Below, one piece after another: positions 1 through 64,000 of a DNA stretch of 64,000 bases. Source of the stretch: Paenibacillus albus (GTDB taxonomy: Bacteria; Bacillota; Bacilli; Paenibacillales; Paenibacillaceae); NCBI RefSeq assembly GCF_003952225.1, contig NZ_CP034437.1:6553001-6617000 (forward strand), written 5' to 3'. Every line of letters starts with the position of its first letter. Positions within the stretch are counted from its first letter, which is position 1. The notes under the pieces were generated by a model that made no database searches, was not told the DNA's origin, and saw only the letters and a list, made by a program, of their open reading frames with translations. The position numbers were made by a program, and so were the translations under genes.

Positions 1-81
1 ACGTCCTTGCTTGTCCCGCAGCACGCCGCTACATTCGTCGTACATAGACCACTTACAATTATCAAAGCGATGTTTGGGCAT
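1..81 (-). CDS. Small phage protein, N-terminal 27 residues (cut by window edge)
   Basis: An ATG at 81 is preceded by an AGGAGAG ribosome site at proper spacing and opens a frame that runs off the left edge. The visible part begins MPKHRFDN and contains two cysteines. It follows the leftward early operon. No family is recognised. Confidence 0.45.
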   Translation of the reverse strand, partial: MPKHRFDNCKWSMYDECSGVLRDKQGR

Positions 82-119
82 TCGCTCTCTCCTGACGTAT
101 AATGATGTTGTCCGATGCT

Positions 120-153
120 ACGGTCCCGACTGCTACTCACAGTCAGGGACCAT
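120..153 (-). promoter_or_regulatory. Stem-loop spanning the end of the zinc-finger gene
   Basis: On the minus strand a stem of the form GGTCCCTGACTG / CAGTCGGGACC surrounds a seven-base loop that contains the stop codon of the preceding gene. No T-run follows, so it is not a classical terminator. It could stabilise a processed mRNA end or act in antitermination. Confidence 0.35.
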
Positions 154-348
154 ATTTCTTTGTCTGCAGGATAACGACCTTCCTAATTCCTGAAGACGTT
201 GCCCTGTAGAGCATTGCCGATTACAATATCCGTCAATGCGGCTGAACACGGTCTTATGCTGCTGGTTCAGCGCATCTCTCGTCGGACAAACCGCGCATTC
301 CTTATCAAGGATCAAGCCGATCTGATTAACTGCCTCGGCGCGTGTCAT
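133..348 (-). CDS. Small phage zinc-finger protein
   Basis: This 71-residue protein begins MTRAEAVNQI and has a CxxC pair near residue 20, a histidine near residue 31 and a CxxxC pair further on. The arrangement resembles the short zinc-finger proteins of Bacillus phages and of the B. subtilis skin element (zf-C2HCIx2C type). The ATG at 348 is chosen over an upstream start because a GGAGGAG ribosome site lies just before it. It is probably a DNA- or protein-binding accessory of the early operon; its exact role is unknown. Confidence 0.6.
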   Translation of the reverse strand: MTRAEAVNQIGLILDKECAVCPTRDALNQQHKTVFSRIDGYCNRQCSTGQRLQELGRSLSCRQRNMVPDCE

Positions 349-385
349 ACCTCGTCTCCTCCCATGTCCTTCAGTATTCATCGAA

Positions 386-589
386 TTACATCGCAGCGGG
401 TACCAATGCCCCGAGTTGTTCCAATGCGTGTTCGACATACTCTAAAGCAACCGAAGCAGCTGCAATGTCTTCCGTATCACGGTTATTGACCGACAAATAC
501 AGTTTCGCCGTCTCCGCCTGTTCCTTCGCCTTGATTAACGTTTTGATGAGCGCGTCCTTTCGCGACTGATCATGTTTGTTCAAACCCAA
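386..589 (-). CDS. Hypothetical phage protein
   Basis: A 67-residue, mostly helical, Ala/Glu/Lys-rich protein. The TTG start at 589 is set by an AGGAGGC ribosome site immediately upstream. It lies directly after the 52-residue gene and before the zinc-finger gene in the leftward operon. No family is recognised. Confidence 0.55.
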   Translation of the reverse strand: MGLNKHDQSRKDALIKTLIKAKEQAETAKLYLSVNNRDTEDIAAASVALEYVEHALEQLGALVPAAM

Positions 590-595
590 CGCCTC

Positions 596-754
596 CTAGT
601 CCATACAAAAGTATCCGTGACCTACTCGCTCGATATCTTCATCCGTAGCTGGAGTCACAATGAACTGCCGGCCACGGATGTGCATGACGAGCTCTTCTCC
701 TACTGCCAAATTCAATAAGTCTTCTTCAAATGGAAACTTTGCTTTATCTGCCAA
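596..754 (-). CDS. Hypothetical small phage protein (52 aa)
   Basis: The frame opens at a TTG at 754 behind a GGAAGGGTG ribosome site, with an in-frame stop just upstream, and ends at a TAG at 596. The product begins MADKAKFPFE, is acidic and contains a beta-like stretch around MHIRGRQFIV. Its stop codon overlaps the ribosome site of the next gene, which suggests translational coupling. Function unknown. Confidence 0.55.
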   Translation of the reverse strand: MADKAKFPFEEDLLNLAVGEELVMHIRGRQFIVTPATDEDIERVGHGYFCMD

Positions 755-786
755 TTCAATTCACCCTTCCGAGCGGAAGGAGCAGC

Positions 787-1464
787 TTACGCCGCTCCAC
801 CAGTTTGTTCTGCAATCATTTTCTTCACGCGTTGCTTGTACTTGTTGTAGCTGGTTTGCAGCTTAGATGACGGCTGGTTGAGTGATTTAGCAATGTCCAT
901 CCATGATGCGCCACTCTCGCGCTTGCTTTCCAAGATGCCTGGGAAGTCGAACGGAATGTCTGTGAAGGCTGGTCGAACATCGAGAATAAATTCCTCCAGT
1001 TCACCTTTGCTGACTTCGCCGGAATCCGCATCAGAAGAATCACTAGCCGTTTCCTCGTCATCGGAGGATTCGCCACTTGACTCGTTTGACTCTTCGTCCG
1101 CAGCTTCTTCGTCGCTCTGCTGGTCTGATCCGTCGGTTTCTTCATCACTGGTACCGAAGTCGAGCTCTTCCTCCGACAAGTCGTTACCGTCAAATAACTC
1201 CGTCTCGTCCTCATCGTTCTTCACGGTTTCAACAACGCCGCCGTTGTCGATCGTAGCCACCATACCAGGACGGCCGTTCGGAGCCGGCTCCAACTCCATT
1301 TGCATTTGCGGATCATCGAACGAAACGAGCAGTTCCTTATCAATCGAATTCAAGAACATGCTTGAGAACTGACGCGCTGCGCTGTTGCTCATAGAGAGCT
1401 TGATTGTCGTTTTCGTTTTGTTGCTGCTGACTGCTTCGAGCGTGGTTGTGAAGGCTTTAGACAT
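787..1464 (-). CDS. Phage protein with a long acidic Ser/Asp/Glu linker
   Basis: The 225-residue product has three parts. An N-terminal domain (about 1-95) looks folded. A linker (about 95-150) is made almost wholly of D, E and S. A C-terminal domain (about 155-225) contains WMDIAKSLN and a basic tail, which looks like a small helix-turn-helix. The gene begins inside the end of the RuvC-like gene (76-nt overlap) with a GAGGAAG ribosome site. The acidic linker could mimic DNA or keep two domains apart. No family is recognised. Confidence 0.6.
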   Translation of the reverse strand: MSKAFTTTLEAVSSNKTKTTIKLSMSNSAARQFSSMFLNSIDKELLVSFDDPQMQMELEPAPNGRPGMVATIDNGGVVETVKNDEDETELFDGNDLSEEELDFGTSDEETDGSDQQSDEEAADEESNESSGESSDDEETASDSSDADSGEVSKGELEEFILDVRPAFTDIPFDFPGILESKRESGASWMDIAKSLNQPSSKLQTSYNKYKQRVKKMIAEQTGGAA

Positions 1465-1973
1465 TTTAAATCGCTTCCTCTCGCTTTGATTTTTGTAATA
1501 ACGTCTTGCTGATATTTAAAGAGCTTGGGAGATTCATAGATTGCAAGGCATATCTGCGCCAGTACGAAGGCATCGCGGACGTTGTCGCTGCTGTTCTTAA
1601 ATTTCCATAGCTCGTAAATCGGGAGAATGAGTTCTTCCTTGCCGCAATTGCCTTTCGCACCGGCGAAGTTCTTGAGCTGCCCTGTCGCCACTTCGTAATA
1701 CTGAATCCCGCGACGTCTTAACATCATCCGAATGCCCCAGCCGATTCCGCCAAGTAGTGCCATTTGGTTGGCCTGAGCATAGGCAAAATCCTCGATACAC
1801 ACGATGTCGCTTGGTAGCAGCCGACTACTGACCTCATCCAGCAGGCTGATCATGCGGTCCGGATCCTTCCCTTCCCGAACGATCTCATCTGCTTCCCAAA
1901 CCTCTCCGTCTTCGTCCAGGACGACAATGCCTGTCTTGGTTGAAGGGTCTATGCCGACGTACCGCCTAACCAT
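1389..1973 (-). CDS. RuvC-like Holliday junction resolvase, phage type
   Basis: The 194-residue protein begins with the RuvC/RNase H-fold signature YVGIDPSTKTG (first catalytic Asp). It has IEDFAYA around residue 62 (catalytic Glu) and a DAFVLA motif near residue 135. Enzymes of this family cut four-way junctions, here probably to resolve phage recombination or replication intermediates before packaging. The start codon overlaps the stop of the upstream 56-residue gene by a few bases. The lysine/serine-rich tail after residue 165 is a family-variable extension. Confidence 0.85.
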   Translation of the reverse strand: MVRRYVGIDPSTKTGIVVLDEDGEVWEADEIVREGKDPDRMISLLDEVSSRLLPSDIVCIEDFAYAQANQMALLGGIGWGIRMMLRRRGIQYYEVATGQLKNFAGAKGNCGKEELILPIYELWKFKNSSDNVRDAFVLAQICLAIYESPKLFKYQQDVITKIKARGSDLKCLKPSQPRSKQSAATKRKRQSSSL

Positions 1974-2136
1974 CTCTCAATGCCTTTCGAAGTTCGCTAG
2001 CGGCAAACTCATAACAACTCCGACTCACTTCGTCTCCCTTTGCTCGCATAACATCCACGCGGGTTTCAATGACATCCAGCGCACGTTCAACAGCGGCTTT
2101 GCTTATCCGACGCGCTTTTTCCGGTCTGGCTTCCAT
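1966..2136 (-). CDS. Hypothetical small phage protein (56 aa)
   Basis: The frame runs from an ATG at 2136, behind GGGGTGG, to a TAG at 1966. It begins MEARPEKARR, is helical and charged, and starts inside the end of the upstream gene. It ends inside the start of the RuvC-like gene (8-nt overlap), a typical phage coupling pattern. Its function is unknown. Confidence 0.55.
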   Translation of the reverse strand: MEARPEKARRISKAAVERALDVIETRVDVMRAKGDEVSRSCYEFAASELRKALRDG

Positions 2137-2426
2137 TTCATCCACCCCAATCCATGCATGGTCGGCCAGAGTCGGGCGAACGCTGCGAACATTTCACCTT
2201 CAGTCCCGTACTGCTGGCCGTACGGCTTTCCCCGGTAAGTCAGCTGGTATGCCGTCCGCGAGCGAACACTGTTCACCATGAGCTCAAATTCTTTCATACC
2301 CTCAGTCAGCGATTCTTCCGGCAGCCCAGGCATCTCATCGCATACCTCGGCCAGTGTAGGCGCCTTACCCGTCCGCATATACACCTGCCGGATATACTCA
2401 AAAACTGTCCATTTGCTCAATTCCAC
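2103..2426 (-). CDS. Hypothetical phage protein with N-terminal HTH-like segment
   Basis: A 107-residue protein with a GTG start at 2426 behind a GGAGGTG ribosome site. The first 40 residues (VFEYIRQVYMRTGKAPTLAE) resemble the winged-helix start of LexA-type proteins. The rest is not recognised. It starts within the end of the 31-residue gene and overlaps the next gene. Confidence 0.6.
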   Translation of the reverse strand: MELSKWTVFEYIRQVYMRTGKAPTLAEVCDEMPGLPEESLTEGMKEFELMVNSVRSRTAYQLTYRGKPYGQQYGTEGEMFAAFARLWPTMHGLGWMKWKPDRKKRVG

Positions 2427-2512
2427 TGATCCAGCACCTCCTGAATGTACTCCCTGTATTCGCGTTCGATCTCATCTGCGATCAGCTCTTGCAGTTCCTC
2501 GATATCTCTCAT
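2417..2512 (-). CDS. Very small phage protein (31 aa)
   Basis: The ATG at 2512 overlaps the stop of the upstream gene in an ATGA arrangement, and a GGTGAGAGG ribosome site is present. The product is a single charged helix (starts MRDIEELQEL). Its stop codon overlaps the start of the next gene. Position and coupling suggest a real gene; function unknown. Confidence 0.5.
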   Translation of the reverse strand: MRDIEELQELIADEIEREYREYIQEVLDQWN

Positions 2513-2751
2513 GCGCCTCTCACCTTCCCGGCGGCAGCTAGTTTCGCCTCTTCCTCGACAGCAACACGCTTCCAGAGGTTCTCAAAGGATTCATGCAAGA
2601 ACATCTCGATATGTGCTTTGCTTGCGCCGGAGAGCTGCATGTCCTTATAAATCTGCCGGCTGAGATGATCTAACTCCTCCAGCTTCGTCCGTACGAGCCA
2701 TTCGTAGCTGCCCCAGACTTGATCAACGCTGCCGTGCCGGTACCGAGTCAT
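2509..2751 (-). CDS. Hypothetical phage protein (80 aa)
   Basis: A soluble helical protein beginning MTRYRHGSVD. It starts inside the stop region of the DnaC-like gene (4-nt ATGA overlap) and its own stop overlaps the next start, so it is translated within the replication operon. No family recognised. Confidence 0.6.
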   Translation of the reverse strand: MTRYRHGSVDQVWGSYEWLVRTKLEELDHLSRQIYKDMQLSGASKAHIEMFLHESFENLWKRVAVEEEAKLAAAGKVRGA

Positions 2752-3620
2752 GCGCGCTCGCCACCTGTCAGCCGGAAGTCCTTACCCTCGACGGTGAATG
2801 TGTTACCACGCGCCATGCCGAGCAACCTACTTGCCGCCGCGTCTCCGATCCGCTCGCTTAAAGTCTCCGAGTCTTCGTTGCTGCTGAAGATAATTGGTCG
2901 CTTAGCCTTGTAGCGCTCGTTGATGATCTGGTAATACATGTCGAGTCGGTAATCGCTCGGCTTGGCTTTGCCGATATCGTCCCAGACCAGCACATCCGAT
3001 CGGATGGCAGATTCCAACAGGCGGGAAACAGCGACGCCGTCATCGTTATATGCGCGGGCTCGGGAAAGTTCGTCCATGAACGCCACGTCCGAGATGCAAA
3101 ACACCGCGAATCCGCGGCGAATCAATTCCTTGGCAGCTGCGATCTGCAGATGCGTCTTGCCGAGTCCGAAGTTATTATGCTGCGCCTTGGCTTGAGCGCG
3201 AGCGGCGCCTTTCAGTTCTCGCAGCCGAGACTCACCGTAAGCAGCCATGAAACCGAAGCCGTTCTGCTGTTGTGGTAACAGCTCTGCAAATTGATTCAGG
3301 TACCGTTGCATGCACTTTAGCATGTTGGCCTGAACGCTGGTTTCAGTTCGATATTGCGCGAACGTCGCGCGTTCGAATTCCTCGGGAATCATGGCATGCT
3401 GCAGGCGGGCGTTTAGCCGGCGCTGCTGCTGGCAGACGCATTCCCGCGCAGTCCAACCGTCGAGAATAAATCCATCGACGCAGCCTTGAGCGCATTCAAA
3501 GTGATTGGATAAGTCCAGGATAGAGCTGATCATAATATCCTTGTCCGACTGGAGAGCGCGTACTTCCGCCACTCGCCGGCGAACTTCGTCCATGTTTAGC
3601 ATGGCCCCGATCGGTTTCAT
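2748..3620 (-). CDS. DnaC-like helicase loader (AAA+ ATPase)
   Basis: The 290-residue product has an N-terminal cysteine cluster (CAQGC and CVC, about residues 44-64), typical of phage DnaC-like proteins. An AAA+ core follows, with NFGLGKTHL (Walker A, about 149-157), VLVWDDIG (Walker B, about 210) and a sensor segment IIFSSNE (about 243). It should load the replicative helicase at the phage origin together with the DnaD-like protein encoded just upstream. The first Walker A glycine is replaced by Asn. The gene overlaps the upstream gene by 125 nt. Confidence 0.85.
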   Translation of the reverse strand: MKPIGAMLNMDEVRRRVAEVRALQSDKDIMISSILDLSNHFECAQGCVDGFILDGWTARECVCQQQRRLNARLQHAMIPEEFERATFAQYRTETSVQANMLKCMQRYLNQFAELLPQQQNGFGFMAAYGESRLRELKGAARAQAKAQHNNFGLGKTHLQIAAAKELIRRGFAVFCISDVAFMDELSRARAYNDDGVAVSRLLESAIRSDVLVWDDIGKAKPSDYRLDMYYQIINERYKAKRPIIFSSNEDSETLSERIGDAAASRLLGMARGNTFTVEGKDFRLTGGERA

Positions 3621-4437
3621 GGGAGACTCGCTCCTTTCTCGCTGTATCGTGATAATGCTGCTCCCGGATTACCGGAAGGCAGTAGTTAAACGTCTTAATT
3701 CGATCTCCTTCGAATCGCGGTTTATATTGCTCGAATGCTTTGTCGATCCCAGTTAGGACGGCACCTACCGGAATTCCATCTTCGAGCACCTTCCGTATGG
3801 CGGCAATATCAGTGCCGGACAAGTCAAATCCGATAGCACGGCGCAGAAGATAATGATCCTCGATCTGTTTGAATGGCGAAATTTCAGCTCGCAGCTCGGT
3901 AGACGGCACCCCGTTGCCCAGATTCGATTCAATTTCTTCCTGTGCGTTCTCAGAAGACGGAAGGACGGATAAATCTTTTACTGTAATATCTCCTGTAATA
4001 TCTTTATTAGAGTGGACATTTTTGTCCGTGAGACTGGACATTTCTGTCCACTCTCTAACCTCAGACTGGACATTTTTGTCCACTCTCTCAGGAGGAGAGT
4101 GGGCATTTTTGCCCGAGCTATTTTGATACTTCTTAGAGTTTCGAACGGTGAAGATCATCCCATAAGGCGCCCGGGTAACTCGTATGTAGCCTTGCTCTTC
4201 TAGTTGTTTGATCCATCGCCTTACGGTCTTCTCTTCCACTCCAAACTGTTCAGCGAGGTCCTCGCGCTTGATCGGCTTATTCCCAAGGACGATACCCCAC
4301 GTTATCCCATCCTTCTCAAGTTCCTTGGTCGTGGAGCTGATGCACCAGAGGAAAAGCCACACCGCTGAACCTATGCTTTTGTAATGTCTGGGCTCCAACA
4401 ACCCTGAATAGATCGGGAAGGGATAACTGTCTGGCAT
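3496..4437 (-). CDS. Phage replication initiator, DnaD-like with N-terminal winged helix
   Basis: The 313-residue protein has an N-terminal helix-turn-helix (about 50-100, containing EDLAEQFGVEEKTVRRWIKQLEEQG read in two halves), a polar repetitive linker (about 108-150) and a C-terminal helical part ending in a basic tail. This is the layout of phage replisome organisers that bind an origin within their own gene and recruit the loader encoded next. The linker is encoded by the iteron array at 4014-4114, which explains its repeated DKNVQ/DKNVH motifs. Confidence 0.8.
   Translation of the reverse strand: MPDSYPFPIYSGLLEPRHYKSIGSAVWLFLWCISSTTKELEKDGITWGIVLGNKPIKREDLAEQFGVEEKTVRRWIKQLEEQGYIRVTRAPYGMIFTVRNSKKYQNSSGKNAHSPPERVDKNVQSEVREWTEMSSLTDKNVHSNKDITGDITVKDLSVLPSSENAQEEIESNLGNGVPSTELRAEISPFKQIEDHYLLRRAIGFDLSGTDIAAIRKVLEDGIPVGAVLTGIDKAFEQYKPRFEGDRIKTFNYCLPVIREQHYHDTARKERVSHETDRGHAKHGRSSPASGGSTRSPVGQGYYDQLYPGLIQSL
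3969..4012. other. AT-rich stretch beside the iterons, candidate unwinding element
   Basis: This stretch is strongly AT-rich and contains two copies of CTGTAATATCT eleven bases apart. It directly abuts the four iterons, as the AT-rich segment does beside the four iterons of the lambda origin. The comparison with lambda is established knowledge; the function here is inference. Confidence 0.5.
4014..4114. other. Phage replication origin candidate: four palindromic iterons
   Basis: Four 14-bp palindromes lie at 4014-4027, 4036-4049, 4068-4081 and 4101-4114. Three read GGACATTTYTGTCC. The fourth reads GGGCATTTTTGCCC, where both arms changed together, so the dyad is kept. Start-to-start spacings of 22, 32 and 33 bp are close to whole helical turns, placing the sites on about one face of the DNA. 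The flanks CACTCTCT and AGACT are also repeated. The array lies inside the initiator gene. Confidence 0.7.
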
Positions 4438-4464
4438 GCTTTCATCCCCTATAGAATCAATTCA

Positions 4465-5085
4465 TCAACCTGCATTCCGCGGCTCGTACCGATTGGCTGT
4501 TCCAAACACCTTCGCATGCTTCGGCGCCCACGCTGGCGGTCCAAACTTGCTGAGATAACCCAACCGATTAACCCAATCGTCCACCAGCTTCTCCGAGTGC
4601 ATAGCCTTGAGCAGCTGCCAACATCCTTCCACGTCGTTCAGTGCGCGGTGAGCGCCTTCCAACACTATTCCGTATCGATCACACATATCGGTCAGCTTAT
4701 GCGGGTATGTATGGCGTTCACGCGAGATTGTAAGAGTATCAAGAAATGAGTTCGTGAATGTCTTGCCAGCAAGACGCTGCAGTCCGTGATGCAGGAATTG
4801 AAGATCAAAAGCCGCGTTGTGCGCGACCAGTAGGCTGTCTCCCATGAGATTGCGGAGTATTTTGAAGGCGAGCGCCTCGTTCATCGCGCCGCGGAGCATG
4901 AAATCATTAATGCCGGTAAGTTCGGTAATCTTTGGGTCTAGCGTTCCTTCGAATTCAATCAATGTATGGAATCCGGAAACGATCTTTCCGTCGATAGCGC
5001 GTATGGCCGCCATCTCAATAATTCGATTGTTTACTGGATCAAGACCGGATGTTTCAAAGTCAAATACGGTTATGTCGTTCAGCAA
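4465..5085 (-). CDS. DEDDh 3'-5' exonuclease (DNA polymerase III epsilon-like)
   Basis: The 206-residue protein shows the exonuclease motifs in order: FDFETSG (ExoI, residues about 9-15), HNAAFD (ExoII, about 88-93) and HRALNDV (ExoIII with the catalytic His and Asp, about 146-152). It probably proofreads or processes ends during phage replication or recombination. The TTG start at 5085 is chosen because of a GAGGAGG ribosome site seven bases upstream. It overlaps the small gene before it by 26 nt. Confidence 0.85.
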   Translation of the reverse strand: MLNDITVFDFETSGLDPVNNRIIEMAAIRAIDGKIVSGFHTLIEFEGTLDPKITELTGINDFMLRGAMNEALAFKILRNLMGDSLLVAHNAAFDLQFLHHGLQRLAGKTFTNSFLDTLTISRERHTYPHKLTDMCDRYGIVLEGAHRALNDVEGCWQLLKAMHSEKLVDDWVNRLGYLSKFGPPAWAPKHAKVFGTANRYEPRNAG

Positions 5086-5299
5086 CCTGCGTCCTCCTCT
5101 CGTCTTTCAACCAAATGATTTTCTCTCTATCGTTTAGTGTCGCTGCAGCTACCGTAAAGCCGGGATACGCGACCGCGAAATACTCACGGACGCGCACCTT
5201 GAATGCTGTTGGATCGGTCTTGCGAAGCTCCCAGAGCGCGGCGGAGACGCCGGACTGGGTAAGTGGAATGCCGAAATCGTCATACCGCGGTTCAACCAT
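5060..5299 (-). CDS. Hypothetical phage protein (79 aa)
   Basis: A soluble protein starting MVEPRYDDFG. Its ATG overlaps the recT stop codon (TAATG). It sits between the recombinase and the exonuclease, so a role in phage recombination is possible, but no family is recognised. Confidence 0.6.
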   Translation of the reverse strand: MVEPRYDDFGIPLTQSGVSAALWELRKTDPTAFKVRVREYFAVAYPGFTVAAATLNDREKIIWLKDERRTQVAERHNRI

Positions 5300-6147
5300 T
5301 AAGGCAAATCAAGCTCTTCTTGTTGCTGTTCGTCTGATGTGCTGTATTCGCTTTGACCAAGATCAATGACAATGCTGTCATCGGATGGTACCAGATCCGT
5401 ATGGACGGTTTCATCTTTCATGACTGTCGAAGCAACCTCGACGCTAATCGGCAGCCACTTCCATCCGGAACGCACAACTGTCTTTTTAACCATCTCGTCA
5501 TAATCCGTCACCCACGGTCCGTTATTCTTAGCTCGTGAGCGGCCACGGTGTGCTTCGATCTCGTCGATCGGCATGTAATGGATCTGATGTCCGCCATCCT
5601 TGAACTTCGCGACCATGTAAGCACCTTTGATCTTGCCTGCTTGTGTCTGCGGCTTGTCCGACCGTAGGTGCCAAGGTACATGTGTCAGCTTGTCCTCTAA
5701 GCCATATACCAGCTCTATGAAATCATTTTCATAGACGACATGCGCAGCGATAGATAGGATATGTCCACTACGACGGGCGAGGTCGATCATGCCCTTATAG
5801 CCAATGATGAACTGCGCTTCCTTGCCGTAAGGGATGATGTAGCAGTGTCCGATCAGTCCTGGTTCGAGACCGAGCTGCCCGGCTTGCATGACGGCTCCCA
5901 TTAGGGAAGGAATCGAGCACTCCAGCAATTTTGGGTTCGTACGAATTGTAGTAAGAGCGATCCGACTTAGGCGCTCGATACTCATGTGCTTCGGTAAAGC
6001 TTCGGCGATCTGACCTCTCATGGAATGAAGGTAGTCACCAATTGTTTGCGCTGGCGTTCTTGCCGGAGCATTTTCAGTCGTCTGTGGTGCACGATTCTGC
6101 AGTTTACCGGCGAGTTCGCCAGTATTACGACTCGAATTTCCTGACAT
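5299..6147 (-). CDS. recT: RecT single-strand annealing protein
   Basis: The 282-residue sequence has the RecT core: MSIERLSRIALTTIRTNP near residue 53, then a glycine-rich LEPGLIGHCYIIPYG segment and QFIIGYKGMIDLARRSG near residue 115. RecT proteins anneal complementary DNA made by a partner exonuclease, here the YqaJ nuclease encoded just upstream, giving a Red-like pair. It begins behind AAGGAGGAC. The acidic last ~40 residues resemble tails that bind host SSB or nuclease partners (inference). Confidence 0.92.
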   Translation of the reverse strand: MSGNSSRNTGELAGKLQNRAPQTTENAPARTPAQTIGDYLHSMRGQIAEALPKHMSIERLSRIALTTIRTNPKLLECSIPSLMGAVMQAGQLGLEPGLIGHCYIIPYGKEAQFIIGYKGMIDLARRSGHILSIAAHVVYENDFIELVYGLEDKLTHVPWHLRSDKPQTQAGKIKGAYMVAKFKDGGHQIHYMPIDEIEAHRGRSRAKNNGPWVTDYDEMVKKTVVRSGWKWLPISVEVASTVMKDETVHTDLVPSDDSIVIDLGQSEYSTSDEQQQEELDLP

Positions 6148-6150
6148 GGA

Positions 6151-7110
6151 CTAGTCCTCCTTGCTAGCTTTAATTAGGAATTTACGTACCGGCTTCGTAA
6201 TGCCGTATCTCTCATATAAATCAGGCTCAGCTGCCTTGATTGCCTTCGTGTCGAGCCGCGTTTCGTCATGACTCTTCCAAGTGACGACCTTCTCTTCGCC
6301 GTAGAGCAGTGCTTCCGCATCGCCCATCTCAGCCTTTATGCGGTTCTTCGCCTCATCTAATCTGTACTCTGCATCCTTTGCCGCTGCCTGAGCTGCTCTT
6401 AGTTCCGTGATTAGCGGAGCTTGCTCGTCCGTAAGTGTCAGGTAGTGCTCCGGCCTGCTCGTCGGATATAGGTAGTTCAGTAGATCCGTGGATGCTCCGG
6501 TCCCGTCAACCATTGGTGGAATGCCTTTAAGGACGTTGTTCTTCCAGAAGTCTTCTTCGATGGCGATCAGTGTCTTCACAACCAACTCATCTCGCTCCAC
6601 ATACCGCGTCTCGAAGCGATTGCCACCGATCAGTACGGCGAAGTGTCCGTAATGCAGACCAAGAACGGCCATGTAATGCTGAAGCTGCAGTGCGTAATGG
6701 TCCGGCGTCTTACCGTCTTCCCAATCTTCCGCAGCCCAAGCATTCGCTGTCTTGACCTCGAGCACACCGCGGCGCTTGTTGCCGTCGGTGACGATCCGGT
6801 CAACGTTGCCAAGCATGAACGGATGATTGGGATGCCGATAAAGCTTATTGCTGCGCTGCACCTTCAAACCGGTACGAATGGCGAATTCCTTCGCGACCAC
6901 ATCTTCGAGGACATTTCCCCAGTAAGCCGGCTCGCCTGCCTCCTGCTCTGGAAGCTGACCAGTTTTGTCCAAGAACACTGCGACCGGTGACTTCCATGGG
7001 TTCATACCAGCTATTGCCGCAGCGTCTGAGCCGCCGATTCCCTTCTTGCGAAGCTTGAGCCATGTTTCGCGGTCAATACCTTTCGTGACCGCTGCTACGC
7101 TCATTGCCAT
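6151..7110 (-). CDS. YqaJ-family viral recombinase nuclease
   Basis: The ~319-residue protein begins with the family pattern RETWLKLRKKGIGGSDAAAI and continues with MNPWKSPVAVF. It has the PD-(D/E)xK nuclease signature GVLEVKTANAWAAEDWED (catalytic E and K) and a QLQHYMAVLG helix. YqaJ nucleases chew double-strand ends to make the strand that RecT anneals. The ATG at 7110 fits the GAGGGAGC ribosome site better than the GTG nine bases upstream. It lies three bases before recT. Confidence 0.9.
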   Translation of the reverse strand: MAMSVAAVTKGIDRETWLKLRKKGIGGSDAAAIAGMNPWKSPVAVFLDKTGQLPEQEAGEPAYWGNVLEDVVAKEFAIRTGLKVQRSNKLYRHPNHPFMLGNVDRIVTDGNKRRGVLEVKTANAWAAEDWEDGKTPDHYALQLQHYMAVLGLHYGHFAVLIGGNRFETRYVERDELVVKTLIAIEEDFWKNNVLKGIPPMVDGTGASTDLLNYLYPTSRPEHYLTLTDEQAPLITELRAAQAAAKDAEYRLDEAKNRIKAEMGDAEALLYGEEKVVTWKSHDETRLDTKAIKAAEPDLYERYGITKPVRKFLIKASKED

Positions 7111-7181
7111 GTGATACACGCTCCCTCTTGAATGAGTAGAGCCACCGTGTTACGATGGCCGTAGAATATTTGTTTTACCGA

Positions 7182-7206
7182 TGACCCGTTGCTGCGGGTC
7201 ATTTTT
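7182..7206 (+). terminator. Terminator-like hairpin oriented against the early operon
   Basis: TGACCCG, a six-base loop and CGGGTCA are followed on the plus strand by TTTTTCG. The T-run lies only on the plus-strand side, although all genes here run on the minus strand. It may stop antisense transcription, or act as a plain hairpin in the minus-strand mRNA. It overlaps the stop of the 40-residue gene. Confidence 0.5.
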
Positions 7207-7321
7207 CGTTTTCACAGTCTTCACATGTACGCGGGTATCCTGGCTCTTCGTAATCGTCGATGAAAGCGCCACATACCTGACAACAAAGCCCGTTAAGAAC
7301 ATCTTCAGCTGCTTGTCCCAC
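7199..7321 (-). CDS. Small phage CxxC zinc protein (40 aa)
   Basis: The frame runs from a GTG at 7321, behind AAGGAGAGG, to a TGA at 7199. The product reads MGQAAEDVLNGLCCQVCG, then an acidic turn and GYPRTCEDC, giving two CxxC pairs able to hold one zinc. Proteins of this pattern are common in phage early regions. A longer frame covers the same bases but lacks such features, so this shorter one is preferred. Its role is unknown. Confidence 0.7.
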   Translation of the reverse strand: MGQAAEDVLNGLCCQVCGAFIDDYEEPGYPRTCEDCENEK

Positions 7322-7342
7322 ATTGCCTCTCCTTTCATATGT

Positions 7343-7448
7343 ACTGATGCTTATCCAGCATCTCCGAGGACATGACCTCTAGGAGTAAGTCATGCCACTC
7401 GGAGATAGGGACAAGCCCTATCCTTACTCAAGGCTGCATTCTTCAATG
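7343..7448 (-). promoter_or_regulatory. Run of three stem-loops between early genes
   Basis: About 120 bases without a normal gene hold three inverted repeats in series. One pairs ATCTCCGAG...CATGAC with GTCATG...CTCGGAGAT. One pairs ATAGGG with CCCTAT. One pairs CTGCATT with AATGCAG. A TTG-started 18-codon frame with AAGGAGGA ahead of it lies within. This could be a structured leader or processing site for the downstream zinc gene, or encode a leader peptide. Confidence 0.4.
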
Positions 7449-7706
7449 CAGGTCCTCCTTCACCACTGTCGAATTCTGTGATATAATGACGACAACGAGT
7501 TCCTTTAGTCGGGTTCTCAAACGCGACGTTCGCCGTGCCAGGCGAGCGTTTTTTATTTCCTTCCGAGCAGCTTCGATTTCAACCTCAATCCAGTTCGTTC
7601 CCGCCGCCCGCACTTCCGGATCCACTCGATTCGGATGACAGGTCAACCAATCTTTAAAGAACAGCATGTCCGATTGATATTGCTCATAAGTATTGATCTG
7701 CTTCAT
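7443..7706 (-). CDS. Hypothetical phage protein (87 aa)
   Basis: The product begins MKQINTYEQY and has a basic middle (ARLARRTSRLRTRLKE) with a valine-rich end. The start overlaps the stop of the upstream gene in ATGA form. A CHPNRVDPEV segment is the only cysteine-containing part. No family is recognised; the composition fits a small nucleic-acid-binding protein (weak inference). Confidence 0.55.
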   Translation of the reverse strand: MKQINTYEQYQSDMLFFKDWLTCHPNRVDPEVRAAGTNWIEVEIEAARKEIKNARLARRTSRLRTRLKELVVVIISQNSTVVKEDLH

Positions 7707-7912
7707 CGGCGAAGCACCGTCCGTTCGATTCCTGCAGCATCCAGTACGCAGCTAAGGCAGTGATTCTTGCCTCCGTAAGTGTAGATTGTACGAATCAGCG
7801 GCACGCCGCACTCGCATTCCAGCATCTGCGGTTCCAGAGTCAAGATCGAAGCAAACTTCTCCGGATCGTAAGCCCCCGCGAAACGATGTTCCGGTTCAGT
7901 AGCTAAAGACAT
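7703..7912 (-). CDS. Small phage zinc-ribbon-like protein
   Basis: A 69-residue protein with CEC near residue 34 and CLSC near residue 54, suggesting one zinc site. The ATG at 7912 lies at better spacing from the GGAGA ribosome site than an ATG six bases upstream. It is followed in ATGA overlap by the next gene. Function unknown. Confidence 0.6.
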   Translation of the reverse strand: MSLATEPEHRFAGAYDPEKFASILTLEPQMLECECGVPLIRTIYTYGGKNHCLSCVLDAAGIERTVLRR

Positions 7913-7925
7913 ATCCATTCTCCTT

Positions 7926-8249
7926 TCAGGCTCTCTCTTTCTTCCGTTTAAAAAAATGCACCATTTCCATCGCCGACTTCACTTGGCCGAACATTGCTTC
8001 GAGCTTGCGTAATTTCGTCCATCCATCGCGGCCGCCGGATATATCCATTCCTACTATCTCCTGCGCTTCCGTCAGCCGTGCCCACTCTTTAACCAATGCG
8101 TAACTCGGCTGCTTCACAATGCCTGCTTCCACCTTCGCTACGACACTGCGATCAACATGCAGCAATTCGGCCAGTTCGCGCTGCGATAGATTCGCTCGTT
8201 CCCTGCAAGCTTTCAACATCTCACCAATCGGTTTAGCCGTATCCATCAT
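7926..8249 (-). CDS. XRE-family helix-turn-helix regulator
   Basis: The protein (about 107 residues from the ATG at 8249) has an HTH_3 domain. ACRERANLSQRELAELLHVD is followed by RSVVAKVEAG, with the recognition helix near residue 40. The C-terminal half ends in a basic FKRKKERA tail. The start is set by GGAGGTG nine bases upstream. It probably regulates phage early genes or a later switch. Confidence 0.75.
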   Translation of the reverse strand: MMDTAKPIGEMLKACRERANLSQRELAELLHVDRSVVAKVEAGIVKQPSYALVKEWARLTEAQEIVGMDISGGRDGWTKLRKLEAMFGQVKSAMEMVHFFKRKKERA

Positions 8250-8350
8250 TTCCTGCTCACCTCCCTCCCCGTTCCATTTTCGCAACGGTGAAGGCTACTG
8301 TGTTCCGAGTTCCAAAGGTATGCTTGACTTGTCAGGTTGATCCTCGTCAC
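8246..8350 (-). CDS. Possible tiny phage gene (34 aa)
   Basis: A GTG-started frame behind GAGGGGTGT fills most of the gap before the XRE gene and overlaps its start. The product starts MTRINLTSQA. There is no family match by eye and the ribosome spacing is short, so this is tentative. Confidence 0.25.
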   Translation of the reverse strand: MTRINLTSQAYLWNSEHSSLHRCENGTGREVSRK

Positions 8351-8364
8351 ACACCCCTCACTCC

Positions 8365-8393
8365 GCCCGCCCTTGTTGGCGGGCCTTTCCTTT
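8365..8393 (+). terminator. Second terminator-like hairpin facing the plus strand
   Basis: GCCCGCC, a six-base loop CTTGTT and GGCGGGC are followed on the plus strand by a T-rich CTTTCCTTT. As with the hairpin at 7182, the T-rich side faces away from the direction of the surrounding genes. Confidence 0.45.
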
Positions 8394-8402
8394 AATGAGC
8401 GG

Positions 8403-8723
8403 CTATTTCGCTCTTCGCAACGTAGCTTTCCCATTGTAGGATGATCCTGCGTTAGCTCTAATCCAATCTGTGTGCTCTTCGCACCATTGAAGAAATAAAT
8501 GAGTCAGTACTCGGGGATGCCCGAGCTCTCGAATTACCGGAAAATCCTCACGATTTAGCAACTCCGATGTTTTAGTTGGACCAATGTCCAGCAATTCCAT
8601 GAACTGTGTTCGCGTGAGGATCGGTGGTAGGCTGCTTGCTAGTGAATGTCGCTCAAGAGCTGAATCAACTGCCGAGTTGATCATGCCTTGGAGCTGATCA
8701 TAATCGATCTCTACTTTCAACAT
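8403..8723 (-). CDS. Excisionase-like DNA-binding protein
   Basis: The ~106-residue protein has an N-terminal helical part and then a winged-helix-like segment. ILTRTQFMELLDIGPTKTSEL leads to FPVIRELGHPRVLTHLFLQW, the arrangement of small excisionase/MerR-like HTH proteins in phages and ICEs. It may help the integrase excise the prophage. The ATG at 8723 has better spacing to AAGGGAAG than the GTG at 8732. Confidence 0.55.
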   Translation of the reverse strand: MLKVEIDYDQLQGMINSAVDSALERHSLASSLPPILTRTQFMELLDIGPTKTSELLNREDFPVIRELGHPRVLTHLFLQWCEEHTDWIRANAGSSYNGKATLRRAK

Positions 8724-8728
8724 AGGTG

Positions 8729-8935
8729 TCACTTCCCTTCATTTGATTTCCCCAATGCTCGCTGTGCGATAGCCGCGATCTGCTCCAGTGCTTCGATGCC
8801 ATCGGCCAGCTGAGCTTCAACGATATGTGCTTCTTCGCTGAAACACTGAATCATTCTCATGATTCTCTCGTCATCGTTGACAACACAGTTGATTGCAAAA
8901 TTTGCATGACGTTGAAGTTCAAGAGCTTTCCTCAA
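8729..8935 (-). CDS. Hypothetical phage protein (68 aa)
   Basis: The TTG start at 8935 lies eight bases after GAAGGAGGTG. The product is helical (MRKALELQRH...) and has no recognised domain. It lies between the Cro-like and the excisionase-like genes, the place where short phage-specific regulators usually sit. Confidence 0.55.
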   Translation of the reverse strand: MRKALELQRHANFAINCVVNDDERIMRMIQCFSEEAHIVEAQLADGIEALEQIAAIAQRALGKSNEGK

Positions 8936-8948
8936 CTCTTCACCTCCT

Positions 8949-9206
8949 TCAAGCTGAATCAGCTTTCAATGAACTTGAGGTTTGATCAACTTTTGTTCGA
9001 AAAAAAATGACTTCAGTTAATTGATTCAATTCCACCCCGAACTTTTCCGCAATTGCCGGCAAATGTTTGGCTTTGAGCTCATTTTCACCAGATTCAATAC
9101 GAGAGTAACCTCCTGGTGTATGTAGTCCAAGAGCCTCCGCCATCTCATTCAGAGTAAGCTTTTTATCTATTCTCATGCTGCGAAGTTGCTCGTAATTGAT
9201 CAGCAT
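8949..9206 (-). CDS. Cro-like XRE regulator, first gene of the early operon
   Basis: An 85-residue protein made almost only of an HTH_3 domain (LRSMRIDKKLTLNEMAEALG, then PGGYSRIESGE). It is the first gene read from the strong leftward promoter at 9249-9277 and diverges from the repressor, the position of Cro. It probably competes with the repressor for the TTGAT...ATCAA operators. A GGAGGTGACAG site precedes the ATG. Confidence 0.8.
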   Translation of the reverse strand: MLINYEQLRSMRIDKKLTLNEMAEALGLHTPGGYSRIESGENELKAKHLPAIAEKFGVELNQLTEVIFFRTKVDQTSSSLKADSA

Positions 9207-9248
9207 TCTGTCACCTCCATATTTGATGTTTAATCAACTTGTACCCTT

Positions 9249-9277
9249 ATATTATTTGATGTTTAATCAACTGTCAA
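9249..9277 (-). promoter_or_regulatory. Leftward early promoter
   Basis: On the minus strand TTGACA (9272-9277) and TAATAT (9249-9254) are separated by 17 bp. The -35 box is a perfect sigma-A match. The spacer is occupied by an operator, so a bound repressor would block it. Confidence 0.85.
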
Positions 9278-9305
9278 CATTTATTTGCTATTTGCTCAAC
9301 TTCAT

Positions 9306-9333
9306 TTAATCGGCAATCCATTAATGATAGAAT
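9306..9333 (+). promoter_or_regulatory. Probable repressor promoter
   Basis: TTAATC (9306-9311) and TAGAAT (9328-9333) are 16 bp apart and lie about 35 bases before the repressor start. The -35 box is weak. The operator at 9336-9350 would cover the start point, allowing autoregulation. Confidence 0.5.
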
Positions 9334-9369
9334 ATTTGATGAATAATCAAAGTTAGGGAGGGGTGACCT

Positions 9370-9780
9370 GTGTCTCTAGGTACTCGTCTTAAAAATCTTC
9401 GTCGAGCAAATAAACTTACACAAAAAGAAGTAGCCACCCGTCTCGAAATTGACAACACGACCATTTCTAAATGGGAAGCAGATATATATGAACCTAACGC
9501 AGATACATTGGATAAGTTAGCTACTCTATATGACACCACTGTTGACCATTTGCTTGGTAGAACAACCCTTTCAGACTTACATGAAAGCTTAAAGAGAAGC
9601 GCTCAGCTTATGAAGGAAGATCCTGCTTTAAAGGAACAATCTGCTGATTCAGACACAACTGTCGGACGAGCATTCTTTGGTGGCGCTGATAAATATACCG
9701 AGGAAGAAATTGAGGTTGCCCGCGCAGCAGCTAGGGCTGCGATTGAAGCAATGAGAAAAGCAAGAAAACAGAAGGAATAA
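9370..9780 (+). CDS. Prophage repressor, XRE family (ImmR-like)
   Basis: The 136-residue protein has an N-terminal HTH_3 domain (NLRRANKLTQKEVATRLEID, then NTTISKWEAD) and a helical C-terminal part. It has no self-cleaving peptidase domain. It is the size of ImmR/phi105-type repressors, which are inactivated by a separate ImmA protease; such a peptidase is encoded at 10637. The GTG start follows TTAGGGAGGGG. It is the first gene of the rightward lysogeny block. Confidence 0.85.
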   Translation: MSLGTRLKNLRRANKLTQKEVATRLEIDNTTISKWEADIYEPNADTLDKLATLYDTTVDHLLGRTTLSDLHESLKRSAQLMKEDPALKEQSADSDTTVGRAFFGGADKYTEEEIEVARAAARAAIEAMRKARKQKE

Positions 9781-9786
9781 TAAACC

Positions 9787-9969
9787 ATGACAATTAAGGA
9801 TCTTAATGAAGCCTTCCTTCACCATCTCCACGTCGAAGTCTGGCAGGACGGCGAGCTACACGACTATGGCGGCGCAATCGAGCGCCACACTCGTGACGAA
9901 GTCGTCATAAACGGCATGCATTATATGAAGCACGCATTTGAGTTTCGGATAAAGACAAAGGGGTCCTGA
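9787..9969 (+). CDS. Small phage protein (60 aa)
   Basis: It begins MTIKDLNEAF six bases after the repressor, behind AAGGAA, and contains HHLHVEVWQDGELHDYGG and an alternating beta-like pattern. It is compact and soluble. The position suggests a lysogeny accessory; no family is named. Confidence 0.6.
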   Translation: MTIKDLNEAFLHHLHVEVWQDGELHDYGGAIERHTRDEVVINGMHYMKHAFEFRIKTKGS

Positions 9970-9977
9970 CAACCACG

Positions 9978-10571
9978 ATGTTTAAAGATAAAGCAACCAA
10001 GACAGCAATTTATACAGGCATAATTTCATCTGCAATTTTCTTGTTATTCTTTCAACCAATCCTTGAAAATTTAAGTAAAGCAACTTATTCAGTTGCATCG
10101 AATTCATTCAAAGGATTTCTTAATTCTGTAATTCAATCGTGCGCAATTGGGTTTAACGAGTCTTTTAGTTTCCATACTGAAACAGTATTGTTTTCGCTTT
10201 TTCTAGGTATTGGCGTTGGTGCGATAATGATTTTCAGTAGAAACCTACGCCGAAAATTAAATCCAGAAATTGATGATAAGCAAATTAAAGTCTCTTCGAA
10301 AACAATGTCTAGATTATCATTAATTTTATTATTATTCTCAATTCTAGGCATTACATTTAGCCTTGTATCTTCATTCATGGAACATATGATAATATCTGTT
10401 CATCAACAACAAATGGCTATTATAGCTCCATATATCGATGAACAATCTGAAGAAGAGCTTCGGTCTGAATGGGCTCAGATGCAAACAAAAGCTGACTTTG
10501 ATAATTTTAACGATAAAATATCAAAAATCGCTAAAGACAATAAAATAAAAATTCCATCTAATGACTTCTAG
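9978..10571 (+). CDS. AT-rich gene for a three-helix membrane protein (lysogenic cargo candidate)
   Basis: The 197-residue product has hydrophobic segments at about 10-28, 70-85 and 113-133, a long loop between the first two, and a charged C-terminal tail of about 60 residues. Base composition and codon use are much more AT-rich than either neighbour. It lies between the repressor and the peptidase and ends at its own terminator. This is the usual place for cargo expressed in the lysogen, such as phage exclusion proteins. No family is recognised and the function is inference. Confidence 0.65.
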   Translation: MFKDKATKTAIYTGIISSAIFLLFFQPILENLSKATYSVASNSFKGFLNSVIQSCAIGFNESFSFHTETVLFSLFLGIGVGAIMIFSRNLRRKLNPEIDDKQIKVSSKTMSRLSLILLLFSILGITFSLVSSFMEHMIISVHQQQMAIIAPYIDEQSEEELRSEWAQMQTKADFDNFNDKISKIAKDNKIKIPSNDF

Positions 10572-10592
10572 CCCCCTTGGGCTATTATTTTT
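10569..10592 (+). terminator. Rho-independent terminator after the membrane-protein gene
   Basis: TAGCCC, loop CCTT and GGGCTA are followed by TTATTTTT. The stem includes the last base of the stop codon. It separates the membrane-protein gene from the ImmA-type gene. Confidence 0.75.
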
Positions 10593-10636
10593 CATTATGA
10601 ATCGAACATACATTCGTATATTTGGAGGAGCTCATC

Positions 10637-11254
10637 ATGATCGACCTATCACTCTATAGAGAAACGGATTTGGAGAAGTGGATTAACCACGCATACCAGG
10701 AAAACAGCATCCATTATGCCAGCGATATGGACCTTGATCGTATCGCGGCGATCTGGGATGTTGAAATCCGTACATACACCGGTCCCTCCTTCGCTGAATG
10801 GAAGGAAGAAGACTACAGCTTCATATTCCTTAATGGATACCTAAGCGAGGAGCATCGCCGTGAAGTGTTCTTCCACGAGCTAAGTCACCCGTTGCAACAC
10901 GCCGGCTGTCAGGACGGAGGAATGACGCTGCTATTCCGCGAACTGCAAGAGACACAAGCAGGATTATTTCAGCTCTACGCCTCCATGCCGTTCTACATGC
11001 TGGAAGAATTTAAGGCTATTCAGGATCGCTCCTACTACCTTAAAGTGCTATCAGAGGAATTCGTGCTGCCTCTACGCATCGTCGAGCGGAGAATTGATCA
11101 GATCCAGCGAAGAATTCATCAAGAGCGAATAGACCTACAATTCAAAGAGCGACATGCTCAACAAGAAACTCGTTCCTATTCTGATGTCACACGCCAACTC
11201 ATGGAGCAGCTTCACCGGCAGCTGCGAAAGAACCAGGTGCCACATAATGCGTAG
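10637..11254 (+). CDS. ImmA/IrrE-family metallopeptidase
   Basis: The ~205-residue protein carries the zinc-peptidase motif FFHELSHPLQHAG (HExxH, about residues 82-86) in the ImmA/IrrE context, with a helical C-terminal half. In ICEBs1 and related phages such proteases cut the ImmR-type repressor to trigger induction; here the partner would be the repressor at 9370. The ATG at 10637 is chosen over an upstream TTG because GGAGG lies eight bases before it. The last codons overlap the next gene. Confidence 0.85.
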   Translation: MIDLSLYRETDLEKWINHAYQENSIHYASDMDLDRIAAIWDVEIRTYTGPSFAEWKEEDYSFIFLNGYLSEEHRREVFFHELSHPLQHAGCQDGGMTLLFRELQETQAGLFQLYASMPFYMLEEFKAIQDRSYYLKVLSEEFVLPLRIVERRIDQIQRRIHQERIDLQFKERHAQQETRSYSDVTRQLMEQLHRQLRKNQVPHNA

Positions 11255-11645
11255 AGCATCTGTTATCTATAGAGAGAGCGGATACTTCGGTGAGCTAGCT
11301 CCTGAATGGCTCGTATACAACCTCGGCATGCTCTCAGAAGAATCCTGGGAAAAACGGCTGTATATTCCTATAAACGCACCGTTCGAGCGTCAGGAGATCG
11401 ATGAATTCGACGATACAGCATCGATTACAGTTCCTATCAGTGCGTACACGGTCCGAGAGGACAAGCCTGCCCGAGTCGGCATCCACCTCCCTACCGTCGC
11501 AGCTTTCGCAAAAGAACGCTGCCGATCCATAGGTGCGACGTTCGATAGTTCCCTAATCAGACGACTCGTCATGCGCCTCGCTGACATCGAGGAAGTCCTT
11601 CAAATAGATGTTCGATTTCATATTCAGAATGGAGGTTTCGACTAA
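11247..11645 (+). CDS. Hypothetical phage protein upstream of the integrase
   Basis: The 132-residue product begins MRRASVIYRE. Its start lies inside the end of the peptidase gene and its stop overlaps the integrase ATG (TAATG), so the three are probably translated in sequence. It is mixed alpha/beta without membrane segments. No family is recognised. Coupling to the integrase suggests a role in lysogeny control or recombination (inference). Confidence 0.55.
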   Translation: MRRASVIYRESGYFGELAPEWLVYNLGMLSEESWEKRLYIPINAPFERQEIDEFDDTASITVPISAYTVREDKPARVGIHLPTVAAFAKERCRSIGATFDSSLIRRLVMRLADIEEVLQIDVRFHIQNGGFD

Positions 11646-12865
11646 TGGCATCGTTTAAGAAAATTCCATCCAACAACAAGCAAGGTTACAAGTGGGTCTG
11701 TATCAAAGACGGACCGCCGGATCCGGTTACGGGGAAACGAAATCAGATTGAAAGAAGAGGAGATACGAAGAAGGAGGCTGAGGCTCGCGTAGATGCAGCT
11801 CTCGCTTCTCTGAAGAATGATGGCATCAACCAGAAGAAGATAAAGTCTTTGCACTTTGAGCAAGTCGCTGAAGAGTGGATCGAAGCGTATTCCCGAGGAC
11901 CAGTGAAGAAAAGCACGGTTCGATCACGTAAAAACTCAATCGATATTATCAACAAGTTTATTGCATCCGTGAACATCGATAAAATCACTCACAGGACTCA
12001 CCAGAATATCCTGAATGAACTTTTCGACAAAGGATATTCCAGATCTCACATCGAGAGCGCGCATGTGACAGCCAATCTTATTTACAAATATGCGATCCTG
12101 GTTAAGTATCGTAAGGACAATCCAGCTACAGGGGCAACGATTCCAGTGAAGTCTGTGACGGTTGAGGAAATTGAGAATAACCCAATCGAGGAGAAATACC
12201 TCGAGAAGAACGAATTAACCGAGTTGTTGAATGCAGTCGTACAACACGGACTTCCCGATGATAAAGAAATGTTTTACTTAATGGCTTTCTCCGGCATGCG
12301 GAGCGGAGAAATGATCGCACTGAAGGATACAGATTTTAATTTTGATACGAACGAGATGCGTGTTACCAAGACGCTATATAATCCAGACAACAACGCCAAG
12401 AAATACGAATTAACACCGCCCAAGACAAAAGGCTCTATCCGAACTATTGATCTCGATCCGACTATTATTGACCTGGTTAAAGAACATATCAAACGGCAGA
12501 AGAAGATTCGAATGAGTGTCATGCACTTTAATCCGGAATACCATGACGAGAAGTTTCTCTTTTGCAATGAAGACGGGTACCCCATCATTCAGAAAACCGT
12601 CAATCGCCGGCTTGAGAGACTGATTACAAAGACCTCCATCAAGAAGAAGGCAACCTCACACATATTCAGACACACCCACATTAGTATGCTGGCAGAAGCA
12701 GGCGTCGATCTCCCGACGATTATGAAACGCGTCGGCCACGATGATCCTAAGACCACGCTACAGATCTACACACACGTCACAGACAAAATGAAAAAGGATG
12801 CTGGCGAGAAGGTGAATATCCACTTCAAAGACATCCTTCAAGGCGCCCGTTCGCAAGAAATGTGA
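11645..12865 (+). CDS. int: Tyrosine-type prophage integrase
   Basis: The 406-residue protein has an N-terminal arm-binding region (1-60), a SAM-like core-binding domain (about 70-165) and a C-terminal catalytic domain. The catalytic pieces are FSGMRSGEM (Arg), HIFRHTH (His-x-x-Arg), VGHDDPKTT (His) and IYTHV (Tyr, about 378). It integrates and excises the prophage. It ends 79 bases before the groEL stop codon on the other strand, which marks the likely insertion point. Confidence 0.93.
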   Translation: MASFKKIPSNNKQGYKWVCIKDGPPDPVTGKRNQIERRGDTKKEAEARVDAALASLKNDGINQKKIKSLHFEQVAEEWIEAYSRGPVKKSTVRSRKNSIDIINKFIASVNIDKITHRTHQNILNELFDKGYSRSHIESAHVTANLIYKYAILVKYRKDNPATGATIPVKSVTVEEIENNPIEEKYLEKNELTELLNAVVQHGLPDDKEMFYLMAFSGMRSGEMIALKDTDFNFDTNEMRVTKTLYNPDNNAKKYELTPPKTKGSIRTIDLDPTIIDLVKEHIKRQKKIRMSVMHFNPEYHDEKFLFCNEDGYPIIQKTVNRRLERLITKTSIKKKATSHIFRHTHISMLAEAGVDLPTIMKRVGHDDPKTTLQIYTHVTDKMKKDAGEKVNIHFKDILQGARSQEM

Positions 12866-12886
12866 GTTTTTTGTGGGTTTTTATAA

Positions 12887-12915
12887 GAAAAGGGACCCCT
12901 AGAGGTCCCTTTTTC
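12887..12915. terminator. Bidirectional terminator between int and groEL
   Basis: AAAAGGGACC, loop CCTAGA and GGTCCCTTTTT form a strong stem with A-run and T-run on opposite sides, so it can end both the rightward integrase transcript and the leftward groESL transcript. Confidence 0.85.
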
Positions 12916-12944
12916 CTTGATATTACTGGACTTTTTAAAACGGC

Positions 12945-14651
<1,707 letters not shown>

Positions 14652-14666
14652 TCAAGCCGACAAGGC

Positions 14667-14948
14667 TTAGCCCAAGATCGCGTGAATGTCGCTTTCTTTC
14701 ATAATCAACAGCTCTTTGCCTTCGTACTTCACTTCTGTACCGGCATATTTGGAGAACAACACGCGGTCGCCTTCCTTAACTTCAAGCGCAATACGTACGC
14801 CGTCTTTAACCGCGCCGCTGCCTACAGCGATAACTTTGCCTTCTTGTGGCTTTTCTTTCGCTGTTTCCGGCAACAAGATGCCGCTAGCAGTCGTTTCTTC
14901 TTTCGCGATTGGTTCGATCAATACGCGTTCACCTAAAGGTCTGATCAT
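14667..14948 (-). CDS. groES: Co-chaperonin GroES
   Basis: A 93-residue protein starting [13 protein letters not shown]. The mobile loop ([13 protein letters not shown]) and the C-terminal beta roof are present at the usual places. It caps the GroEL chamber. The gene follows the CIRCE operator and an AGAAGGAGG ribosome site and is the first gene of the groESL operon. Confidence 0.98.
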
Positions 14949-14990
14949 GAAAATAGCCTCCTTCTGATTTGGTGCTGCAAATTTTTACTG

Positions 14991-15017
14991 TTAGCACTCG
15001 CAATCATCAAGTGCTAA
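14991..15017 (-). promoter_or_regulatory. CIRCE operator (HrcA site)
   Basis: TTAGCACTC, nine bases and AAGTGCTAA match the CIRCE consensus with one change in the second arm. It lies between the promoter and groES, where HrcA represses groESL in the absence of heat stress. Confidence 0.95.
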
Positions 15018-15028
15018 TAACAAGTTTT

Positions 15029-15057
15029 ATAATACCGATTTTGCTGACAGATTTCAA
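15029..15057 (-). promoter_or_regulatory. groESL sigma-A promoter
   Basis: On the minus strand TTGAAA (15052-15057) and TATTAT (15029-15034) are 17 bp apart, just upstream of the CIRCE element. Confidence 0.85.
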
Positions 15058-15117
15058 GTCTTCCGCACGCGATTTCAAATGAATTTTACAATTAGCCCGA
15101 GTTAGCTCTCCGCAAAT

Positions 15118-15143
15118 AAAAAAAGCCGGCCAAATGGCCGACC
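15118..15143 (-). terminator. Terminator after tatC
   Basis: On the minus strand GGTCGGCC, loop ATTT and GGCCGGC are followed by seven T residues, just past the tatC stop. Confidence 0.85.
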
Positions 15144-15150
15144 TTCCCTA

Positions 15151-15942
15151 TTAATTCCCATATTCCGCTTCCCAAGCCTGATCGGCCTTAAGCTGTTTCC
15201 GGTACACCAAGCTCGAGAGCAACACACTTAGCTCATACAACAGAATGAGCGGGGCCGCTACCAATGAATCGGAAATAAAGTCAGGCGGCGTTACGACGAC
15301 GCCGACAATAATGAGGATGAAGTATGCAAGGCGGCGCATCTTCCGCAGCCGCTTCGGATTCAAAATGCGCAGCTTCGTTAGAAACATAATCACGATCGGC
15401 AGTTCGAAGAGCAGCGAGATCGGCAGGACAATGTTGAGCATGAAAGAGAAGTACTGATAAATGCCGTACGTTTCAATCAAGTTCAAGTGCCTTGCAACCT
15501 TCGTAGTGAAATTAAACGCCATCGGGAACACGACTAAGTACGAGAACGCTAATCCGACCAGAAACATGAAGAGCACGAACGGGACAAACATCAATGTCGA
15601 CCGCTGCTCCTGCACGCGAAGCGCCGGCTTAACGAACGACCATATCTGATACGCCGCTACCGGCAGCACCAGAATTAGCGCGATAATAAGTGCAAACTTC
15701 ATGTAGATGCCAATCGCATCCCACAAGGAGAATGCGTGAAGCTGCATGCCCTTAACCGGCTCCTGATTAATGAGAAAATTATATACCGGGTCCGCGCACA
15801 CAAGACCGATGATCATCCCAATCACGAGGACGATAATGATAATGATCAAACGCTTACGAAGCTCGCCGATATGATCAAACAGCGACATAAGCTGATCGCC
15901 GCGTGCCGCTTCCGCAGTCATGGGTTCTTTCTTGTCTGCCAC
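15151..15942 (-). CDS. tatC: Twin-arginine translocase subunit TatC
   Basis: The 263-residue membrane protein has six hydrophobic segments and the TatC signature HIGELRKRLI near residue 26. It is the substrate receptor that recognises twin-arginine signal peptides of folded proteins. The start is a GTG at 15942 behind GGAAGGAGAG. It follows tatA as in the Bacillus tatAy-tatCy pair, and lies upstream of groES as in Bacillus. Confidence 0.95.
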   Translation of the reverse strand: MADKKEPMTAEAARGDQLMSLFDHIGELRKRLIIIIIVLVIGMIIGLVCADPVYNFLINQEPVKGMQLHAFSLWDAIGIYMKFALIIALILVLPVAAYQIWSFVKPALRVQEQRSTLMFVPFVLFMFLVGLAFSYLVVFPMAFNFTTKVARHLNLIETYGIYQYFSFMLNIVLPISLLFELPIVIMFLTKLRILNPKRLRKMRRLAYFILIIVGVVVTPPDFISDSLVAAPLILLYELSVLLSSLVYRKQLKADQAWEAEYGN

Positions 15943-16110
15943 TGCTTACAACTCTCCTTCCAAGCAACAACGGCATTCCTGCCATTATGTAGAGCACAAT
16001 TGTGCCTTGACTCAAGTGTAAACGGCTTTCGCCGTCCTCTGATGGCAAAGCTTACGTTCACGGAGAAATATAAGTCCAGTATAAGGTGAAACTTATACTT
16101 GCTTATATTT

Positions 16111-16143
16111 AAAAAAAACGGGCCCCAGTTACTCTGGGAGCCG
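16111..16143 (-). terminator. Terminator overlapping the end of tatA
   Basis: On the minus strand GGCTCCCAG, loop AGTAA and CTGGGGCCC run into eight T residues. The stop codon of tatA lies in the loop. It would lower tatC transcription relative to tatA unless tatC has its own promoter. Confidence 0.7.
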
Positions 16144-16380
16144 CTTGTTCGTGCTCTGATCTTCAGTAGCCGTACGATCTGTACGATTCACTTCAACCCG
16201 GTTCGCCTGATTGCGATCACGATCGTCGTTATCGTCCATTATGTCTTTAGCGCCTGCCTTGAATTCCTTCAGCGTGCGGCCAAATGCCCGGCCGAGCTCA
16301 GGCAGCTTGTTCGGTCCGAACAGCAGCAATGCGACAAGTGCGATAAGTAGAAAACCTGTTACGCCAATACCATTAAACAT
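16129..16380 (-). CDS. tatA: Twin-arginine translocase subunit TatA
   Basis: An 83-residue protein with one N-terminal membrane helix (about 5-22), the hinge FGPNKLPELG and an amphipathic helix containing GRTLKEFKAG, followed by a charged tail. TatA oligomers form the transport path for folded proteins. It starts behind AGAAGGAGG and precedes tatC. Confidence 0.95.
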   Translation of the reverse strand: MFNGIGVTGFLLIALVALLLFGPNKLPELGRAFGRTLKEFKAGAKDIMDDNDDRDRNQANRVEVNRTDRTATEDQSTNKRLPE

Positions 16381-16500
16381 TTCAAATTACCTCCTTCTAA
16401 TAGCTTGTAAAAGCTTATGCAACGAATAATCTGCTTATTAGGCAGAGGGAGTAGTCAGTTCGCTCAAGTTCGCTTCATTAATCATTAACCATCGTGATTA

Positions 16501-17535
16501 TTAACGGCTATTCAGTCCGCCATAGCCCATCCCGACAATGTCCGATCTCACAATCGTGTCACCGGCAAGAATTCGCGGCAGCAGCACATTGAACGAGGTG
16601 TACGGGTCATGCATGACGCAGCCCGGAAGACCCATAATCGGCACATCTCCCAAATATCCCATGAGCAGCATCGAGCCTGGAAGCATCGGTGTTCCATAGC
16701 TGACAATCTGTGCGCCGGCCTCGGCAATCGCAGCTGGCGTGCGGTCATCGGGGTCTACCGACATTCCGCCAGTTACAAGTATCATATCATACGACTGATC
16801 GCGTAAATAGTGTATTTCCTTGACAATTGTATGGCGGTCGTCCGGCGAGAAACGCTGCTCTGCTATCTCCGAACCGAGCGCTTCTACGATGCGCGTAACG
16901 GCCGGACCGAACTTATCTTGGATCCTTCCAGAAAATACTTCTCCGCCCGTTGTCAGCAGACCGATCCGGAATTTGCGAAGCGGCTTCAGCCGAAGCGGAG
17001 ATGCGCCGTCATGCTGCTCCTTATAGCTTGCAATCAGCTCTTCCACCGCGCTCACCTTAGCCTCGGGCACGACAAGCGGAATGACCCGCGTCGCAGCCAG
17101 CTGTCCGCCAGGCATGATCACCGCGTTCGTCCGCACCGTCGCAAGCGCAATCTCTCCAAGCTCATTAATGGCATGAACGACAGCCGGGTCGATCTCGGCA
17201 ATGGCTGGCACGTCCAAAGCCGACTTGATCGCTACCTTACCTTCATGCGACTCAGACAACTGAAGGCCATCGCACTTAAGAGCGCTTGCCATACGGCGAG
17301 CAGCGTCATCTTCGTGCAGATCGCCTTCGGCAAGCTCCATAATATAAATATGCTCCTTGCCGATATCAAGGAGCTTAGGTATGTCTGCTTCTGTAATGAG
17401 ATGGCCCTTTTTAAACAACCGTCCCTTAAACTCCCCGGGAATGATCTGCGTCAGATCATGCGCGAGCCGAAGGCCGATCGCTTCCTGTACCGGCACTTCC
17501 TTCAGAACCGTAAGCTTGCTTCCGTTATCGCTCAC
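16501..17535 (-). CDS. Molybdopterin-binding (MoeA-like) protein
   Basis: The 344-residue protein has an N-terminal region with EAIGLRLAHDLTQI and a C-terminal MoCF-biosynthesis domain (about 178-325). That domain contains LLTTGGEV, MILVTGGMSVDPDDRTP and VPIMGLPGCVMHDP. Such proteins handle molybdopterin or molybdenum-cofactor intermediates, but this one is shorter than MoeA (about 400 residues) and resembles the variant linked to molybdenum hydroxylases. Its start overlaps the mogA stop (ATGA). Confidence 0.8.
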   Translation of the reverse strand: MSDNGSKLTVLKEVPVQEAIGLRLAHDLTQIIPGEFKGRLFKKGHLITEADIPKLLDIGKEHIYIMELAEGDLHEDDAARRMASALKCDGLQLSESHEGKVAIKSALDVPAIAEIDPAVVHAINELGEIALATVRTNAVIMPGGQLAATRVIPLVVPEAKVSAVEELIASYKEQHDGASPLRLKPLRKFRIGLLTTGGEVFSGRIQDKFGPAVTRIVEALGSEIAEQRFSPDDRHTIVKEIHYLRDQSYDMILVTGGMSVDPDDRTPAAIAEAGAQIVSYGTPMLPGSMLLMGYLGDVPIMGLPGCVMHDPYTSFNVLLPRILAGDTIVRSDIVGMGYGGLNSR

Positions 17536-18026
17536 TCTGTATGCTCTCCGATCCGGCCGGACAGGATGTTAAGCGCATGCGGGAGCTGATCCATGATGGC
17601 CAATAAATTCTCGTGTACGCCTTTTGGGCTGCCAGGTAAGTTAATGATTAGTGAGCGGCCGCGAATGCCGCAAACACCGCGCGACAGCATCGCTCGACGC
17701 GTACGCTGCATCGCGCCTATGCGCATCGCTTCCGCAAGTCCAGGCACTTCGCGATCGATGACCTTCAGCGTTGCTTCCGGTGTCAGATCACGCGGCGCAA
17801 GTCCTGTGCCGCCTGTCGTAATGACAAGGTCCGCTTGATAGTAATCGGTCATCTCGATAAGTGCCGCCATAATTTCGTCTTGCTCGTCAGGTACGATCCG
17901 GTAATCGACGATTTCTCCGCTAAGCTCTTCTTCCACGAGCTCTCGGATAACCTGAGCGCTTGTATCCTCGCGCTCGCCTCGCGACCCCTTGTCGCTCGCT
18001 GTTAATAACGCCACTTTCCACCGCAT
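17532..18026 (-). CDS. mog: Molybdopterin adenylyltransferase, MogA/MoaB family
   Basis: The 164-residue protein starts MRWKVALLTASDKGSRGERED and has the family motif DLVITTGGTGLAPRDLTPEA. Members bind molybdopterin and in most bacteria adenylate it before metal insertion. It lies between moaC and the MoeA-like gene. MogA and MoaB cannot be told apart by eye. Confidence 0.9.
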   Translation of the reverse strand: MRWKVALLTASDKGSRGEREDTSAQVIRELVEEELSGEIVDYRIVPDEQDEIMAALIEMTDYYQADLVITTGGTGLAPRDLTPEATLKVIDREVPGLAEAMRIGAMQRTRRAMLSRGVCGIRGRSLIINLPGSPKGVHENLLAIMDQLPHALNILSGRIGEHTE

Positions 18027-18065
18027 GAGTTTCTTCCCCCAATCGTTTTTCAGAAAGATATGCCA

Positions 18066-18539
18066 TTAACGATCCACGGTATAATCACCGTTTTTTCCAC
18101 CGCTCTTCGAGCTCAGATAGGTCGGTCCGATGACCATATCCTTCTGCAGCGCCTTGCACATATCGTACACGGTCAGCGCAGCCGCGGAAACTGCGGTTAA
18201 TGCCTCCATCTCGACGCCGGTCTTGCCGGTCGTCTTCACTGTGCCTTCTATATATAGCTCGTCTTTGCCATTATCGGCAAAAGCCAAATTCACGCCTGTC
18301 AGCGGCAGCGGATGACACATCGGAATCCAGCTTGACGTGTTCTTCGCCGCCATAATGCCCGCCACTTGCGCGACCGCGAGCACATCTCCTTTGCCAATGG
18401 TGCCCGCTTTGATCCGTAACAATGTATCTTCTGCCATCGTTACCGTCGTATGTGCAACGGCAACGCGTGAAGTCACCTCTTTGTCTGAGATGTCCACCAT
18501 GCGAGCTCTGCCCTGTTCATTAAAATGTGTCAAATCCAC
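18066..18539 (-). CDS. moaC: Cyclic pyranopterin monophosphate synthase MoaC
   Basis: A 157-residue protein with family motifs [28 protein letters not shown] and [20 protein letters not shown]. MoaC converts the MoaA product into cPMP, the first stable molybdopterin precursor. The GTG start at 18539 follows AAGGGGGCG and overlaps the end of the upstream cyclo-ligase gene. moaA, moaD and moaE are not in the window. Confidence 0.95.
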
Positions 18540-19186
18540 GCTGCGCGCCCCCTTGTCATTCCATGCTCCGTAATGACCGCATCTACAGCCACATCATGCT
18601 CGTCCATCGGCACGCTATCGGCCCACTGCGCTTCATAGCCAAGACCGATCCAGAGCGGGAGCTGCTTGCCCTGTTCGGCTGCCGCAAGCCGCAGCTGATC
18701 ATGAAACCGATCATAATAACCACCGCCGTATCCCAGCCTGCCGCCGCGCGTATCGAACGCCAGTCCCGGCACGAAGACGATGTCTGGCAGCTGAACGGCC
18801 AAATCCCACCGCTTCACCGTTGCCGGATCAGGTTCTTTAATGCCGTAAGCGCCGGGCACAAGCTCATCCCAAGCATGCAGTAAGTACAGCTCCATTGTGT
18901 GGCTTTCCTTCACGCAGCGCGGCACAATTACGGAGATGCCATTGCGCCAGCACCACTCGATCAAGAGTGTCGTATCGAGCTCCGAACGAAATGGGATATA
19001 GATCATCATGCTGCTAATCATTGGCTCTTTCCGCTGCTGCAGCCAATCTACCGTCTGCTGGCAGGTCGTATCCGACCAAGCGAGCCGCTGCTGCTCCGGG
19101 AAGCTGTCCCGTCGTTTCGCGGCAAGAAGACGGGCCGCCTTCTTCTCCTCCGCATGCCTCATAAGGTTCACCGCTTTACTGGTCAT
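18530..19186 (-). CDS. 5-formyltetrahydrofolate cyclo-ligase
   Basis: The ~218-residue protein contains the family end motif [14 protein letters not shown], the WIGLGYEAQ strand and the C-terminal [13 protein letters not shown]. It converts 5-formyl-THF to 5,10-methenyl-THF using ATP. The ATG at 19186 is chosen because GGAG lies five bases upstream; a longer frame exists but has no ribosome site. It leads into moaC with a short overlap. Confidence 0.9.
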
Positions 19187-19318
19187 AGTTACTCCATAGT
19201 TTATCACTATTGCCCAATTTTCGCCAATAAGCGGACCGTCATGTGCCTGTCGCACAATAACCATTTTTCATGTAAACTGAAGGACATAGGAATTTTTCAA
19301 GCGGAGGTTTCAACAATC

Positions 19319-21259
19319 ATGCTTCTTCAAGTTTCTGATGTATCCAAAAGCTACGGGGTAAGCAAGGTGCTCTCGTCCATTACCTTTCAAGTGCAGCCGC
19401 GTGAGCGGGTCGGGCTTGTCGGCGTCAACGGCGCGGGCAAATCGACGCTGCTGCGAATTATCGCCGGCGAGATGTCTGCCGACTCCGGCACCATCTATAA
19501 ATCGAAAGAAACAACGATCGGCTACCTCGCGCAATCGAGCGGCCTTCAATCGGATAAGACAATTGATGAAGAGATGCGAGCTGTCTTTGCGCACCTGATT
19601 GATGCAGAGAAGGAGCTTCGCACACTCGAGCAGCAGATCGCCGATCCGAATCTTCACGCTGACGAGAAACAGTACCAATCGGTACTTGACCGATATTCGA
19701 AACTGTCCGACTGGTTCCGGGAGAACGGAGGATTCGAGGTGGAGACGCGCATTCGGATGATTTTGCACGGGATGGGCTTCGGCCAGTTCCCTCCGAATAC
19801 GATTATTTCCACTTTGAGCGGCGGTCAGAAGACACGTCTTGCATTAGCAAGAATTCTGCTGCAAGCGCCGGATCTGCTCATGCTCGATGAGCCGACCAAC
19901 TATCTCGATATCGAGACGCTTACTTGGCTCGAAGACTATCTGCGCGGCTACGACGGCGGCATTCTGGTCGTTTCTCACGACCGCTACTTCCTCGACGCAG
20001 TCGTCCAGACGATTGTCGAGATCGAACGCCATGCGGCAAGACGCTATACGGGCAATTATTCCCGTTTTATCGAAATTAAAGCGGCAGAATACGAAGCACA
20101 GATGAAACAGTTCGACAAGCAGCAGGATGAAATTGCGAAGCTCGAAGACTTCATTCAGCGCAATATCGTGCGTGCGTCGACAACAAAACGTGCTCAAAGC
20201 CGTCGAAAGGCGCTCGAGAAGATGGATCGGCTCGACAAGCCGCTCGGCGATCTGAAGAAAGCGAGCTTCTCCTTCGAAATCGAGCGACAAAGCGGCAACG
20301 ATGTGCTCGACGTGAACGATGTCTCCATTCGATTCCCAGAGAAGCAAGCGCCGCTATTCGAGCATGTTTCGTTCCGATTGGAGCGCGGCGAGAATGTGGC
20401 GCTTATCGGACCGAACGGGATCGGCAAATCAACGCTGCTCAAGGCGCTTGTCGATCAACAGCCCTACGAGCAAGGTACCATCCGCTGGGGAACGAATGTG
20501 AAGATTGGCTATTACGACCAGGAGCACACTGGGCTGAACAAAGCCAATACGGTACTCGAAGAGCTGTGGAACACATATCCGGGGATCGAAGAAGCGCGAA
20601 TTCGCACCGTTCTCGGCAATTTCTTGTTCAGCGGCGATGACGTGAAGAAGAAGATCAGCACGCTTAGCGGCGGTGAACGGGCACGTGTCTCTCTCTCGAA
20701 GCTGATGCTGGCTCATGCGAATATGCTCATTCTCGATGAGCCTACCAACCATCTCGACTTGTACAGTAAAGAAGTGCTGGAATCCGCACTTATTGATTAC
20801 GACGGCACGCTGTTGTTTATCTCCCATGACCGTTATTTCCTTAATAAGATGGCGGAGCGCATTGTCGAACTTGGACCGGAAGGTACTCAGCATTTCCTGG
20901 GAAATTATGACGAAATGATCCAGAAAAAGCGTGAAACGGAGGAGCTCCAGCTAGAAACGCTGTCAGCTCTGCAAGGAAAACCGAATAAAGCCGCAGCAGC
21001 GCAGGAAGCTGCTCCCGTTTCTTCGTACGAAGCCGACAAACAAGCGAAGCGTGACGAACGAAATCGGCAGCGTAAGCAGGAACAGCTTGAGAACGACATT
21101 GCCCGCCTAGAAGGCGAAATTTCTGTTCTAGAAGAGCAGCTCACCGATCCAGCCGTGTACAATGACTATGTGCAGGTGCAGAAGATCCAGTCCGATCTGG
21201 AGTCGCTCAAAGCGCAGCTCCAAGAGGTCTATACAGCTTGGGAAGAGCTGCTCGCGTAG
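19319..21259 (+). CDS. ydiF: ABC-F family ATPase (YdiF type)
   Basis: The 646-residue protein holds two ABC domains without membrane parts. The first has GVNGAGKST, LSGGQ and LLMLDEPTN. The second has GPNGIGKST, LSGGE and LILDEPTN. A charged linker joins them and a C-terminal coiled coil follows (about 560-646). ABC-F proteins act on the ribosome E site during translation. The ATG at 19319 follows GCGGAGG. B. subtilis ydiF lies in the same neighbourhood. Confidence 0.93.
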   Translation: MLLQVSDVSKSYGVSKVLSSITFQVQPRERVGLVGVNGAGKSTLLRIIAGEMSADSGTIYKSKETTIGYLAQSSGLQSDKTIDEEMRAVFAHLIDAEKELRTLEQQIADPNLHADEKQYQSVLDRYSKLSDWFRENGGFEVETRIRMILHGMGFGQFPPNTIISTLSGGQKTRLALARILLQAPDLLMLDEPTNYLDIETLTWLEDYLRGYDGGILVVSHDRYFLDAVVQTIVEIERHAARRYTGNYSRFIEIKAAEYEAQMKQFDKQQDEIAKLEDFIQRNIVRASTTKRAQSRRKALEKMDRLDKPLGDLKKASFSFEIERQSGNDVLDVNDVSIRFPEKQAPLFEHVSFRLERGENVALIGPNGIGKSTLLKALVDQQPYEQGTIRWGTNVKIGYYDQEHTGLNKANTVLEELWNTYPGIEEARIRTVLGNFLFSGDDVKKKISTLSGGERARVSLSKLMLAHANMLILDEPTNHLDLYSKEVLESALIDYDGTLLFISHDRYFLNKMAERIVELGPEGTQHFLGNYDEMIQKKRETEELQLETLSALQGKPNKAAAAQEAAPVSSYEADKQAKRDERNRQRKQEQLENDIARLEGEISVLEEQLTDPAVYNDYVQVQKIQSDLESLKAQLQEVYTAWEELLA

Positions 21260-21279
21260 CTTAATCCAGTGTCCTATGC

Positions 21280-23562
21280 CTAAGCTAGCTTCACTTCTTT
21301 CATAATGGAACGACGTTTGACCACATATAACAGCAATAGCGAACACAACCCGAATCCGGACAGCAGCCATGCGGTCCGGATTATTGCTGTCCACCCACCG
21401 AGAGAGATGAGATGCCGAAGTCCTTCGACGGCATAGGTCATCGGCAGAAAAGGATGAATGAACCGGAACAGCCCCGGCTCCAGCGCCACCGGATACGAGC
21501 CGGAGCTTGAGGTGAGCTGCAGCATCAGAATCAGTACCGCTACGAATCGCCCCGTATCGCTGCCAAGCACCGCAATCAGCATGAACAGAACCGCCGTAAA
21601 CACGAGCCCGACCAGTATGGCGTAGATATACATCGCAAGCGGTGGCAGCACCGTCGGAATACCAAGCCCCGTGTGCAAAATAAACACCGACAACAGAGCC
21701 TGACAGACGCTGACCGAAGCAAGCGCGGCATATTTGCTGCCTAGGTAGGAGAGAGGTCCGTGAGGCAGAGCAAGCACCTTCCATATATCGATGACAAAGA
21801 ACAGCACGAGTGAGCCCACCCAGAGCGATAACGCGATAAAATAAGGCGCAAATCCTACGCCGTTGCTCGGCACCGGGTGCAAGTTCGTCTCTTCGAGCTG
21901 CACCGGATCGGCGATAACCGCTTGCCGGTTCGCAGCTTGTCCGTCTGAGGATGCCATTCCCGCTGCATCCGCCAATTTGTCCGCAAGCTCTCCCTGGCCT
22001 CGATTAATCTGGGCCAGGCCGTCACGTAGCGAAGCTGCTCCGTCGCCAAGCTTCGCATTGCCAATGCGGAGTGCCTCCACCCCGCTCCCTAGCTGCAATA
22101 GTCCGTTCATCAGCTTGCCGCTTCCTTGCTGCAATTGGCCGACGCCATTCGCTACATCCTTAACCCGTTCACCAATCGTATCTACGGCCGACTGCTGCTT
22201 GCCTAACAGCGCCGACACATCATCCGCCGCCGTGCGGAACTGCTCCATCTGACCCGCCAGCTGATTCAGCTTCGGCGCCAAAGCATTCGCGCGGCTTGCG
22301 ACTTGTCCAATCGACTGATCAAGCGACGTCTTTAGCGTGTCAATCGACTGCGTCACGGTTTGCAGTGTCCCAGCTGCATCTGCCCCCGTAGATTGAATGC
22401 TGCTTAGCTGCTCTGCCAGCTGCTTATAGTTTGCATTGCTAGGGAGATCCTCAGCTTGCTGACCTAAGCCTTGAAGCAGCTGCTCACCGGTCTGTGCCCG
22501 ATTATTCATATCGGCGACTTGCGCCTGAACCGGACGCACAAGCTTGCTTAACGCGTTCAAGTCAGAAGCCATGCTCTTAACGTTAGCCAGCTCACCTCGA
22601 AGCAAAGTCATATCGTTGCTTACCCCTGTTAATGATGTCGACAGGTTGGACTGTGAAGCGGCAAGCTGAGTCGCGGGATTAGAGGCGGCCGCAAATGGCT
22701 TGGAAGTTGAAAGTACTTTAGTGGTGGAGGCTGTATGTACGCCGCTCCATTGAGCGACACCAGCACTCGCCAGCTCTGCCCAGGCATTCAGCTTCACGAG
22801 CCCATTCTCCAGTTCATTTGCTCCCGTTGTGATGGATTGCAAGCCTGTGGACAGCTTCGTCATGCCGCTTCCGCTTTGGGTTAACCCGCCAGCCAATTCA
22901 CCTGCACCCTTGTATGCTTGCTCCGATGCAGCGGACAGCTTGGCAGCGCCATTCGCAGCGTCCTGCAATCCTTTTGACCCATTAAGTACTTGGTCGAAAA
23001 TAACGCTTAAGTAGTTTTCCTGCAATTCCTTGCGCAGCTTATTATTCACACTGCTTGCGATCGCACGCACAATCTTCGCTTGCAGCATGTTCGTACCTTC
23101 GCTCAGCTCCATGCTAAGATGTGTTGGCTCCGGTTGATCACCGCTGACGCTGTAAGCCTGTGTTGAGAACTCAGGCGGCAGATAAAGCGCGAGGGCATAG
23201 CTCTCGTTCTTAATCCCATTGCGCGCTTGCTGCCTGCTCACCTCCGTCCAGTGGGTATCTGTATCCGCGACTAACTTGGCGACAAGCTCGCTGCCCAGAT
23301 TGTGCTGCTCACCGCCGCGCTTCGCTCCTGTATCTTCATTAACGATGGCAAGAGGCAGCTTGCTCAGCCTTGCGGTCGGATCCCAGAACGCCCATAAATA
23401 GATAAAGCTGTACAAGAGCGGAAGGACCATAAGGCCCAGCAATGATTTGCGCACAGCACGGGAGCTCCACATGGATTTGATATCCTGCATAGCCAGCTTC
23501 CAACCACTTATTGTGCTTTCACCCGTAATTATCGCATTTGTTGTATTCATCTTTTCCTGCAT
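21280..23562 (-). CDS. yhgE: YhgE/Pip-family membrane protein
   Basis: The ~760-residue protein has one N-terminal membrane helix (about 30-50), a large extracellular region with many heptad-like repeats (LQSITTGANELENGL and similar) and a C-terminal block of five or six helices (about 590-750). This matches YhgE/Pip, first described as a phage-infection protein and related to ABC-2 permeases. The ATG at 23562 follows GGGAGG. It converges with ydiF and leaves 20 bases between them. Confidence 0.9.
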   Translation of the reverse strand: MQEKMNTTNAIITGESTISGWKLAMQDIKSMWSSRAVRKSLLGLMVLPLLYSFIYLWAFWDPTARLSKLPLAIVNEDTGAKRGGEQHNLGSELVAKLVADTDTHWTEVSRQQARNGIKNESYALALYLPPEFSTQAYSVSGDQPEPTHLSMELSEGTNMLQAKIVRAIASSVNNKLRKELQENYLSVIFDQVLNGSKGLQDAANGAAKLSAASEQAYKGAGELAGGLTQSGSGMTKLSTGLQSITTGANELENGLVKLNAWAELASAGVAQWSGVHTASTTKVLSTSKPFAAASNPATQLAASQSNLSTSLTGVSNDMTLLRGELANVKSMASDLNALSKLVRPVQAQVADMNNRAQTGEQLLQGLGQQAEDLPSNANYKQLAEQLSSIQSTGADAAGTLQTVTQSIDTLKTSLDQSIGQVASRANALAPKLNQLAGQMEQFRTAADDVSALLGKQQSAVDTIGERVKDVANGVGQLQQGSGKLMNGLLQLGSGVEALRIGNAKLGDGAASLRDGLAQINRGQGELADKLADAAGMASSDGQAANRQAVIADPVQLEETNLHPVPSNGVGFAPYFIALSLWVGSLVLFFVIDIWKVLALPHGPLSYLGSKYAALASVSVCQALLSVFILHTGLGIPTVLPPLAMYIYAILVGLVFTAVLFMLIAVLGSDTGRFVAVLILMLQLTSSSGSYPVALEPGLFRFIHPFLPMTYAVEGLRHLISLGGWTAIIRTAWLLSGFGLCSLLLLYVVKRRSIMKEVKLA

Positions 23563-23641
23563 GGCCTGTTCCTCCCTATCGTCTATCTGAGTAGCATTTG
23601 CACGAAGGTGGCTGCACATGCGATTTTTCAATCTATCCCCC

Positions 23642-23912
23642 TTGTCCACAGGAATATCCACAGCTATGGATAAATTGTGCGGCAATTCTGGCACTATTAA
23701 CGAGGTTAAACATGAATAAATTTAACGTTTCTTTAACATTAGAAGTTACTGAGAATTATGAGAGCAGTTATTATCCACTTTATCCACATTGTCCACAGCC
23801 CAGTTGTGAAAAACTTATCCAACTTTTGTTCACATTGTAAACGCCCATTTTATGCGGTTTTCATGCACTTGTTCACAATGGAAGGTATTGTTGTGAGTAA
23901 GTCTGTGGATAA
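23642..23912. other. DnaA-box cluster
   Basis: A 270-bp intergenic stretch holds at least nine matches to TTATNCACA with no more than one mismatch. Perfect copies lie at 23780-23788 and 23904-23912 (minus strand). One-mismatch copies include 23642, 23654, 23665, 23771, 23789, 23826 and 23869. Neither dnaA nor dnaN is near, so this is not oriC. B. subtilis has DnaA-box clusters away from oriC that moderate initiation, and this stretch has that look. Confidence 0.7.
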
Positions 23913-23929
23913 CCCTTGCAAACGATGGC

Positions 23930-23961
23930 AAAAGAAAAACAGAGGGCTGGATAACCCTCTG
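23930..23961 (-). terminator. Terminator after the HIT gene
   Basis: On the minus strand CAGAGGG, a loop and CCCTCTG are followed by TTTTTCTTTT, directly after the stop codon. Confidence 0.85.
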
Positions 23962-24414
23962 TTAATTGGTCATTGCAGCGCGCAGCTGCGAGCAGACTTG
24001 CACGATTTGGCTCGTGTTGCCGCGCGGCGCATCCGGCCACTCGGCAAGCTGCACCGGATGCCAGAACGGCTCCGGCGTCCCGGCGTAGCGCGGGATGAGG
24101 TGCATATGGAAGTGCGGCACAGCGTCGCCTCGAACGTAGCTGTACACATGCTCCGCCTGCAGCGAATCTCGAAGTATGCGGCTCATTCGGTTCGTGGCGA
24201 CGAAGACCGCGCTTGCTTCCTCGTCCGTCAGATCACCAAGCCCTCGCGTGTGCCGCTTCGTTTCAATGATCAGATAGCCGAGATACGCGCTCTGGCTCTC
24301 GCCGCTAATTCCCATGTGTGATACAGATACATGCTCATCCTCGTAGATGACGCCTCCTGCTGACTTCATGTCTCCGCGTTGCTTGCTGCATATAAAACAC
24401 GGCTGGATGTCCAT
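23962..24414 (-). CDS. HIT-family nucleotide-binding protein
   Basis: The ~150-residue protein has an N-terminal CFIC pair and the histidine-triad motif HFHMHLIPRY (about residues 104-113). HIT enzymes hydrolyse or transfer nucleotides from AMP-linked substrates; the Galt/Ap4A-hydrolase branches cannot be separated by eye. The ATG at 24414 lies after AAGGAGG. It follows leuA by about 50 bases and may be co-transcribed with it. Confidence 0.85.
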   Translation of the reverse strand: MDIQPCFICSKQRGDMKSAGGVIYEDEHVSVSHMGISGESQSAYLGYLIIETKRHTRGLGDLTDEEASAVFVATNRMSRILRDSLQAEHVYSYVRGDAVPHFHMHLIPRYAGTPEPFWHPVQLAEWPDAPRGNTSQIVQVCSQLRAAMTN

Positions 24415-24461
24415 ACGGTGAGGCGCCTCCTTTTGGGCTGATCGAATGGCCGGCTTCTGAC

Positions 24462-26063
24462 TTAGGCGAGCTGTTCCGTGTTTTCTTCGGAATCCGTATC
24501 CTGTATGCTCATCAGCATCTGGTTGCATGCCCCCACGTAAGCCTGTGCCGCCGCCAAAATAATATCGTTATGCACAGCCGTCCCCGTATACCTCTGATTG
24601 TTATACACAATGCTGACATTTGCTTCGCCATGAGCATCCTCGCCTGTTGATAACGAGTGGATCTCCAGATCCTCGAACTCCGCGGATACCGGAATTGCCT
24701 GCTGCAAGCAGTGAATGACTGCTTCAAGCGGACCTGTGCCCGTACCAGTCAGCGTCCGTTCCTCTTGGGAGTCGCGCTCGCGGATTGTGACGGATGCGAT
24801 ACGCGAACGCTGCGTGCCGGCAAGCACCTGCAGGTCAATCAAGGTGTATGGATCATGCTGCGTCGCTGTCGATTCGCTAGCCAGACGGACGAGAACATCG
24901 TCGGGAACGATTTTCATCTCGTCGGCTTTCTCTTTGAAACGGTTATACACATCAAGCAATTGGTCGTCCGTCAGCTCGATGCCGAAATCAGCCAGTCTAT
25001 GCTTGATCGCATGACGGCCAGAGTGCTTGCCAAGCACGATCATGCTGCGCGGAATGCCCATCGCTTCAGGGTCCATAATCTCGTATGTGTTGCGGTTCTT
25101 CAAGAGGCCATCCTGGTGAATGCCTGACTCATGCTGAAAAGCGTTCCGCCCTACGATTGGCTTATTGTACGCAATCGGGAAGTTCATCGTCCGGCTGACC
25201 ATCCGCGAGGTTTCGTAGATCTCACTCATCACGATGCCCGTCTCTGCGCCGATGGCGGATTTGCGCGTCTCGATCGCCATCACCAGCTCCTCCAGCGAGC
25301 AGTTGCCCGCGCGTTCGCCGATGCCGTTGATCGTTACTTCCACCTGGTTCGCTCCAGCTTGGATGGCAGCTAAGCTATTCGCTACAGCAAGACCAAGGTC
25401 ATTGTGGCAGTGTGCGCTGAACTGCACTTTATCCGCGCCTCTCGCGCCTGCCCGCACCGTGCGGAACAGATTGCCGTACTCCTCTGGCAGCGCGTAGCCA
25501 AGCGTATCCGGCAGGTTAATAACCGTCGCGCCTTCCGCGATGACCGCTTCGACCATCTCGATGACGAAATCGCGGCCCGTGCGGCTCGCATCCATCGGCG
25601 AGAACTCGATTTCATCGACGAACTGCTTGCCGTAGGCGACCATCTGGCGAGCGATCTCGAGTACTTCCTCGCGGGATTTCTTCAGTTGGAAATCCAGATG
25701 GATATCCGAGGACGAGATAAACAGATGCAGACGGCGGCGGGCGGCATCCATTGTCGAGCGGACCGCCGCGTCGATGTCGCCTTTGATCGCGCGGGCGAAG
25801 CCGACGATCTCCACACCTTGCAGCTCGCGGGAAATCTGCTGCACCGCCGCGAACTCACCCGGGCTCGATACCGGGAAGCCCGGCTCGATAATGTCGACGC
25901 CCAGCTTCGCCAGCTGGCGGGCAAGCACGATCTTTTGCTCCGGACGCAGCGTCGCGCCTGGCGACTGCTCTCCATCACGCAGCGTCGTGTCGAATATGCG
26001 GATGATGCGGTTCGTGGATTCGGGTTGAGAGTTAAATTGAGCTTGTGAGTGATTCATGGTCAT
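24462..26063 (-). CDS. leuA: 2-isopropylmalate synthase LeuA
   Basis: The 533-residue enzyme starts the leucine branch by joining acetyl-CoA to 2-oxoisovalerate. It shows RIFDTTLRDGEQSPGA (metal and substrate site, about 21-36), the HCHNDLGLAVAN motif and a C-terminal allosteric domain with LIDLQVLAGTQ. It begins behind AGGAGG at 26063. It stands alone rather than in an ilv-leu operon and is preceded by two tandem leucine T-boxes, so expression should rise when uncharged tRNA-Leu accumulates. Confidence 0.95.
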   Translation of the reverse strand: MTMNHSQAQFNSQPESTNRIIRIFDTTLRDGEQSPGATLRPEQKIVLARQLAKLGVDIIEPGFPVSSPGEFAAVQQISRELQGVEIVGFARAIKGDIDAAVRSTMDAARRRLHLFISSSDIHLDFQLKKSREEVLEIARQMVAYGKQFVDEIEFSPMDASRTGRDFVIEMVEAVIAEGATVINLPDTLGYALPEEYGNLFRTVRAGARGADKVQFSAHCHNDLGLAVANSLAAIQAGANQVEVTINGIGERAGNCSLEELVMAIETRKSAIGAETGIVMSEIYETSRMVSRTMNFPIAYNKPIVGRNAFQHESGIHQDGLLKNRNTYEIMDPEAMGIPRSMIVLGKHSGRHAIKHRLADFGIELTDDQLLDVYNRFKEKADEMKIVPDDVLVRLASESTATQHDPYTLIDLQVLAGTQRSRIASVTIRERDSQEERTLTGTGTGPLEAVIHCLQQAIPVSAEFEDLEIHSLSTGEDAHGEANVSIVYNNQRYTGTAVHNDIILAAAQAYVGACNQMLMSIQDTDSEENTEQLA

Positions 26064-26104
26064 AAGGGTTAGCCTCCTAAATGGTTTATGGGATTTGGTT
26101 TGTT

Positions 26105-26608
26105 GATGTAGCTGGTTTGATGGACCTCTTTGGCTCGTTTGGCCGACTTTTGAGTGATGCTGGTTTGGTGGACTTCTTTGGTTCGTTTAGCCAACTTTTT
26201 CTCGATGTAGCTGGTTTTGTGGACTTCTTTGGTTCGTTTAGCGATCTATTGAGTGATGTAGCTGGTTTGGTGGGCTTCTTGTTGCTAGATGTGAATCCCT
26301 GGGGATTCTCTTGCGTTCATTCCGGCGATTTCTCGCTGATGTGAATCCCTGGGGGATTCTCTTGCGTTCTCATTTCGCCCAGCAGGAGCGGTACTCAGTA
26401 CCTCTCTTGCACTCTTTTCACTGCTTTGCAGCTCATGTGAGGTACTCAGTACCTCTCTTCCGCTTTTTCACTGCAATTTCGCCTCATGTGGGGTACTCAG
26501 AACCCCTCTTTCACCTTTTCACTGCTTTTCCAGCTCATGTGGGGTACTCAGAACCCCTCTTTCACCTTTTCACTGCTTTTTCAGCTCAAGTGAGGTACTC
26601 AGTACCTC
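26105..26608. repeat. leuA leader: eleven units phased at about 50 bp
   Basis: Three unrelated repeat types follow one another with almost constant spacing. Type 1 (GATGTAGCTGG...) starts at 26105, 26156, 26204 and 26255. Type 2 (GAATCCC..GGGATTC) is at 26293 and 26343. Type 3 is centred on GGTACTCAGTACC at 26390, 26439, 26490, 26541 and 26592. Type 3 palindromes change in both arms together (GAGGT...ACCTC or GGGGT...ACCCC). The stretch is between the T-boxes and leuA and should be transcribed with them. No supported gene lies in it. Confidence 0.8.
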
Positions 26609-26659
26609 TCTTCCACCTTCCATACTTACGCTTCACTCGAAGGTAGCATCTGCCCAACA

Positions 26660-27050
26660 AAAAAAGCCCATCGTCTCTTGTTTAATCAAGAGACGACAGG
26701 CTTCATGAGCTTGCCGCGGTACCACTCTCGTTGCCCGAACACTCAAGTTCGGACCCGCTTAAGCAGCTGCACATCCGGCGAGCATGGCACGGTGCCAAGC
26801 ACCGCTTCTCCCCTTCCATAAGCTGCACCCGATCACGGGGGTTAGCCGTAACTGGTGTACTCCCGGCAACGGACGCGCTTCGTGCTTAATGCCACAAAGC
26901 AATGCCCCTGCCGCGTTCCACCGTTCCGCTCCCAGGCGAGTTCGGATCATCCTTCGACTGCGTCGCACCACCCCGCAGCTCTCTGCTTTTCCCGGATTCG
27001 ATTCCTACTGCTCCTGTTCCTTGCGTTTGACTTATTTATGTTCACTTCAG
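26660..27050 (-). promoter_or_regulatory. Leucine T-box riboswitch, downstream copy
   Basis: On the minus strand this leader shows the AG-box-like CAGGAGCAGTAGG, the specifier loop GAACTCGCCTGGGAG with codon CTC (26938-26940, Leu) and the T-box AGAGTGGTACCGCGG (about 26714-26728). A terminator pairing CGTCTCTTG with CAAGAGACG and seven T residues ends at about 26664. Uncharged tRNA-Leu would favour the antiterminator and leuA expression. Confidence 0.92.
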
Positions 27051-27064
27051 TTGAATTAGCATCA

Positions 27065-27436
27065 TAAAAAAGCCTGCCATCCCTCGATCCAAACTGGATC
27101 AAGGGACGACAGACTTGTAAGTTCTGGCGCGGTACCACCCTCGTTGACGCCGCCCTGTTAAAAGCATAACGTCCACTTAAGCATGCTAACGATTCTAGAA
27201 GTCGTCAGCAATGCACCGGATCACGGCGGTTAACCGTAACAACGTACGCGAGCTGCTCCATCAGCCTTGGCCTTCGGCCAACAAAACATGGGCTCGTTTC
27301 CGCTATTCCGCTCCCAGGCGAGATTCAAGCTGTTACCCGTCTGCGTTGCACCAACCCGCAGCTCTCTGATCACGGCACTTAAGCTTTACTACTCCTGTTC
27401 AACGCGTTTCGCATAATGAATTGTGAAGTGTTGTTG
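27065..27436 (-). promoter_or_regulatory. Leucine T-box riboswitch, upstream copy
   Basis: A second complete T-box lies just upstream of the first. It has CAGGAGTAGTAAAGC, the specifier GAATCTCGCCTGGGAG with CTC (27320-27322, Leu), the T-box AGGGTGGTACCGCG (27128-27141) and a terminator ending in TTTTTT at about 27065. No clear promoter lies between the two, so both act in series on one transcript. Confidence 0.92.
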
Positions 27437-27439
27437 CCT

Positions 27440-27468
27440 ATTATATGCTCACGGAAATCGTCTGTCAA
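27440..27468 (-). promoter_or_regulatory. leuA promoter
   Basis: On the minus strand TTGACA (27463-27468) and TATAAT (27440-27445) are separated by 17 bp, a perfect sigma-A consensus just upstream of the T-box leaders. Confidence 0.92.
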
Positions 27469-27497
27469 TTCAGATATCGAACTGAGGCAAAATTAAT

Positions 27498-28526
27498 TTA
27501 ACTCCGCACCGACCATTCTTCGAGCGACAGCCCCGGCTCTGCCTTCATGTCGAGTGCCGTGAATTCGCCACGCGTCCACTTGTGATGCGCAGCCGCGCCG
27601 ATCATCGCGGCATTGTCCGTGCATAGCCCAAGCGGCGGAATCAGCAGCGGAATGCGAGCTTCTTCACAGCGTGCGGTCAATGCCGCGCGTAAGCCCCCAT
27701 TAGCAGCAACACCGCCGCAGAGCAGCAGCTGCTTGGCGCCTGTCTCGCGCACTGCACGCAATGCTTTTGTCACGAGCACGTCGATCACGGAGGACTGGAA
27801 TCCACGCGCAAGGGCCGCTTCGCGAAACGGTTCGCCCTTCATTTTCGCAGAGTTGATTGCAGCAAGAACCGCCGACTTCAGCCCGCTGAAGCTGAAATCA
27901 TACGAATCTGGCTCCAGCCACGCCCGAGGCATCACAACTTCTTCTTCCGCACTTTGAGCAAGCTTGTCGATATAAGGTCCGCCTGGATAAGGGAAATTCA
28001 ATGTCCGCGCTACTTTATCATACGCTTCTCCGACTGCATCATCGCGAGTTCGTCCAAGAATCTTGAACACACCTTCACTCTCCATGAGCACGAGCTCCGT
28101 ATGACCACCCGATGCAACGAGCGCCAGGCACGGATACTGCATCTCCGCGACAAGCTCATTCGCATAGATATGTCCGGCGATATGATGGGTGCCGATGAGG
28201 GGGAGATCTAACGCCATGGATAAGCTTTTGGCTGCGACGATGCCGACAAGCAGCGCCCCGACTAGCCCCGGACCTTGCGTAACCGCAATGGCCGACAAAT
28301 CGCGGAATGTCACGCCTGCCTCTGTTAACGCCTGCTCCATAATAAGCGTAATCGACTCGACATGCTTGCGGGATGCGATCTCCGGCACGACGCCTCCGAA
28401 TCTTTTGTGCGTATCAATTTGGCTCGAAACAATATTCGATAAAATATGTTTACCGCCGCGAATAACCGCTACCGACGTCTCGTCGCAGCTCGTTTCCACA
28501 GCGAGAATAAGTTCATTCGTCGTCAT
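27498..28526 (-). CDS. tsaD: tRNA N6-threonylcarbamoyladenosine synthase subunit TsaD
   Basis: The 342-residue protein has the ASKHA start ILAVETSCDETSVAV, the metal motif HHIAGHIYAN (about 111-120), SGGHTEL and the C-terminal CGGVAANGGLR and CTDNAAMI. With TsaB and TsaE it transfers threonylcarbamoyl to A37 of ANN-decoding tRNAs. The ATG at 28526 lies inside the end of rimI. It is the last gene of the thiL-tsaE-tsaB-rimI-tsaD cluster. Confidence 0.96.
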   Translation of the reverse strand: MTTNELILAVETSCDETSVAVIRGGKHILSNIVSSQIDTHKRFGGVVPEIASRKHVESITLIMEQALTEAGVTFRDLSAIAVTQGPGLVGALLVGIVAAKSLSMALDLPLIGTHHIAGHIYANELVAEMQYPCLALVASGGHTELVLMESEGVFKILGRTRDDAVGEAYDKVARTLNFPYPGGPYIDKLAQSAEEEVVMPRAWLEPDSYDFSFSGLKSAVLAAINSAKMKGEPFREAALARGFQSSVIDVLVTKALRAVRETGAKQLLLCGGVAANGGLRAALTARCEEARIPLLIPPLGLCTDNAAMIGAAAHHKWTRGEFTALDMKAEPGLSLEEWSVRS

Positions 28527-29013
28527 CTGCAAGCTCCACACCCGAGGAATCCAGCTCCGCCCACATAATGAGCGCATCCTCCATATTATCTGAATAATAA
28601 CCGGGGCGAACGCCTGACGGCTCGAATCCCAGTTTCTTGTACAAATGCTGAGCCACCATATTGGACACCCGCACCTCGAGCGTCATACGCTTCGCGCCGA
28701 ACATGACCGCAGTCCGCTGCAGCTCCACCATCAGCTTCGTGCCGAGCCCAAGACCGCGATATTGCTCACGAACAGCCACATTCGTCACATGCGCCTCATC
28801 CATAATCGTCCACATCCCGCCATAGCCGATCACATCGCCCTCGTAATCCATCACCATATAGCGGGCAAAATGATTATTCGTCAGCTCGTTCACGAAGGCT
28901 TCCTCGGTCCACGGACTCGTAAAGCTCTCCTTCTCTATGGCGACAATCGTTGGCACATCATCAAGCGTCATCATCCGAAAAACAAGACGGCTCACATCTT
29001 CGATAACTTTCAC
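28513..29013 (-). CDS. rimI: RimI-type ribosomal protein N-acetyltransferase
   Basis: The 166-residue GNAT protein has the acetyl-CoA site VREQYRGLGLGTKLM (about 82-96) and EVRVSNMVAQHLYKKLGFE. RimI acetylates the N-terminus of ribosomal protein bS18, and in Firmicutes the gene is kept inside the tsa cluster. The GTG start overlaps the tsaB stop (GTGA). Confidence 0.92.
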   Translation of the reverse strand: MKVIEDVSRLVFRMMTLDDVPTIVAIEKESFTSPWTEEAFVNELTNNHFARYMVMDYEGDVIGYGGMWTIMDEAHVTNVAVREQYRGLGLGTKLMVELQRTAVMFGAKRMTLEVRVSNMVAQHLYKKLGFEPSGVRPGYYSDNMEDALIMWAELDSSGVELADDDE

Positions 29014-29876
29014 TGTGACACGCCGCCCTTTCCTTCAGCCGCCTGCTGGGCTGTTTTCTCCTGTAGCTTTACTTCCGCTTCCGTCAGCTGCGTATAGTTC
29101 GGGATGAACGTATGCGCGTCGTCCTGCTCCCCGGCAGCGAGACGTTTAAGGCCAAGCGAAGCTACCGAGCGTCCTTCGAGGATATACGGCTGCTTGCGCA
29201 CCTCTACGGCAATGCCGGCTTCAGCGCAAAGCTCCCGCAGCCGATCTGCTTGCACTTCGTGCAGCTCCAAGTCGCCGACAATCCAGATAGCCGAAGGGAG
29301 TGATTCCGATTCCGATGATGAAGCTACGATTTCTGCGAGCTTGGCGACAAGCTTGTCCACCCAATCATGCATGAGGCGTATGCCGTCTCGAGCCAACCTG
29401 GTCCACGTGCCATCACCATCTGATGCAGCTTCGAACAATGCCGTATATACCTGTCCGCGTCTTGCGTCCATAATCGGGACGATCCACACAGGTGCGCCTG
29501 TCTGCGACTGCGAATGCGACTGCTCTACAGCTGCATGGGACTGCCACGCGCCAAAACCAAGTGCCTCAATGCTGGAGACGCCGACGAGCGGCTTGTTCCA
29601 TACCCAAGACAGCGTTTTGCCGACGGAAACGGCGATTCGCATGCCTGTGTAAGATCCGGGACCGCGTCCAATCGCAATGCCGTCCAGCTCTTCCGGCTTG
29701 ACGCCGTTGTCCGCGAGGATCTGCTGTACAATCGATACGGTATGAACCGAATGATTGCGCTCCGCAAGCGACTGGATGTCTTGTAAAACCTCTTGTCCGC
29801 GCACAAGCGCACAGGCCAAAGAGGCTGTTGATGTATCTAGTGCGAGCACGAGCTGCTGCCCCGTATGTTCACTCAT
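29010..29876 (-). CDS. tsaB: tRNA threonylcarbamoyladenosine accessory protein TsaB
   Basis: The 288-residue protein has the ASKHA-like start LVLALDTSTASLACAL and the TsaB motif GRGPGSYTGMRIAVSVGKTL (about 69-88). It is an inactive paralogue of TsaD that forms a dimer with it and supports t6A formation. The ATG at 29876 overlaps the tsaE stop in ATGA form, with AGGAGC upstream. Confidence 0.95.
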   Translation of the reverse strand: MSEHTGQQLVLALDTSTASLACALVRGQEVLQDIQSLAERNHSVHTVSIVQQILADNGVKPEELDGIAIGRGPGSYTGMRIAVSVGKTLSWVWNKPLVGVSSIEALGFGAWQSHAAVEQSHSQSQTGAPVWIVPIMDARRGQVYTALFEAASDGDGTWTRLARDGIRLMHDWVDKLVAKLAEIVASSSESESLPSAIWIVGDLELHEVQADRLRELCAEAGIAVEVRKQPYILEGRSVASLGLKRLAAGEQDDAHTFIPNYTQLTEAEVKLQEKTAQQAAEGKGGVSQ

Positions 29877-30361
29877 TTGTTTCGTGCTCCTATCGCCTGT
29901 AATTGTTTGCACCACGTCACGTACTGCGCGCCGATGCCGGTTATCGTAATCCGCCGCGCTTCGTCGCCTAAGTGCGTGATGTACATCTGCAGCCGATCCG
30001 GCGGAAGCAGCGCTTCAATGAGGCTTGCCCATTCGACAATCGTGACACCATCGCCGAAGAAATAGTCGTCGAGACCCAGCTCGTCCGCCTCGTCCTCGGA
30101 CAACCGATAAACATCCATATGATAAAGCGGCAGCTGCGCGCCTTTGTATTCTTTTATAATCGTAAACGTCGGACTATTCACGACGCCTGGCACACCGATT
30201 CCGGCTGCAAAAGCTTGCGAGAATCGCGTTTTGCCCGCGCCAAGATCGCCGTCCAGCGCCAGCACCGTTCCCGGCACTGCCCAGCCCGCCAGGAGCTGCG
30301 CCAAACGGACGGTATCCCCTTCGTTCTCCGTCATCCATATGACTTCCATTTGCTCACTCAT
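29873..30361 (-). CDS. tsaE: tRNA threonylcarbamoyladenosine ATPase TsaE
   Basis: The 162-residue protein has the P-loop [12 protein letters not shown] (about 38-49), [11 protein letters not shown] and HMDVYRL. TsaE hydrolyses ATP to drive turnover of the TsaBD complex. It begins 17 bases after thiL. Confidence 0.95.
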
Positions 30362-30378
30362 GAAGCGTATCTCAGCTC

Positions 30379-31437
30379 CTAATTTCCAAAATGATTATAA
30401 CCGCGCTTCGCCAGCGCTTCCCGCTGCGGCTCGGCCAATTTGCCAGAGCCTCTTTCAGCAAAATCGCGAATGAGGGCAACGCCGGCAGGTCCTGCCTCGA
30501 CCTCGCCGATGAGGTACATCGGCAGGCCGGCGGCGGCGAGCTCCGCCTTCGCCGCCTGAGCATCTGCTGCTGCAATCGTGCCGAGCAGCATGTAGTCTTC
30601 GCCGCCGTAGAGGATCCAGTTCAGCGGATCCTCGCCGCAGCTGTGCGCGTAGGCGGTCATGCTGCCGCTGCGCGGCAGCAGCGACTCGCGCAGCGCGAGA
30701 GCAACGCCCGAAGCCTCGGCGATTTCCCAGGCTTCGCTGGCGAGTCCGTCGCTGATGTCATTCAGCGACGTGATCGTTCCGCGCGCGGCGAGCATCCGCG
30801 CCGCGCGAACCGATGGCGCCGGGCGCTGGTGTGCTTGCACCAGCGCCGAGGCGCTCTGCGGCAGCGGCGCGCGTGCGGCCGCCGCGGCGAGCAAAGCGTG
30901 AAGACCGGCCGCGGCCATTCCCGCGGGGCCGGTCACGAACACGGCGTCGCCGGGCGCTGCGCCTGCCCGGCGGATCGCCGCTCCTGCCGTGACGGTTCCC
31001 ATCACCGTCACGGATACAACCATGTGCAGCGGCGCCGATGTCGTGTCGCCGCCAACGATCGCGACGCCATAGGCATTGGCGCACGCGAACAGCCCGTCAT
31101 AGAGCCGGCTTATTCGTGCCGGCTCCCAAGCTGGCGGTGCGCTGATCGATACCAGCGCATGCCGGGGCTCGCCGCCCATTGCCGCAATATCGCTGATATT
31201 GGCGGCAAGTGCTTTCCAGCCGATGTCGAAAGCCTCCATCGTCGCGTCACTGAAATGGACGGTCTCGACCATCGTGTCGACCGCCATCAGCCACTGCAGC
31301 TCGCCGCCGGCAACACTCGGCGGAGTCTCTACAATCGCGGCATCATCGCCGATGCCGAGCACAACACCTTGCTCCTGAAGCAGCGCCGTGCTTTGGCGGC
31401 CTTCCGTCCAGTAGCGTATCCGCGCAAACTCATCCAT
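30379..31437 (-). CDS. thiL: Thiamine-monophosphate kinase ThiL
   Basis: The 352-residue enzyme phosphorylates thiamine monophosphate to the active diphosphate. It shows GIGDDAAIV (metal site), [23 protein letters not shown] and GGDTTSAP. The middle (about 170-220) is unusually rich in Ala and GC. It starts behind AGGAGGTGG at 31437 and leads the tsa cluster, as in many Firmicutes. Confidence 0.95.
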
Positions 31438-31542
31438 TTTGGGCCACCTCCTGCCACGCGCCGCTCTTTTTCCCTTTTGTCCAGTAATACCGCAGCCGTT
31501 TGGCCTGATTGCCGATTTCACCGCATTTGCTTAATTTACCTT

Positions 31543-31571
31543 ATTATATCGGTCAAGCACTCTACCCGCAA
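31543..31571 (-). promoter_or_regulatory. thiL-tsa operon promoter
   Basis: On the minus strand TTGCGG (31566-31571) and TATAAT (31543-31548) are 17 bp apart, about 105 bases before thiL. Confidence 0.65.
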
Positions 31572-31614
31572 CAAAACAGGCAAGACCGCGCCAGCGCGCA
31601 GCCTTGCCTTATTC
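31572..31614 (-). terminator. Terminator after the YitT-family gene
   Basis: On the minus strand GGCAAGG...CGCGC and GCGCGG..CTTGCC form a long stem followed by TGTTTTGTT. It directly abuts the promoter of the thiL operon. Confidence 0.65.
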
Positions 31615-31635
31615 GGGCAACCTATACCGTAGACA

Positions 31636-32502
31636 CTAGTGAATCGCGCGCTTCTTGAAGCGTCCGCCTTTCACGTCGTGAATGTTGCCAACCGCGAGAA
31701 AAGCAGTCGGATCGAGCTCCTGCACAATCGACTTCATCTTCGCCTCTTCGAGACGCGTAATGACGCAGAAGATAACCCGCTTCGAGCCACCGGAGAACGC
31801 CCCTTCCCCGTGCAAATACGTCACGCCACGGCCTAGACGGCTGATGATTGCATCGCCGATTTCTTTCCACTCCTGACTGATAATCCAGACCGACTTCGAC
31901 TGGTCGATCCCCTCCAGCGTCACGTCTATGACCTTGAAGGCAATGTAATAGGCAATCAGAGAGTACATCGCGCTATCCCAAGAGAAGACGAAGCCCGCGC
32001 TGCCGAGAATAAACAGATTGAAGAACATGACGATCTCGCCGACCGAGAACGGAGTCTTCTTCGTAAACAGAATTGCAATAATTTCCGTCCCATCGAGCGA
32101 TCCCCCGAACCGGATGACGAGACCAACGCCGATACCGAGTATAACCCCACCGATAACCGGAGCGAGGAATGTACTATACGTCAGCGCCTTCACTGGGTGC
32201 AGCAGCGTCGTTCCAACAGACATAACGACGACTCCATAAAGCGTGGAAAGAGCGAACGTCTTACCAATTTGTTTGTATCCGATGATGAGAAAAGGCAAGT
32301 TTAGCAAGAATAGAAAGATACCGAGCGGCAAGCCTGTTAAGTGAGAAACGATGATCGAGATACCGACAATTCCACCGTCAATGATGTTGTTCGGCACGAG
32401 AAAAATCTCAAGCGCGACAGCCACAAGCGCAGCGCCAATAGTAAGAAACACAATTCTAGAAAGCAGTTCGAGTTTCGTCAACCGATAATGCTGTTTAGCC
32501 AT
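31636..32502 (-). CDS. YitT-family membrane protein (DUF161/DUF2179)
   Basis: The ~288-residue protein has five to six membrane helices in the first 190 residues (family motifs NIIDGGIVGISII and RFGGSLDGTEIIA). A soluble C-terminal DUF2179 domain (about 205-285) ends KGGRFKKRAIH. These proteins are common in Firmicutes; their transport role is not established. The ATG at 32502 follows AGGGGGG. Confidence 0.9.
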   Translation of the reverse strand: MAKQHYRLTKLELLSRIVFLTIGAALVAVALEIFLVPNNIIDGGIVGISIIVSHLTGLPLGIFLFLLNLPFLIIGYKQIGKTFALSTLYGVVVMSVGTTLLHPVKALTYSTFLAPVIGGVILGIGVGLVIRFGGSLDGTEIIAILFTKKTPFSVGEIVMFFNLFILGSAGFVFSWDSAMYSLIAYYIAFKVIDVTLEGIDQSKSVWIISQEWKEIGDAIISRLGRGVTYLHGEGAFSGGSKRVIFCVITRLEEAKMKSIVQELDPTAFLAVGNIHDVKGGRFKKRAIH

Positions 32503-32858
32503 ATGATCCCCCCTAAAGCTAATCAAAATCGCGAAAAATGAGCTTATTTATCCATTATAACCTTTTTTAAGCCGAAAACCAAATATAAACCCATGTTATC
32601 TTCATCTTTTAAATCTTTATATCTTCCAATCGTCATCTTTCGATGTTTAATGCAGCGTTGAGTATGTACCGATTCAGGCGGTGCATTGCGTTGTCCGCCT
32701 GCCGATTACACGCCAAAACACCGCTTTACTACCTCCCATCACCCGTTTCAGACTAATTCCGACCCTCACCTTCAACTGGTGCGAGTTCCAATACAGAGAC
32801 TCCAATAATGCGCCTCTCGGCCAGCAGATTGACTTTTTTTCCACTTACCTCCGTCCTC

Positions 32859-33456
32859 GAAAATCGCTTTTTTGTACTCTCACGCTTGATTTCCTCCACT
32901 CGCGATGCTGAGAGTCTCGTTTATCGACTCTCAATCGGCAATTCAGCCGCTTTGCACCCGCTCTCCTCCTCGAGAGTCGCTTTTTCGCACTCTCACGCTC
33001 GATTTTCACCGCTTTCGGGGCTGAGAGTCGGATTACACGATTCTCAGCCCCATACCGACAATGGCCGCTTCGGCATTGCTCTCGCTGAGCCCTGATCGTC
33101 ACTTCGAGAGCGGCTTTTCCCCCTCTCACATGCGATTTTCCACCAATCCAGCCACTGAGAGAGTCTTTTCCCTCTCTCACCACGCATCACACACTGGTCA
33201 CGCCCTGCTCCCCACCTCGAGAGCGGCTTTTCCCTCTCTCACACGCGTTCCCCCACCAATTCAGCCAGCAAGAGAGGCTTTCCCGCTTCTCAGCAGCCAT
33301 CTCCCACCGGTTACACCCTGCTCCGCGCTTCGAGAGCGGCTTTTCCCTCTCTCACACGCGTTCCCCCACCAATCCAGCCACTAAGAGCGGCTTTTCCCTC
33401 TCTCACACACGTTTCCCCACCAATCCAGCCACTAAGAGAGGCTTTTTCCTCTCTCA
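32859..33456. repeat. Palindrome array B: eleven GAGAG...CTCTC hairpins with 51/62-bp spacing
   Basis: Hairpin units start at 32859, 32910, 32972, 33023, 33106, 33157, 33219, 33271, 33332, 33383 and 33434. Spacings are 51, 62, 51, 83, 51, 62, 52, 61, 51 and 51 bp. Arms vary together: GAGAGTC with GACTCTC, GAGAGAGG with CCTCTCTC. Linkers such as CACCAATCCAGCCACTAA recur. The array fills the intergenic stretch between two divergent genes (yitT and chrS). No gene is supported in 32503-33686. Confidence 0.85.
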
Positions 33457-33686
33457 GCCAATATGCAATTCAGTTAGTTAGTTTAAGATCTCATTGGCAT
33501 AGTTAAGCTACAGTCTGAGTCCAGTCTCAGCTAGAGTCCCGCTAGTGAAAATTAATAGCCAACAAAAAAGTACAACCCTTCTCCCATTCCCCTATTGCCC
33601 CCGTCACCAAAATAAGTTACTTTTAAACATAACGAAACTTTTCACCATATACGACTTACTATTCGCATACATAAGGAGCCATTAAC

Positions 33687-34136
33687 ATGCCAATCGACGA
33701 TATCGACCGTCATATCATACGTCTTCTGAACAAGGATGGGCGCATGTCCTATACCGACCTCGCGAAGGAGGTAGGACTATCCCGCGTCGCTGTGCAGGCG
33801 CGCGTTGCTACGCTCATGGAGAACGGCGTCATTGAGCGATTCTCCGCCGTCGTCAATCCGGAGAAGCTCGGCATCAACGTCTCAGGGTTCTTCAACGTCG
33901 AGGTGGAGCCGCAGCACCTGTACGAAGTCGCAAGCCGGCTCGCCGATGAGCCGGTCGTGACGAGCTTGTATCATATGTCCGGCCCGAGCAAGCTGCATAT
34001 GCATGCCCTGTTCGCGAATAATCAGGAGATGGAAGCCTTCCTCATCGGGACGCTCTATAAACTAGAAGGCGTCACAAGCGTAGACAGCCAAGTGCTGATC
34101 ACAAGGTACAAAAGCCGCATGGGAATGAGGTTATAA
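33687..34136 (+). CDS. chrS: Lrp/AsnC-family regulator of the chromate transporter pair
   Basis: The 149-residue protein has an N-terminal HTH ([20 protein letters not shown], then [15 protein letters not shown]) and a C-terminal RAM-like domain. In B. subtilis the Lrp-type ChrS (YwrC) lies next to and represses chr3N-chr3C; the same order here supports the call. It is followed after one base by the first transporter gene. Confidence 0.8.
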
Positions 34137-34137
34137 C

Positions 34138-34755
34138 GTGACCAATACCAATCCTACGACTTCTCCAAGCTTAAAAACCTACACCCAGCTCTGCTGGGCG
34201 ATGATGAAGACCGGCATTCTCGGCTATGGCGGCGGACCGTCAATTATTCCGCTTATCCGCTACGAAGCGGTAACGAAGCATCGCTGGCTCGCGGACGAGG
34301 AGTTCGGCGAGATTCTCGCCCTCGCCAATGCGCTGCCGGGTCCTATCGCGACGAAGCTTGCCGCTTATCTTGGCTACCGGCTGAAGGGCTCGCTTGGCGC
34401 AATTCTCTCGGTGCTCGCCCACATCTTGCCTTCGTCCATCGCGATGCTGTCACTGCTATCGGCGGTGAACTACCTCAGCCATTCCGTCATTGTCCGAGGC
34501 ATGATCAGCGCCGTCGCACCGGTCATCGCCGTCATGCTCGGCGTCATGGCATACGAATTCGGCGAACGCGCCGTGAAGGGGCTCGGCCGCAAGCTCGGCA
34601 TCGTCATGCTGCTCGCATCCTTTGCGCTGCTGCAGCTGCTCGGTGTCCATCCCGCGATTGTGATCGTCCTGTTCCTTGCGTACGGAGCGATGCATTTCAA
34701 GCTGCTCGGCCGCCTGCAGCGCACCAAATCGACCCATAATTCGGGACAGAAATGA
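34138..34755 (+). CDS. chr3N: Chromate transporter, N-terminal-type half (short CHR)
   Basis: The 205-residue membrane protein has the CHR signature ILGYGGGPSIIPLIR near residue 28 and LANALPGPIATKLAAYLG near residue 62. Short CHR proteins work as pairs of opposite topology; the partner follows at 34767. The pair probably exports chromate. GTG start directly after the regulator. Confidence 0.88.
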   Translation: MTNTNPTTSPSLKTYTQLCWAMMKTGILGYGGGPSIIPLIRYEAVTKHRWLADEEFGEILALANALPGPIATKLAAYLGYRLKGSLGAILSVLAHILPSSIAMLSLLSAVNYLSHSVIVRGMISAVAPVIAVMLGVMAYEFGERAVKGLGRKLGIVMLLASFALLQLLGVHPAIVIVLFLAYGAMHFKLLGRLQRTKSTHNSGQK

Positions 34756-34766
34756 GGCTCGCCTAA

Positions 34767-35303
34767 ATGGAATGGCTCAAACTAGTATTCGGCTTCTTCA
34801 TCGCCAACGTGCTTGGCTATGGCGGCGGTCCATCCTCGATCCCGCTTATGTATCAAGAAATTGTTACGCATTATCACTGGACGAACGACGCAGAATTCTC
34901 GAACATTCTTGCTCTGGGCAACGCGCTGCCCGGCCCGATTGCGACGAAGATCGCGACCTATGTCGGCTATGAAGCCGCCGGATGGGTTGGCATTGCCGCA
35001 GCGCTGATTGCGACGATCGTGCCATCCGCCGTTGCGCTCATCATCCTGCTCAAAGTGCTGAAGAAACACCGCTCGTCCCCTGTCGTCAAAGGCATGACGC
35101 TGCTCGTTCAGCCCGTCATCGCGATCATGATGGTGCTGCTCACCTGGCAGATGGGCAGAACATCAGTCCACGACATCGGCATCTGGCAAGGGCTGATCAT
35201 CGCAGCCGTCGCCTTCTGGGCCATGCAAATCCGCCGCATCCACCCAGCCTTCGTCATCATCGCGGCGTTCGCTTATGGGGGACTCGTTCTCCCCTTGCTA
35301 TAG
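34767..35303 (+). CDS. chr3C: Chromate transporter, C-terminal-type half (short CHR)
   Basis: The 178-residue membrane protein repeats the CHR pattern (LGYGGGPSSIPLMYQE near residue 17, LGNALPGPIATKIATYVG near residue 50). It is paired with the preceding gene, 11 bases upstream, and ends before a strong terminator. Confidence 0.88.
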   Translation: MEWLKLVFGFFIANVLGYGGGPSSIPLMYQEIVTHYHWTNDAEFSNILALGNALPGPIATKIATYVGYEAAGWVGIAAALIATIVPSAVALIILLKVLKKHRSSPVVKGMTLLVQPVIAIMMVLLTWQMGRTSVHDIGIWQGLIIAAVAFWAMQIRRIHPAFVIIAAFAYGGLVLPLL

Positions 35304-35331
35304 CCGAATCCTACAATCCGCTGCACAGCAA

Positions 35332-35377
35332 AGAGCGCCCCAGCCTCGGTCACCCGAAGCCAAGGGCGCTCCTTTTT
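35332..35377 (+). terminator. Terminator after the chromate operon
   Basis: AGAGCGCCC and GGGCGCTC pair across an inner loop and are followed by CTTTTTC. Confidence 0.85.
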
Positions 35378-35415
35378 CATTAATCCCTAATTGCTTATAC
35401 TGCCCTACTTGCTCG

Positions 35416-35604
35416 CTACTCCTCGCCATCCTCTTTCAGACGATCACACGAAACTGTCTGCGTATTCAGCGGATCGGAGCCAACCTGCACGGTTGCCATC
35501 CCATTCACTTCATCCACATTTTCGATCCAGACCGGCTGCCCGCCCAATTGAACGGAGAAGGTATCCTTGGAGCTGTAAATTTGCATGGCGCGTTTCGTAT
35601 CCAT
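35416..35604 (-). CDS. sspH: H-type small acid-soluble spore protein
   Basis: The 62-residue protein starts MDTKRAMQIYSSKDTF and contains VWIENVDEVNGMATVQV, the pattern of SspH proteins of the spore core. It lies six bases after another small gene and behind a sigma-G-like promoter, so it should be made in the forespore. Confidence 0.88.
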   Translation of the reverse strand: MDTKRAMQIYSSKDTFSVQLGGQPVWIENVDEVNGMATVQVGSDPLNTQTVSCDRLKEDGEE

Positions 35605-35610
35605 TGATCG

Positions 35611-35778
35611 TTAATTCCTCGTTTCTTGCTCCATTGTATCCGTGGTGGATTCAGCAATTAACCCATTGTTCAAGGTTACTTGCCCGCCGCCTAATCCTTC
35701 ATTCACCATCCGGTCAATGTCCATAAAATAATCTGCGCGGCCTTCATGGTTCTTGTCGTTGTTATCTGTATCCGCCAT
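35611..35778 (-). CDS. Small acidic protein co-transcribed with sspH
   Basis: A 55-residue protein starting MADTDNNDKN with a glycine-rich middle (NEGLGGGQVTLNNG). The ATG at 35778 follows GGAGGAC. Its position between a sigma-G-like promoter and sspH suggests a minor spore protein, but no family is recognised. Confidence 0.55.
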   Translation of the reverse strand: MADTDNNDKNHEGRADYFMDIDRMVNEGLGGGQVTLNNGLIAESTTDTMEQETRN

Positions 35779-35820
35779 TCCAAAGTCCTCCTTCAGATGA
35801 TGATGTTGGCTTACTAACGA

Positions 35821-35850
35821 AAATATGCCCTTCACAGCTTACTTTCATGC
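35821..35850 (-). promoter_or_regulatory. Sigma-G-like forespore promoter
   Basis: On the minus strand GCATG (35846-35850), 18 bp and CATATTT (35821-35827) fit the sigma-G consensus (GHATR, 18 bp, CATNHTA) with one change. SspH genes are sigma-G dependent in B. subtilis. Confidence 0.6.
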
Positions 35851-35903
35851 ATTTGCGGGAACACTGGTACTAGCGTTCAATTACAGGGTGAGGGGGAAAT
35901 AAG

Positions 35904-36841
35904 ATGCACACGGTTTGGAAAGGGGCCATCAGCTTCGGCCTCGTACATGTGCCTGTCAAAATGTTTTCAGCTACCGAGGATAAAGATATTTCGCTCAAAA
36001 TGATCCACCGCGAGTGCGGGAGCAATATTAGCTATATTCGTAAATGTCCGACCTGCGAGGTCGATGTGGAGTGGGATGATATTGTAAAAGGTTACGAGTA
36101 CGAGAAGGGCCGCTACGTTCTATTGGAGAAGGACGAGCTGGAGGCTCTTTCGAGCGACGCGACGAAGACGATTACGATTCTTGATTTTGTCGCGCTGGAG
36201 GAGATAGACCCGATTTATTTTCAGAAGACGTACTACCTCTCCCCGATCAAGCGGGCGGCAATGCGTACAATCTGCTGATGGAGGCCATGCGGCAATCCGG
36301 CCGTATCGGCATCGCGAAGGTATCTATCCGTTCGAAAAGCTCGCTTGCTGCAATCCGTATTATTGATGACTGCCTGGCTATGGAGACGATATTCTACCCC
36401 GATGAGATTCGGTCAATCGACCAAGTTCCCGGCCTGCCTGAGACGGTAAACGTCAATGAGAAAGAGCTGATGATGGCGCGGATGCTGATCGAGCAGCTGT
36501 CGACCCCTTTTGAGCCGGCAAAGTATACCGATGACTATCGCACCCGTCTAATGGATCTCATTCAGCATAAAATCGCCGGCGAAGACGTTTCTGTCGCGCC
36601 TGAGCAGCAGCGCACGAATGTGCTTGACCTCATGGCTGCGCTGCAAGCAAGCCTCGAGGCGGTGAAGCTGCCGCCGAACGCGCCCGGCGGCATCGATACT
36701 GGAGCGGCGAGCACCACACCTTCCTCTGCCACTGAACCACCCGCCGCAGCGGAAGCTGGCACAGCAGCCGGAGGCGAGGTCGTCGCCAAAGTGAAGACGC
36801 CGCGTGCTCGCAAAACGGCGAAGAAGGAAACGGTGTCCTAG
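35904..36841 (+). pseudogene. ku: Ku double-strand-break end-binding protein, frameshifted
   Basis: The first frame (35904-36278, 124 residues) begins with the Ku start HTVWKGAISFGLVHVPVKMF and runs well until YYLSP. The next 12 codons then read as nonsense to a TGA. Shifting by one base at the CCCC run (36241-36244) restores DQAGGNAYNLL and the second frame (36278-36841), which carries RIGIAKVSIRSK and an Ala/Pro-rich tail. One C appears to be missing. The second ATG overlaps the first stop (TGATG). A true mutation, a sequencing error and restart cannot be separated here. Confidence 0.8.
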
Positions 36842-37867
36842 ATGTCTGCGCACAATCAGGAGCAGCCGTGGGCAGACGATTCCTCAGCGCTTGCGGCGGT
36901 AAATTTGAGCGGTGGCGGCGCTTTGCAGCCGCTCGCTCTTCCGAATGAACCGATGGCTCCAATCTCGGATGACGAGCTGCCAATCGGGAGCGATTGGGGC
37001 TACCAGCTCAAGTGGGACGGCGTCCGCATGCTTGCTCGGCTTGATGGGGACGGGCATGTGGAGCTATTTTCGCGGAAGCTGTATTTGAAGAACGGTATCT
37101 ATCCGGAGATAGTTTCGCTGATCACCTCCAAGGCGGAGAAACTTGGCCGCTGCTTGCTCGATGGTGAAGTCGTCTGGTTTGATGGCGTTCGCCCGAGCTT
37201 CCAGCATGTCCTCAAAAGAGAACGTTCGCGCTCGACAGACACAGAAACAAGAGCGCCGCTGAATGGCGGGCTTGTCTATGTGCTGTTCGATATTCTCGCT
37301 GATGAGAGCGGCGACCTTCGGCAGCTGCCCTACGAGGAGCGCCACCGTAAGCTGATGGAACTGTGTCCCGCGGACGATCCGCGCATGTTCGTGACGGAGC
37401 TGTTCAAGGACGGTCCGGCGCTGTGGGAATGGGTACAGACGAACAGTTGGGAAGGTGTCGTGAGTAAGCGGCTTAGCAGCCCTTATCGGGACGACAAGAA
37501 GCACCGCGATTGGCTGAAGAAGAAGATTGCGCTTGTGCTCGATGTCGATATTGTTGGACTTAAGTGGCGAAATGGCATTGTGGCGAGCCTCGTCATGGAG
37601 TATGAAGACAGCTATCTCGGCAGCGTCTCTCTTGGCCTTAATGATGCGCTTCGGCGCGTAATTGCTTCAACCTTTCGTCCGCAGAACGCGCAGCTGGCCG
37701 TTGTCGCCTGTCCTTTTCCGGTGACGCCGGAGGATCTGCGCAAAGAAGAAGTACAGTGGCTCTCGATGCCGTTCAAATGCCGCGTGACCGGGCTTGAGTT
37801 CACTTCCGCGGGACAGCTGCGCCATCCGAAGCTTGTCACCTTCCTGCCTAAGGAGCCTCTGCCATGA
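36842..37867 (+). CDS. ATP-dependent DNA ligase (LigD ligase domain as separate protein)
   Basis: The 341-residue protein has the nucleotidyl-transfer motif LKWDGVR (Lys about residue 59), LLDGEVVWFDG and SWEGVVSKRL, then an OB-fold. It seals breaks in end joining with Ku. The gene starts directly at the end of the ku frame, with no gap. No phosphoesterase or polymerase domain is fused; the polymerase is encoded by the next gene. Confidence 0.92.
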   Translation: MSAHNQEQPWADDSSALAAVNLSGGGALQPLALPNEPMAPISDDELPIGSDWGYQLKWDGVRMLARLDGDGHVELFSRKLYLKNGIYPEIVSLITSKAEKLGRCLLDGEVVWFDGVRPSFQHVLKRERSRSTDTETRAPLNGGLVYVLFDILADESGDLRQLPYEERHRKLMELCPADDPRMFVTELFKDGPALWEWVQTNSWEGVVSKRLSSPYRDDKKHRDWLKKKIALVLDVDIVGLKWRNGIVASLVMEYEDSYLGSVSLGLNDALRRVIASTFRPQNAQLAVVACPFPVTPEDLRKEEVQWLSMPFKCRVTGLEFTSAGQLRHPKLVTFLPKEPLP

Positions 37868-38766
37868 GCGCCCGTTCGGTTAAGGGGACCATCGTCGTCG
37901 AAGGACAGGAGCTGACGATCAGTAATCCGGACAAATTGCTTTTCCCCGATATGGGCATCACGAAGGCGATCTTCTTGCAGCGGCTGGCTGCGCTATCGCC
38001 TTGGCTAATTAAGCATTGCCAGGATCGAATGCTGACGACGATTCGTTTTCCCGATGGCGTGGACGGCAAATCATTTTATCAGAAGAACTGCCCCACTCCT
38101 GCCCCAGAGTTCGTCGAAACGGTGCAGCATGAGAGCATCGCCTACGTGAAGCTAACATCGCTGCCGGTACTTCTGTGGCTCGGTAATTTGGCTTGCATCG
38201 AATACCACGCCTCATTCGATCGTATCAGCAACCCCGTACATCCAACGGAGTGGATACTCGATCTAGACCCAACGCTGGAGGAAGAGCCTCGCATCATGGA
38301 GGCAGCCTTGCTCGTCGGCGATCTTCTCCGATCACTTGGCGTCGAATCCGTGCCGAAGACGTCGGGTGCGACAGGTGTGCAAGTCATCGTACCGCTCATC
38401 CCTGAGCTAACCTTCGACGAATTGCGCGTCATCGGGGAGTTTGTCGGCAGCTACTTGTCGGACAAGCATCCGCAGCTGTTTACGATCGAGCGATTCAAGC
38501 GGAATCGCGGCGAGCTGATCTATATCGACTACCTGCAGCACTACAGCGGCAAAACCATCATCGCCCCCTACTCTCCGCGCGCCCGCCGAGCCGCCAGCGT
38601 CTCCACCCCTCTCTACTGGGATGAAGTTCGCCGCGGCGTCTCGATTACCGACTACAATTTACTGAACATCGAAGAGAGATTGCTGCAGGAAGGCGATCTG
38701 CTGGACAAAGTGGCACCGCAGTCGCTCAGGTCGATTCTTCAGTTTATTGGCGCGAAGGGTCGGTAG
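37864..38766 (+). CDS. LigD-type polymerase/primase domain protein
   Basis: The 300-residue protein has LTISNPDKLLFPDMGITK at the start, LDLDP (catalytic Asp pair, about 138-142) and SGATGVQVIVPL. It is the archaeo-eukaryotic primase-like polymerase of end joining, which fills gaps with preference for ribonucleotides in known homologues. The start overlaps the ligase stop in ATGA form, completing a ku-lig-pol operon. Confidence 0.92.
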   Translation: MSARSVKGTIVVEGQELTISNPDKLLFPDMGITKAIFLQRLAALSPWLIKHCQDRMLTTIRFPDGVDGKSFYQKNCPTPAPEFVETVQHESIAYVKLTSLPVLLWLGNLACIEYHASFDRISNPVHPTEWILDLDPTLEEEPRIMEAALLVGDLLRSLGVESVPKTSGATGVQVIVPLIPELTFDELRVIGEFVGSYLSDKHPQLFTIERFKRNRGELIYIDYLQHYSGKTIIAPYSPRARRAASVSTPLYWDEVRRGVSITDYNLLNIEERLLQEGDLLDKVAPQSLRSILQFIGAKGR

Positions 38767-38860
38767 GAGACGAAATAGAGAGCAAGCAGAGTGATAGTTT
38801 TCTTGGAGAGCTTTATTTTCGTGGTAAAATAAGGTGTACATTCCGAGGGAGGTTATCACC

Positions 38861-39415
38861 TTGTACTTGTTCCAATCCAGCAGCCTTCGTGTCCGTCCGC
38901 TTGCTGAAGCTGATGCCGTTCACCTCGTGAAGTGGCTGTCTGACCCTACTATTTTGCAGTATTATGCGGGGAGAGATCGTCCTCATGATATGAAGATGGT
39001 TCACGATATTTTCTATCAGGATAGCGATACCGACGCTGAATTCAGATGTTTGATCGAATACGATTCCGTGCCCATTGGTTATGTCCAATTCTATGAACTG
39101 GATGATGAATACAAGCAAAAGCTTGGATATGCGATGCCGGAGTTGAACGAGACCATCTACGGTGCTGATCAGTTTATCGGAGAACCGGATTATTGGAATA
39201 AAGGAATCGGTACGTCGCTGGTGCGAGCAATGGTCGAGTATATCGTGCAAGCGCTGAGAGCAAGCAGAGTCGTGATGGATCCGCAAACGTGGAATACGAG
39301 GTCGATCGCTTGTTACGAGAAATGCGGCTTTCGCAAGATAAAGCTGCTGCCAGCTCACGAATGGCATGAAGGCGAACGAAGAGATTCGTGGCTGATGGAA
39401 TATGCCGCACGATAA
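38861..39415 (+). CDS. GNAT acetyltransferase, aminoglycoside 6'-N-acetyltransferase-like
   Basis: The ~184-residue protein resembles the AAC(6') branch: RPLAEADAVHLVKWLSDP at the start, QFIGEPDYWNKGIGTSLVRAM (acetyl-CoA site, read in two pieces) and ACYEKCGFRK. The substrate cannot be given from sequence; such chromosomal genes need not confer resistance. The TTG at 38861 is preferred because GAGGGAGG lies eight bases upstream; a GTG 27 bases earlier has no ribosome site. Confidence 0.8.
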   Translation: MYLFQSSSLRVRPLAEADAVHLVKWLSDPTILQYYAGRDRPHDMKMVHDIFYQDSDTDAEFRCLIEYDSVPIGYVQFYELDDEYKQKLGYAMPELNETIYGADQFIGEPDYWNKGIGTSLVRAMVEYIVQALRASRVVMDPQTWNTRSIACYEKCGFRKIKLLPAHEWHEGERRDSWLMEYAAR

Positions 39416-39517
39416 AATCCGCACAATTTTATAGAAAATGTAGTTTTATTTTCGTTGTCCGATTCGGCGTATCGGCGTATTATTAGAGTAACAATATATC
39501 GAATGAGGTGATCGTTC

Positions 39518-39712
39518 ATGAAGGAAGAAGCAGCGCGTCTGCACGAACGCACCAACACTTGGCACCACAAGCACAATACTCGTGTGGCTGAATTTCATAA
39601 GCTCCACGCTGAGCAGCTCGAGCAAGGAACGAACGGGACGAGCTGGCTGGCGAGATGGGAACGATTCGTGTACACGAATGGAAAGCGTCTGATCAAGAAA
39701 GTAACGAGGTAG
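39518..39712 (+). CDS. Small basic hypothetical protein (64 aa)
   Basis: It starts MKEEAARLHE behind GAGGTGATCG and is rich in His, Lys and Glu, with two tryptophans in the second half. It stands alone between the GNAT gene and a bidirectional terminator. No family is recognised. Confidence 0.5.
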   Translation: MKEEAARLHERTNTWHHKHNTRVAEFHKLHAEQLEQGTNGTSWLARWERFVYTNGKRLIKKVTR

Positions 39713-39765
39713 CCGAGGTAGCTTGTGCCCTCTACCCGCTTCGGCCGCACTCAAGAGCAATAAAC

Positions 39766-39803
39766 AAGAAAGCCGGACCCTCACTAAGGGCCCGGCTTTC
39801 TTC
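39766..39803. terminator. Bidirectional terminator
   Basis: AGAAAGCCGG, inner CCCT/AGGG pairs and CCGGCTTTCT form a long stem between converging genes. Confidence 0.85.
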
Positions 39804-39820
39804 TATTCTCTCAACATCTA

Positions 39821-40756
39821 TCACAATATGGATTCGATCCGCGCCAGCACGTCTTCAGACAACGTGATGCCAGAAGCGTTCACGTTCTCGACGACTTGCT
39901 CCGGACGGCTTGCGCCGACAAGCGCGCTCGCTACGTTCGATTGGCGCAGGATCCATGCAAGCGCCAGCTGGCCAGTCGTGATCTCGAGTTCCTTCGCAAT
40001 CGCGGACAACGCGCCGACCTTCGCGATTTTCTCCTCGGTGATGCCTTTGCGCACCCATTCAAGCTTCGATGCACGGCTGCCCTCAGGGATATCAGCCAAA
40101 GAGGCGTATTTTCCAGTCAGGAGGCCTTGAGCCAGCGGCGAGAATACGACCTGTCCAATGCCGTTCTTCTCTCCGTACGGGATGACTTCCTTCTCAATGT
40201 AACGTTCAAACATATTGTATACAGGCTGGCTGACAACGATGCGATCCAGCAAATAACGGTCTGCTGTCGCAAGCGCATCCGCCATTTGGGATGCCGTCCA
40301 CTCGCTGACACCGGCATAGAGCACCTTGCCCGAACGGATCAGATCGTCGATCGCACGAAGCGTCTCCTGCAGCGGCGTTTCTTGATCGTAGCGGTGGCAA
40401 TAGAAAATATCGACATAGTCCGTGTTAAGCCGCTTCAAGCTCGCATTGGCTTGTTCAATGACATGCTTGCGGGAGAGGCCGCGGTCATTCGGGCCATCGC
40501 CCATCGGCCAGAACGCTTTGGTCGCGAGCACATACGATTCACGCGGATACGCCTTGATTGTCTCGCCGAGCAGCACCTCTGCCGCACCACGCTCGTACAC
40601 ATTGGCTGTATCAAAGAAATTAACGCCGAGATCGTATGCGGTTTCAATTGCTTTCACAGCATTTTCACGTTCGACATAACCACCATATGTAAGCCAGCTT
40701 CCCAAGCTGATCTCACTTACTTTAAGTCCACTTCCACCAAGCTTTCTGTAATTCAT
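39821..40756 (-). CDS. Aldo/keto reductase
   Basis: The 311-residue protein starts MNYRKLGGSGLKVSEISLG and has the tetrad residues in DTANVYERGAAE (Asp, Tyr), the Lys in VLATKAF and the His in IFYCHRYD. Many members of this type (similar to voltage-gated channel beta subunits) reduce aldehydes with NADPH. The ATG at 40756 follows GGAGGG. It diverges from an HxlR regulator that is likely to control it. Confidence 0.92.
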   Translation of the reverse strand: MNYRKLGGSGLKVSEISLGSWLTYGGYVERENAVKAIETAYDLGVNFFDTANVYERGAAEVLLGETIKAYPRESYVLATKAFWPMGDGPNDRGLSRKHVIEQANASLKRLNTDYVDIFYCHRYDQETPLQETLRAIDDLIRSGKVLYAGVSEWTASQMADALATADRYLLDRIVVSQPVYNMFERYIEKEVIPYGEKNGIGQVVFSPLAQGLLTGKYASLADIPEGSRASKLEWVRKGITEEKIAKVGALSAIAKELEITTGQLALAWILRQSNVASALVGASRPEQVVENVNASGITLSEDVLARIESIL

Positions 40757-40774
40757 TCGATATCCCTCCTGCAT

Positions 40775-40900
40775 CCTTTTACGCGAAACCCACGCAAACC
40801 TATTCTACCGATATCAATATCAAATTTAAAGTAGTGAAAAAAACATCAATATATTATACTTATTATATATACTATACTTCTTGTTACTTACTTCTCAGAG
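40775..40900. promoter_or_regulatory. Divergent promoter region of the reductase and hxlR genes
   Basis: About 125 bases, very AT-rich in 40840-40880 (ATATTATACTTATTATATAT). It should hold promoters for both genes and the HxlR binding site, but no single operator stands out. Confidence 0.45.
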
Positions 40901-40912
40901 AGGATGGATTCG

Positions 40913-41245
40913 ATGTCTGCCAATAATTATGTTCCGAAAGATCCTGCCATCATCGCGTGCAATATCGAGAAGACGCTTGACGTCATCGGCGGGAAGTGGG
41001 CCTTTCTCGTACTTCGTGAGCTGTTCTGCGAGAAGCGTCGTTTCGGCGAGCTGCAGCGGTCGATTCCGTCGGTCAGCCCAAGGGCGCTGACAAGTACGCT
41101 GCGCCATCTCGAGAGCCAAGGCGTGCTGGAGCGGCATGTCTTCCCTACCGTCCCTGTCACCGTTGAATATTCATTAACGCCGAAAGGCGTCGATCTTCAT
41201 CAGATTCTTCATGAAATGAAGCTATGGGCCGCGAAGTGGACCTAA
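40913..41245 (+). CDS. HxlR-family transcription regulator
   Basis: The 110-residue winged-helix protein has the family pattern IEKTLDVIGGKWAFLVLREL, RRFGELQRSIPSVSPRALT and LTPKGVDLHQIL. An N-terminal Cys (about residue 17) could sense electrophiles or oxidants as in related regulators. The second ATG at 40913 has proper spacing from GAGG. It probably controls the divergent reductase. Confidence 0.9.
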   Translation: MSANNYVPKDPAIIACNIEKTLDVIGGKWAFLVLRELFCEKRRFGELQRSIPSVSPRALTSTLRHLESQGVLERHVFPTVPVTVEYSLTPKGVDLHQILHEMKLWAAKWT

Positions 41246-41254
41246 ACGCATATG

Positions 41255-41307
41255 AGAGCAGGAGAAGGACTAGCCATTTGATGGCTAGCCCTTCTCCTGC
41301 TCTTTTA
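41255..41307. terminator. Bidirectional terminator
   Basis: A very long stem pairs AGAGCAGGAGAAGG with CCTTCTCCTGCTCT, with inner CTAGCCAT/ATGGCTAG pairs. It separates the converging hxlR and HD-GYP genes. Confidence 0.9.
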
Positions 41308-41323
41308 TATTGGCTTGGTGCTA

Positions 41324-42346
41324 TTAAAGTCCAATAATCTGTTTAATTTGCAGCTTGCGCTCGCACGATAGGTCAATGAAGCTCTCGCCGACTTTAATTA
41401 GCGGCGCTTCCTCGTCATGCGGGTTAATATAGACAATCTCGCCTTCGCGGTCATCCGTGAGCACGACCTTCTGACCGATCATCTTCGTCGTAATATTCTC
41501 GAGGAACACGGAGACGATACGTGGATCAAGCTTGCCGAAGTAGCCATCGCGAAGCTCGCGAACGACTTCATAGAACGGCAGTGCCTTCTTATATGGACGT
41601 TCGGATGACATGGCATGGAAAATATCCGCAACCGCTACGATTTTGCTGAACAGATCAATTTTGTCAGACGGAAGTCCAAGCGGATAGCCGCCGCCGTCTT
41701 CTCGTTCATGGTGCTGCAGCGCGACAAGCGCCGAACGATAGCTGATCCCCTCGGTCTTCTTCAAGATATCGTAGCCAAGGACCGTATGCTTCTTCACAAG
41801 CTCGAACTCTTCTGCGGTCAGCTTGCCTGGTTTATTAAGAATATCTGCCGGAATCTTCACCTTGCCGATATCAAGCAGCGTCGCCCCAATAGTAAGCGCT
41901 GTCAAATCCGCGTCGCTTAATTGCAGCCATTTGCCAATCATCGTGGAGAGGATGCCAACGCCGATATTATGCTGATAGGTATAATCCCCTTGTGCCTTAA
42001 CCGCTTCGAATAGCTCGAAGATATTCGGGTGTCCAGCAACGCTCTTCACCGCTGGAATGATGTCATTCTGAAGCTCGTTCATCGGCACTGTGCCCGACTG
42101 GCGAATGGATTCATACATCGCTTTAGCGCGTTTCATCACTTGCCCTACCGCCTCGCGAGCCGTCTCCGATTTCGCTGAACTCTGCTCTATTTCAACCAAA
42201 TCAAAGAGAATGGAGACATAATCGATATTATGCTTCTCCAGCAGCGTCAAATGCTCTTCCTGAAGCACGCTGCCTGCCGGAAGGATTGTAACGCCAAAAT
42301 GGTTGACGACGTCATTTTTTAACGTTTTTCCGATAAATTGTCGCAT
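41324..42346 (-). CDS. HD-GYP-domain protein with altered HD motif
   Basis: The 340-residue protein has an N-terminal region (1-110), an HD-GYP domain (about 115-270) and a C-terminal part. It keeps YQHNIGVG, KKHTVLGYDIL and HHEREDGGGYP, but the HDIGK motif reads LDIGK, so the metal-binding His is lost. HD-GYP proteins degrade cyclic di-GMP; loss of this His may lower or abolish that, or change the metal site. It is transcribed alone. Confidence 0.85.
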   Translation of the reverse strand: MRQFIGKTLKNDVVNHFGVTILPAGSVLQEEHLTLLEKHNIDYVSILFDLVEIEQSSAKSETAREAVGQVMKRAKAMYESIRQSGTVPMNELQNDIIPAVKSVAGHPNIFELFEAVKAQGDYTYQHNIGVGILSTMIGKWLQLSDADLTALTIGATLLDIGKVKIPADILNKPGKLTAEEFELVKKHTVLGYDILKKTEGISYRSALVALQHHEREDGGGYPLGLPSDKIDLFSKIVAVADIFHAMSSERPYKKALPFYEVVRELRDGYFGKLDPRIVSVFLENITTKMIGQKVVLTDDREGEIVYINPHDEEAPLIKVGESFIDLSCERKLQIKQIIGL

Positions 42347-42514
42347 TTCGCGCCTCCAACGTTACTCATGAATTCTCTATCCCGAAGAGGTAAAACTTGT
42401 ATGTTATTATAATGTACCATGACCATGTAGCTAATGTCCTATGGTATTGATTTACAGTTCATAAAATGAGACAAAAGCACTACTCCCATGTCAGGTTTCC
42501 TGCCCGAAAAATAC

Positions 42515-42542
42515 AAAAAAAGGCAGCGGAGTCCACTGTCTT
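42515..42542 (-). terminator. Terminator after the sigma factor gene
   Basis: On the minus strand GACAGTGG and CCGCTGCC pair with wobble and are followed by seven T residues. Confidence 0.7.
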
Positions 42543-42570
42543 TTGGTTTTGATGCTATTTGGTCAAGAAG

Positions 42571-43152
42571 TTACAGCTCTCCGGTCATAAGTGCGGTCGT
42601 CCAGCGGTCGACCGTGTATGGCATCGGCGGCGACACTTTTCGTTTACCCGCGCGTTTGCGCTTAATGCCAGATTCCTGAGCACGAATGCGGCTTCGAAGC
42701 GTCAGCTTCGAGCGGTGCAGCACCATCTTCACAGCGGGAACCGAGCAATTCAGCTCTTCTGCAATGTCTTGATACGAGTAGTCGAACACCTCGGCAAGCA
42801 GCAGCATCTCCATTTCGCGTTCAGACAGATGCTCAGTCACCCATTCCAGCGTGCCGCGCACAGAAGCATAATTCGGATCGTAATGAGGCTGCAGCAGCGC
42901 TTCGTCGATCGGGACCATGACGCCGCGCCGTCTGCGATGCGCATCGATGTGTAAATTGCGGGCGATCTTGTTCAGCAAGGAGCGAGGATGGCGAAGCCTG
43001 CCAGTATCCCGGTAATGCTTGAATGCCCGAAGCAGCGTCTCCTGCAGCAGATCCTCCGACTCCCATTTCGACCCGGTTAAATAATAGCAATAGGCCCGCA
43101 CATGAGGCAGATGAGGCTTCACGTCTTCTTCGAACTCGGTCCACGGCTTCAT
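42571..43152 (-). CDS. ECF-like RNA polymerase sigma factor
   Basis: The 193-residue protein has sigma region 2 (GSKWESEDLLQETLLRAFKHY, read in two pieces) and region 4 (LSEREMEMLLLAEVFDYSYQDIAEEL, then VKMVLHRSK). A basic tail of about 35 residues follows. The ATG at 43152 follows AAGGAGGG. No anti-sigma gene lies beside it, so control is unknown. ACTAGT repeats lie just upstream (43185-43200). Confidence 0.85.
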   Translation of the reverse strand: MKPWTEFEEDVKPHLPHVRAYCYYLTGSKWESEDLLQETLLRAFKHYRDTGRLRHPRSLLNKIARNLHIDAHRRRRGVMVPIDEALLQPHYDPNYASVRGTLEWVTEHLSEREMEMLLLAEVFDYSYQDIAEELNCSVPAVKMVLHRSKLTLRSRIRAQESGIKRKRAGKRKVSPPMPYTVDRWTTALMTGEL

Positions 43153-43241
43153 GCTTCTAATCCCTCCTTGCCTTACATTCATCTCACTAGTGACTAGTCT
43201 AACAGCCCATTATGAACATGAGATGAAAATAAGCTTAAGAT

Positions 43242-44375
43242 TTAGAAGGAATTTTCAATTAAACCGAATAGCTGCGCTGCACATGCTTCGGCGAGGCTAA
43301 GTGTCTGCGCCATCGCTTCCTCAAGGCTGCAAGGACCAGCCACGATGGAGAAGGCGCTCACTTTCCCTAGCTGACGCAGCGCTTCGCCAGACAAGCTCTT
43401 CGTGCCGCATAGGATAATAACCGGAATATCCAGCGGCAGCGCCGCCCGGCATACGCCTGCCGCTACCTTGCCCGAGAGCGTCTGCTCATCGAGCTTCCCT
43501 TCGCCAGTGATGATGAAGTCCGCATCCTTCACCGCCTCCGCGAAGCCGGATGCCTCCATCACAACGTCGATCCCAGGGCGAATCGACGCCTTCATAAAGC
43601 CGAGCAAGCCGGCGCCCATTCCTCCGGCCGCGCCTCCACCAGGAATGCTGAGCACGTCAATGCCGCGAAGCGCCTGAATCTGCTCCGCGAAGCGAAGCAG
43701 CCCGCTATCTAGCTGCGCGACCATCTCTGGCGTCGCGCCTTTCTGTGGGCCGAACACCGCCGATGCTCCCACCAGCCCGCACAGCGTGTTCGTCACATCG
43801 CAGGCAATCGTGAACTGCGATGCCGCTAGGCGCGGATCGAGCGCGGCGGCGTCGAGCACTGCCAGCTGCGTCAGCGCGCCTCCGCCTTCCGCGAGCGGCT
43901 GCCCCTCCGCATTCAATAGCTGCAAGCCAATCGCCTGCAGCATTCCGGCACCGCCGTCATTCGTCGCGCTGCCTCCGAGGCCGATGATGAACTTGCGGTA
44001 GCCGAGGTCCAGCGCATGCTTAATCAGCTCCCCTGTGCCGCGCGTTGATGTAAGCAGGGGCTGCCGTTCCTCCGGCTGAAGCAGCGGCAACCCCGAAGCC
44101 TGCGCCATCTCAATGACCGCAGTGCTTCCATCGCCGAGCACGCCATAATGCGCCGTTATGGTTCTTCCGAGCGGGTCAGATACGCTCGCCTCTATCCGGC
44201 TGCCTCCCGTCGCATGGACGAGATTGTCCATGATGCCCTCTCCACCATCTGCCAGCGGCACTTCCACAAGCTCCGCGTTCGGCATCACGCTGCGGATGCC
44301 CCTTGCAATGGCTGCGCATAGCTCATGCGCTGACGCTGAGCCTTTAAACGAATCCGGTGCAATGACGATCTTCAT
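43242..44375 (-). CDS. glxK: Glycerate kinase
   Basis: The 377-residue protein matches the GlxK/GarK family: MKIVIAPDSFKGSASAHELC, VEVPLADGGEGIMD, FIIGLGGSATNDGGAGMLQA and FIITGEGKLDEQTLSGK. It phosphorylates D-glycerate (family members make the 2- or 3-phosphate). It is transcribed alone behind GAAAGGGGC. Confidence 0.95.
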   Translation of the reverse strand: MKIVIAPDSFKGSASAHELCAAIARGIRSVMPNAELVEVPLADGGEGIMDNLVHATGGSRIEASVSDPLGRTITAHYGVLGDGSTAVIEMAQASGLPLLQPEERQPLLTSTRGTGELIKHALDLGYRKFIIGLGGSATNDGGAGMLQAIGLQLLNAEGQPLAEGGGALTQLAVLDAAALDPRLAASQFTIACDVTNTLCGLVGASAVFGPQKGATPEMVAQLDSGLLRFAEQIQALRGIDVLSIPGGGAAGGMGAGLLGFMKASIRPGIDVVMEASGFAEAVKDADFIITGEGKLDEQTLSGKVAAGVCRAALPLDIPVIILCGTKSLSGEALRQLGKVSAFSIVAGPCSLEEAMAQTLSLAEACAAQLFGLIENSF

Positions 44376-44450
44376 CCGGCAATAGCCCCTTTCATGCCAT
44401 GTAAGGTTGATACCTCCATTATAACGTCAAGCCGCTCGACATCCACCTAT

Positions 44451-44494
44451 AAAAAAAGTTCTGCCTCATCCCATAAGGGACGAAGGCAGAACTC
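44451..44494 (-). terminator. Terminator after the copper-amine-oxidase-domain gene
   Basis: On the minus strand AGTTCTGCCT and AGGCAGAACT enclose an inner GTCCC/GGGAT stem and are followed by TTTTTTT. Confidence 0.9.
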
Positions 44495-44505
44495 TGTAAA
44501 CATTA

Positions 44506-45711
44506 CTACGAGTCAATAATCTCCGTGCTCAGCTCTTCAGGACCTGGCATAAGCAGCCATTTGCCATCCTGCTGCTTCTGAGCATGGAAGATATACAGGG
44601 AACGAACTGGCGTCAATTCGCCATCCATCGTAAGGTCCATCTTGAACGAAACGAGCACCATAGCCTCCGTATCGTCTATGCCTACAACGGCACTGCGCTC
44701 GAATGTCATTTTCACGTCTGTATCTGGATCCTCGAACAGTTCTTTTGCGGAATCCACGTCATCCTGGAAGCCTTCGGCTCCTGGTACGAGCGTTGCGCTG
44801 TACGCAGTGATATCCTTCGCGTTCGAAGCAGCCGTTTGCGCGTCCAGCACGGCATTGATAGCAGCTTTGTCAGCATCTTCGACTGCCACTTCTTGCTTCC
44901 AGAGACCGTCTACATCATTCACTTCTCCAGACAATTGCTCGATGTCGTAGATAGCCCATTTGCCATTATCTTTGCGAAGTGTATAAGCGATTTCATACTC
45001 CATGCCCGGGAAGAACCCATCGCCGCTTACTTTGTACGAATTCTCCACTGTCGTCACAACCGCTTCCGCCGACGAGTACGACTCAAGATTCATCTGAGTG
45101 TATTCCGTCTTCGTATGCATGTGCGAGAACTGGTCGCGAATCGCGTCGTTAATGCTGCTGCGGTAAGGTGCTGCCGAATGAATAAGTGCCATAAATGCAT
45201 CTGCATCCTGCTTGTCCTCAGCTGCAGTCAGTTGGTTCAGTACGGCAAACACTTCAGCCTTCTGCGCGGCAGTCGGCCCTTTATCCGTAATGGTCACGAG
45301 CTTCTTCGCGCCATCCCAGTTCACCGTCTTGTCCGACAATGTCGCAATGAAACGAACGCCAACCATGGTGCGGCCGCTAATCAGCTTCATCTCGCCGTTC
45401 ACCGGCACCTTTTTGCCGTCAACAATTGCAGTTGTACCTGTTGGCTGCATTTGGATGCTGCGTACGTCCGATGTTGCCTTTATCGTCTTCGACTGCGCGT
45501 TGTAGTCGATTTTGTAGCCGAGCTTCGTGAACAGCGTGCGGAACTCTACGTATGTTTTGCCATTTGATAGAACTGGCGGCGCCGGGAAAATAACCCACTC
45601 TCCGTTCAGCTTCACTTTAATGTCTGTCTGCTGTGTCGCTGCAGAAGCGGTGCCGGCTGCCATCGTCATGACGACGAGCAAGGCAAGAACAAACCCCATC
45701 AAGCGTTTCAT
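44506..45711 (-). CDS. Secreted protein with copper-amine-oxidase N-terminal domain
   Basis: The 401-residue protein has a signal peptide (MKRLMGFVLALL... to ASA, cut near residue 25). A copper amine oxidase N-like domain follows (about 28-145, including DGKKVPVNGEMKLISGRTMVG in two pieces and VRFIATLSD). Two similar NTF2-like segments come next (about 155-270 and 285-400). The first domain is very common in secreted Paenibacillus proteins and does not imply oxidase activity. Function unknown; probably surface-associated. Confidence 0.85.
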   Translation of the reverse strand: MKRLMGFVLALLVVMTMAAGTASAATQQTDIKVKLNGEWVIFPAPPVLSNGKTYVEFRTLFTKLGYKIDYNAQSKTIKATSDVRSIQMQPTGTTAIVDGKKVPVNGEMKLISGRTMVGVRFIATLSDKTVNWDGAKKLVTITDKGPTAAQKAEVFAVLNQLTAAEDKQDADAFMALIHSAAPYRSSINDAIRDQFSHMHTKTEYTQMNLESYSSAEAVVTTVENSYKVSGDGFFPGMEYEIAYTLRKDNGKWAIYDIEQLSGEVNDVDGLWKQEVAVEDADKAAINAVLDAQTAASNAKDITAYSATLVPGAEGFQDDVDSAKELFEDPDTDVKMTFERSAVVGIDDTEAMVLVSFKMDLTMDGELTPVRSLYIFHAQKQQDGKWLLMPGPEELSTEIIDS

Positions 45712-45793
45712 AGTTAGCCTCTCTTTCGAAAATATCAAATTTATAACATTGCTATTTTATAGAAAATTACAGCATTTTACAATGCTCCAAATG

Positions 45794-46429
45794 TTACATT
45801 TGCGTTCGAGGCTGTGCCAGCGTTCTTGAAGATCCCCGGAACAGACGGAGGCACAGGGCAACCCAACAAGCGCTGACCCAGTAGCCCGCAAGCACATCTG
45901 ACGGATAATGGACGCCGAGGTAGACGCGGGCGAGTCCAATACAGATAATCATGCAAGCGCTGAAGAGCAGCAACGCGATACGCCATCTTCTCAGATGGAT
46001 ATGCCGCCAGAGCAGGTAGGTGATGAGAAAATAAAACGTAAACGCCGCCATCGAGTGACCGCTCGGATAGCTGTAGCCTGCTTGTTCCGCAAGCCTGTGA
46101 ATGTCTGGACGGGCACGCTTGTAAATGACCTTAATTACATGATTAAGCAGGGTTGAACCAAGCATCCCGCCGAGTAAGAGCACAAGCTCTTTGCGGTGCT
46201 TCAGATAAATGAACAGTATAGCTGCTAGCACAAGCAGTGCCGGAATGAGTACGACAGACGAACCAATCAAAGTTAGAAACTTCGCGATCTTCGTCAGCGT
46301 ATCGTTCTCCCACCCTTGAACGGTGGAGATAATGCTTGTATCGAACTGCTTAAGCTGATCGTGCTCAACGAGCATCGACAGTACTTGGAATCCCGCAATA
46401 GCGAGAATGAAGAAGACGAGCCACAGCAA
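45794..46429 (-). CDS. PAP2-family membrane phosphatase
   Basis: The 211-residue protein has about six membrane helices and the three phosphatase motifs: KVIYKRARP (about 99-107), SYPSGHS (about 119-125, catalytic His) and ARVYLGVHYPSD (about 167-178, nucleophile His). It probably dephosphorylates undecaprenyl diphosphate or phosphatidyl lipids. The TTG start at 46429 follows AAAGGAG. Confidence 0.92.
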   Translation of the reverse strand: MLWLVFFILAIAGFQVLSMLVEHDQLKQFDTSIISTVQGWENDTLTKIAKFLTLIGSSVVLIPALLVLAAILFIYLKHRKELVLLLGGMLGSTLLNHVIKVIYKRARPDIHRLAEQAGYSYPSGHSMAAFTFYFLITYLLWRHIHLRRWRIALLLFSACMIICIGLARVYLGVHYPSDVLAGYWVSACWVALCLRLFRGSSRTLAQPRTQM

Positions 46430-46540
46430 TTGGAATAACTCCTTTATTCTTAAGTTTGAGTCTCGTGACCGTTTCTGTCAGTGAACTTCGGTTACACTGA
46501 AGAAAGTTAGATTACGAAGCAGATTGGAGCAGTGTTCCAT

Positions 46541-47416
46541 ATGAATATGAAACCATTAGAAGGCCGAGTAGCCGTCGTCGCGGGAGCTACCCGCGGTGCT
46601 GGACGAGGCATCGCCATTGCCCTCGGCAAGCTGGGAGCAACCGTATATGTAACAGGCCGCAGCACGCGCGGCAACTTGTCCGACATGGGCCGCAGCGAGA
46701 CGATTGAAGACACAGCTGAGCTCGTCACCGCTTCCGGCGGCAAAGGCATTGCGGTACGCACCGATTATACCGTAGAAGAAGACGTCCGTCTGTTATTCGA
46801 GCGTGTTGCGCAGGAGCAGGACGGAAGACTCGATATTCAAGTGAACGATATATGGGGCGGCGATCCGCTCACAGTCTGGCAGGAGCCATTCTGGCAGCAT
46901 TCGCTGCATAACGGGCTGCTCATTCAGAAGCGCGGCGTTCACACGCATATGATGGCAAGCTATTATGCCGCGCCGCTCATGATTGCCCGCGGCTCCGGGC
47001 TTATAATCGAGATTACCGACGGGTACGATTATCGCTACCGCGGCAACTTATACTACAGCCTTGCCAAAATATCGGTCATTCATTTGGCAGAAGCAATGGC
47101 GGCGGAGCTGAAGCCGCACGGGGTGACTGCCTTAGCGTTGACACCAGGCTTCCTGCGGTCGGAGGCCATGCTCGATCACTTCGGTGTGACGGAAGCCAAC
47201 TGGCGGGATGCGGCGAAGCAGGACGAGCACTTTCTTGAATCGGAGACGCCTGCTTTCGTCGGTCAAGCTGCCGCAAGTCTTGCTGCCGATCCGGACGTGT
47301 TCAAGAAGAGCGGCAAAGCCTTCACTTCTTGGGACTTGTCCGAGGAGTATGGCTTCATAGACGCCGATGGCAGAAGTCCGCATTGGGGACGCTATGCTGC
47401 CAAACACGGCTTCTAA
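46541..47416 (+). CDS. Short-chain dehydrogenase/reductase
   Basis: The ~291-residue protein has the Rossmann motif VVAGATRGAGRGIA (about 11-24) and the active-site YYSLAK (Tyr-x3-Lys). NVTDIWGG-like text is replaced by VNDIWGG, and a long C-terminal part ends in HWGRYAAKHGF. The substrate is unknown. GGAG lies 11 bases before the ATG at 46541; a GTG nine bases upstream is possible. Confidence 0.9.
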   Translation: MNMKPLEGRVAVVAGATRGAGRGIAIALGKLGATVYVTGRSTRGNLSDMGRSETIEDTAELVTASGGKGIAVRTDYTVEEDVRLLFERVAQEQDGRLDIQVNDIWGGDPLTVWQEPFWQHSLHNGLLIQKRGVHTHMMASYYAAPLMIARGSGLIIEITDGYDYRYRGNLYYSLAKISVIHLAEAMAAELKPHGVTALALTPGFLRSEAMLDHFGVTEANWRDAAKQDEHFLESETPAFVGQAAASLAADPDVFKKSGKAFTSWDLSEEYGFIDADGRSPHWGRYAAKHGF

Positions 47417-47428
47417 AGCTTCAGCTCC

Positions 47429-48298
47429 TTATAGCGTGTCGCTGCCATGAGCGAAGTCGATCCAGATTGCCGTCTTGTCATCAGACTTCTTCAGACGCGG
47501 GAACTGCGTGCAGTCCGGGTCCGACTCTTCGAGCGCTGTTAGCCACTCGAGATAGCGCGCGAGCCCCATCTCCTGAACTAGCGTTGCGATCTGAATGGCG
47601 CTGTCCTTGTCCGATTCACCCGGCGGCTTCGGAATGTACAAGCCGTCGGAGAACAGCAGCAGCGCCTGCACGTTCGTGCGGCTGATTCGTCCGAACTCGG
47701 CATAGTCCGCGAATGCCGGATCGCCGTTAATGACGCTGTAGCCGCCGTCCGCGTTCGCGAGCGCCCTACCCTCCGCGATTGTCGCTTTGCTATGCTCCCA
47801 CAGCTCTGCGCGCGTTGTCAGACCCGCTTCAATGCCCGCTGTCCAGACCGCCTTCGTTCGATCATCGACATGAGCAAGCTGATCGTTCGTCACGATCCGA
47901 ATCGTGCCGTCTGTATAGTAGACCGCAAGCATGCAATCGCCTGTTTGAGCAAACTCGATCCACTTTGGCGCAGTCCGTACAAGCACAGAGCAAGCACTCC
48001 ACACTTCCTCTTTGCGCTCCGTCTTGATGCCGGCTTCTCCCATCGCTTGACCCAGCGCTTTATTCGCTTGCCCGAGCAGCTCTATGAGGCTGAGATCAGC
48101 GTCCTCTGACTCGCCGCAGATGCGCGCAATGAGCTGCGAAGCCAGATAGCCGCCGGTTTCCCCATTTGGTCCGGTGTATGGAACAATCGAGGTAGCGCCG
48201 TCGATGACGCCATAAATACCAAGCGAAGCGTTGCTGATCAGCGCGTCCTCGTTACAAACGCCTACCCCTCGCTGCGTCATTGTCGTTGGTTTTATCAT
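47429..48298 (-). CDS. PP2C-like protein phosphatase domain protein
   Basis: The 289-residue protein has features of the PPM fold: GVGVCNEDALI (metal Asp in the first strand), YGVIDGATSI in place of the usual DGHGG, FAQTGDCMLAVY, and a C-terminal SDDKTAIWIDF (metal Asp). It probably dephosphorylates Ser/Thr, but divergence around DGATS leaves activity uncertain. The ATG at 48298 follows GGAGGG. Confidence 0.75.
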   Translation of the reverse strand: MIKPTTMTQRGVGVCNEDALISNASLGIYGVIDGATSIVPYTGPNGETGGYLASQLIARICGESEDADLSLIELLGQANKALGQAMGEAGIKTERKEEVWSACSVLVRTAPKWIEFAQTGDCMLAVYYTDGTIRIVTNDQLAHVDDRTKAVWTAGIEAGLTTRAELWEHSKATIAEGRALANADGGYSVINGDPAFADYAEFGRISRTNVQALLLFSDGLYIPKPPGESDKDSAIQIATLVQEMGLARYLEWLTALEESDPDCTQFPRLKKSDDKTAIWIDFAHGSDTL

Positions 48299-48351
48299 CG
48301 TCAATTAACCCTCCAAATATTTCCCCGTATAATTGGTCTTGTACAAGAGTG

Positions 48352-48409
48352 AAAAAAAAGTCCCGAATTCGCGCCATGCTTCTGCAAAGCGCACGTTCGG
48401 GCCTTTTTA
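48352..48409 (-). terminator. Terminator after the beta-propeller glycosidase gene
   Basis: On the minus strand GGCCCGAACGTGCGC and GCGCGAATTCGGGAC pair imperfectly and are followed by eight T residues. Confidence 0.8.
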
Positions 48410-48426
48410 TTATTTGATTCACATGG

Positions 48427-49380
48427 TTAGTCTTTACGAATCGAGGAAAGGCAAATTTGCGAGGAGAGATCCCACGTATACTTGCCGCGGCTGCCTTCAT
48501 AGATCATGACGAAATGTTCCTCCGTCTCCACAATGGCAGGGAACCAGATTGCGCCGCCATCCTCCGAGCCTTTAGCCCCGCATCCGAAGATCGGGTTGCC
48601 GGGATGCGACTCCCAGTTCAGCAAATCGCGGGAACGCGCCAGTCCGAAGAAGTCCGGCTCATCAGCCAAATAAGCGCTGGCCCCATAAATCATATAGTAA
48701 TACTCATCATCTTGCATTAATCTGACCGTTACGATAGACAGGCTGTCCCAGCCGCCTGTGCGATCTTGGAAGATCGGCTTGTCAGACACTGGCGTAAAAT
48801 GAATGCCGTCCTCTGAGCTTGCCAGATGAAGCTGATAGCCGTCGTTACTGAACATTTGATAGATCATATGGAGCTTGCCGTCTTTCACGATAACCTCGGG
48901 TGCTCGTCCATCCATGATTTTACCATATTTCGTGAAGTGCTCGCCGTCGCTGCTGATCGCCAGACCAACCGAATCCGGGCCATCGCCGACTGCTGAATAA
49001 TAAACGAACACTTGGTCCTGCCAAACGACCGATGCCGGGTCCAGCACGTCCTTGCTGTCGAATTCGCCAGGCGCGCCTGCATCCACGATAGGCTCTCCGC
49101 CGTTTAAGTCCCGAATCTCGATATTGTCTGCCGTCAGTTGAAGAACTTCGGCGACAGCGAGCCGATCATGCCGCTGACCGTCCGTCCCCGGCTGAATGCC
49201 GTTTCCACGGTAATAGAGAAGCTGCTTGCCCTGGAACTCAAGAAAATCCGGGTTCGCGACCCAAATGCTTTTCCATGATTCCCCGCTTGCCGGAATGACC
49301 GGATTGTTCGCCGAATGGCTCCAACGCAGGCAGTTTTGACGATAGTCGTTCGTAAAGAGATTCCAAAGCCTTGTGCTCAT
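48427..49380 (-). CDS. Five-bladed beta-propeller glycosidase-like protein (GH43-like)
   Basis: The 317-residue protein is made of repeated blades with WVANPDFLEFQGKQLLYYRG, DPASVVWQDQVFVYYS, APEVIVKDGKLHMIYQ and GAIWFPAIVE. These Asp/Glu positions are typical of GH43/GH32/GH130 propellers. It has no signal peptide. It lies near a GH51 arabinofuranosidase, so intracellular breakdown of arabinose- or xylose-containing oligosaccharides is likely (inference). Confidence 0.75.
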   Translation of the reverse strand: MSTRLWNLFTNDYRQNCLRWSHSANNPVIPASGESWKSIWVANPDFLEFQGKQLLYYRGNGIQPGTDGQRHDRLAVAEVLQLTADNIEIRDLNGGEPIVDAGAPGEFDSKDVLDPASVVWQDQVFVYYSAVGDGPDSVGLAISSDGEHFTKYGKIMDGRAPEVIVKDGKLHMIYQMFSNDGYQLHLASSEDGIHFTPVSDKPIFQDRTGGWDSLSIVTVRLMQDDEYYYMIYGASAYLADEPDFFGLARSRDLLNWESHPGNPIFGCGAKGSEDGGAIWFPAIVETEEHFVMIYEGSRGKYTWDLSSQICLSSIRKD

Positions 49381-49397
49381 AACTAGTCTCCTTATGT

Positions 49398-49883
49398 TTA
49401 GGATGAGTTCATATCGCTTCCGAATATGGCGATCTGCTGCTTGTTAAGACTTGCAGAAAATAGCGCCAAAGGAAATTCTAGCACAATTTCCATGCCTTCG
49501 GGATTCGCTTTATTATAATCGATTTTCCCGTTCATGAGTTCAATCATTCGAAACGAAACGGACAAACCTACGCCGCAGCCGTTTTCTCTAAAAGAACAGT
49601 AGAACGATTCCAGGAGCGATTGTTTGCCTATTCCGTTGTAACTGTTCAATAGGACAATCCGGGCTTTATTCTTGATAGGCTGCAAAGCAAGCGTAACCGC
49701 CCTGGTCTTCGTCGGCTCTTCCAGCAGGCACTTCAAGATGTTCTCCATGGACTGTTGAAACAGCGCTTTGTCCGTTTCGATCCAGATTCCTGCGGCAAGG
49801 CTGCTCCTTAGCGAAACCTCATGCAGCCGTGCTAACGGATCGAGCAGTGATACGATATGATGCAGCAATTCGGCCAGACGCAT
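49398..49883 (-). pseudogene. Remnant of a sensor histidine kinase ATPase domain
   Basis: The ~160-residue frame resembles a HATPase_c domain only: FQQSMENILKCLLEEP in place of the N-box, SYNGIGKQSLL for G1, GCGVGLSVSFRMIELMNGKI for G2 and EIVLEFPL at the end. Sensor, membrane and His-phosphotransfer parts are missing. The 5' end runs into the terminator of the upstream gene and no good ribosome site is seen. It is probably a truncated kinase rather than a working protein. Confidence 0.55.
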
Positions 49884-49927
49884 ATTCGTCCCGATGAAAG
49901 TTGCCGAAACTTGCGCGTAAAGAGCAA

Positions 49928-49967
49928 AATGACGGTTACATGGGCATCGCCATGTAACCGTCATTGA
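49928..49967 (-). terminator. Terminator after the DUF6171-like gene
   Basis: A perfect stem pairs AATGACGGTTACATGG with CCATGTAACCGTCATT; TTTTGCTCTTT follows on the minus strand. Confidence 0.9.
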
Positions 49968-49982
49968 GTTGTGAAGCTATCT

Positions 49983-50273
49983 TTAATCCCACTTCGTGCC
50001 GCTCGGATACGGGCAATCCTTCGCTACCAGCTTCGCCCTAACCTGAACGAAGCAGCCGCAATGGGCGCAAGTGGAACTATACTGAAGCGACGGGCATGCT
50101 GTGCAGATGCTAAGGCGCGCTGCATATTGCGCGTCGCTTACACAGCTGTCTGGATGCAGGGCCAGCTTACGCAGAACGCGCTCGAGCTGATCATCCGTCA
50201 CATGCACGGAGGCGCTGCAGCCTTTACAGCCCTCTCTTGGTTCAGCGCTAGTGCCGCCGTTAGTCGACCTCAT
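49983..50273 (-). CDS. Small cysteine-rich zinc protein (DUF6171-like)
   Basis: The 96-residue protein has CKGC near residue 16, CTACPSL near residue 57, CAHCGCFVQVRAKL near residue 69 and DCPYP near the end. This suggests zinc binding and matches small DUF6171-type proteins of Paenibacilli. The start overlaps the abfA stop by one base, so it is translated with it. Function unknown. Confidence 0.7.
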   Translation of the reverse strand: MRSTNGGTSAEPREGCKGCSASVHVTDDQLERVLRKLALHPDSCVSDAQYAARLSICTACPSLQYSSTCAHCGCFVQVRAKLVAKDCPYPSGTKWD

Positions 50274-51784
50274 TACCCTGCCTGCAGCACAGCAACAGAC
50301 GCTGGCGGCAATGTCACCTGAATGCGGCCATCCGCACTTATCGTGATGTCCTTCAACTCCACAGGCTGTACCTGCTGTGGCTGCTCTATCGTGTTATGCG
50401 CATGAATCGCGTCGCCTTGCAGCAGCCTGCCGCTGACTGGAAGCTGAGTCCCGCCGTTTGCGCCGCCATTACTGTCCGCCAAGCCTCGCAGCTCAATGGT
50501 CACGACCGCTTCTTCGTCATGGCTAAGATTGCATAGGCTCACGTGAATGCGACCTGCCTGATCGCGCGTAGCCGACACGCTAGTCTGCGGAATAGATTCG
50601 CCCCCTTGTGTATAGGAAGCAGGGCGATGATCCACATCAAGTGCTTCCGCATCCTGATGCACCTTGAACATTTCGAAGACGTGATAAGTCGGCGTCACCG
50701 TCATGCGAGCGCCTTCGGTCAGGACGACCGCTTGCAGCACATTGACGGTTTGCGCAATATTCGCCATCCGTACTCTGTCATGGTGCTTCTGGAAAATATG
50801 CAAGGTCGCAGCAGCGACCAGCGCGTCGCGCATCGTATTCTGCTGATAGAGGAAGCCCGGATTCGTGCCCGGCTCCACATCGTACCACGTTCCCCACTCA
50901 TCGACGATGAGACTGATTCGTTTATCCGGATCGTATTTATCCATGATCGTCTTATGCTTCGCAACCAACTCGTCCATGACAAGCGCCTTGCGCAGCGTCA
51001 AGAACCATTCGCTCGTCTCGAAATCCGTCGCGGAACCTTTCTCCGCCCACGTATGCGGAACCGTATAGTAATGCAGCGTCAGGCCGTCCATATACCGCGC
51101 TGCTTCGCGCATGAGCACCTCGGTCCAATCATAGTTGAAGTCATTCGCTCCACACGCGATTCGGAAGATCTTGTTATCGCCATAATTGCGTACATACGTC
51201 TGGTAACGGCGATAAAGGTCCGCATAATATTCCGGACGCATATTGCCTCCGCAGCCCCAGTTCTCGTTGCCGACGCCGAAGTAGCTGACCTTCCACGGTT
51301 CCTCGCGGCCGTTCGCCGCACGCTCCGACGCCATCGGCGACTCGCCGTCAAACGTCATATATTCGACCCACTCCTGCATCTCCTGCACGGTGCCGCTGCC
51401 AACGTTGCCGTTAATATAAGGCTCGCAGCCGAGCAGCTCGCACAGCATCAAGAACTCGTGCGTGCCAAAATGATTGTTCTCCACCACGCCGCCCCAATGC
51501 GTGTTAATCATCCGCTTGCGTGTCTCACGCGGTCCGATGCCGTCCTTCCAATGATACTCATCGGCGAAGCAGCCGCCCGGCCAGCGCAGCACCGGTATTT
51601 GCAGCTCGCGCAGCGCTTCGAGCACATCATTGCGAATCCCCTTCGTATTCGGAATGCTGGAGTCCTCTCCAACCCAGATGCCTTCATAGATACAGCGGCC
51701 CAAGTGCTCGGCGAAATGGCCGTAAATGTTGCGGTTGATGCTGCCAGTTGTACGATCGGTATGAATGACGACGCGGTTTGACAT
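50273..51784 (-). CDS. abfA: Alpha-N-arabinofuranosidase, GH51
   Basis: The 503-residue enzyme has [20 protein letters not shown] at the start, [18 protein letters not shown], the acid/base Glu in [12 protein letters not shown] (about 175) and the nucleophile Glu in [11 protein letters not shown] (about 294). It removes arabinofuranosyl units from arabino-oligosaccharides inside the cell (no signal peptide). A palindrome at 51836-51855 lies upstream and may be an operator. Confidence 0.96.
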
Positions 51785-51835
51785 GTAGGTTTTGCATCTC
51801 CTTTTAGTTGGCGGAATGGAATGGAAATAGATTTG

Positions 51836-51855
51836 GATTAATATAAATATTAATC
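51836..51855. promoter_or_regulatory. Palindromic operator candidate upstream of abfA
   Basis: GATTAATAT, two bases and ATATTAATC form a perfect 20-bp dyad about 52 bases before abfA, in an AT-rich promoter region. It is probably a site for a sugar-responsive regulator; the regulator is not next to it. Confidence 0.5.
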
Positions 51856-52031
51856 AATAAATAAAATAGCTACTTATGTATTTATTAAACTACAGACCGT
51901 TCTACTTTTCAACGCTTTTATTGGAAAGTCCGTTTACTTAGAGCCTATCCCGCCAATCGCCTAGCACAACGCGGTGTACATCTTAATAGCATGTGGTGAA
52001 GTCATCCTCACTTTCCAAATGGAGGAAAACT

Positions 52032-52388
52032 ATGCAAATCAAACGGCGCACTCTCACTCAGGCAACACGCTGCCGGCGACAAAGGCATGATCATGAATAT
52101 GAAGGCAGCACGAAGCTTGCCGAAACGGGCAATGATCGTCACAATCACCGATTTGCCGGCGTCACTGGTCAGGCGATTCGGGTTGGCAACAGCCACGTCC
52201 ATGAGATCGATTTATCACGAACTGATTTTCTCGACCACTTCCACCAGCTCAAGAAGATTACGACTGGACCGGCGATCCCGGTCGGCAATGGCAAGCATGT
52301 ACACTTCGTTTCAGGCAAAACGACCCGAGTTGACGGCCACGTGCATCAATTCAATTTCGCCACCTTAATCGACTCGCCGCTCACCTAA
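52032..52388 (+). CDS. YmaF-family histidine-rich protein
   Basis: The 118-residue protein has recurrent His pairs in the YmaF pattern: RHDHEYEGSTKLAE, RHNHRFAGVTGQAI, SHVHEIDLSRTDFLDHFH and GKHVHFVSGKTT, then GHVHQF. The spacing suggests metal binding on a beta scaffold. Its role is unknown. The ATG at 52032 follows GGAGGAAAA. Confidence 0.85.
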   Translation: MQIKRRTLTQATRCRRQRHDHEYEGSTKLAETGNDRHNHRFAGVTGQAIRVGNSHVHEIDLSRTDFLDHFHQLKKITTGPAIPVGNGKHVHFVSGKTTRVDGHVHQFNFATLIDSPLT

Positions 52389-52391
52389 CAC

Positions 52392-52442
52392 AAAAAAAGG
52401 TACAGTCCGCTTCTTTTTCAGAGCGCTACTGTACCTTTATTT
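52392..52442. terminator. Bidirectional terminator
   Basis: AAAGGTACAGT and ACTGTACCTTT form a stem with a long loop between the converging ymaF-like and tetR genes. Confidence 0.85.
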
Positions 52443-52447
52443 AAGGA

Positions 52448-53074
52448 CTAAACGTCTTTCCGGACGGCCTTGCTTACGATGTTCACGAGCTCACTTGCAT
52501 AAGTCTCTAAGTCAACCTGTTTCGTAATGCCCGTGTACGACATGTACTCGCCGATAGCGCCTTGGATGACGCTCGCCATGACATCAACATGGAAGGCGCC
52601 GAACTCCCCATGCTGCTGGCCCTCGTTTAATATCCGCTTCAGCTCTGCAATGACTAGATCTCCCTCGCCATCATCGCCTAACTTGTAATAAGGGACATTT
52701 TCCGGCGAACGCCCGTTGAATATAATTTCAAGCAGTGCTGCATTCCTCGCAGGATGCGTTCCTTGGTAAGCCAGACTCGCTTCAATGAACAGCCGCAGCT
52801 TCTCCATCGCCTTATCTGCTCTGCCGACCCGCTCCAGAATATAGGAGGACGATTGCTCCAGCAGTCTCATAATCAAATCGTTCATCAGATCGTTCTTATC
52901 GGCAAAATGGTACGAGATGAGCGCTGTGCTAATGCCCGCCCGCTTCGCAATTTGCGATAGACTTGCGCTTACATAGCCAATCTCGTCCAGCGTCTTGATC
53001 GCAGCCTCGACGATTTGTTCTCTCCGCGCTTCCGCGATGAACGATTGCTTGCTTTCTTTGCCCGCTTCCTTCAT
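52448..53074 (-). CDS. TetR-family regulator
   Basis: The 208-residue protein has the N-terminal HTH (REQIVEAAIKTLDEIGYVSA, then SLSQIAKRAGISTALISYHF) and a TetR_C ligand domain. It lies five bases after a membrane-protein gene and probably represses the shared promoter through the palindrome at 53574-53591. Confidence 0.9.
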   Translation of the reverse strand: MKEAGKESKQSFIAEARREQIVEAAIKTLDEIGYVSASLSQIAKRAGISTALISYHFADKNDLMNDLIMRLLEQSSSYILERVGRADKAMEKLRLFIEASLAYQGTHPARNAALLEIIFNGRSPENVPYYKLGDDGEGDLVIAELKRILNEGQQHGEFGAFHVDVMASVIQGAIGEYMSYTGITKQVDLETYASELVNIVSKAVRKDV

Positions 53075-53079
53075 TTACG

Positions 53080-53529
53080 CTACCTCTTTTTGAATTTTTG
53101 AAGTACGGATCTTACGACGAAGATCATAGCGACGACGAGCAGCGCCTTGTTGAAAGGTGTTGAGAACAGTTTGGTGAATAGCTCGCTTGCTTCCCCTTGG
53201 AACAAGCCGATTGCTACGCGTACGAGCAGAATGATGAGATTAGCGAATAAGATGATCGGAATGGCCGCGATGCTTGCAGTAAAAAGAGACCAGCCGGCAG
53301 CTGCCTTGCCAGCGATGAATAACAGCGTTGAGAGCAGGCAAAGCATGCCGATCAGCGTAATGATTGCAGGACGTATCCAGCCATACCACTCGAAGCTTGG
53401 CGGGTCGACAATCTCGTGATATTTTATCCAGGTGTACCACAGTGCGGCTACTCCGAGAAGAGCGCTTAGAAAAGGTGCGAGTGTGAGCAGCCACTTTGGT
53501 GTTGGTTCGTTCAGCTTGGTGTCGTTCAT
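53080..53529 (-). CDS. Four-helix membrane protein, co-transcribed with tetR
   Basis: The 149-residue protein has hydrophobic segments at about 14-33, 54-72, 80-102 and 123-142, with a basic C-terminus. No family is recognised. It is encoded directly before the TetR gene; such pairs often handle a toxic compound or membrane stress (inference). The ATG follows TAGGAGGAG. Confidence 0.6.
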   Translation of the reverse strand: MNDTKLNEPTPKWLLTLAPFLSALLGVAALWYTWIKYHEIVDPPSFEWYGWIRPAIITLIGMLCLLSTLLFIAGKAAAGWSLFTASIAAIPIILFANLIILLVRVAIGLFQGEASELFTKLFSTPFNKALLVVAMIFVVRSVLQKFKKR

Positions 53530-53573
53530 GCGGACTCCTCCTACGGTGATTCGGTTGATTAACTAAATGAATT

Positions 53574-53591
53574 TTTGATTACTCGATCAAA
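53574..53591. promoter_or_regulatory. Probable TetR operator
   Basis: TTTGAT, six bases and ATCAAA form a perfect dyad about 45 bases before the membrane-protein gene, overlapping a likely leftward promoter (TTGATC ... TTTAGT). Confidence 0.6.
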
Positions 53592-53683
53592 TATTAGCAC
53601 GGCGAAATTTGGCAGTCAAGGAGGATAAACGCGTATAATAGAACCATCTGAGTTCAACTTTGACGAAAAGAGGCTTGTGCAGC

Positions 53684-54541
53684 ATGTCTGTTACTACGAT
53701 TGGTACCATTACAACCATTCGCCGATATCCGGTAAAATCCATGGCAGGAGAAGTGCTCCAGAGCAGCCGCATTGACAGCTACGGCTTGTACGGCGACCGC
53801 TCCTATGCGTTTATTGATGAGACTAAGGAAGGCTGGGATCGGTATTTTACGGCACGAAACGCTTCTCAGCTGTTAAGCTACCGAGCATCTTTGGGCGAAA
53901 ATGCGGGAACCTCCGTGGAAAGTACGGGGGTTGCGGCGGAAAGTACAGCGACAGCGGAAGGAAGCGTAGGGATAGTGGAAGGAAGCGTAGGGATAGTGGA
54001 AGGAAGTGCAGGAAAGGCGGAAGAACGTGCAGCGACGGTGGACAGGTTCCCGCCTGTTGCGATTACCGCTCCCGATGGGCGGAAGCTGCAATGGAATGAG
54101 GAATTGCTGCAGGAGATCCAGCAGTTCGCCAAGCCAGAGCTCTCCCTGCTCGAACATAGACCATCTTCCCCGGAGCTGCTCGCCGTGGATGCATCAAGCA
54201 TACTCATCGTGACCGATAAGTCGGTGCGGAAGCTGGAAGCCATGTGGGGCAAACCGCTCGATCCGCTTCGATTCCGCGCAAACCTGCTCGTAACCCTTGA
54301 GGATGAAGACGGCGATGAAGGCAGCTGGCTCGGCAAGCGGCTTATCGTTGGCACCGCTGAGCTGCAGATCGATGAATATTGCGAGCGCTGTTCGATGATC
54401 ACCATTGACCCCGAGACGTTCGATCGCGACCCGTCGCTGCTGCGCAAAGTCAATGAAGAGTTGAATTTACATTTTGGAGTATACGCTTCTGTCGTGAAGC
54501 CGGGGCATGTAAGGGTTGGAGATGGGGTTTACTGGGCTTAA
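53684..54541 (+). CDS. MOSC-domain protein
   Basis: The ~285-residue protein starts with the MOSC N-terminal barrel motif RRYPVKSMAGEVL and GLYGDRSYAFID. The MOSC core follows, with DPLRFRANLLV and EYCERCSMITIDPET (the Cys that binds sulfur or molybdenum cofactor). An insert of about 45 residues after position 75 is a low-complexity Glu/Gly/Ser/Val run with a 21-nt tandem duplication. MOSC proteins handle sulfur for molybdenum enzymes, in keeping with the moa/mog genes elsewhere. Confidence 0.88.
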   Translation: MSVTTIGTITTIRRYPVKSMAGEVLQSSRIDSYGLYGDRSYAFIDETKEGWDRYFTARNASQLLSYRASLGENAGTSVESTGVAAESTATAEGSVGIVEGSVGIVEGSAGKAEERAATVDRFPPVAITAPDGRKLQWNEELLQEIQQFAKPELSLLEHRPSSPELLAVDASSILIVTDKSVRKLEAMWGKPLDPLRFRANLLVTLEDEDGDEGSWLGKRLIVGTAELQIDEYCERCSMITIDPETFDRDPSLLRKVNEELNLHFGVYASVVKPGHVRVGDGVYWA

Positions 54542-54588
54542 GGATGATGGTCCGGGGAAGGGCTGCCACAGGGCCGGCAATTAACCGC

Positions 54589-54619
54589 TTGCTTATGACG
54601 TTGCGTCATAAGTTAAGCT
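54589..54619 (+). promoter_or_regulatory. MerR-type promoter with operator dyad
   Basis: TTGCTT (54589-54594) and TAAGCT (54614-54619) are 19 bp apart. The long spacer holds the dyad TTATGACG/CGTCATAA (54593-54611). Extended spacers with a central dyad are typical of MerR-activated promoters, here probably autoregulated. Confidence 0.75.
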
Positions 54620-54644
54620 TGTGTCAGTGGAAGGAGGTGTCGCG

Positions 54645-55451
54645 ATGAGTGATGAGGAGCTATACCGCGCGAGCGCTTTTGCGAAGAAGGCCGGCGTGTC
54701 CGTCCGAACGCTGCAGTTCTACGATAAGTCTGGCGTGCTGTCTCCATCATCGCGCACAGCTTCGGGTCATCGGCTGTATCGGGAAGCGGATTTGGCCAGC
54801 TTGCAGCATATTTTGGCGCTCAAATTTCTCGGCTTCTCGCTTGATGAACTGAAGTCACTCCGCCAGATGGAGCCTCAGCAATTCGGCGATGCTCTGGGTG
54901 CCCAGAAGCAGATGCTGCTAGAGCAGCGCGCCCATCTGGACGCGGTTCTGCATGCGATTGAGAAAGCAGAAAGGCTGGTCCCGTCGAATGACGGACCAGC
55001 CCTGGCAGACGCGCTCACGAAACTAATTGAGGTGATGCAGATGGAACTGAAGCCAAGCTGGGTCGCTGCTTATTTGACTCCGGAAGAGCGGCAAACCATG
55101 CGTCAAATTACGGCTGAGTCTTACTCGCCGCAAGCAAAGCAGACGCTGGCGGAGCAGCCCTTCGCCAATGAAACCGGCCGATTGTACCGGCAGTTTCGAG
55201 AGGAGCTGAAGCGCCTCTGCGAAGCAGGCGCCGACCCAAGCAGCCCTGAGGCGCAAAGCCTCGCCCGGCAGCTGCAGGATCTGAACGCCCGGCGTGCGCA
55301 GGGCGATCCCGAAATTGTCGCGGGCATGAAGCGAGCTTGGGCCGCGCTGAATGCGCTGCCCGCGGAGCAGCAGCCCGCGATGTACGCCATGAGCGCGGAG
55401 GAGCAGGCGTTCATCCGCGCGGCGAGCGTGATTTTGTATAGCAAGCGGTAG
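54645..55451 (+). CDS. MerR-family regulator, TipA-like
   Basis: The 268-residue protein has an N-terminal MerR HTH (SAFAKKAGVSVRTLQFYDKS), a dimerisation helix and a C-terminal domain (about 140-265). That domain is rich in Ala, Gln and Glu and resembles the TipAS ligand domain. Such proteins bind diverse drugs and activate efflux or their own gene. The ATG at 54645 follows GGAAGGAGGTG. Confidence 0.9.
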   Translation: MSDEELYRASAFAKKAGVSVRTLQFYDKSGVLSPSSRTASGHRLYREADLASLQHILALKFLGFSLDELKSLRQMEPQQFGDALGAQKQMLLEQRAHLDAVLHAIEKAERLVPSNDGPALADALTKLIEVMQMELKPSWVAAYLTPEERQTMRQITAESYSPQAKQTLAEQPFANETGRLYRQFREELKRLCEAGADPSSPEAQSLARQLQDLNARRAQGDPEIVAGMKRAWAALNALPAEQQPAMYAMSAEEQAFIRAASVILYSKR

Positions 55452-55870
55452 AGGGCGGTGTATAGCCCTCTCTTCGCACTGCTACCTACCGAATTTTTGC
55501 CACTTCCGCTCCCCAAGAGCGGGTTTGCCCTCTCTCAACCACTATTTTCGCGGTTTTCTCGCTTGAGCACGGCTTTTCCCTCTCTCCGCACAACCACCTG
55601 CCGCATTCCTGCCACTTTCGCTCCCAAAGAGCGGGTTTCCCCTCTCTCAACCGCTATTCTCGCGGTTTTCTCGCTTGAGAGCGGCTTTTCCCTCTCTCAG
55701 CTACAAAATCTTAGTTAGTTTGATCAGCTTCAGAGCCGAGAACTCATATCTGTGCTCTCACCCAACTTTTGGCGCGTTTCGAATGCTGAGAGAACGAATG
55801 CGTGCTCTCAGCTACAGAATATTAGTTAGTTTAATCAATTTCGGCGCCGAGAGCATATATGCTCTCTCAC
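55450..55870. repeat. Palindrome array C: eight hairpins with alternating ~50/62-bp spacing
   Basis: Units start at about 55450, 55515, 55565, 55628, 55676, 55738, 55788 and 55849, spaced 65, 50, 63, 48, 62, 50 and 61 bp. Early units are of the GAGAGCGGCTTTTCCCTCTC kind; the last is the perfect palindrome GAGAGCATATATGCTCTC. Linkers carry TTAGTTAGTTT twice, also found at the end of array B. It lies between two converging genes; no gene is supported in it. Confidence 0.85.
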
Positions 55871-55901
55871 CCCACTTTGCTCGCTTCCCCCCCCGCCCGA
55901 A

Positions 55902-56687
55902 TCAAGAACCCGTCGAGCGATAATGCCGCTCACCGATGCGCCAGACGAGCAGGCATGGTGCGAGGAACACGAGTCCGAGCAGCGGCAGCAACGCGTACAT
56001 CGGGTGATCCGCGGCGCCGTCGCGTCCGAGGATGTACAGCAGCGGCAAGTAGTTGACGCTGCCGAACGGGATAATGAAGGTGAAGAAACGCTTCACCCAC
56101 TTATGGTAGATGTTCAGCGGATACTGAATCATCTCCCGACCGCCGTCGGTGAAGATGTTGGCGACTTCGAGTCCCTGCACGGTCCAGAAGCTAATCGACG
56201 CAGCCAAAATAAAAATGCCCGTGAAGATCACAATTCCGCTCATCACCATGAGCACGAGTGCCACCACCTTGAGCGGCGTCCAGCTCGCCTCCATATGACT
56301 AGCCGCCCATACCAGCACAACGGCGCTAAGCGCGAGCCGCCCAATACGGGCGAACTCGAACCGAGAGCCGAACACTTGCAAGGTCGTGCTGCGCGGACGA
56401 ACGAGCAGCCTGTCGAAGTTGCCGCTCACGACGAGGCTCGAGAATACATCGAACCCCCTTGCGAAACATTCGGTGAACGAGAACGCCATCTGCGTCACCC
56501 CGAAACATAGCACCACCTCGTAGAAACTCCAGCCCTTTAGATCCCCGAAGCGTTCGAACATAAAGTAGACGCCCGCGAACGTTGTAAACGGCGTTAAACA
56601 CTGACCGAACGTAAGCAGCAGAAAAGAGCCGCGGTACTGCATCTCAGAACGCAGCAGCATCAGCATGTATTTGAAATATAGCTTCAT
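55902..56687 (-). CDS. ABC-2 type exporter permease (second)
   Basis: The 261-residue membrane protein has six helices and the pattern of ABC-2 permeases (DUF990 type): FGDLKGWSFYEVVLCFGVTQ and RPRSTTLQVFGSRFE. It pairs with the permease encoded nine bases upstream and the ATPase before that. Substrate unknown. Confidence 0.85.
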   Translation of the reverse strand: MKLYFKYMLMLLRSEMQYRGSFLLLTFGQCLTPFTTFAGVYFMFERFGDLKGWSFYEVVLCFGVTQMAFSFTECFARGFDVFSSLVVSGNFDRLLVRPRSTTLQVFGSRFEFARIGRLALSAVVLVWAASHMEASWTPLKVVALVLMVMSGIVIFTGIFILAASISFWTVQGLEVANIFTDGGREMIQYPLNIYHKWVKRFFTFIIPFGSVNYLPLLYILGRDGAADHPMYALLPLLGLVFLAPCLLVWRIGERHYRSTGS

Positions 56688-56696
56688 TCTCGCATC

Positions 56697-57500
56697 TCAC
56701 CCTCCTTGCACGACGACACGCCGCAGCGCTTTATTCATTAATATTTTGCCAAGAGCAACTAGACCTGCCAGCCATGCCGCTTGCGCCGCCAATCCCGACA
56801 ACGCTTCACTCTTGGACAGATCGCCTGTGAACACTCGGAATGGAAAATCTGCGGTCCAGTGGAACGGCAGCAGGTAGACGATATTTTGCATCCAGCCCGG
56901 CATCAGCGGTACAGGAATGATGAGCCCCGCGAGAAACTCACCGAAGATACTGAACAATAGCAGCGATCCGCCTGGCGACATCGTAACGAAGACAGAAATG
57001 TAAATCAGCATAGAGATCGCAACGACCATGAGCAGCCCTGCAAGGAGCACAAGGGCGAAGAATACAAAGGTGAGCAGATCGGAAGGTAATTCGAGCCGAT
57101 ACGGCTTCGGTAGAAACAGGGTAACAAGGAGTAACGGGAAGCAGCGGAGCAATGCGCTTGATAACCGCGTCGCGAGGAGCTTGGCGTACCAGAGGCCGTA
57201 AATGTCGCTCGGTCTGCACAATTCGTAGGCGATATTGCCGCTTGTGATGAGTCCAAACAATTCATTATCCCTGAGCCACAGCATAATAAATACGAGAAAA
57301 GCTTGCTTGAGCCAGGTGTAGGTGATCACTGCAGTCAGTGTCATAGGGGGATTCGAAACGGAATGCGCGTAGAACGCCTGAAAAATCATAATAAACATAA
57401 AGCCGAAGAAAAATTGTGTCGCTATGCCAGCCAGCGCCGCCGCGCGATACTGCAGTCCCGTACTAATGCGCAGCCTGAATACGGACAGATACGCCCTCAT
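56697..57500 (-). CDS. ABC-2 type exporter permease (first)
   Basis: The 267-residue membrane protein has six helices, starting MRAYLSVFRLRISTGLQYRA, with ELCRPSDIYGLWYAK in the middle, again of the DUF990 type. Its start overlaps the ATPase stop in ATGA form. It forms a heterodimer with the next permease (inference). Confidence 0.85.
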   Translation of the reverse strand: MRAYLSVFRLRISTGLQYRAAALAGIATQFFFGFMFIMIFQAFYAHSVSNPPMTLTAVITYTWLKQAFLVFIMLWLRDNELFGLITSGNIAYELCRPSDIYGLWYAKLLATRLSSALLRCFPLLLVTLFLPKPYRLELPSDLLTFVFFALVLLAGLLMVVAISMLIYISVFVTMSPGGSLLLFSIFGEFLAGLIIPVPLMPGWMQNIVYLLPFHWTADFPFRVFTGDLSKSEALSGLAAQAAWLAGLVALGKILMNKALRRVVVQGG

Positions 57501-58474
57501 ATCTCGTACTCCTTATACATCTGCACGATGATGTCCTCGATCGGCTGGCTATCAATGGTTACATCCAGCAGCTCGACCTGCGAAGAGAGGCTTGTGATCG
57601 CTTCGGATATCATCACCTGCTCGGTATCGACGCTGATGATCGCCCGCTCCGGCGTCCAAGACAGCAGCGATGCCCCTGGAATTTCAATCGGCTTCGCGTT
57701 CTCGTGGTAATCCGCCGTAATCGTCCTTCGTGTACCGAAGCGGCCTCTCAGTCCGGCAACACTGCCATCGTAGAGAAGCGTGCCTTTGCCAATGAGCAGA
57801 ATTCGATCCGCCAGCGCCTCAATGTCGTTCATGTCATGCGTAGTCAGAATGACCGTGACGCCTCGCTCTTTGTTAATCTCCTTAATAAAATGGCGCACGG
57901 CAATCTTCGATACCGCATCGAGCCCGATCGTCGGTTCATCGAGGAACAGGATGCTCGGACTGTGCAGCAGCGAGGCAGCGATTTCACAGCGCATTCGCTG
58001 TCCGAGACTAAGCTGCCGAACCGGCGTGTACATGATACTGCTGAGGTCCAGCGTCTCGACGAGCAAGGTCAATGTCTTCTTGTACTCCGCATGCGGAACG
58101 TTATAGATGTCTCGCAGCAGCTCGAAGGATTCGATCACGGGAACGTCCCACCACAGCTGTGAGCGCTGCCCGAAGACGACACCGATGTGCTTCACGTACT
58201 GGACACGGTCGAGCCAAGGGGTATAGCCCTTGATCTTGCAAATTCCGCGATCCGGGACGAGGATGCCGCTCATCACTTTGATCGTCGTCGATTTGCCAGC
58301 GCCATTGGGCCCGATGTAGCCGACGATTTCACCCGGTGCAATCGAGAACGAGACATCCCGGAGCGCTTCTACCGCGGTGTACTCGCGATGGAACAACGAT
58401 TTGACCGCATGCTTAATACCTGGCTCGCGCTTCGCGACCAGGAAGGTTTTGCTGATACCTTCTACGGTTATCAA
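57497..58474 (-). CDS. ABC exporter ATPase
   Basis: The 325-residue protein has Walker A GPNGAGKST (about 55-63), signature LSLGQ, Walker B ILFLDEPTIGLD and the switch His in TTHDMND. A C-terminal domain of about 85 residues follows. The TTG start at 58474 follows GGAGG nine bases upstream. It energises the two permeases that follow. Confidence 0.92.
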   Translation of the reverse strand: MITVEGISKTFLVAKREPGIKHAVKSLFHREYTAVEALRDVSFSIAPGEIVGYIGPNGAGKSTTIKVMSGILVPDRGICKIKGYTPWLDRVQYVKHIGVVFGQRSQLWWDVPVIESFELLRDIYNVPHAEYKKTLTLLVETLDLSSIMYTPVRQLSLGQRMRCEIAASLLHSPSILFLDEPTIGLDAVSKIAVRHFIKEINKERGVTVILTTHDMNDIEALADRILLIGKGTLLYDGSVAGLRGRFGTRRTITADYHENAKPIEIPGASLLSWTPERAIISVDTEQVMISEAITSLSSQVELLDVTIDSQPIEDIIVQMYKEYEI

Positions 58475-58557
58475 TTTCCTGTACCTCCATATTTACGTAG
58501 TTTTAGTAAATGACAGGGAGAAGATAATACCACCGTCTGTATAAAACTGTCAACAAC

Positions 58558-58590
58558 AAAAAAGGCCCGTCATTGAACGGACCCTGACAT
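58558..58590 (-). terminator. Terminator after the unknown 159-residue protein gene
   Basis: On the minus strand GGTCCGTTC and GACGGGCC pair, followed by TTTTTTG. Confidence 0.8.
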
Positions 58591-58624
58591 AGCTTGCATA
58601 TTCTAGCCGCTACTATTGCATTTT

Positions 58625-59104
58625 CTATAAAACAGGTCCATAGAACACACCAACGAGCGAGATCGGACCGATGACAGAGGCACTTGTTTCTTCAATTGGC
58701 TCCAGCTCTGCCGTTAAATTATAGGCGTTAAAATTGCTGGTCGTATTGAAGTCAGCCATTTGGAGCTCAATCGTATAATAAGCTTCAGCTCCTGATTCGA
58801 AACCGATTCGCGTATTTGCGATCTCAACCCCAATAGATGTCGAATCAAGCGACTTAAACAGTTTCACGATAATTTGACCGCTGCCGCCCGTGCCGAGCAC
58901 ACCGAGCATCGCCGTCAGGACGATCCGATTACTTGGAGGGAGCAGATCGGAATATAAGCCCACGTCCGCTTGAAAATAGCCCTCCGCAATCGTGTATTTA
59001 TCATCCGCTGGCATCGTTGTAATAAACCCTTCAGGAATTGGCACGCCTTGTCCCTGTCCTGGGCTTGGCACACTTACTTTCATGTCGAGCACACTTAAGC
59101 TCAT
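58625..59104 (-). CDS. Unrecognised beta-rich protein (159 aa)
   Basis: The product starts MSLSVLDMKV, has a Pro/Gly/Gln segment (PSPGQGQGVPIPEG, about 13-26) and then a long run of beta-like strands rich in Thr, Ile and Gly. No signal peptide, membrane helix or cysteine is seen. The composition resembles spore-surface or appendage proteins, but this is only an impression. It stands alone with its own terminator. Confidence 0.65.
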   Translation of the reverse strand: MSLSVLDMKVSVPSPGQGQGVPIPEGFITTMPADDKYTIAEGYFQADVGLYSDLLPPSNRIVLTAMLGVLGTGGSGQIIVKLFKSLDSTSIGVEIANTRIGFESGAEAYYTIELQMADFNTTSNFNAYNLTAELEPIEETSASVIGPISLVGVFYGPVL

Positions 59105-59198
59105 CGTAATAACCTCACCTTCCGAACCTATACTTCACTACTTGCTAGTATATGGACTCGGGTGGCAAAGGGTTTGTACACATGCCAACAACTTCAGA

Positions 59199-60272
59199 TT
59201 ATTTCCGGTGCATTTTGAACTCCAGGAACAAGTCGTTATAGTGGGAGAGCATCCGCTTGCCTAAATTGCGGTACACTTCCAGCTTCGCTGTCACTTCCGG
59301 ACTTGGATAGAACCGCTTGTCGCCCGAAATGTCTTCCGGCAGCAGCTCCAGCGCTTTCTTATTCGGCGTTGCGTAGCCGACATACTCGGCATTCTGCGCG
59401 GCGTGCTCAGGATCAAGCATGAAGTTGATAAACTTGTGCGCGCCTTCTACATTCTTGGCCGTCTTCGGTATGACGATATTATCGAACCACAGGTTCGAGC
59501 CTTCCTCCGGGACCACATAGGTCAGCTTGTCGTTCTCGTCAATAATCTCCGCCGCATCGCCCGACCACACGACGCCAACCGCAGCCTCTTCGTTCGCAAG
59601 CAGCAGCTTAATCTCGTCACCGACGATCGCTTTGACGTTCGGCGTCAGCTCCTTAAGCTTGTTTTTTGCCTGCTGCAGGTGCTCTTCGTTCGTATCGTTG
59701 AGCGAATAATGAAGGCTGTTCAGCCCGAAGCCGATCACCTCGCGCGCGCCGTCCACGAGCAAAATTTGGTTGTGCAAGCTCGGATTCCAGAGATCGTCCC
59801 AGCTTTTGAATTCGATTCCTTTCACCAGCTCCGGATTGTAGACGATACCGACCGTACCCCAGAAATAAGGGATCGAGTACTCGTTATTCGGATCGAAGGA
59901 CAAATTCATGTATTTCGGATCGATATATTTGAGATTCGGCAGCTTCGACTTGTCGATCGGCAGCAGCAGGTTCTCTTCTTTCATTTTGCTAATCGCATAT
60001 TCGGAAGGGACGCTTATGTCGAAGGTTGTGCCGCCCTGCTCGATCTTCGTCATCATCGCTTCGTTGGAATCGAACGTCGAGTAGATGACCTTGAGGCCGC
60101 TCTCCTTCTCGAATTCAGTGATCAGCTCCGGGTCGATATAATCGCCCCAGTTATAGATGGTCAGCGTATTGGCGCCGGAGTAGCCTTGCGATGAATTCAG
60201 CGCGGAAGCGCCGTACATCAGGGCAAAAGCAAGCAGAACGACAAGCACCGTCATCCGCATCAGCTGGTTCAT
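59199..60272 (-). CDS. potD: Polyamine ABC transporter substrate-binding protein PotD
   Basis: The ~357-residue protein matches PotD: LTIYNWGDYIDPELITEFEKES (read in two parts), GGTTFDISVPSEY, SIPYFWGTVGIVYN and VVWSGDAAEI. It captures spermidine or putrescine outside the membrane. The N-terminal hydrophobic stretch ends in GASAL and has no lipobox Cys, unlike most Gram-positive binding proteins. The ATG at 60272 overlaps the potC stop (ATGA). Confidence 0.93.
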   Translation of the reverse strand: MNQLMRMTVLVVLLAFALMYGASALNSSQGYSGANTLTIYNWGDYIDPELITEFEKESGLKVIYSTFDSNEAMMTKIEQGGTTFDISVPSEYAISKMKEENLLLPIDKSKLPNLKYIDPKYMNLSFDPNNEYSIPYFWGTVGIVYNPELVKGIEFKSWDDLWNPSLHNQILLVDGAREVIGFGLNSLHYSLNDTNEEHLQQAKNKLKELTPNVKAIVGDEIKLLLANEEAAVGVVWSGDAAEIIDENDKLTYVVPEEGSNLWFDNIVIPKTAKNVEGAHKFINFMLDPEHAAQNAEYVGYATPNKKALELLPEDISGDKRFYPSPEVTAKLEVYRNLGKRMLSHYNDLFLEFKMHRK

Positions 60273-61099
60273 TTGTTCGCCAGCCCCCATTCCTTGCCGC
60301 TGCCCGTTCGTCCGGATACTTGTCCGCGGCTGCGCCGGTTAAGGAAGTAATAGCCGACCACAAGCAGCATGGTGAAGACGAAGATGAGCGTCGACAGTGC
60401 ATTAATAGACAACGAAACGCCTTGTCTTGCCCGAGAGTAGATCTCAACGGACAATGTCGTGAACCCGTTGCCGGTCACGAAGAATGTAACGGCGAAATCG
60501 TCCAGCGAGTACGTTAATGCCATGAAGAACCCTGCGAAAATGCCTGATTTGATGAAAGGGAGCATGACCTTGGTCAGTACATCCCACTCCGTTGCCCCTA
60601 GATCGCGCGCGGCGTCGAGCAGCGTCGGACTCATCTCCTCCAGCCTCGGCAGCACCATTATGACGACAATCGGTACACTGAACGCGATATGCGAGATCAG
60701 CACTGAAGCGAAGCCGAGCTTGATGCCGATCATCGTGAACAGGATGAGGAACGATGCCCCGATGATGACGTCCGGGCTGACGATCAGCACGTTGTTGAGT
60801 GACAGAAGCGTGCTCTGATTCGACCTTTTGCGAACGTGATGAATGGCGATGGCGCCAATAACGCCAAGTATCGTTGAGATAACCGATGCGAATAGCGCTA
60901 TGACGAGCGTATTTAGCAGGATAATGAGCAGCCGCGTATCCGCGAACACTTCCTTATACCACTCCAGCGTGAAGCCTTCGAAGCCATGCATGCTGCCGCC
61001 GCTGTTGAACGAGTAATACGACAAGTAAAGAATCGGCGCATACAGAATAATAAAGACGAGCCAGAGATATATATTTGACCATTTCAGTGAACGTTTCAT
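60269..61099 (-). CDS. potC: Polyamine ABC transporter permease PotC
   Basis: The 276-residue membrane protein has six helices and the EAA loop LLDAARDLGATEWDVLTKVMLP (in two pieces), which contacts the ATPase. It forms the channel with PotB, encoded nine bases upstream. Confidence 0.93.
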   Translation of the reverse strand: MKRSLKWSNIYLWLVFIILYAPILYLSYYSFNSGGSMHGFEGFTLEWYKEVFADTRLLIILLNTLVIALFASVISTILGVIGAIAIHHVRKRSNQSTLLSLNNVLIVSPDVIIGASFLILFTMIGIKLGFASVLISHIAFSVPIVVIMVLPRLEEMSPTLLDAARDLGATEWDVLTKVMLPFIKSGIFAGFFMALTYSLDDFAVTFFVTGNGFTTLSVEIYSRARQGVSLSINALSTLIFVFTMLLVVGYYFLNRRSRGQVSGRTGSGKEWGLANK

Positions 61100-61108
61100 A
61101 AGCTGCCC

Positions 61109-61945
61109 TTACCTCCTTCCTCTCGTGCGATTGCCGGTGAGAATCATAATGATCGCCATCGCAATAATGAGGAACACCGCAATTGTCGCCCCCATACCCC
61201 AGTCCTGCGTCACGAGAAAATGCTGCTCAATTGCTGTGCCGAGCGTAATGACCCGGTTGCCCGCAATGAGGCGCGTAATCATGAACAGCGACAACGCTGG
61301 AATGAATACCGCTTGGCAGCCGGACTTCACGCCATTAATCGTCAGCGGGAAGATGACGCGGCGGAACGTTGTCCAAGGCGAAGCGCCAAGATCGCGCGAG
61401 GCGTCGATGAGCGACGGATTCAACTCCTCAATCGCATTAAAGATCGGCAGAATCATGAACGGGATGAAGATATAGACCGATACGAAAATAAAGCTGAAAT
61501 CCGTAAAGAGAATCTGCTGCTTGCCAATTCCAATCGTTTCGAGAATGGCATTCGCCGCTCCGTACGTGCCGAATAATCCAATGAACGCGTAGGTTTTCAG
61601 CAGCAGGTTGATCCAGCTTGGCAGAATGATAAGCAGCAGCCAGAGCTGCTTATGTTTCGTTCTGGTCAGCAAATACGCCGCCGGGTAGCTGACGAGCAGC
61701 GAGAACGCCGTAATGAGGAACGCGTACCAGAACGAGCTGAACGTCATCTTCATATAGACAGGCGTGAAGAAATGCCCGTAATTGGCGAAGGTGAACTTGC
61801 CGTCTACATCGAACAGCGAGTCATAGACGATAAGAATGATCGGAGCCGCCACGAATAGCAGCATCCACAGCAAATAGGGAATCAGATAGAAATTTCGCGC
61901 ACGCGGAGCGACAGCATGGGAAGAGTATGTATCGGCCGTCCTCAT
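61109..61945 (-). CDS. potB: Polyamine ABC transporter permease PotB
   Basis: The 278-residue membrane protein has six helices and the EAA loop [22 protein letters not shown] (in two pieces). Its start overlaps the potA stop in ATGA form. Confidence 0.93.
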
Positions 61946-63057
61946 GAGTACGATTCCAGCCTTCTGTCGAATTCTTCTTCCGTTTCATTGAATCGCATGA
62001 CGTGAATCGCTTCGGGGTCAAAGGTCAGTCCGATCGTTTCCCCGACCTCCGCCTTGCGTGTCGAATGGACAAGCCATTTGTTGCCCGCTTCGTCAGCGCA
62101 TTGGATCTCGAAGTGAACGCCGCGGAACAGCTGCGTCTCTACGCGCACCTGCATCTTCCCGTCCTCCGGCCGTGTAATCTCCAGATCCTCCGGGCGAATG
62201 ACGATGTCGATCGGTTCGTTCGGCTGTAAGCCTTTGTCCACGCACTCGAAGGATTTGCCTGCGAATTCGACGACGTAGTCTGCCTTCATCCGTCCGTCTA
62301 CGATGTTCGATTCCCCGATAAAATCAGCCACGAAGCGGTTGATCGGCTCATCATAAATGTCCATTGGCGTACCGCTTTGCTGAATGCGGCCTTCGCTTAG
62401 AACGAAGATTTCATCCGACATCGCGAGCGCCTCTTCTTGGTCATGCGTAACGAAAATAAACGTAATGCCAAGGCGCCGCTGCAATTCGCGCAGCTCCACC
62501 TGCATTTCGGTGCGAAGCTTCAGATCGAGCGCCGAGAGCGGCTCATCGAGCAGGATAATCTCCGGACGATTCACAATCGCCCGCGCAATCGCAACCCTCT
62601 GCCGCTGGCCGCCGGACATCTCGGTGATCTCACGGTTCTCGTAGCCGCTAAGGTTAACGAAACGAAGCGCTTCCTGCACCTTCTCTTTGATCTCTGCTTG
62701 CTTCATTTTTTTAATGCGCAGGCCGAATGCAATGTTCTCAAACACATTCAGATGCGGGAACAACGCGTAATCCTGAAACACCGTATTCACCTGGCGCTTG
62801 TTCGCCGGAATATGGTTAATCATTTGCCCGTTAAAATAAATACTGCCCTTCGTCGGGGCCGTGAATCCGGCAATGAGCCGCAAAATCGTCGTTTTGCCGC
62901 AGCCGGACGGACCTAGCAGCGTATAAAATTTACCCCGCTCAATCTCGAAGCTGACGTCCTTCAGCACAGCGGGATCGCTCTCATATTGCTTGGTCACGCC
63001 GTCAAAGCGAATGATCGCCTCGGCCTTGTTTATGTTCGAATTGGTACTTAGGTTCAT
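61942..63057 (-). CDS. potA: Polyamine ABC transporter ATPase PotA
   Basis: The ~371-residue protein has Walker [12 protein letters not shown], signature MSGGQRQR, Walker [13 protein letters not shown], the switch His in VTHDQEEA and a C-terminal TOBE domain with [10 protein letters not shown]. It powers spermidine/putrescine uptake. An upstream GTG at 63069 is possible, but sits too close to AAAGGAG; the ATG at 63057 is taken. It is the first gene of potABCD. Confidence 0.93.
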
Positions 63058-63186
63058 GCGCTTTCGCACACTCCTTTCGGATAGAGATGAAAAATGTCGA
63101 TTTTTATTCGTATATTCCTTTGGATAGTATAACCAAACATGGCTTGCACATGAAGTGTTTTTTAAACATGTCGAATTCTGTTTACA

Positions 63187-63223
63187 TAAAAAATACCATC
63201 CAGGCTGATAATCCCGGATGGCA
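63187..63223 (-). terminator. Terminator after the DinB-family gene
   Basis: On the minus strand TGCCATCC and GGATGGTA pair across a loop and run into TTTTTTATG, upstream of potA. Confidence 0.8.
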
Positions 63224-63242
63224 TGAGTTGCAGGAAGTGCTG

Positions 63243-63722
63243 CTAGCCGCGCGCCAGCAGTGATTTGTACAGCTTAATGACGCTTAAATGCATGCCTTCA
63301 TGAAAGAGATTGATACTGCAAAATTGCTCCGGCGTCTCAATGGTAAGCCCCGTCGACGTTGTGTACGGCTGCGGCAGCGTCTCGTTAAGACGATGCGCAA
63401 TCGCCGCTTCGACCCGCTCCAGCTGACCGGCAAGCAGCTGCTCCAGCTCTGCGAGAGTCGGGATGCTCGCGTCACTCGGCCAGTTCAGCGGTGTGGTCTT
63501 GAACTCGAACAGTTCTTTGAACCCGGCAGGCAGCTGCTGAGGCAAGTTCAAGTATTGGAAAATGTACCTTTCCAGCACAACGTACACATGCCCAAGGTTC
63601 CAGCGAATCGTATTGCGAAAGCCCTCCGGCACGCGGTCGGCCGTCTCTTCCGTCACACCTTCAATCAGCTTTAGCGTCTGGCTCCTTACAAACTTCAGTT
63701 GCGTGAATAGATAATGCTCCAT
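63243..63722 (-). CDS. DinB-family four-helix protein
   Basis: The 159-residue protein has the DinB/YfiT-like His pattern: [15 protein letters not shown] (about 39-53) and [13 protein letters not shown] (about 139-151), which would hold one metal ion in a four-helix bundle. Many members are thiol-dependent transferases, but the substrate is unknown. The ATG follows GAGGAGTG. Confidence 0.88.
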
Positions 63723-63772
63723 CGAAATTCACTCCTCATGATTTGTATGGCTCTTCTCAACCATTTCATGTC

Positions 63773-64000
63773 GAGAGAGACTTTTCCCTCTCTCGGACCG
63801 CCAAATGGCCGATTTGGGGACTTGAGAGCGGGTTTTTCCTCTCTTAGTAGCCCAAATGTATTGAATCGCCATGATTGCACCTGTCGAGAGAGGCTTTTCC
63901 CTCTCTCGAACCGCCAAATGGCCGGTTGGGGGATTGAGAGCGGGTTTTTCCTCTCTCAGTAGCCCGAATGTATTGAATTGCCATGATTACTCCTGTCGAG
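63773..64000. repeat. Palindrome array D: hairpins at 51/62/50/62-bp spacing, cut by window edge
   Basis: Units start at 63773, 63824, 63886, 63936 and 63998. Two kinds alternate: GAGAGAG..CTTTTCC-CTCTCTC and TTGAGAGCGGGTTTTTCCTCTC. The 112-113-bp double unit repeats almost exactly, and its linkers (CCGCCAAATGGCCG and GAATGTATTGAAT-like) recur. The array continues past the right edge. No gene is supported between 63723 and the edge. Confidence 0.85.

Follow-up and report, generated by a model that had tools for sequence, protein, structure and literature searches.

Palindrome arrays of Paenibacillus albus with helical phase and an orientation matched to replication

Tandem repeats of constant size without sequence conservation were described by Subirana and Messeguer, who suggested a polymerizing nucleoid protein or small RNAs as their basis (PMC8161180, PMC6749651). 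In the accessible text of these papers, an equivalence to helical turns is remarked only for the repeats of 20-21 nt, as two turns. The same source, in the part available, defines the class by a length of 51-53 (or 20-21) nt, a non-coding location, and at least four regular repeats detected by SATFIND; it reports the 52-nt repeats of B. coagulans as transcribed, and lists Bacillus subtilis as poor in tandem repeats (PMC8161180). Other systems share single traits with such repeats. For RemA, the portion of the text at hand reports a capacity to wrap DNA and the protection of 7-bp AT-rich repeats that recur every 10 bp (PMC8481266). AIMS are defined, in the corresponding portion of their description, by an abundance and a strand bias that are higher close to the terminus (PMC5993296). 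CGTC-type REPs have been described as elements without a dedicated transposase.

The window analysed here is a 64,000-nt stretch covering positions 6553001-6617000 of the 6.63-Mb single-contig genome of Paenibacillus albus (Table 1). It contains an intergenic array, array B, for which the original prediction described eleven palindromic units at alternating 51- and 62-bp spacing. The observation was confirmed, and the pattern is far beyond chance. Ten clear palindromes with that spacing are centred at 32921, 32983, 33034, 33116.5, 33167.5, 33229.5, 33281.5, 33342.5, 33393.5, and 33444.5, giving centre-to-centre steps of 62, 51, 82.5, 51, 62, 52, 61, 51, and 51 bp, and the arm sequences quoted for the array are present. 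The eleventh unit, at ~32859, is decayed, with a best pairing of 5/9 arm positions. Over 32872-33456, the + strand has a TTT:AAA ratio of 26:0, and the A/T tracts recur with a period of 10.3 bp. The design had also been predicted to recur at 55.45 and 63.77 kb; both arrays were found again and belong to the same palindrome family. Two palindromes belonging to different subtypes, at 55788 and 55849, come after the periodic part of the former. A search of the whole window with Rfam 15 returned no match above the gathering score for any array, the sole match being a T-box leader (RF00230, 102 bits) at 27099-27411 (-); the 51-bp array at 26390-26619 lies ~500 bp away from it. Beside the Lrp/AsnC gene, two adjacent open reading frames occupy 34138-35303; the first belongs to the Chromate_transp family, and the second resembles its paralogue.

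Table 1. Arrays and neighbouring genes in the window (positions are those of the window).
Feature	Position	Strand	Description
51-bp tandem array, unrelated sequence	26105..26280	+	T-rich on the same strand as array B; TTT:AAA 16:0; A/T tracts every 9.9 bp
51-bp tandem array, unrelated palindrome (GAGGTACTCAGTACCTC type)	26390..26619	+	TTT:AAA 18:0; A/T tracts every 10.2 bp
YitT family membrane protein gene	31636..32526	-	Flanks array B on the left; PF02588, PF10035
Array B	32859..33457	+	Ten clear quasi-palindromes and one decayed unit; T-rich strand is the + strand, here the lagging strand
Array B, left sub-array	32909..33051	+	Inner arms of GAGAGTC...GACTCTC type; centres 32921, 32983, 33034
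Array B, right sub-array	33105..33457	+	Main type YGAGAG(A/C)GGC-TTTT-SCC(T/G)CTCTCR; centres 33116.5 to 33444.5; 113-bp tandem unit
Lrp/AsnC-family regulator gene	33687..34136	+	Right neighbour of array B; OV219 DNA match begins only at 34109
Array of array-B palindrome family, 112-bp period	55466..55870	+	Periodic part 55466-55706, TTT:AAA 16:1
Array of array-B palindrome family, 112-bp period	63769..64000	+	TTT:AAA 11:3; runs past the window end to genome position 6617048

A genome-wide search with the pattern GAGAGNGNNTTTTNCCTCTC (20 letters, at most one mismatch) gave 245 matches, compared with 0 for the pattern read backwards; among the 100 of these matches listed, the 84 exact ones come ahead of those with one mismatch and were taken as complete. 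We sampled 80 stretches of the genome, 40 around listed pattern sites and 40 picked regardless of arrays, and added the window. Arrays were detected by TRF and a position weight matrix, not by SATFIND. The matrix turned strand-symmetric on iteration, and the strand was then read from the loop letters. The sampled stretches and the window yielded 52 arrays (at least three palindromes, with a readable loop direction) and 4 other clusters, with palindromes in 3/40 of the stretches picked regardless of arrays. The family consensus is YGAGAG(A/C)GGC-TTTT-SCC(T/G)CTCTCR, and its sub-types keep the GAGAG...CTCTC frame while the inner letters differ. Three genomes contributed stretches, selected mainly for their arrays, in which GAGAG-N8-14-CTCTC occurred 722 times versus 13 for CTCTC-N8-14-GAGAG. 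Among 146 genomes searched, six carried the pattern: P. albus (245), two others of the same genus, G011 and G018 (44 and 13), and three genomes with one match each.

The arrays are intergenic; gaps between convergent genes hold more than their share of them, and gaps between divergent genes hold few. With genes called by a simple script of our own, trained on the P. albus genome, no overlap with a gene was found for any of the 52 clusters or of the 47 arrays checked separately. Convergent gaps held 20/47 arrays, compared with 69/568 of the gaps of at least 100 bp in the same stretches, and divergent gaps held 2/47, compared with 118/568 (the 568 gaps include those bearing arrays). Array B, between the divergent YitT-family and Lrp/AsnC-family genes, is one of these two.

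The spacing of the palindromes follows the DNA helix. In the 52 arrays, 211/235 palindrome spacings were 50-51 or 61-62 bp, an outcome in favour of the original prediction and against random spacing across the genome. These steps are five and six helical turns at ~10.2 bp, the class means corresponding to 10.13 and 10.23 bp/turn, respectively. T-tracts occupy fixed positions of the unit, in the loop (11-14), then at 32-35 and 42-44, and at 53-55 in the longer unit. The Fourier power of the A/T tracts peaked at 10.2 bp over the 52 arrays; its median at 9.9-10.5 bp was 19.1 in the arrays versus 3.5 in 246 array-free intergenic stretches, and 87% of the arrays exceeded the 95th percentile of these stretches. 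Linkers were compared using 120 of 27 nt and 80 of 37 nt from 48 arrays. Inside one array, their mean identity was 79% (27 nt) and 87% (37 nt). Between arrays, the means were 44% versus 34% after shuffling (27 nt) and 41% versus 36% (37 nt), with a few pairs from different arrays up to 85% alike. Most of the 54 intergenic tandem repeats with a period of at least 38 in the sampled stretches belong to the palindrome family for which the stretches were chosen, and 51 of them had periods of 51-52, 61, 110-113, 151-153, or 224-225 bp, approximating 5, 6, 11, 15, and 22 turns; the three exceptions were 48, 86, and 96. Eight intergenic arrays in the sampled stretches had a period of 51, seven of them outside the palindrome family.

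The arrays also have a direction relative to replication. The dnaA gene lies at 0.790 Mb, and the sign change of the GC skew in 40 further stretches placed the terminus at ~4.12 Mb; the polarity counts rest on this terminus or on local GC skew. A terminus at 3.766 Mb, derived from the polarity switch of the arrays, was rejected as circular. A search of the genome with a dif consensus that may be inexact found no site. The T-rich strand was the lagging strand in 46/52 arrays (p = 1e-8), clusters of the exact pattern had lagging-strand polarity in 36/40 cases, and the 287 palindrome loops, read on the lagging strand, comprised 243 T, 24 A, and 20 mixed. The six arrays of opposite polarity are at 3771124, 3790929, 4550761, 5189776, 6326655, and 6369851. 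Gene direction does not explain the polarity, since the orientation matched replication at 19/20 convergent sites and at 4/4 sites whose two flanking genes are both lagging (a small number). The match was 2/2 at divergent sites, 19/21 where both genes are leading, and 2/5 at stretch edges. Base composition does not explain it either, because 672 array-free intergenic gaps had no TTTT excess on the lagging strand (TTTT 2146, AAAA 2430). Among the intergenic arrays outside the family, those with a period of at least 38 were T-rich on the lagging strand in 9/11 cases (p = 0.065, with three ties dropped), several of them peaking at 8.5 bp rather than 10.2 bp, and those of shorter period in 3/7 cases with a T/A difference. 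No family palindrome occurred in the 16 stretches sampled from the terminus region between 3.81 and 4.52 Mb (~0.32 of 0.71 Mb). Some arrays lie at 3.52-3.79 Mb, and the next sampled array beyond the terminus gap is the wrongly oriented 4550761. The original prediction contained neither the helical explanation of the 51- and 61-62-bp steps, nor the replication-strand polarity, nor the likely match to a described repeat class.

The arms had been predicted to co-vary, and their paired changes had been taken as evidence for a selected fold or a two-fold protein site. In 176 distinct GAGAG-N12-CTCTC palindromes from three genomes, positions 7/16 and 8/15 were paired in 82% and 84%, versus 47% and 43% after shuffling, 6/17 was weak (51% versus 41%), and 9/14 and the pairs further inward did not exceed the shuffles. 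In 91 GAGAG-N13-CTCTC palindromes, 6/18 and 8/16 were paired in 69% and 73% (versus 46% and 44%), above all shuffles, and 7/17 was barely above them. No pair exceeded the shuffles among 154 N10 and 37 N11 palindromes, many of the N10 set possibly being out of register. In the 287 array palindromes, pairs 1-5 were nearly fixed, 7/16 and 8/15 were paired above independence, 9/14 was mostly unpaired and about as independence predicts, and 6/17 was paired less often than under independence (54% versus 61%). All of these figures are an upper bound, because the copies are related and the shuffles ignore kinship. Co-variation thus stands for the few inner pairs that exceeded the shuffles in the N12 and N13 sets, but not for 6/17, 9/14, or the N10 and N11 sets; the argument drawn from it is weaker than proposed. 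Position 6/17 resembles a pair of half-sites that differ a little, an arrangement that would suit a protein bound to double-stranded DNA more than selection for a stem.

Judged from one neighbouring protein (97% identity), the closest named relative found was Paenibacillus sp. OV219. OV219 is palindrome-free at the place of array B, and its DNA match to the window is absent between 32642 and 34109. Within it, array B is unmatched along with the larger part of the Lrp/AsnC gene, and by eye the OV219 sequence at this place appears to hold a nucleoside hydrolase gene. Elsewhere, 13/15 palindrome-bearing stretches of OV219 and 11/16 of G011 aligned to array-bearing stretches of P. albus at ~75-93% DNA identity, by eye mostly in the same gap as the P. 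albus array, which indicates that many arrays are not recent arrivals. The polarity agreed in 12/15 OV219 stretches with palindromes (3/18 stretches had none) and in 13/16 of G011, with a calibration that used the array-derived terminus at 3.766 Mb; since most of these stretches align to array-bearing P. albus stretches, the counts are not independent. OV219 and G011 each have palindromes at the place aligned with the wrongly oriented array 6326655, and these face the corresponding way; a wrong direction is therefore tolerated, and reversed arrays persist. Eight arrays picked for similar linkers align over at most four palindromes, with the likeness fading beyond the outer ones; palindrome modules have therefore probably been copied about. 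The arrays grow in 112-bp steps.

Phase and polarity recur elsewhere, but not everywhere. In Bacillus sp. PS06, 11 clusters were recognized among the matches listed (100 of 121), with scattered single matches set aside. Their 52-bp unit is unrelated, and its T4 motif was on the lagging strand, as judged by local GC skew, in 10/11 arrays among the matches listed. All 11 arrays among the matches listed were T-rich on the lagging strand, including one with the opposite motif. With this oppositely oriented array left out, the A/T-tract power of the other 10 of the 11 arrays among the matches listed was 48.7 at 10.4 bp, compared with 17.1 at 8.67 and 3.0 at 13.0. Arrays of PS06 lie within ~1.5 kb of contig ends (contigs 1, 8, 22, 23, 35, and 36), which suggests that short-read assemblies probably lose many such arrays. 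In Bacillus sp. ISL-18, the polarity was seen in 2/3 places, one of the three resting on a single match. For the 27 published 52-nt consensuses available in Table 1 of PMC8161180, the fifth harmonic (10.4-bp phase) was 3.00 versus 1.01 ± 0.19 after shuffling, with 1.79 as the largest value among 2000 shuffles, and it was the strongest of ten harmonics in 17/27; the consensuses are not independent cases, because a few are close relatives or mutual reverse complements. Twenty sampled stretches of P. lycopersici contained two long-period, many-copy intergenic arrays (52 and 92 bp) among shorter ones. Arrays of 41 bp (four turns) were seen in Peribacillus muralis (stretch 5215-5578) and Paenibacillus sp. 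UNC451MF (stretch 3403-3516), the latter with a clear palindrome.

We give about an even chance to the reading that the arrays are double-stranded DNA platforms for a multimeric wrapping protein on one helix face, with a direction tied to replication; it draws on the class literature and is supported by the core, the spacing, the phase, the polarity, the placement between genes, and the return of phase and polarity in PS06 with a different motif, and the two RemA-family genes of the P. albus genome speak for it. The unit is a quasi-palindromic core with the half-site GAGAG(A/C)GG and a central TTTT. Cores repeat every five or six turns (51 or 61-62 bp), with linker T-tracts in the same 10.2-bp phase, so that cores and tracts lie together on one face of the helix. 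We infer that the array may be occupied by a multimeric binder of this face, which would bend or wrap the DNA and value phase over exact sequence. Replication sets the array direction, with the T-rich strand as the lagging strand, and the direction would matter to a process that follows the fork or is sensitive to the strand. RemA-type or Lrp-type proteins are candidate binders only; against a link to RemA, the protein also exists in Bacillus subtilis, which the available part of PMC8161180 lists as tandem-repeat-poor. The second RemA-family match is weaker and lies at genome positions 794064-794282, ~3.5 kb from dnaA. Against the platform reading stand the six reversed arrays, the arrays outside the family (only 9/11 and 3/7), and the 2/3 places of ISL-18, and the co-variation of inner pairs would suit a hairpin as well.

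A selfish intergenic repeat had been among the options of the original prediction, and part of that option survives, as related modules are dispersed in the genome. In this account, which we regard as unlikely, a non-autonomous element would enter the lagging-strand template through a single-stranded intermediate and then be duplicated in tandem, phase and polarity being by-products. Insertion into the lagging strand would indeed yield polarity, and the account is in line with the eight linker-picked arrays that align over at most four palindromes and fade outside, the few linkers up to 85% alike between arrays, the 112-bp growth steps, and the 79-87% likeness of linkers within arrays. However, a search for the Y1/RAYT transposase (PF01797, Y1_Tnp; REP/IS200/IS605) gave 0 matches in the genome, versus matches in 5/14 control genomes. 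Linkers of different arrays are little alike (44% and 41%, against 34% and 36% shuffled), yet the spacing and the T-tract phase persist; PS06, of another genus, has the same phase and polarity with an unrelated motif; and the alignments of 13/15 OV219 and 11/16 G011 stretches show that many arrays are not recent. A simpler origin by neutral tandem duplication, with T-richness arising from strand mutation bias, draws on general knowledge: polymerase slippage makes tandem repeats, and the strands of Firmicute chromosomes differ in composition. We consider it very improbable, as array-free intergenic DNA has no lagging-strand T-tract excess (TTTT 2146, AAAA 2430) and 51/54 long-period intergenic repeats, mostly of the palindrome family for which the stretches were chosen, fall near whole turns.

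A multi-hairpin RNA was another option of the original prediction; such a transcript might act as a 3' untranslated region, sponge, or stabilizer, as proposed for the 52-nt repeats. Stems can form, the inner pairs 7/16 and 8/15 co-vary, the arrays favour gene 3' ends, and the B. coagulans repeats are transcribed according to the accessible text of PMC8161180. Nevertheless, the linker T-tracts are phased to the DNA helix, 6/17 is paired below independence and 9/14 is mostly unpaired, the orientation matches replication even where both flanking genes are lagging (4/4, a small number), and the arrays of the window match no Rfam family; we hold this explanation to be rather improbable. The helical phase of the linker T-tracts has no obvious meaning in single-stranded RNA, and of the three options offered, the RNA is accordingly disfavoured and the nucleoid-type DNA platform is the best supported. 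The strong replication strand bias would also suit signals of chromosome polarity of the kind known from KOPS, SpoIIIE recognition sequences, and AIMS, to be read by a DNA pump. We give this the smallest probability: there are ~50 clustered sites, with 0 in the 16 terminus stretches at 3.81-4.52 Mb, though some at 3.52-3.79 Mb, whereas AIMS increase in number and bias there in the part of the source available (PMC5993296), and the motif changes between genera.

For an enigmatic repeat class, the helical phase is a rule that can be tested from sequence alone, and the replication polarity adds a second one, for which any function put forward has to account. A broader idea, which we put forward as doubtful, is that Bacillales may carry genome-wide, replication-oriented wrapping platforms, in which the sizes of 20-21, 41, 51-52, 61-62, and 112 nt would be whole helical turns and each family would be its genome's local solution for one conserved wrapping protein, with the complexes facing the fork. 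If both rules hold across Bacillales, they would point to an undescribed layer of chromosome organization in this large group of bacteria from soil and industry.

Among known systems, CRISPR shares the quasi-palindromic unit and the near-constant distance of its spacers, but these are unique, whereas the P. albus linkers are repeats within an array (79% and 87% identical) and the genome holds ~50 arrays. REP, BIME, and REPIN elements are likewise short palindromes between genes, and in the accessible account they occur preferentially at gene pairs that are convergent or unidirectional (PMC3733652). In contrast to them, the P. albus arrays are long, head-to-tail, built on two fixed steps, and oriented with replication, with no RAYT/Y1 match; in 87 aligned palindromes, neither the preceding 8 bases nor the following 6 contained a fixed tetranucleotide of the GTAG/CGTC REP tag kind. 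The view that the spacing is not expected of REP, BIME, or CRISPR was thus upheld. AIMS, KOPS, and SpoIIIE recognition sequences are similarly polar relative to replication, but an AIMS is a lone octamer, and the number of these octamers is highest around the terminus, as given in the portion available (PMC5993296), and the P. albus sites form phased arrays without an AIMS-like rise towards the terminus (0 palindromes in 16 stretches, 3.81 to 4.52 Mb). Closer in design are the RemA binding regions, which combine AT-rich contacts at 10-bp steps with a weakly conserved sequence and proposed wrapping (PMC8481266), and the A/T-tract peak of our arrays at 10.2 bp agrees with AT-rich elements every 10 bp. 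The available text places the RemA regions upstream of promoters and mentions no palindrome array, and the P. albus arrays are candidate sites only.

The arrays appear to belong to the constant-size, variable-sequence tandem repeats of Subirana and Messeguer, as a variant. In the part of PMC8161180 available, these are recorded from Bacillales, and Paenibacillus is named as rich in them. According to the same part, the two have in common many arrays per genome, a size near 52, a sequence varying between families and species, short signals often accompanied by their reverse in one repeat, and an unexplained function. Our arrays overlap no called gene, and the window holds 51-bp arrays of other sequences beside the main family, a variant of 51 plus 61-62 bp. 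A literature search limited to accessible text, which did not extend to an article of 2020 in J. Bacteriol. from Subirana and Messeguer, found no replication polarity or helical phase for the 52-nt class. Replication polarity and linker T-tract phase occur in P. albus, and the accessible text of PMC8161180 mentions neither. The described repeats, as presented there, have one step, whereas the P. albus arrays alternate 51 and 61-62 bp (period 111-113) with one palindrome family dominant.
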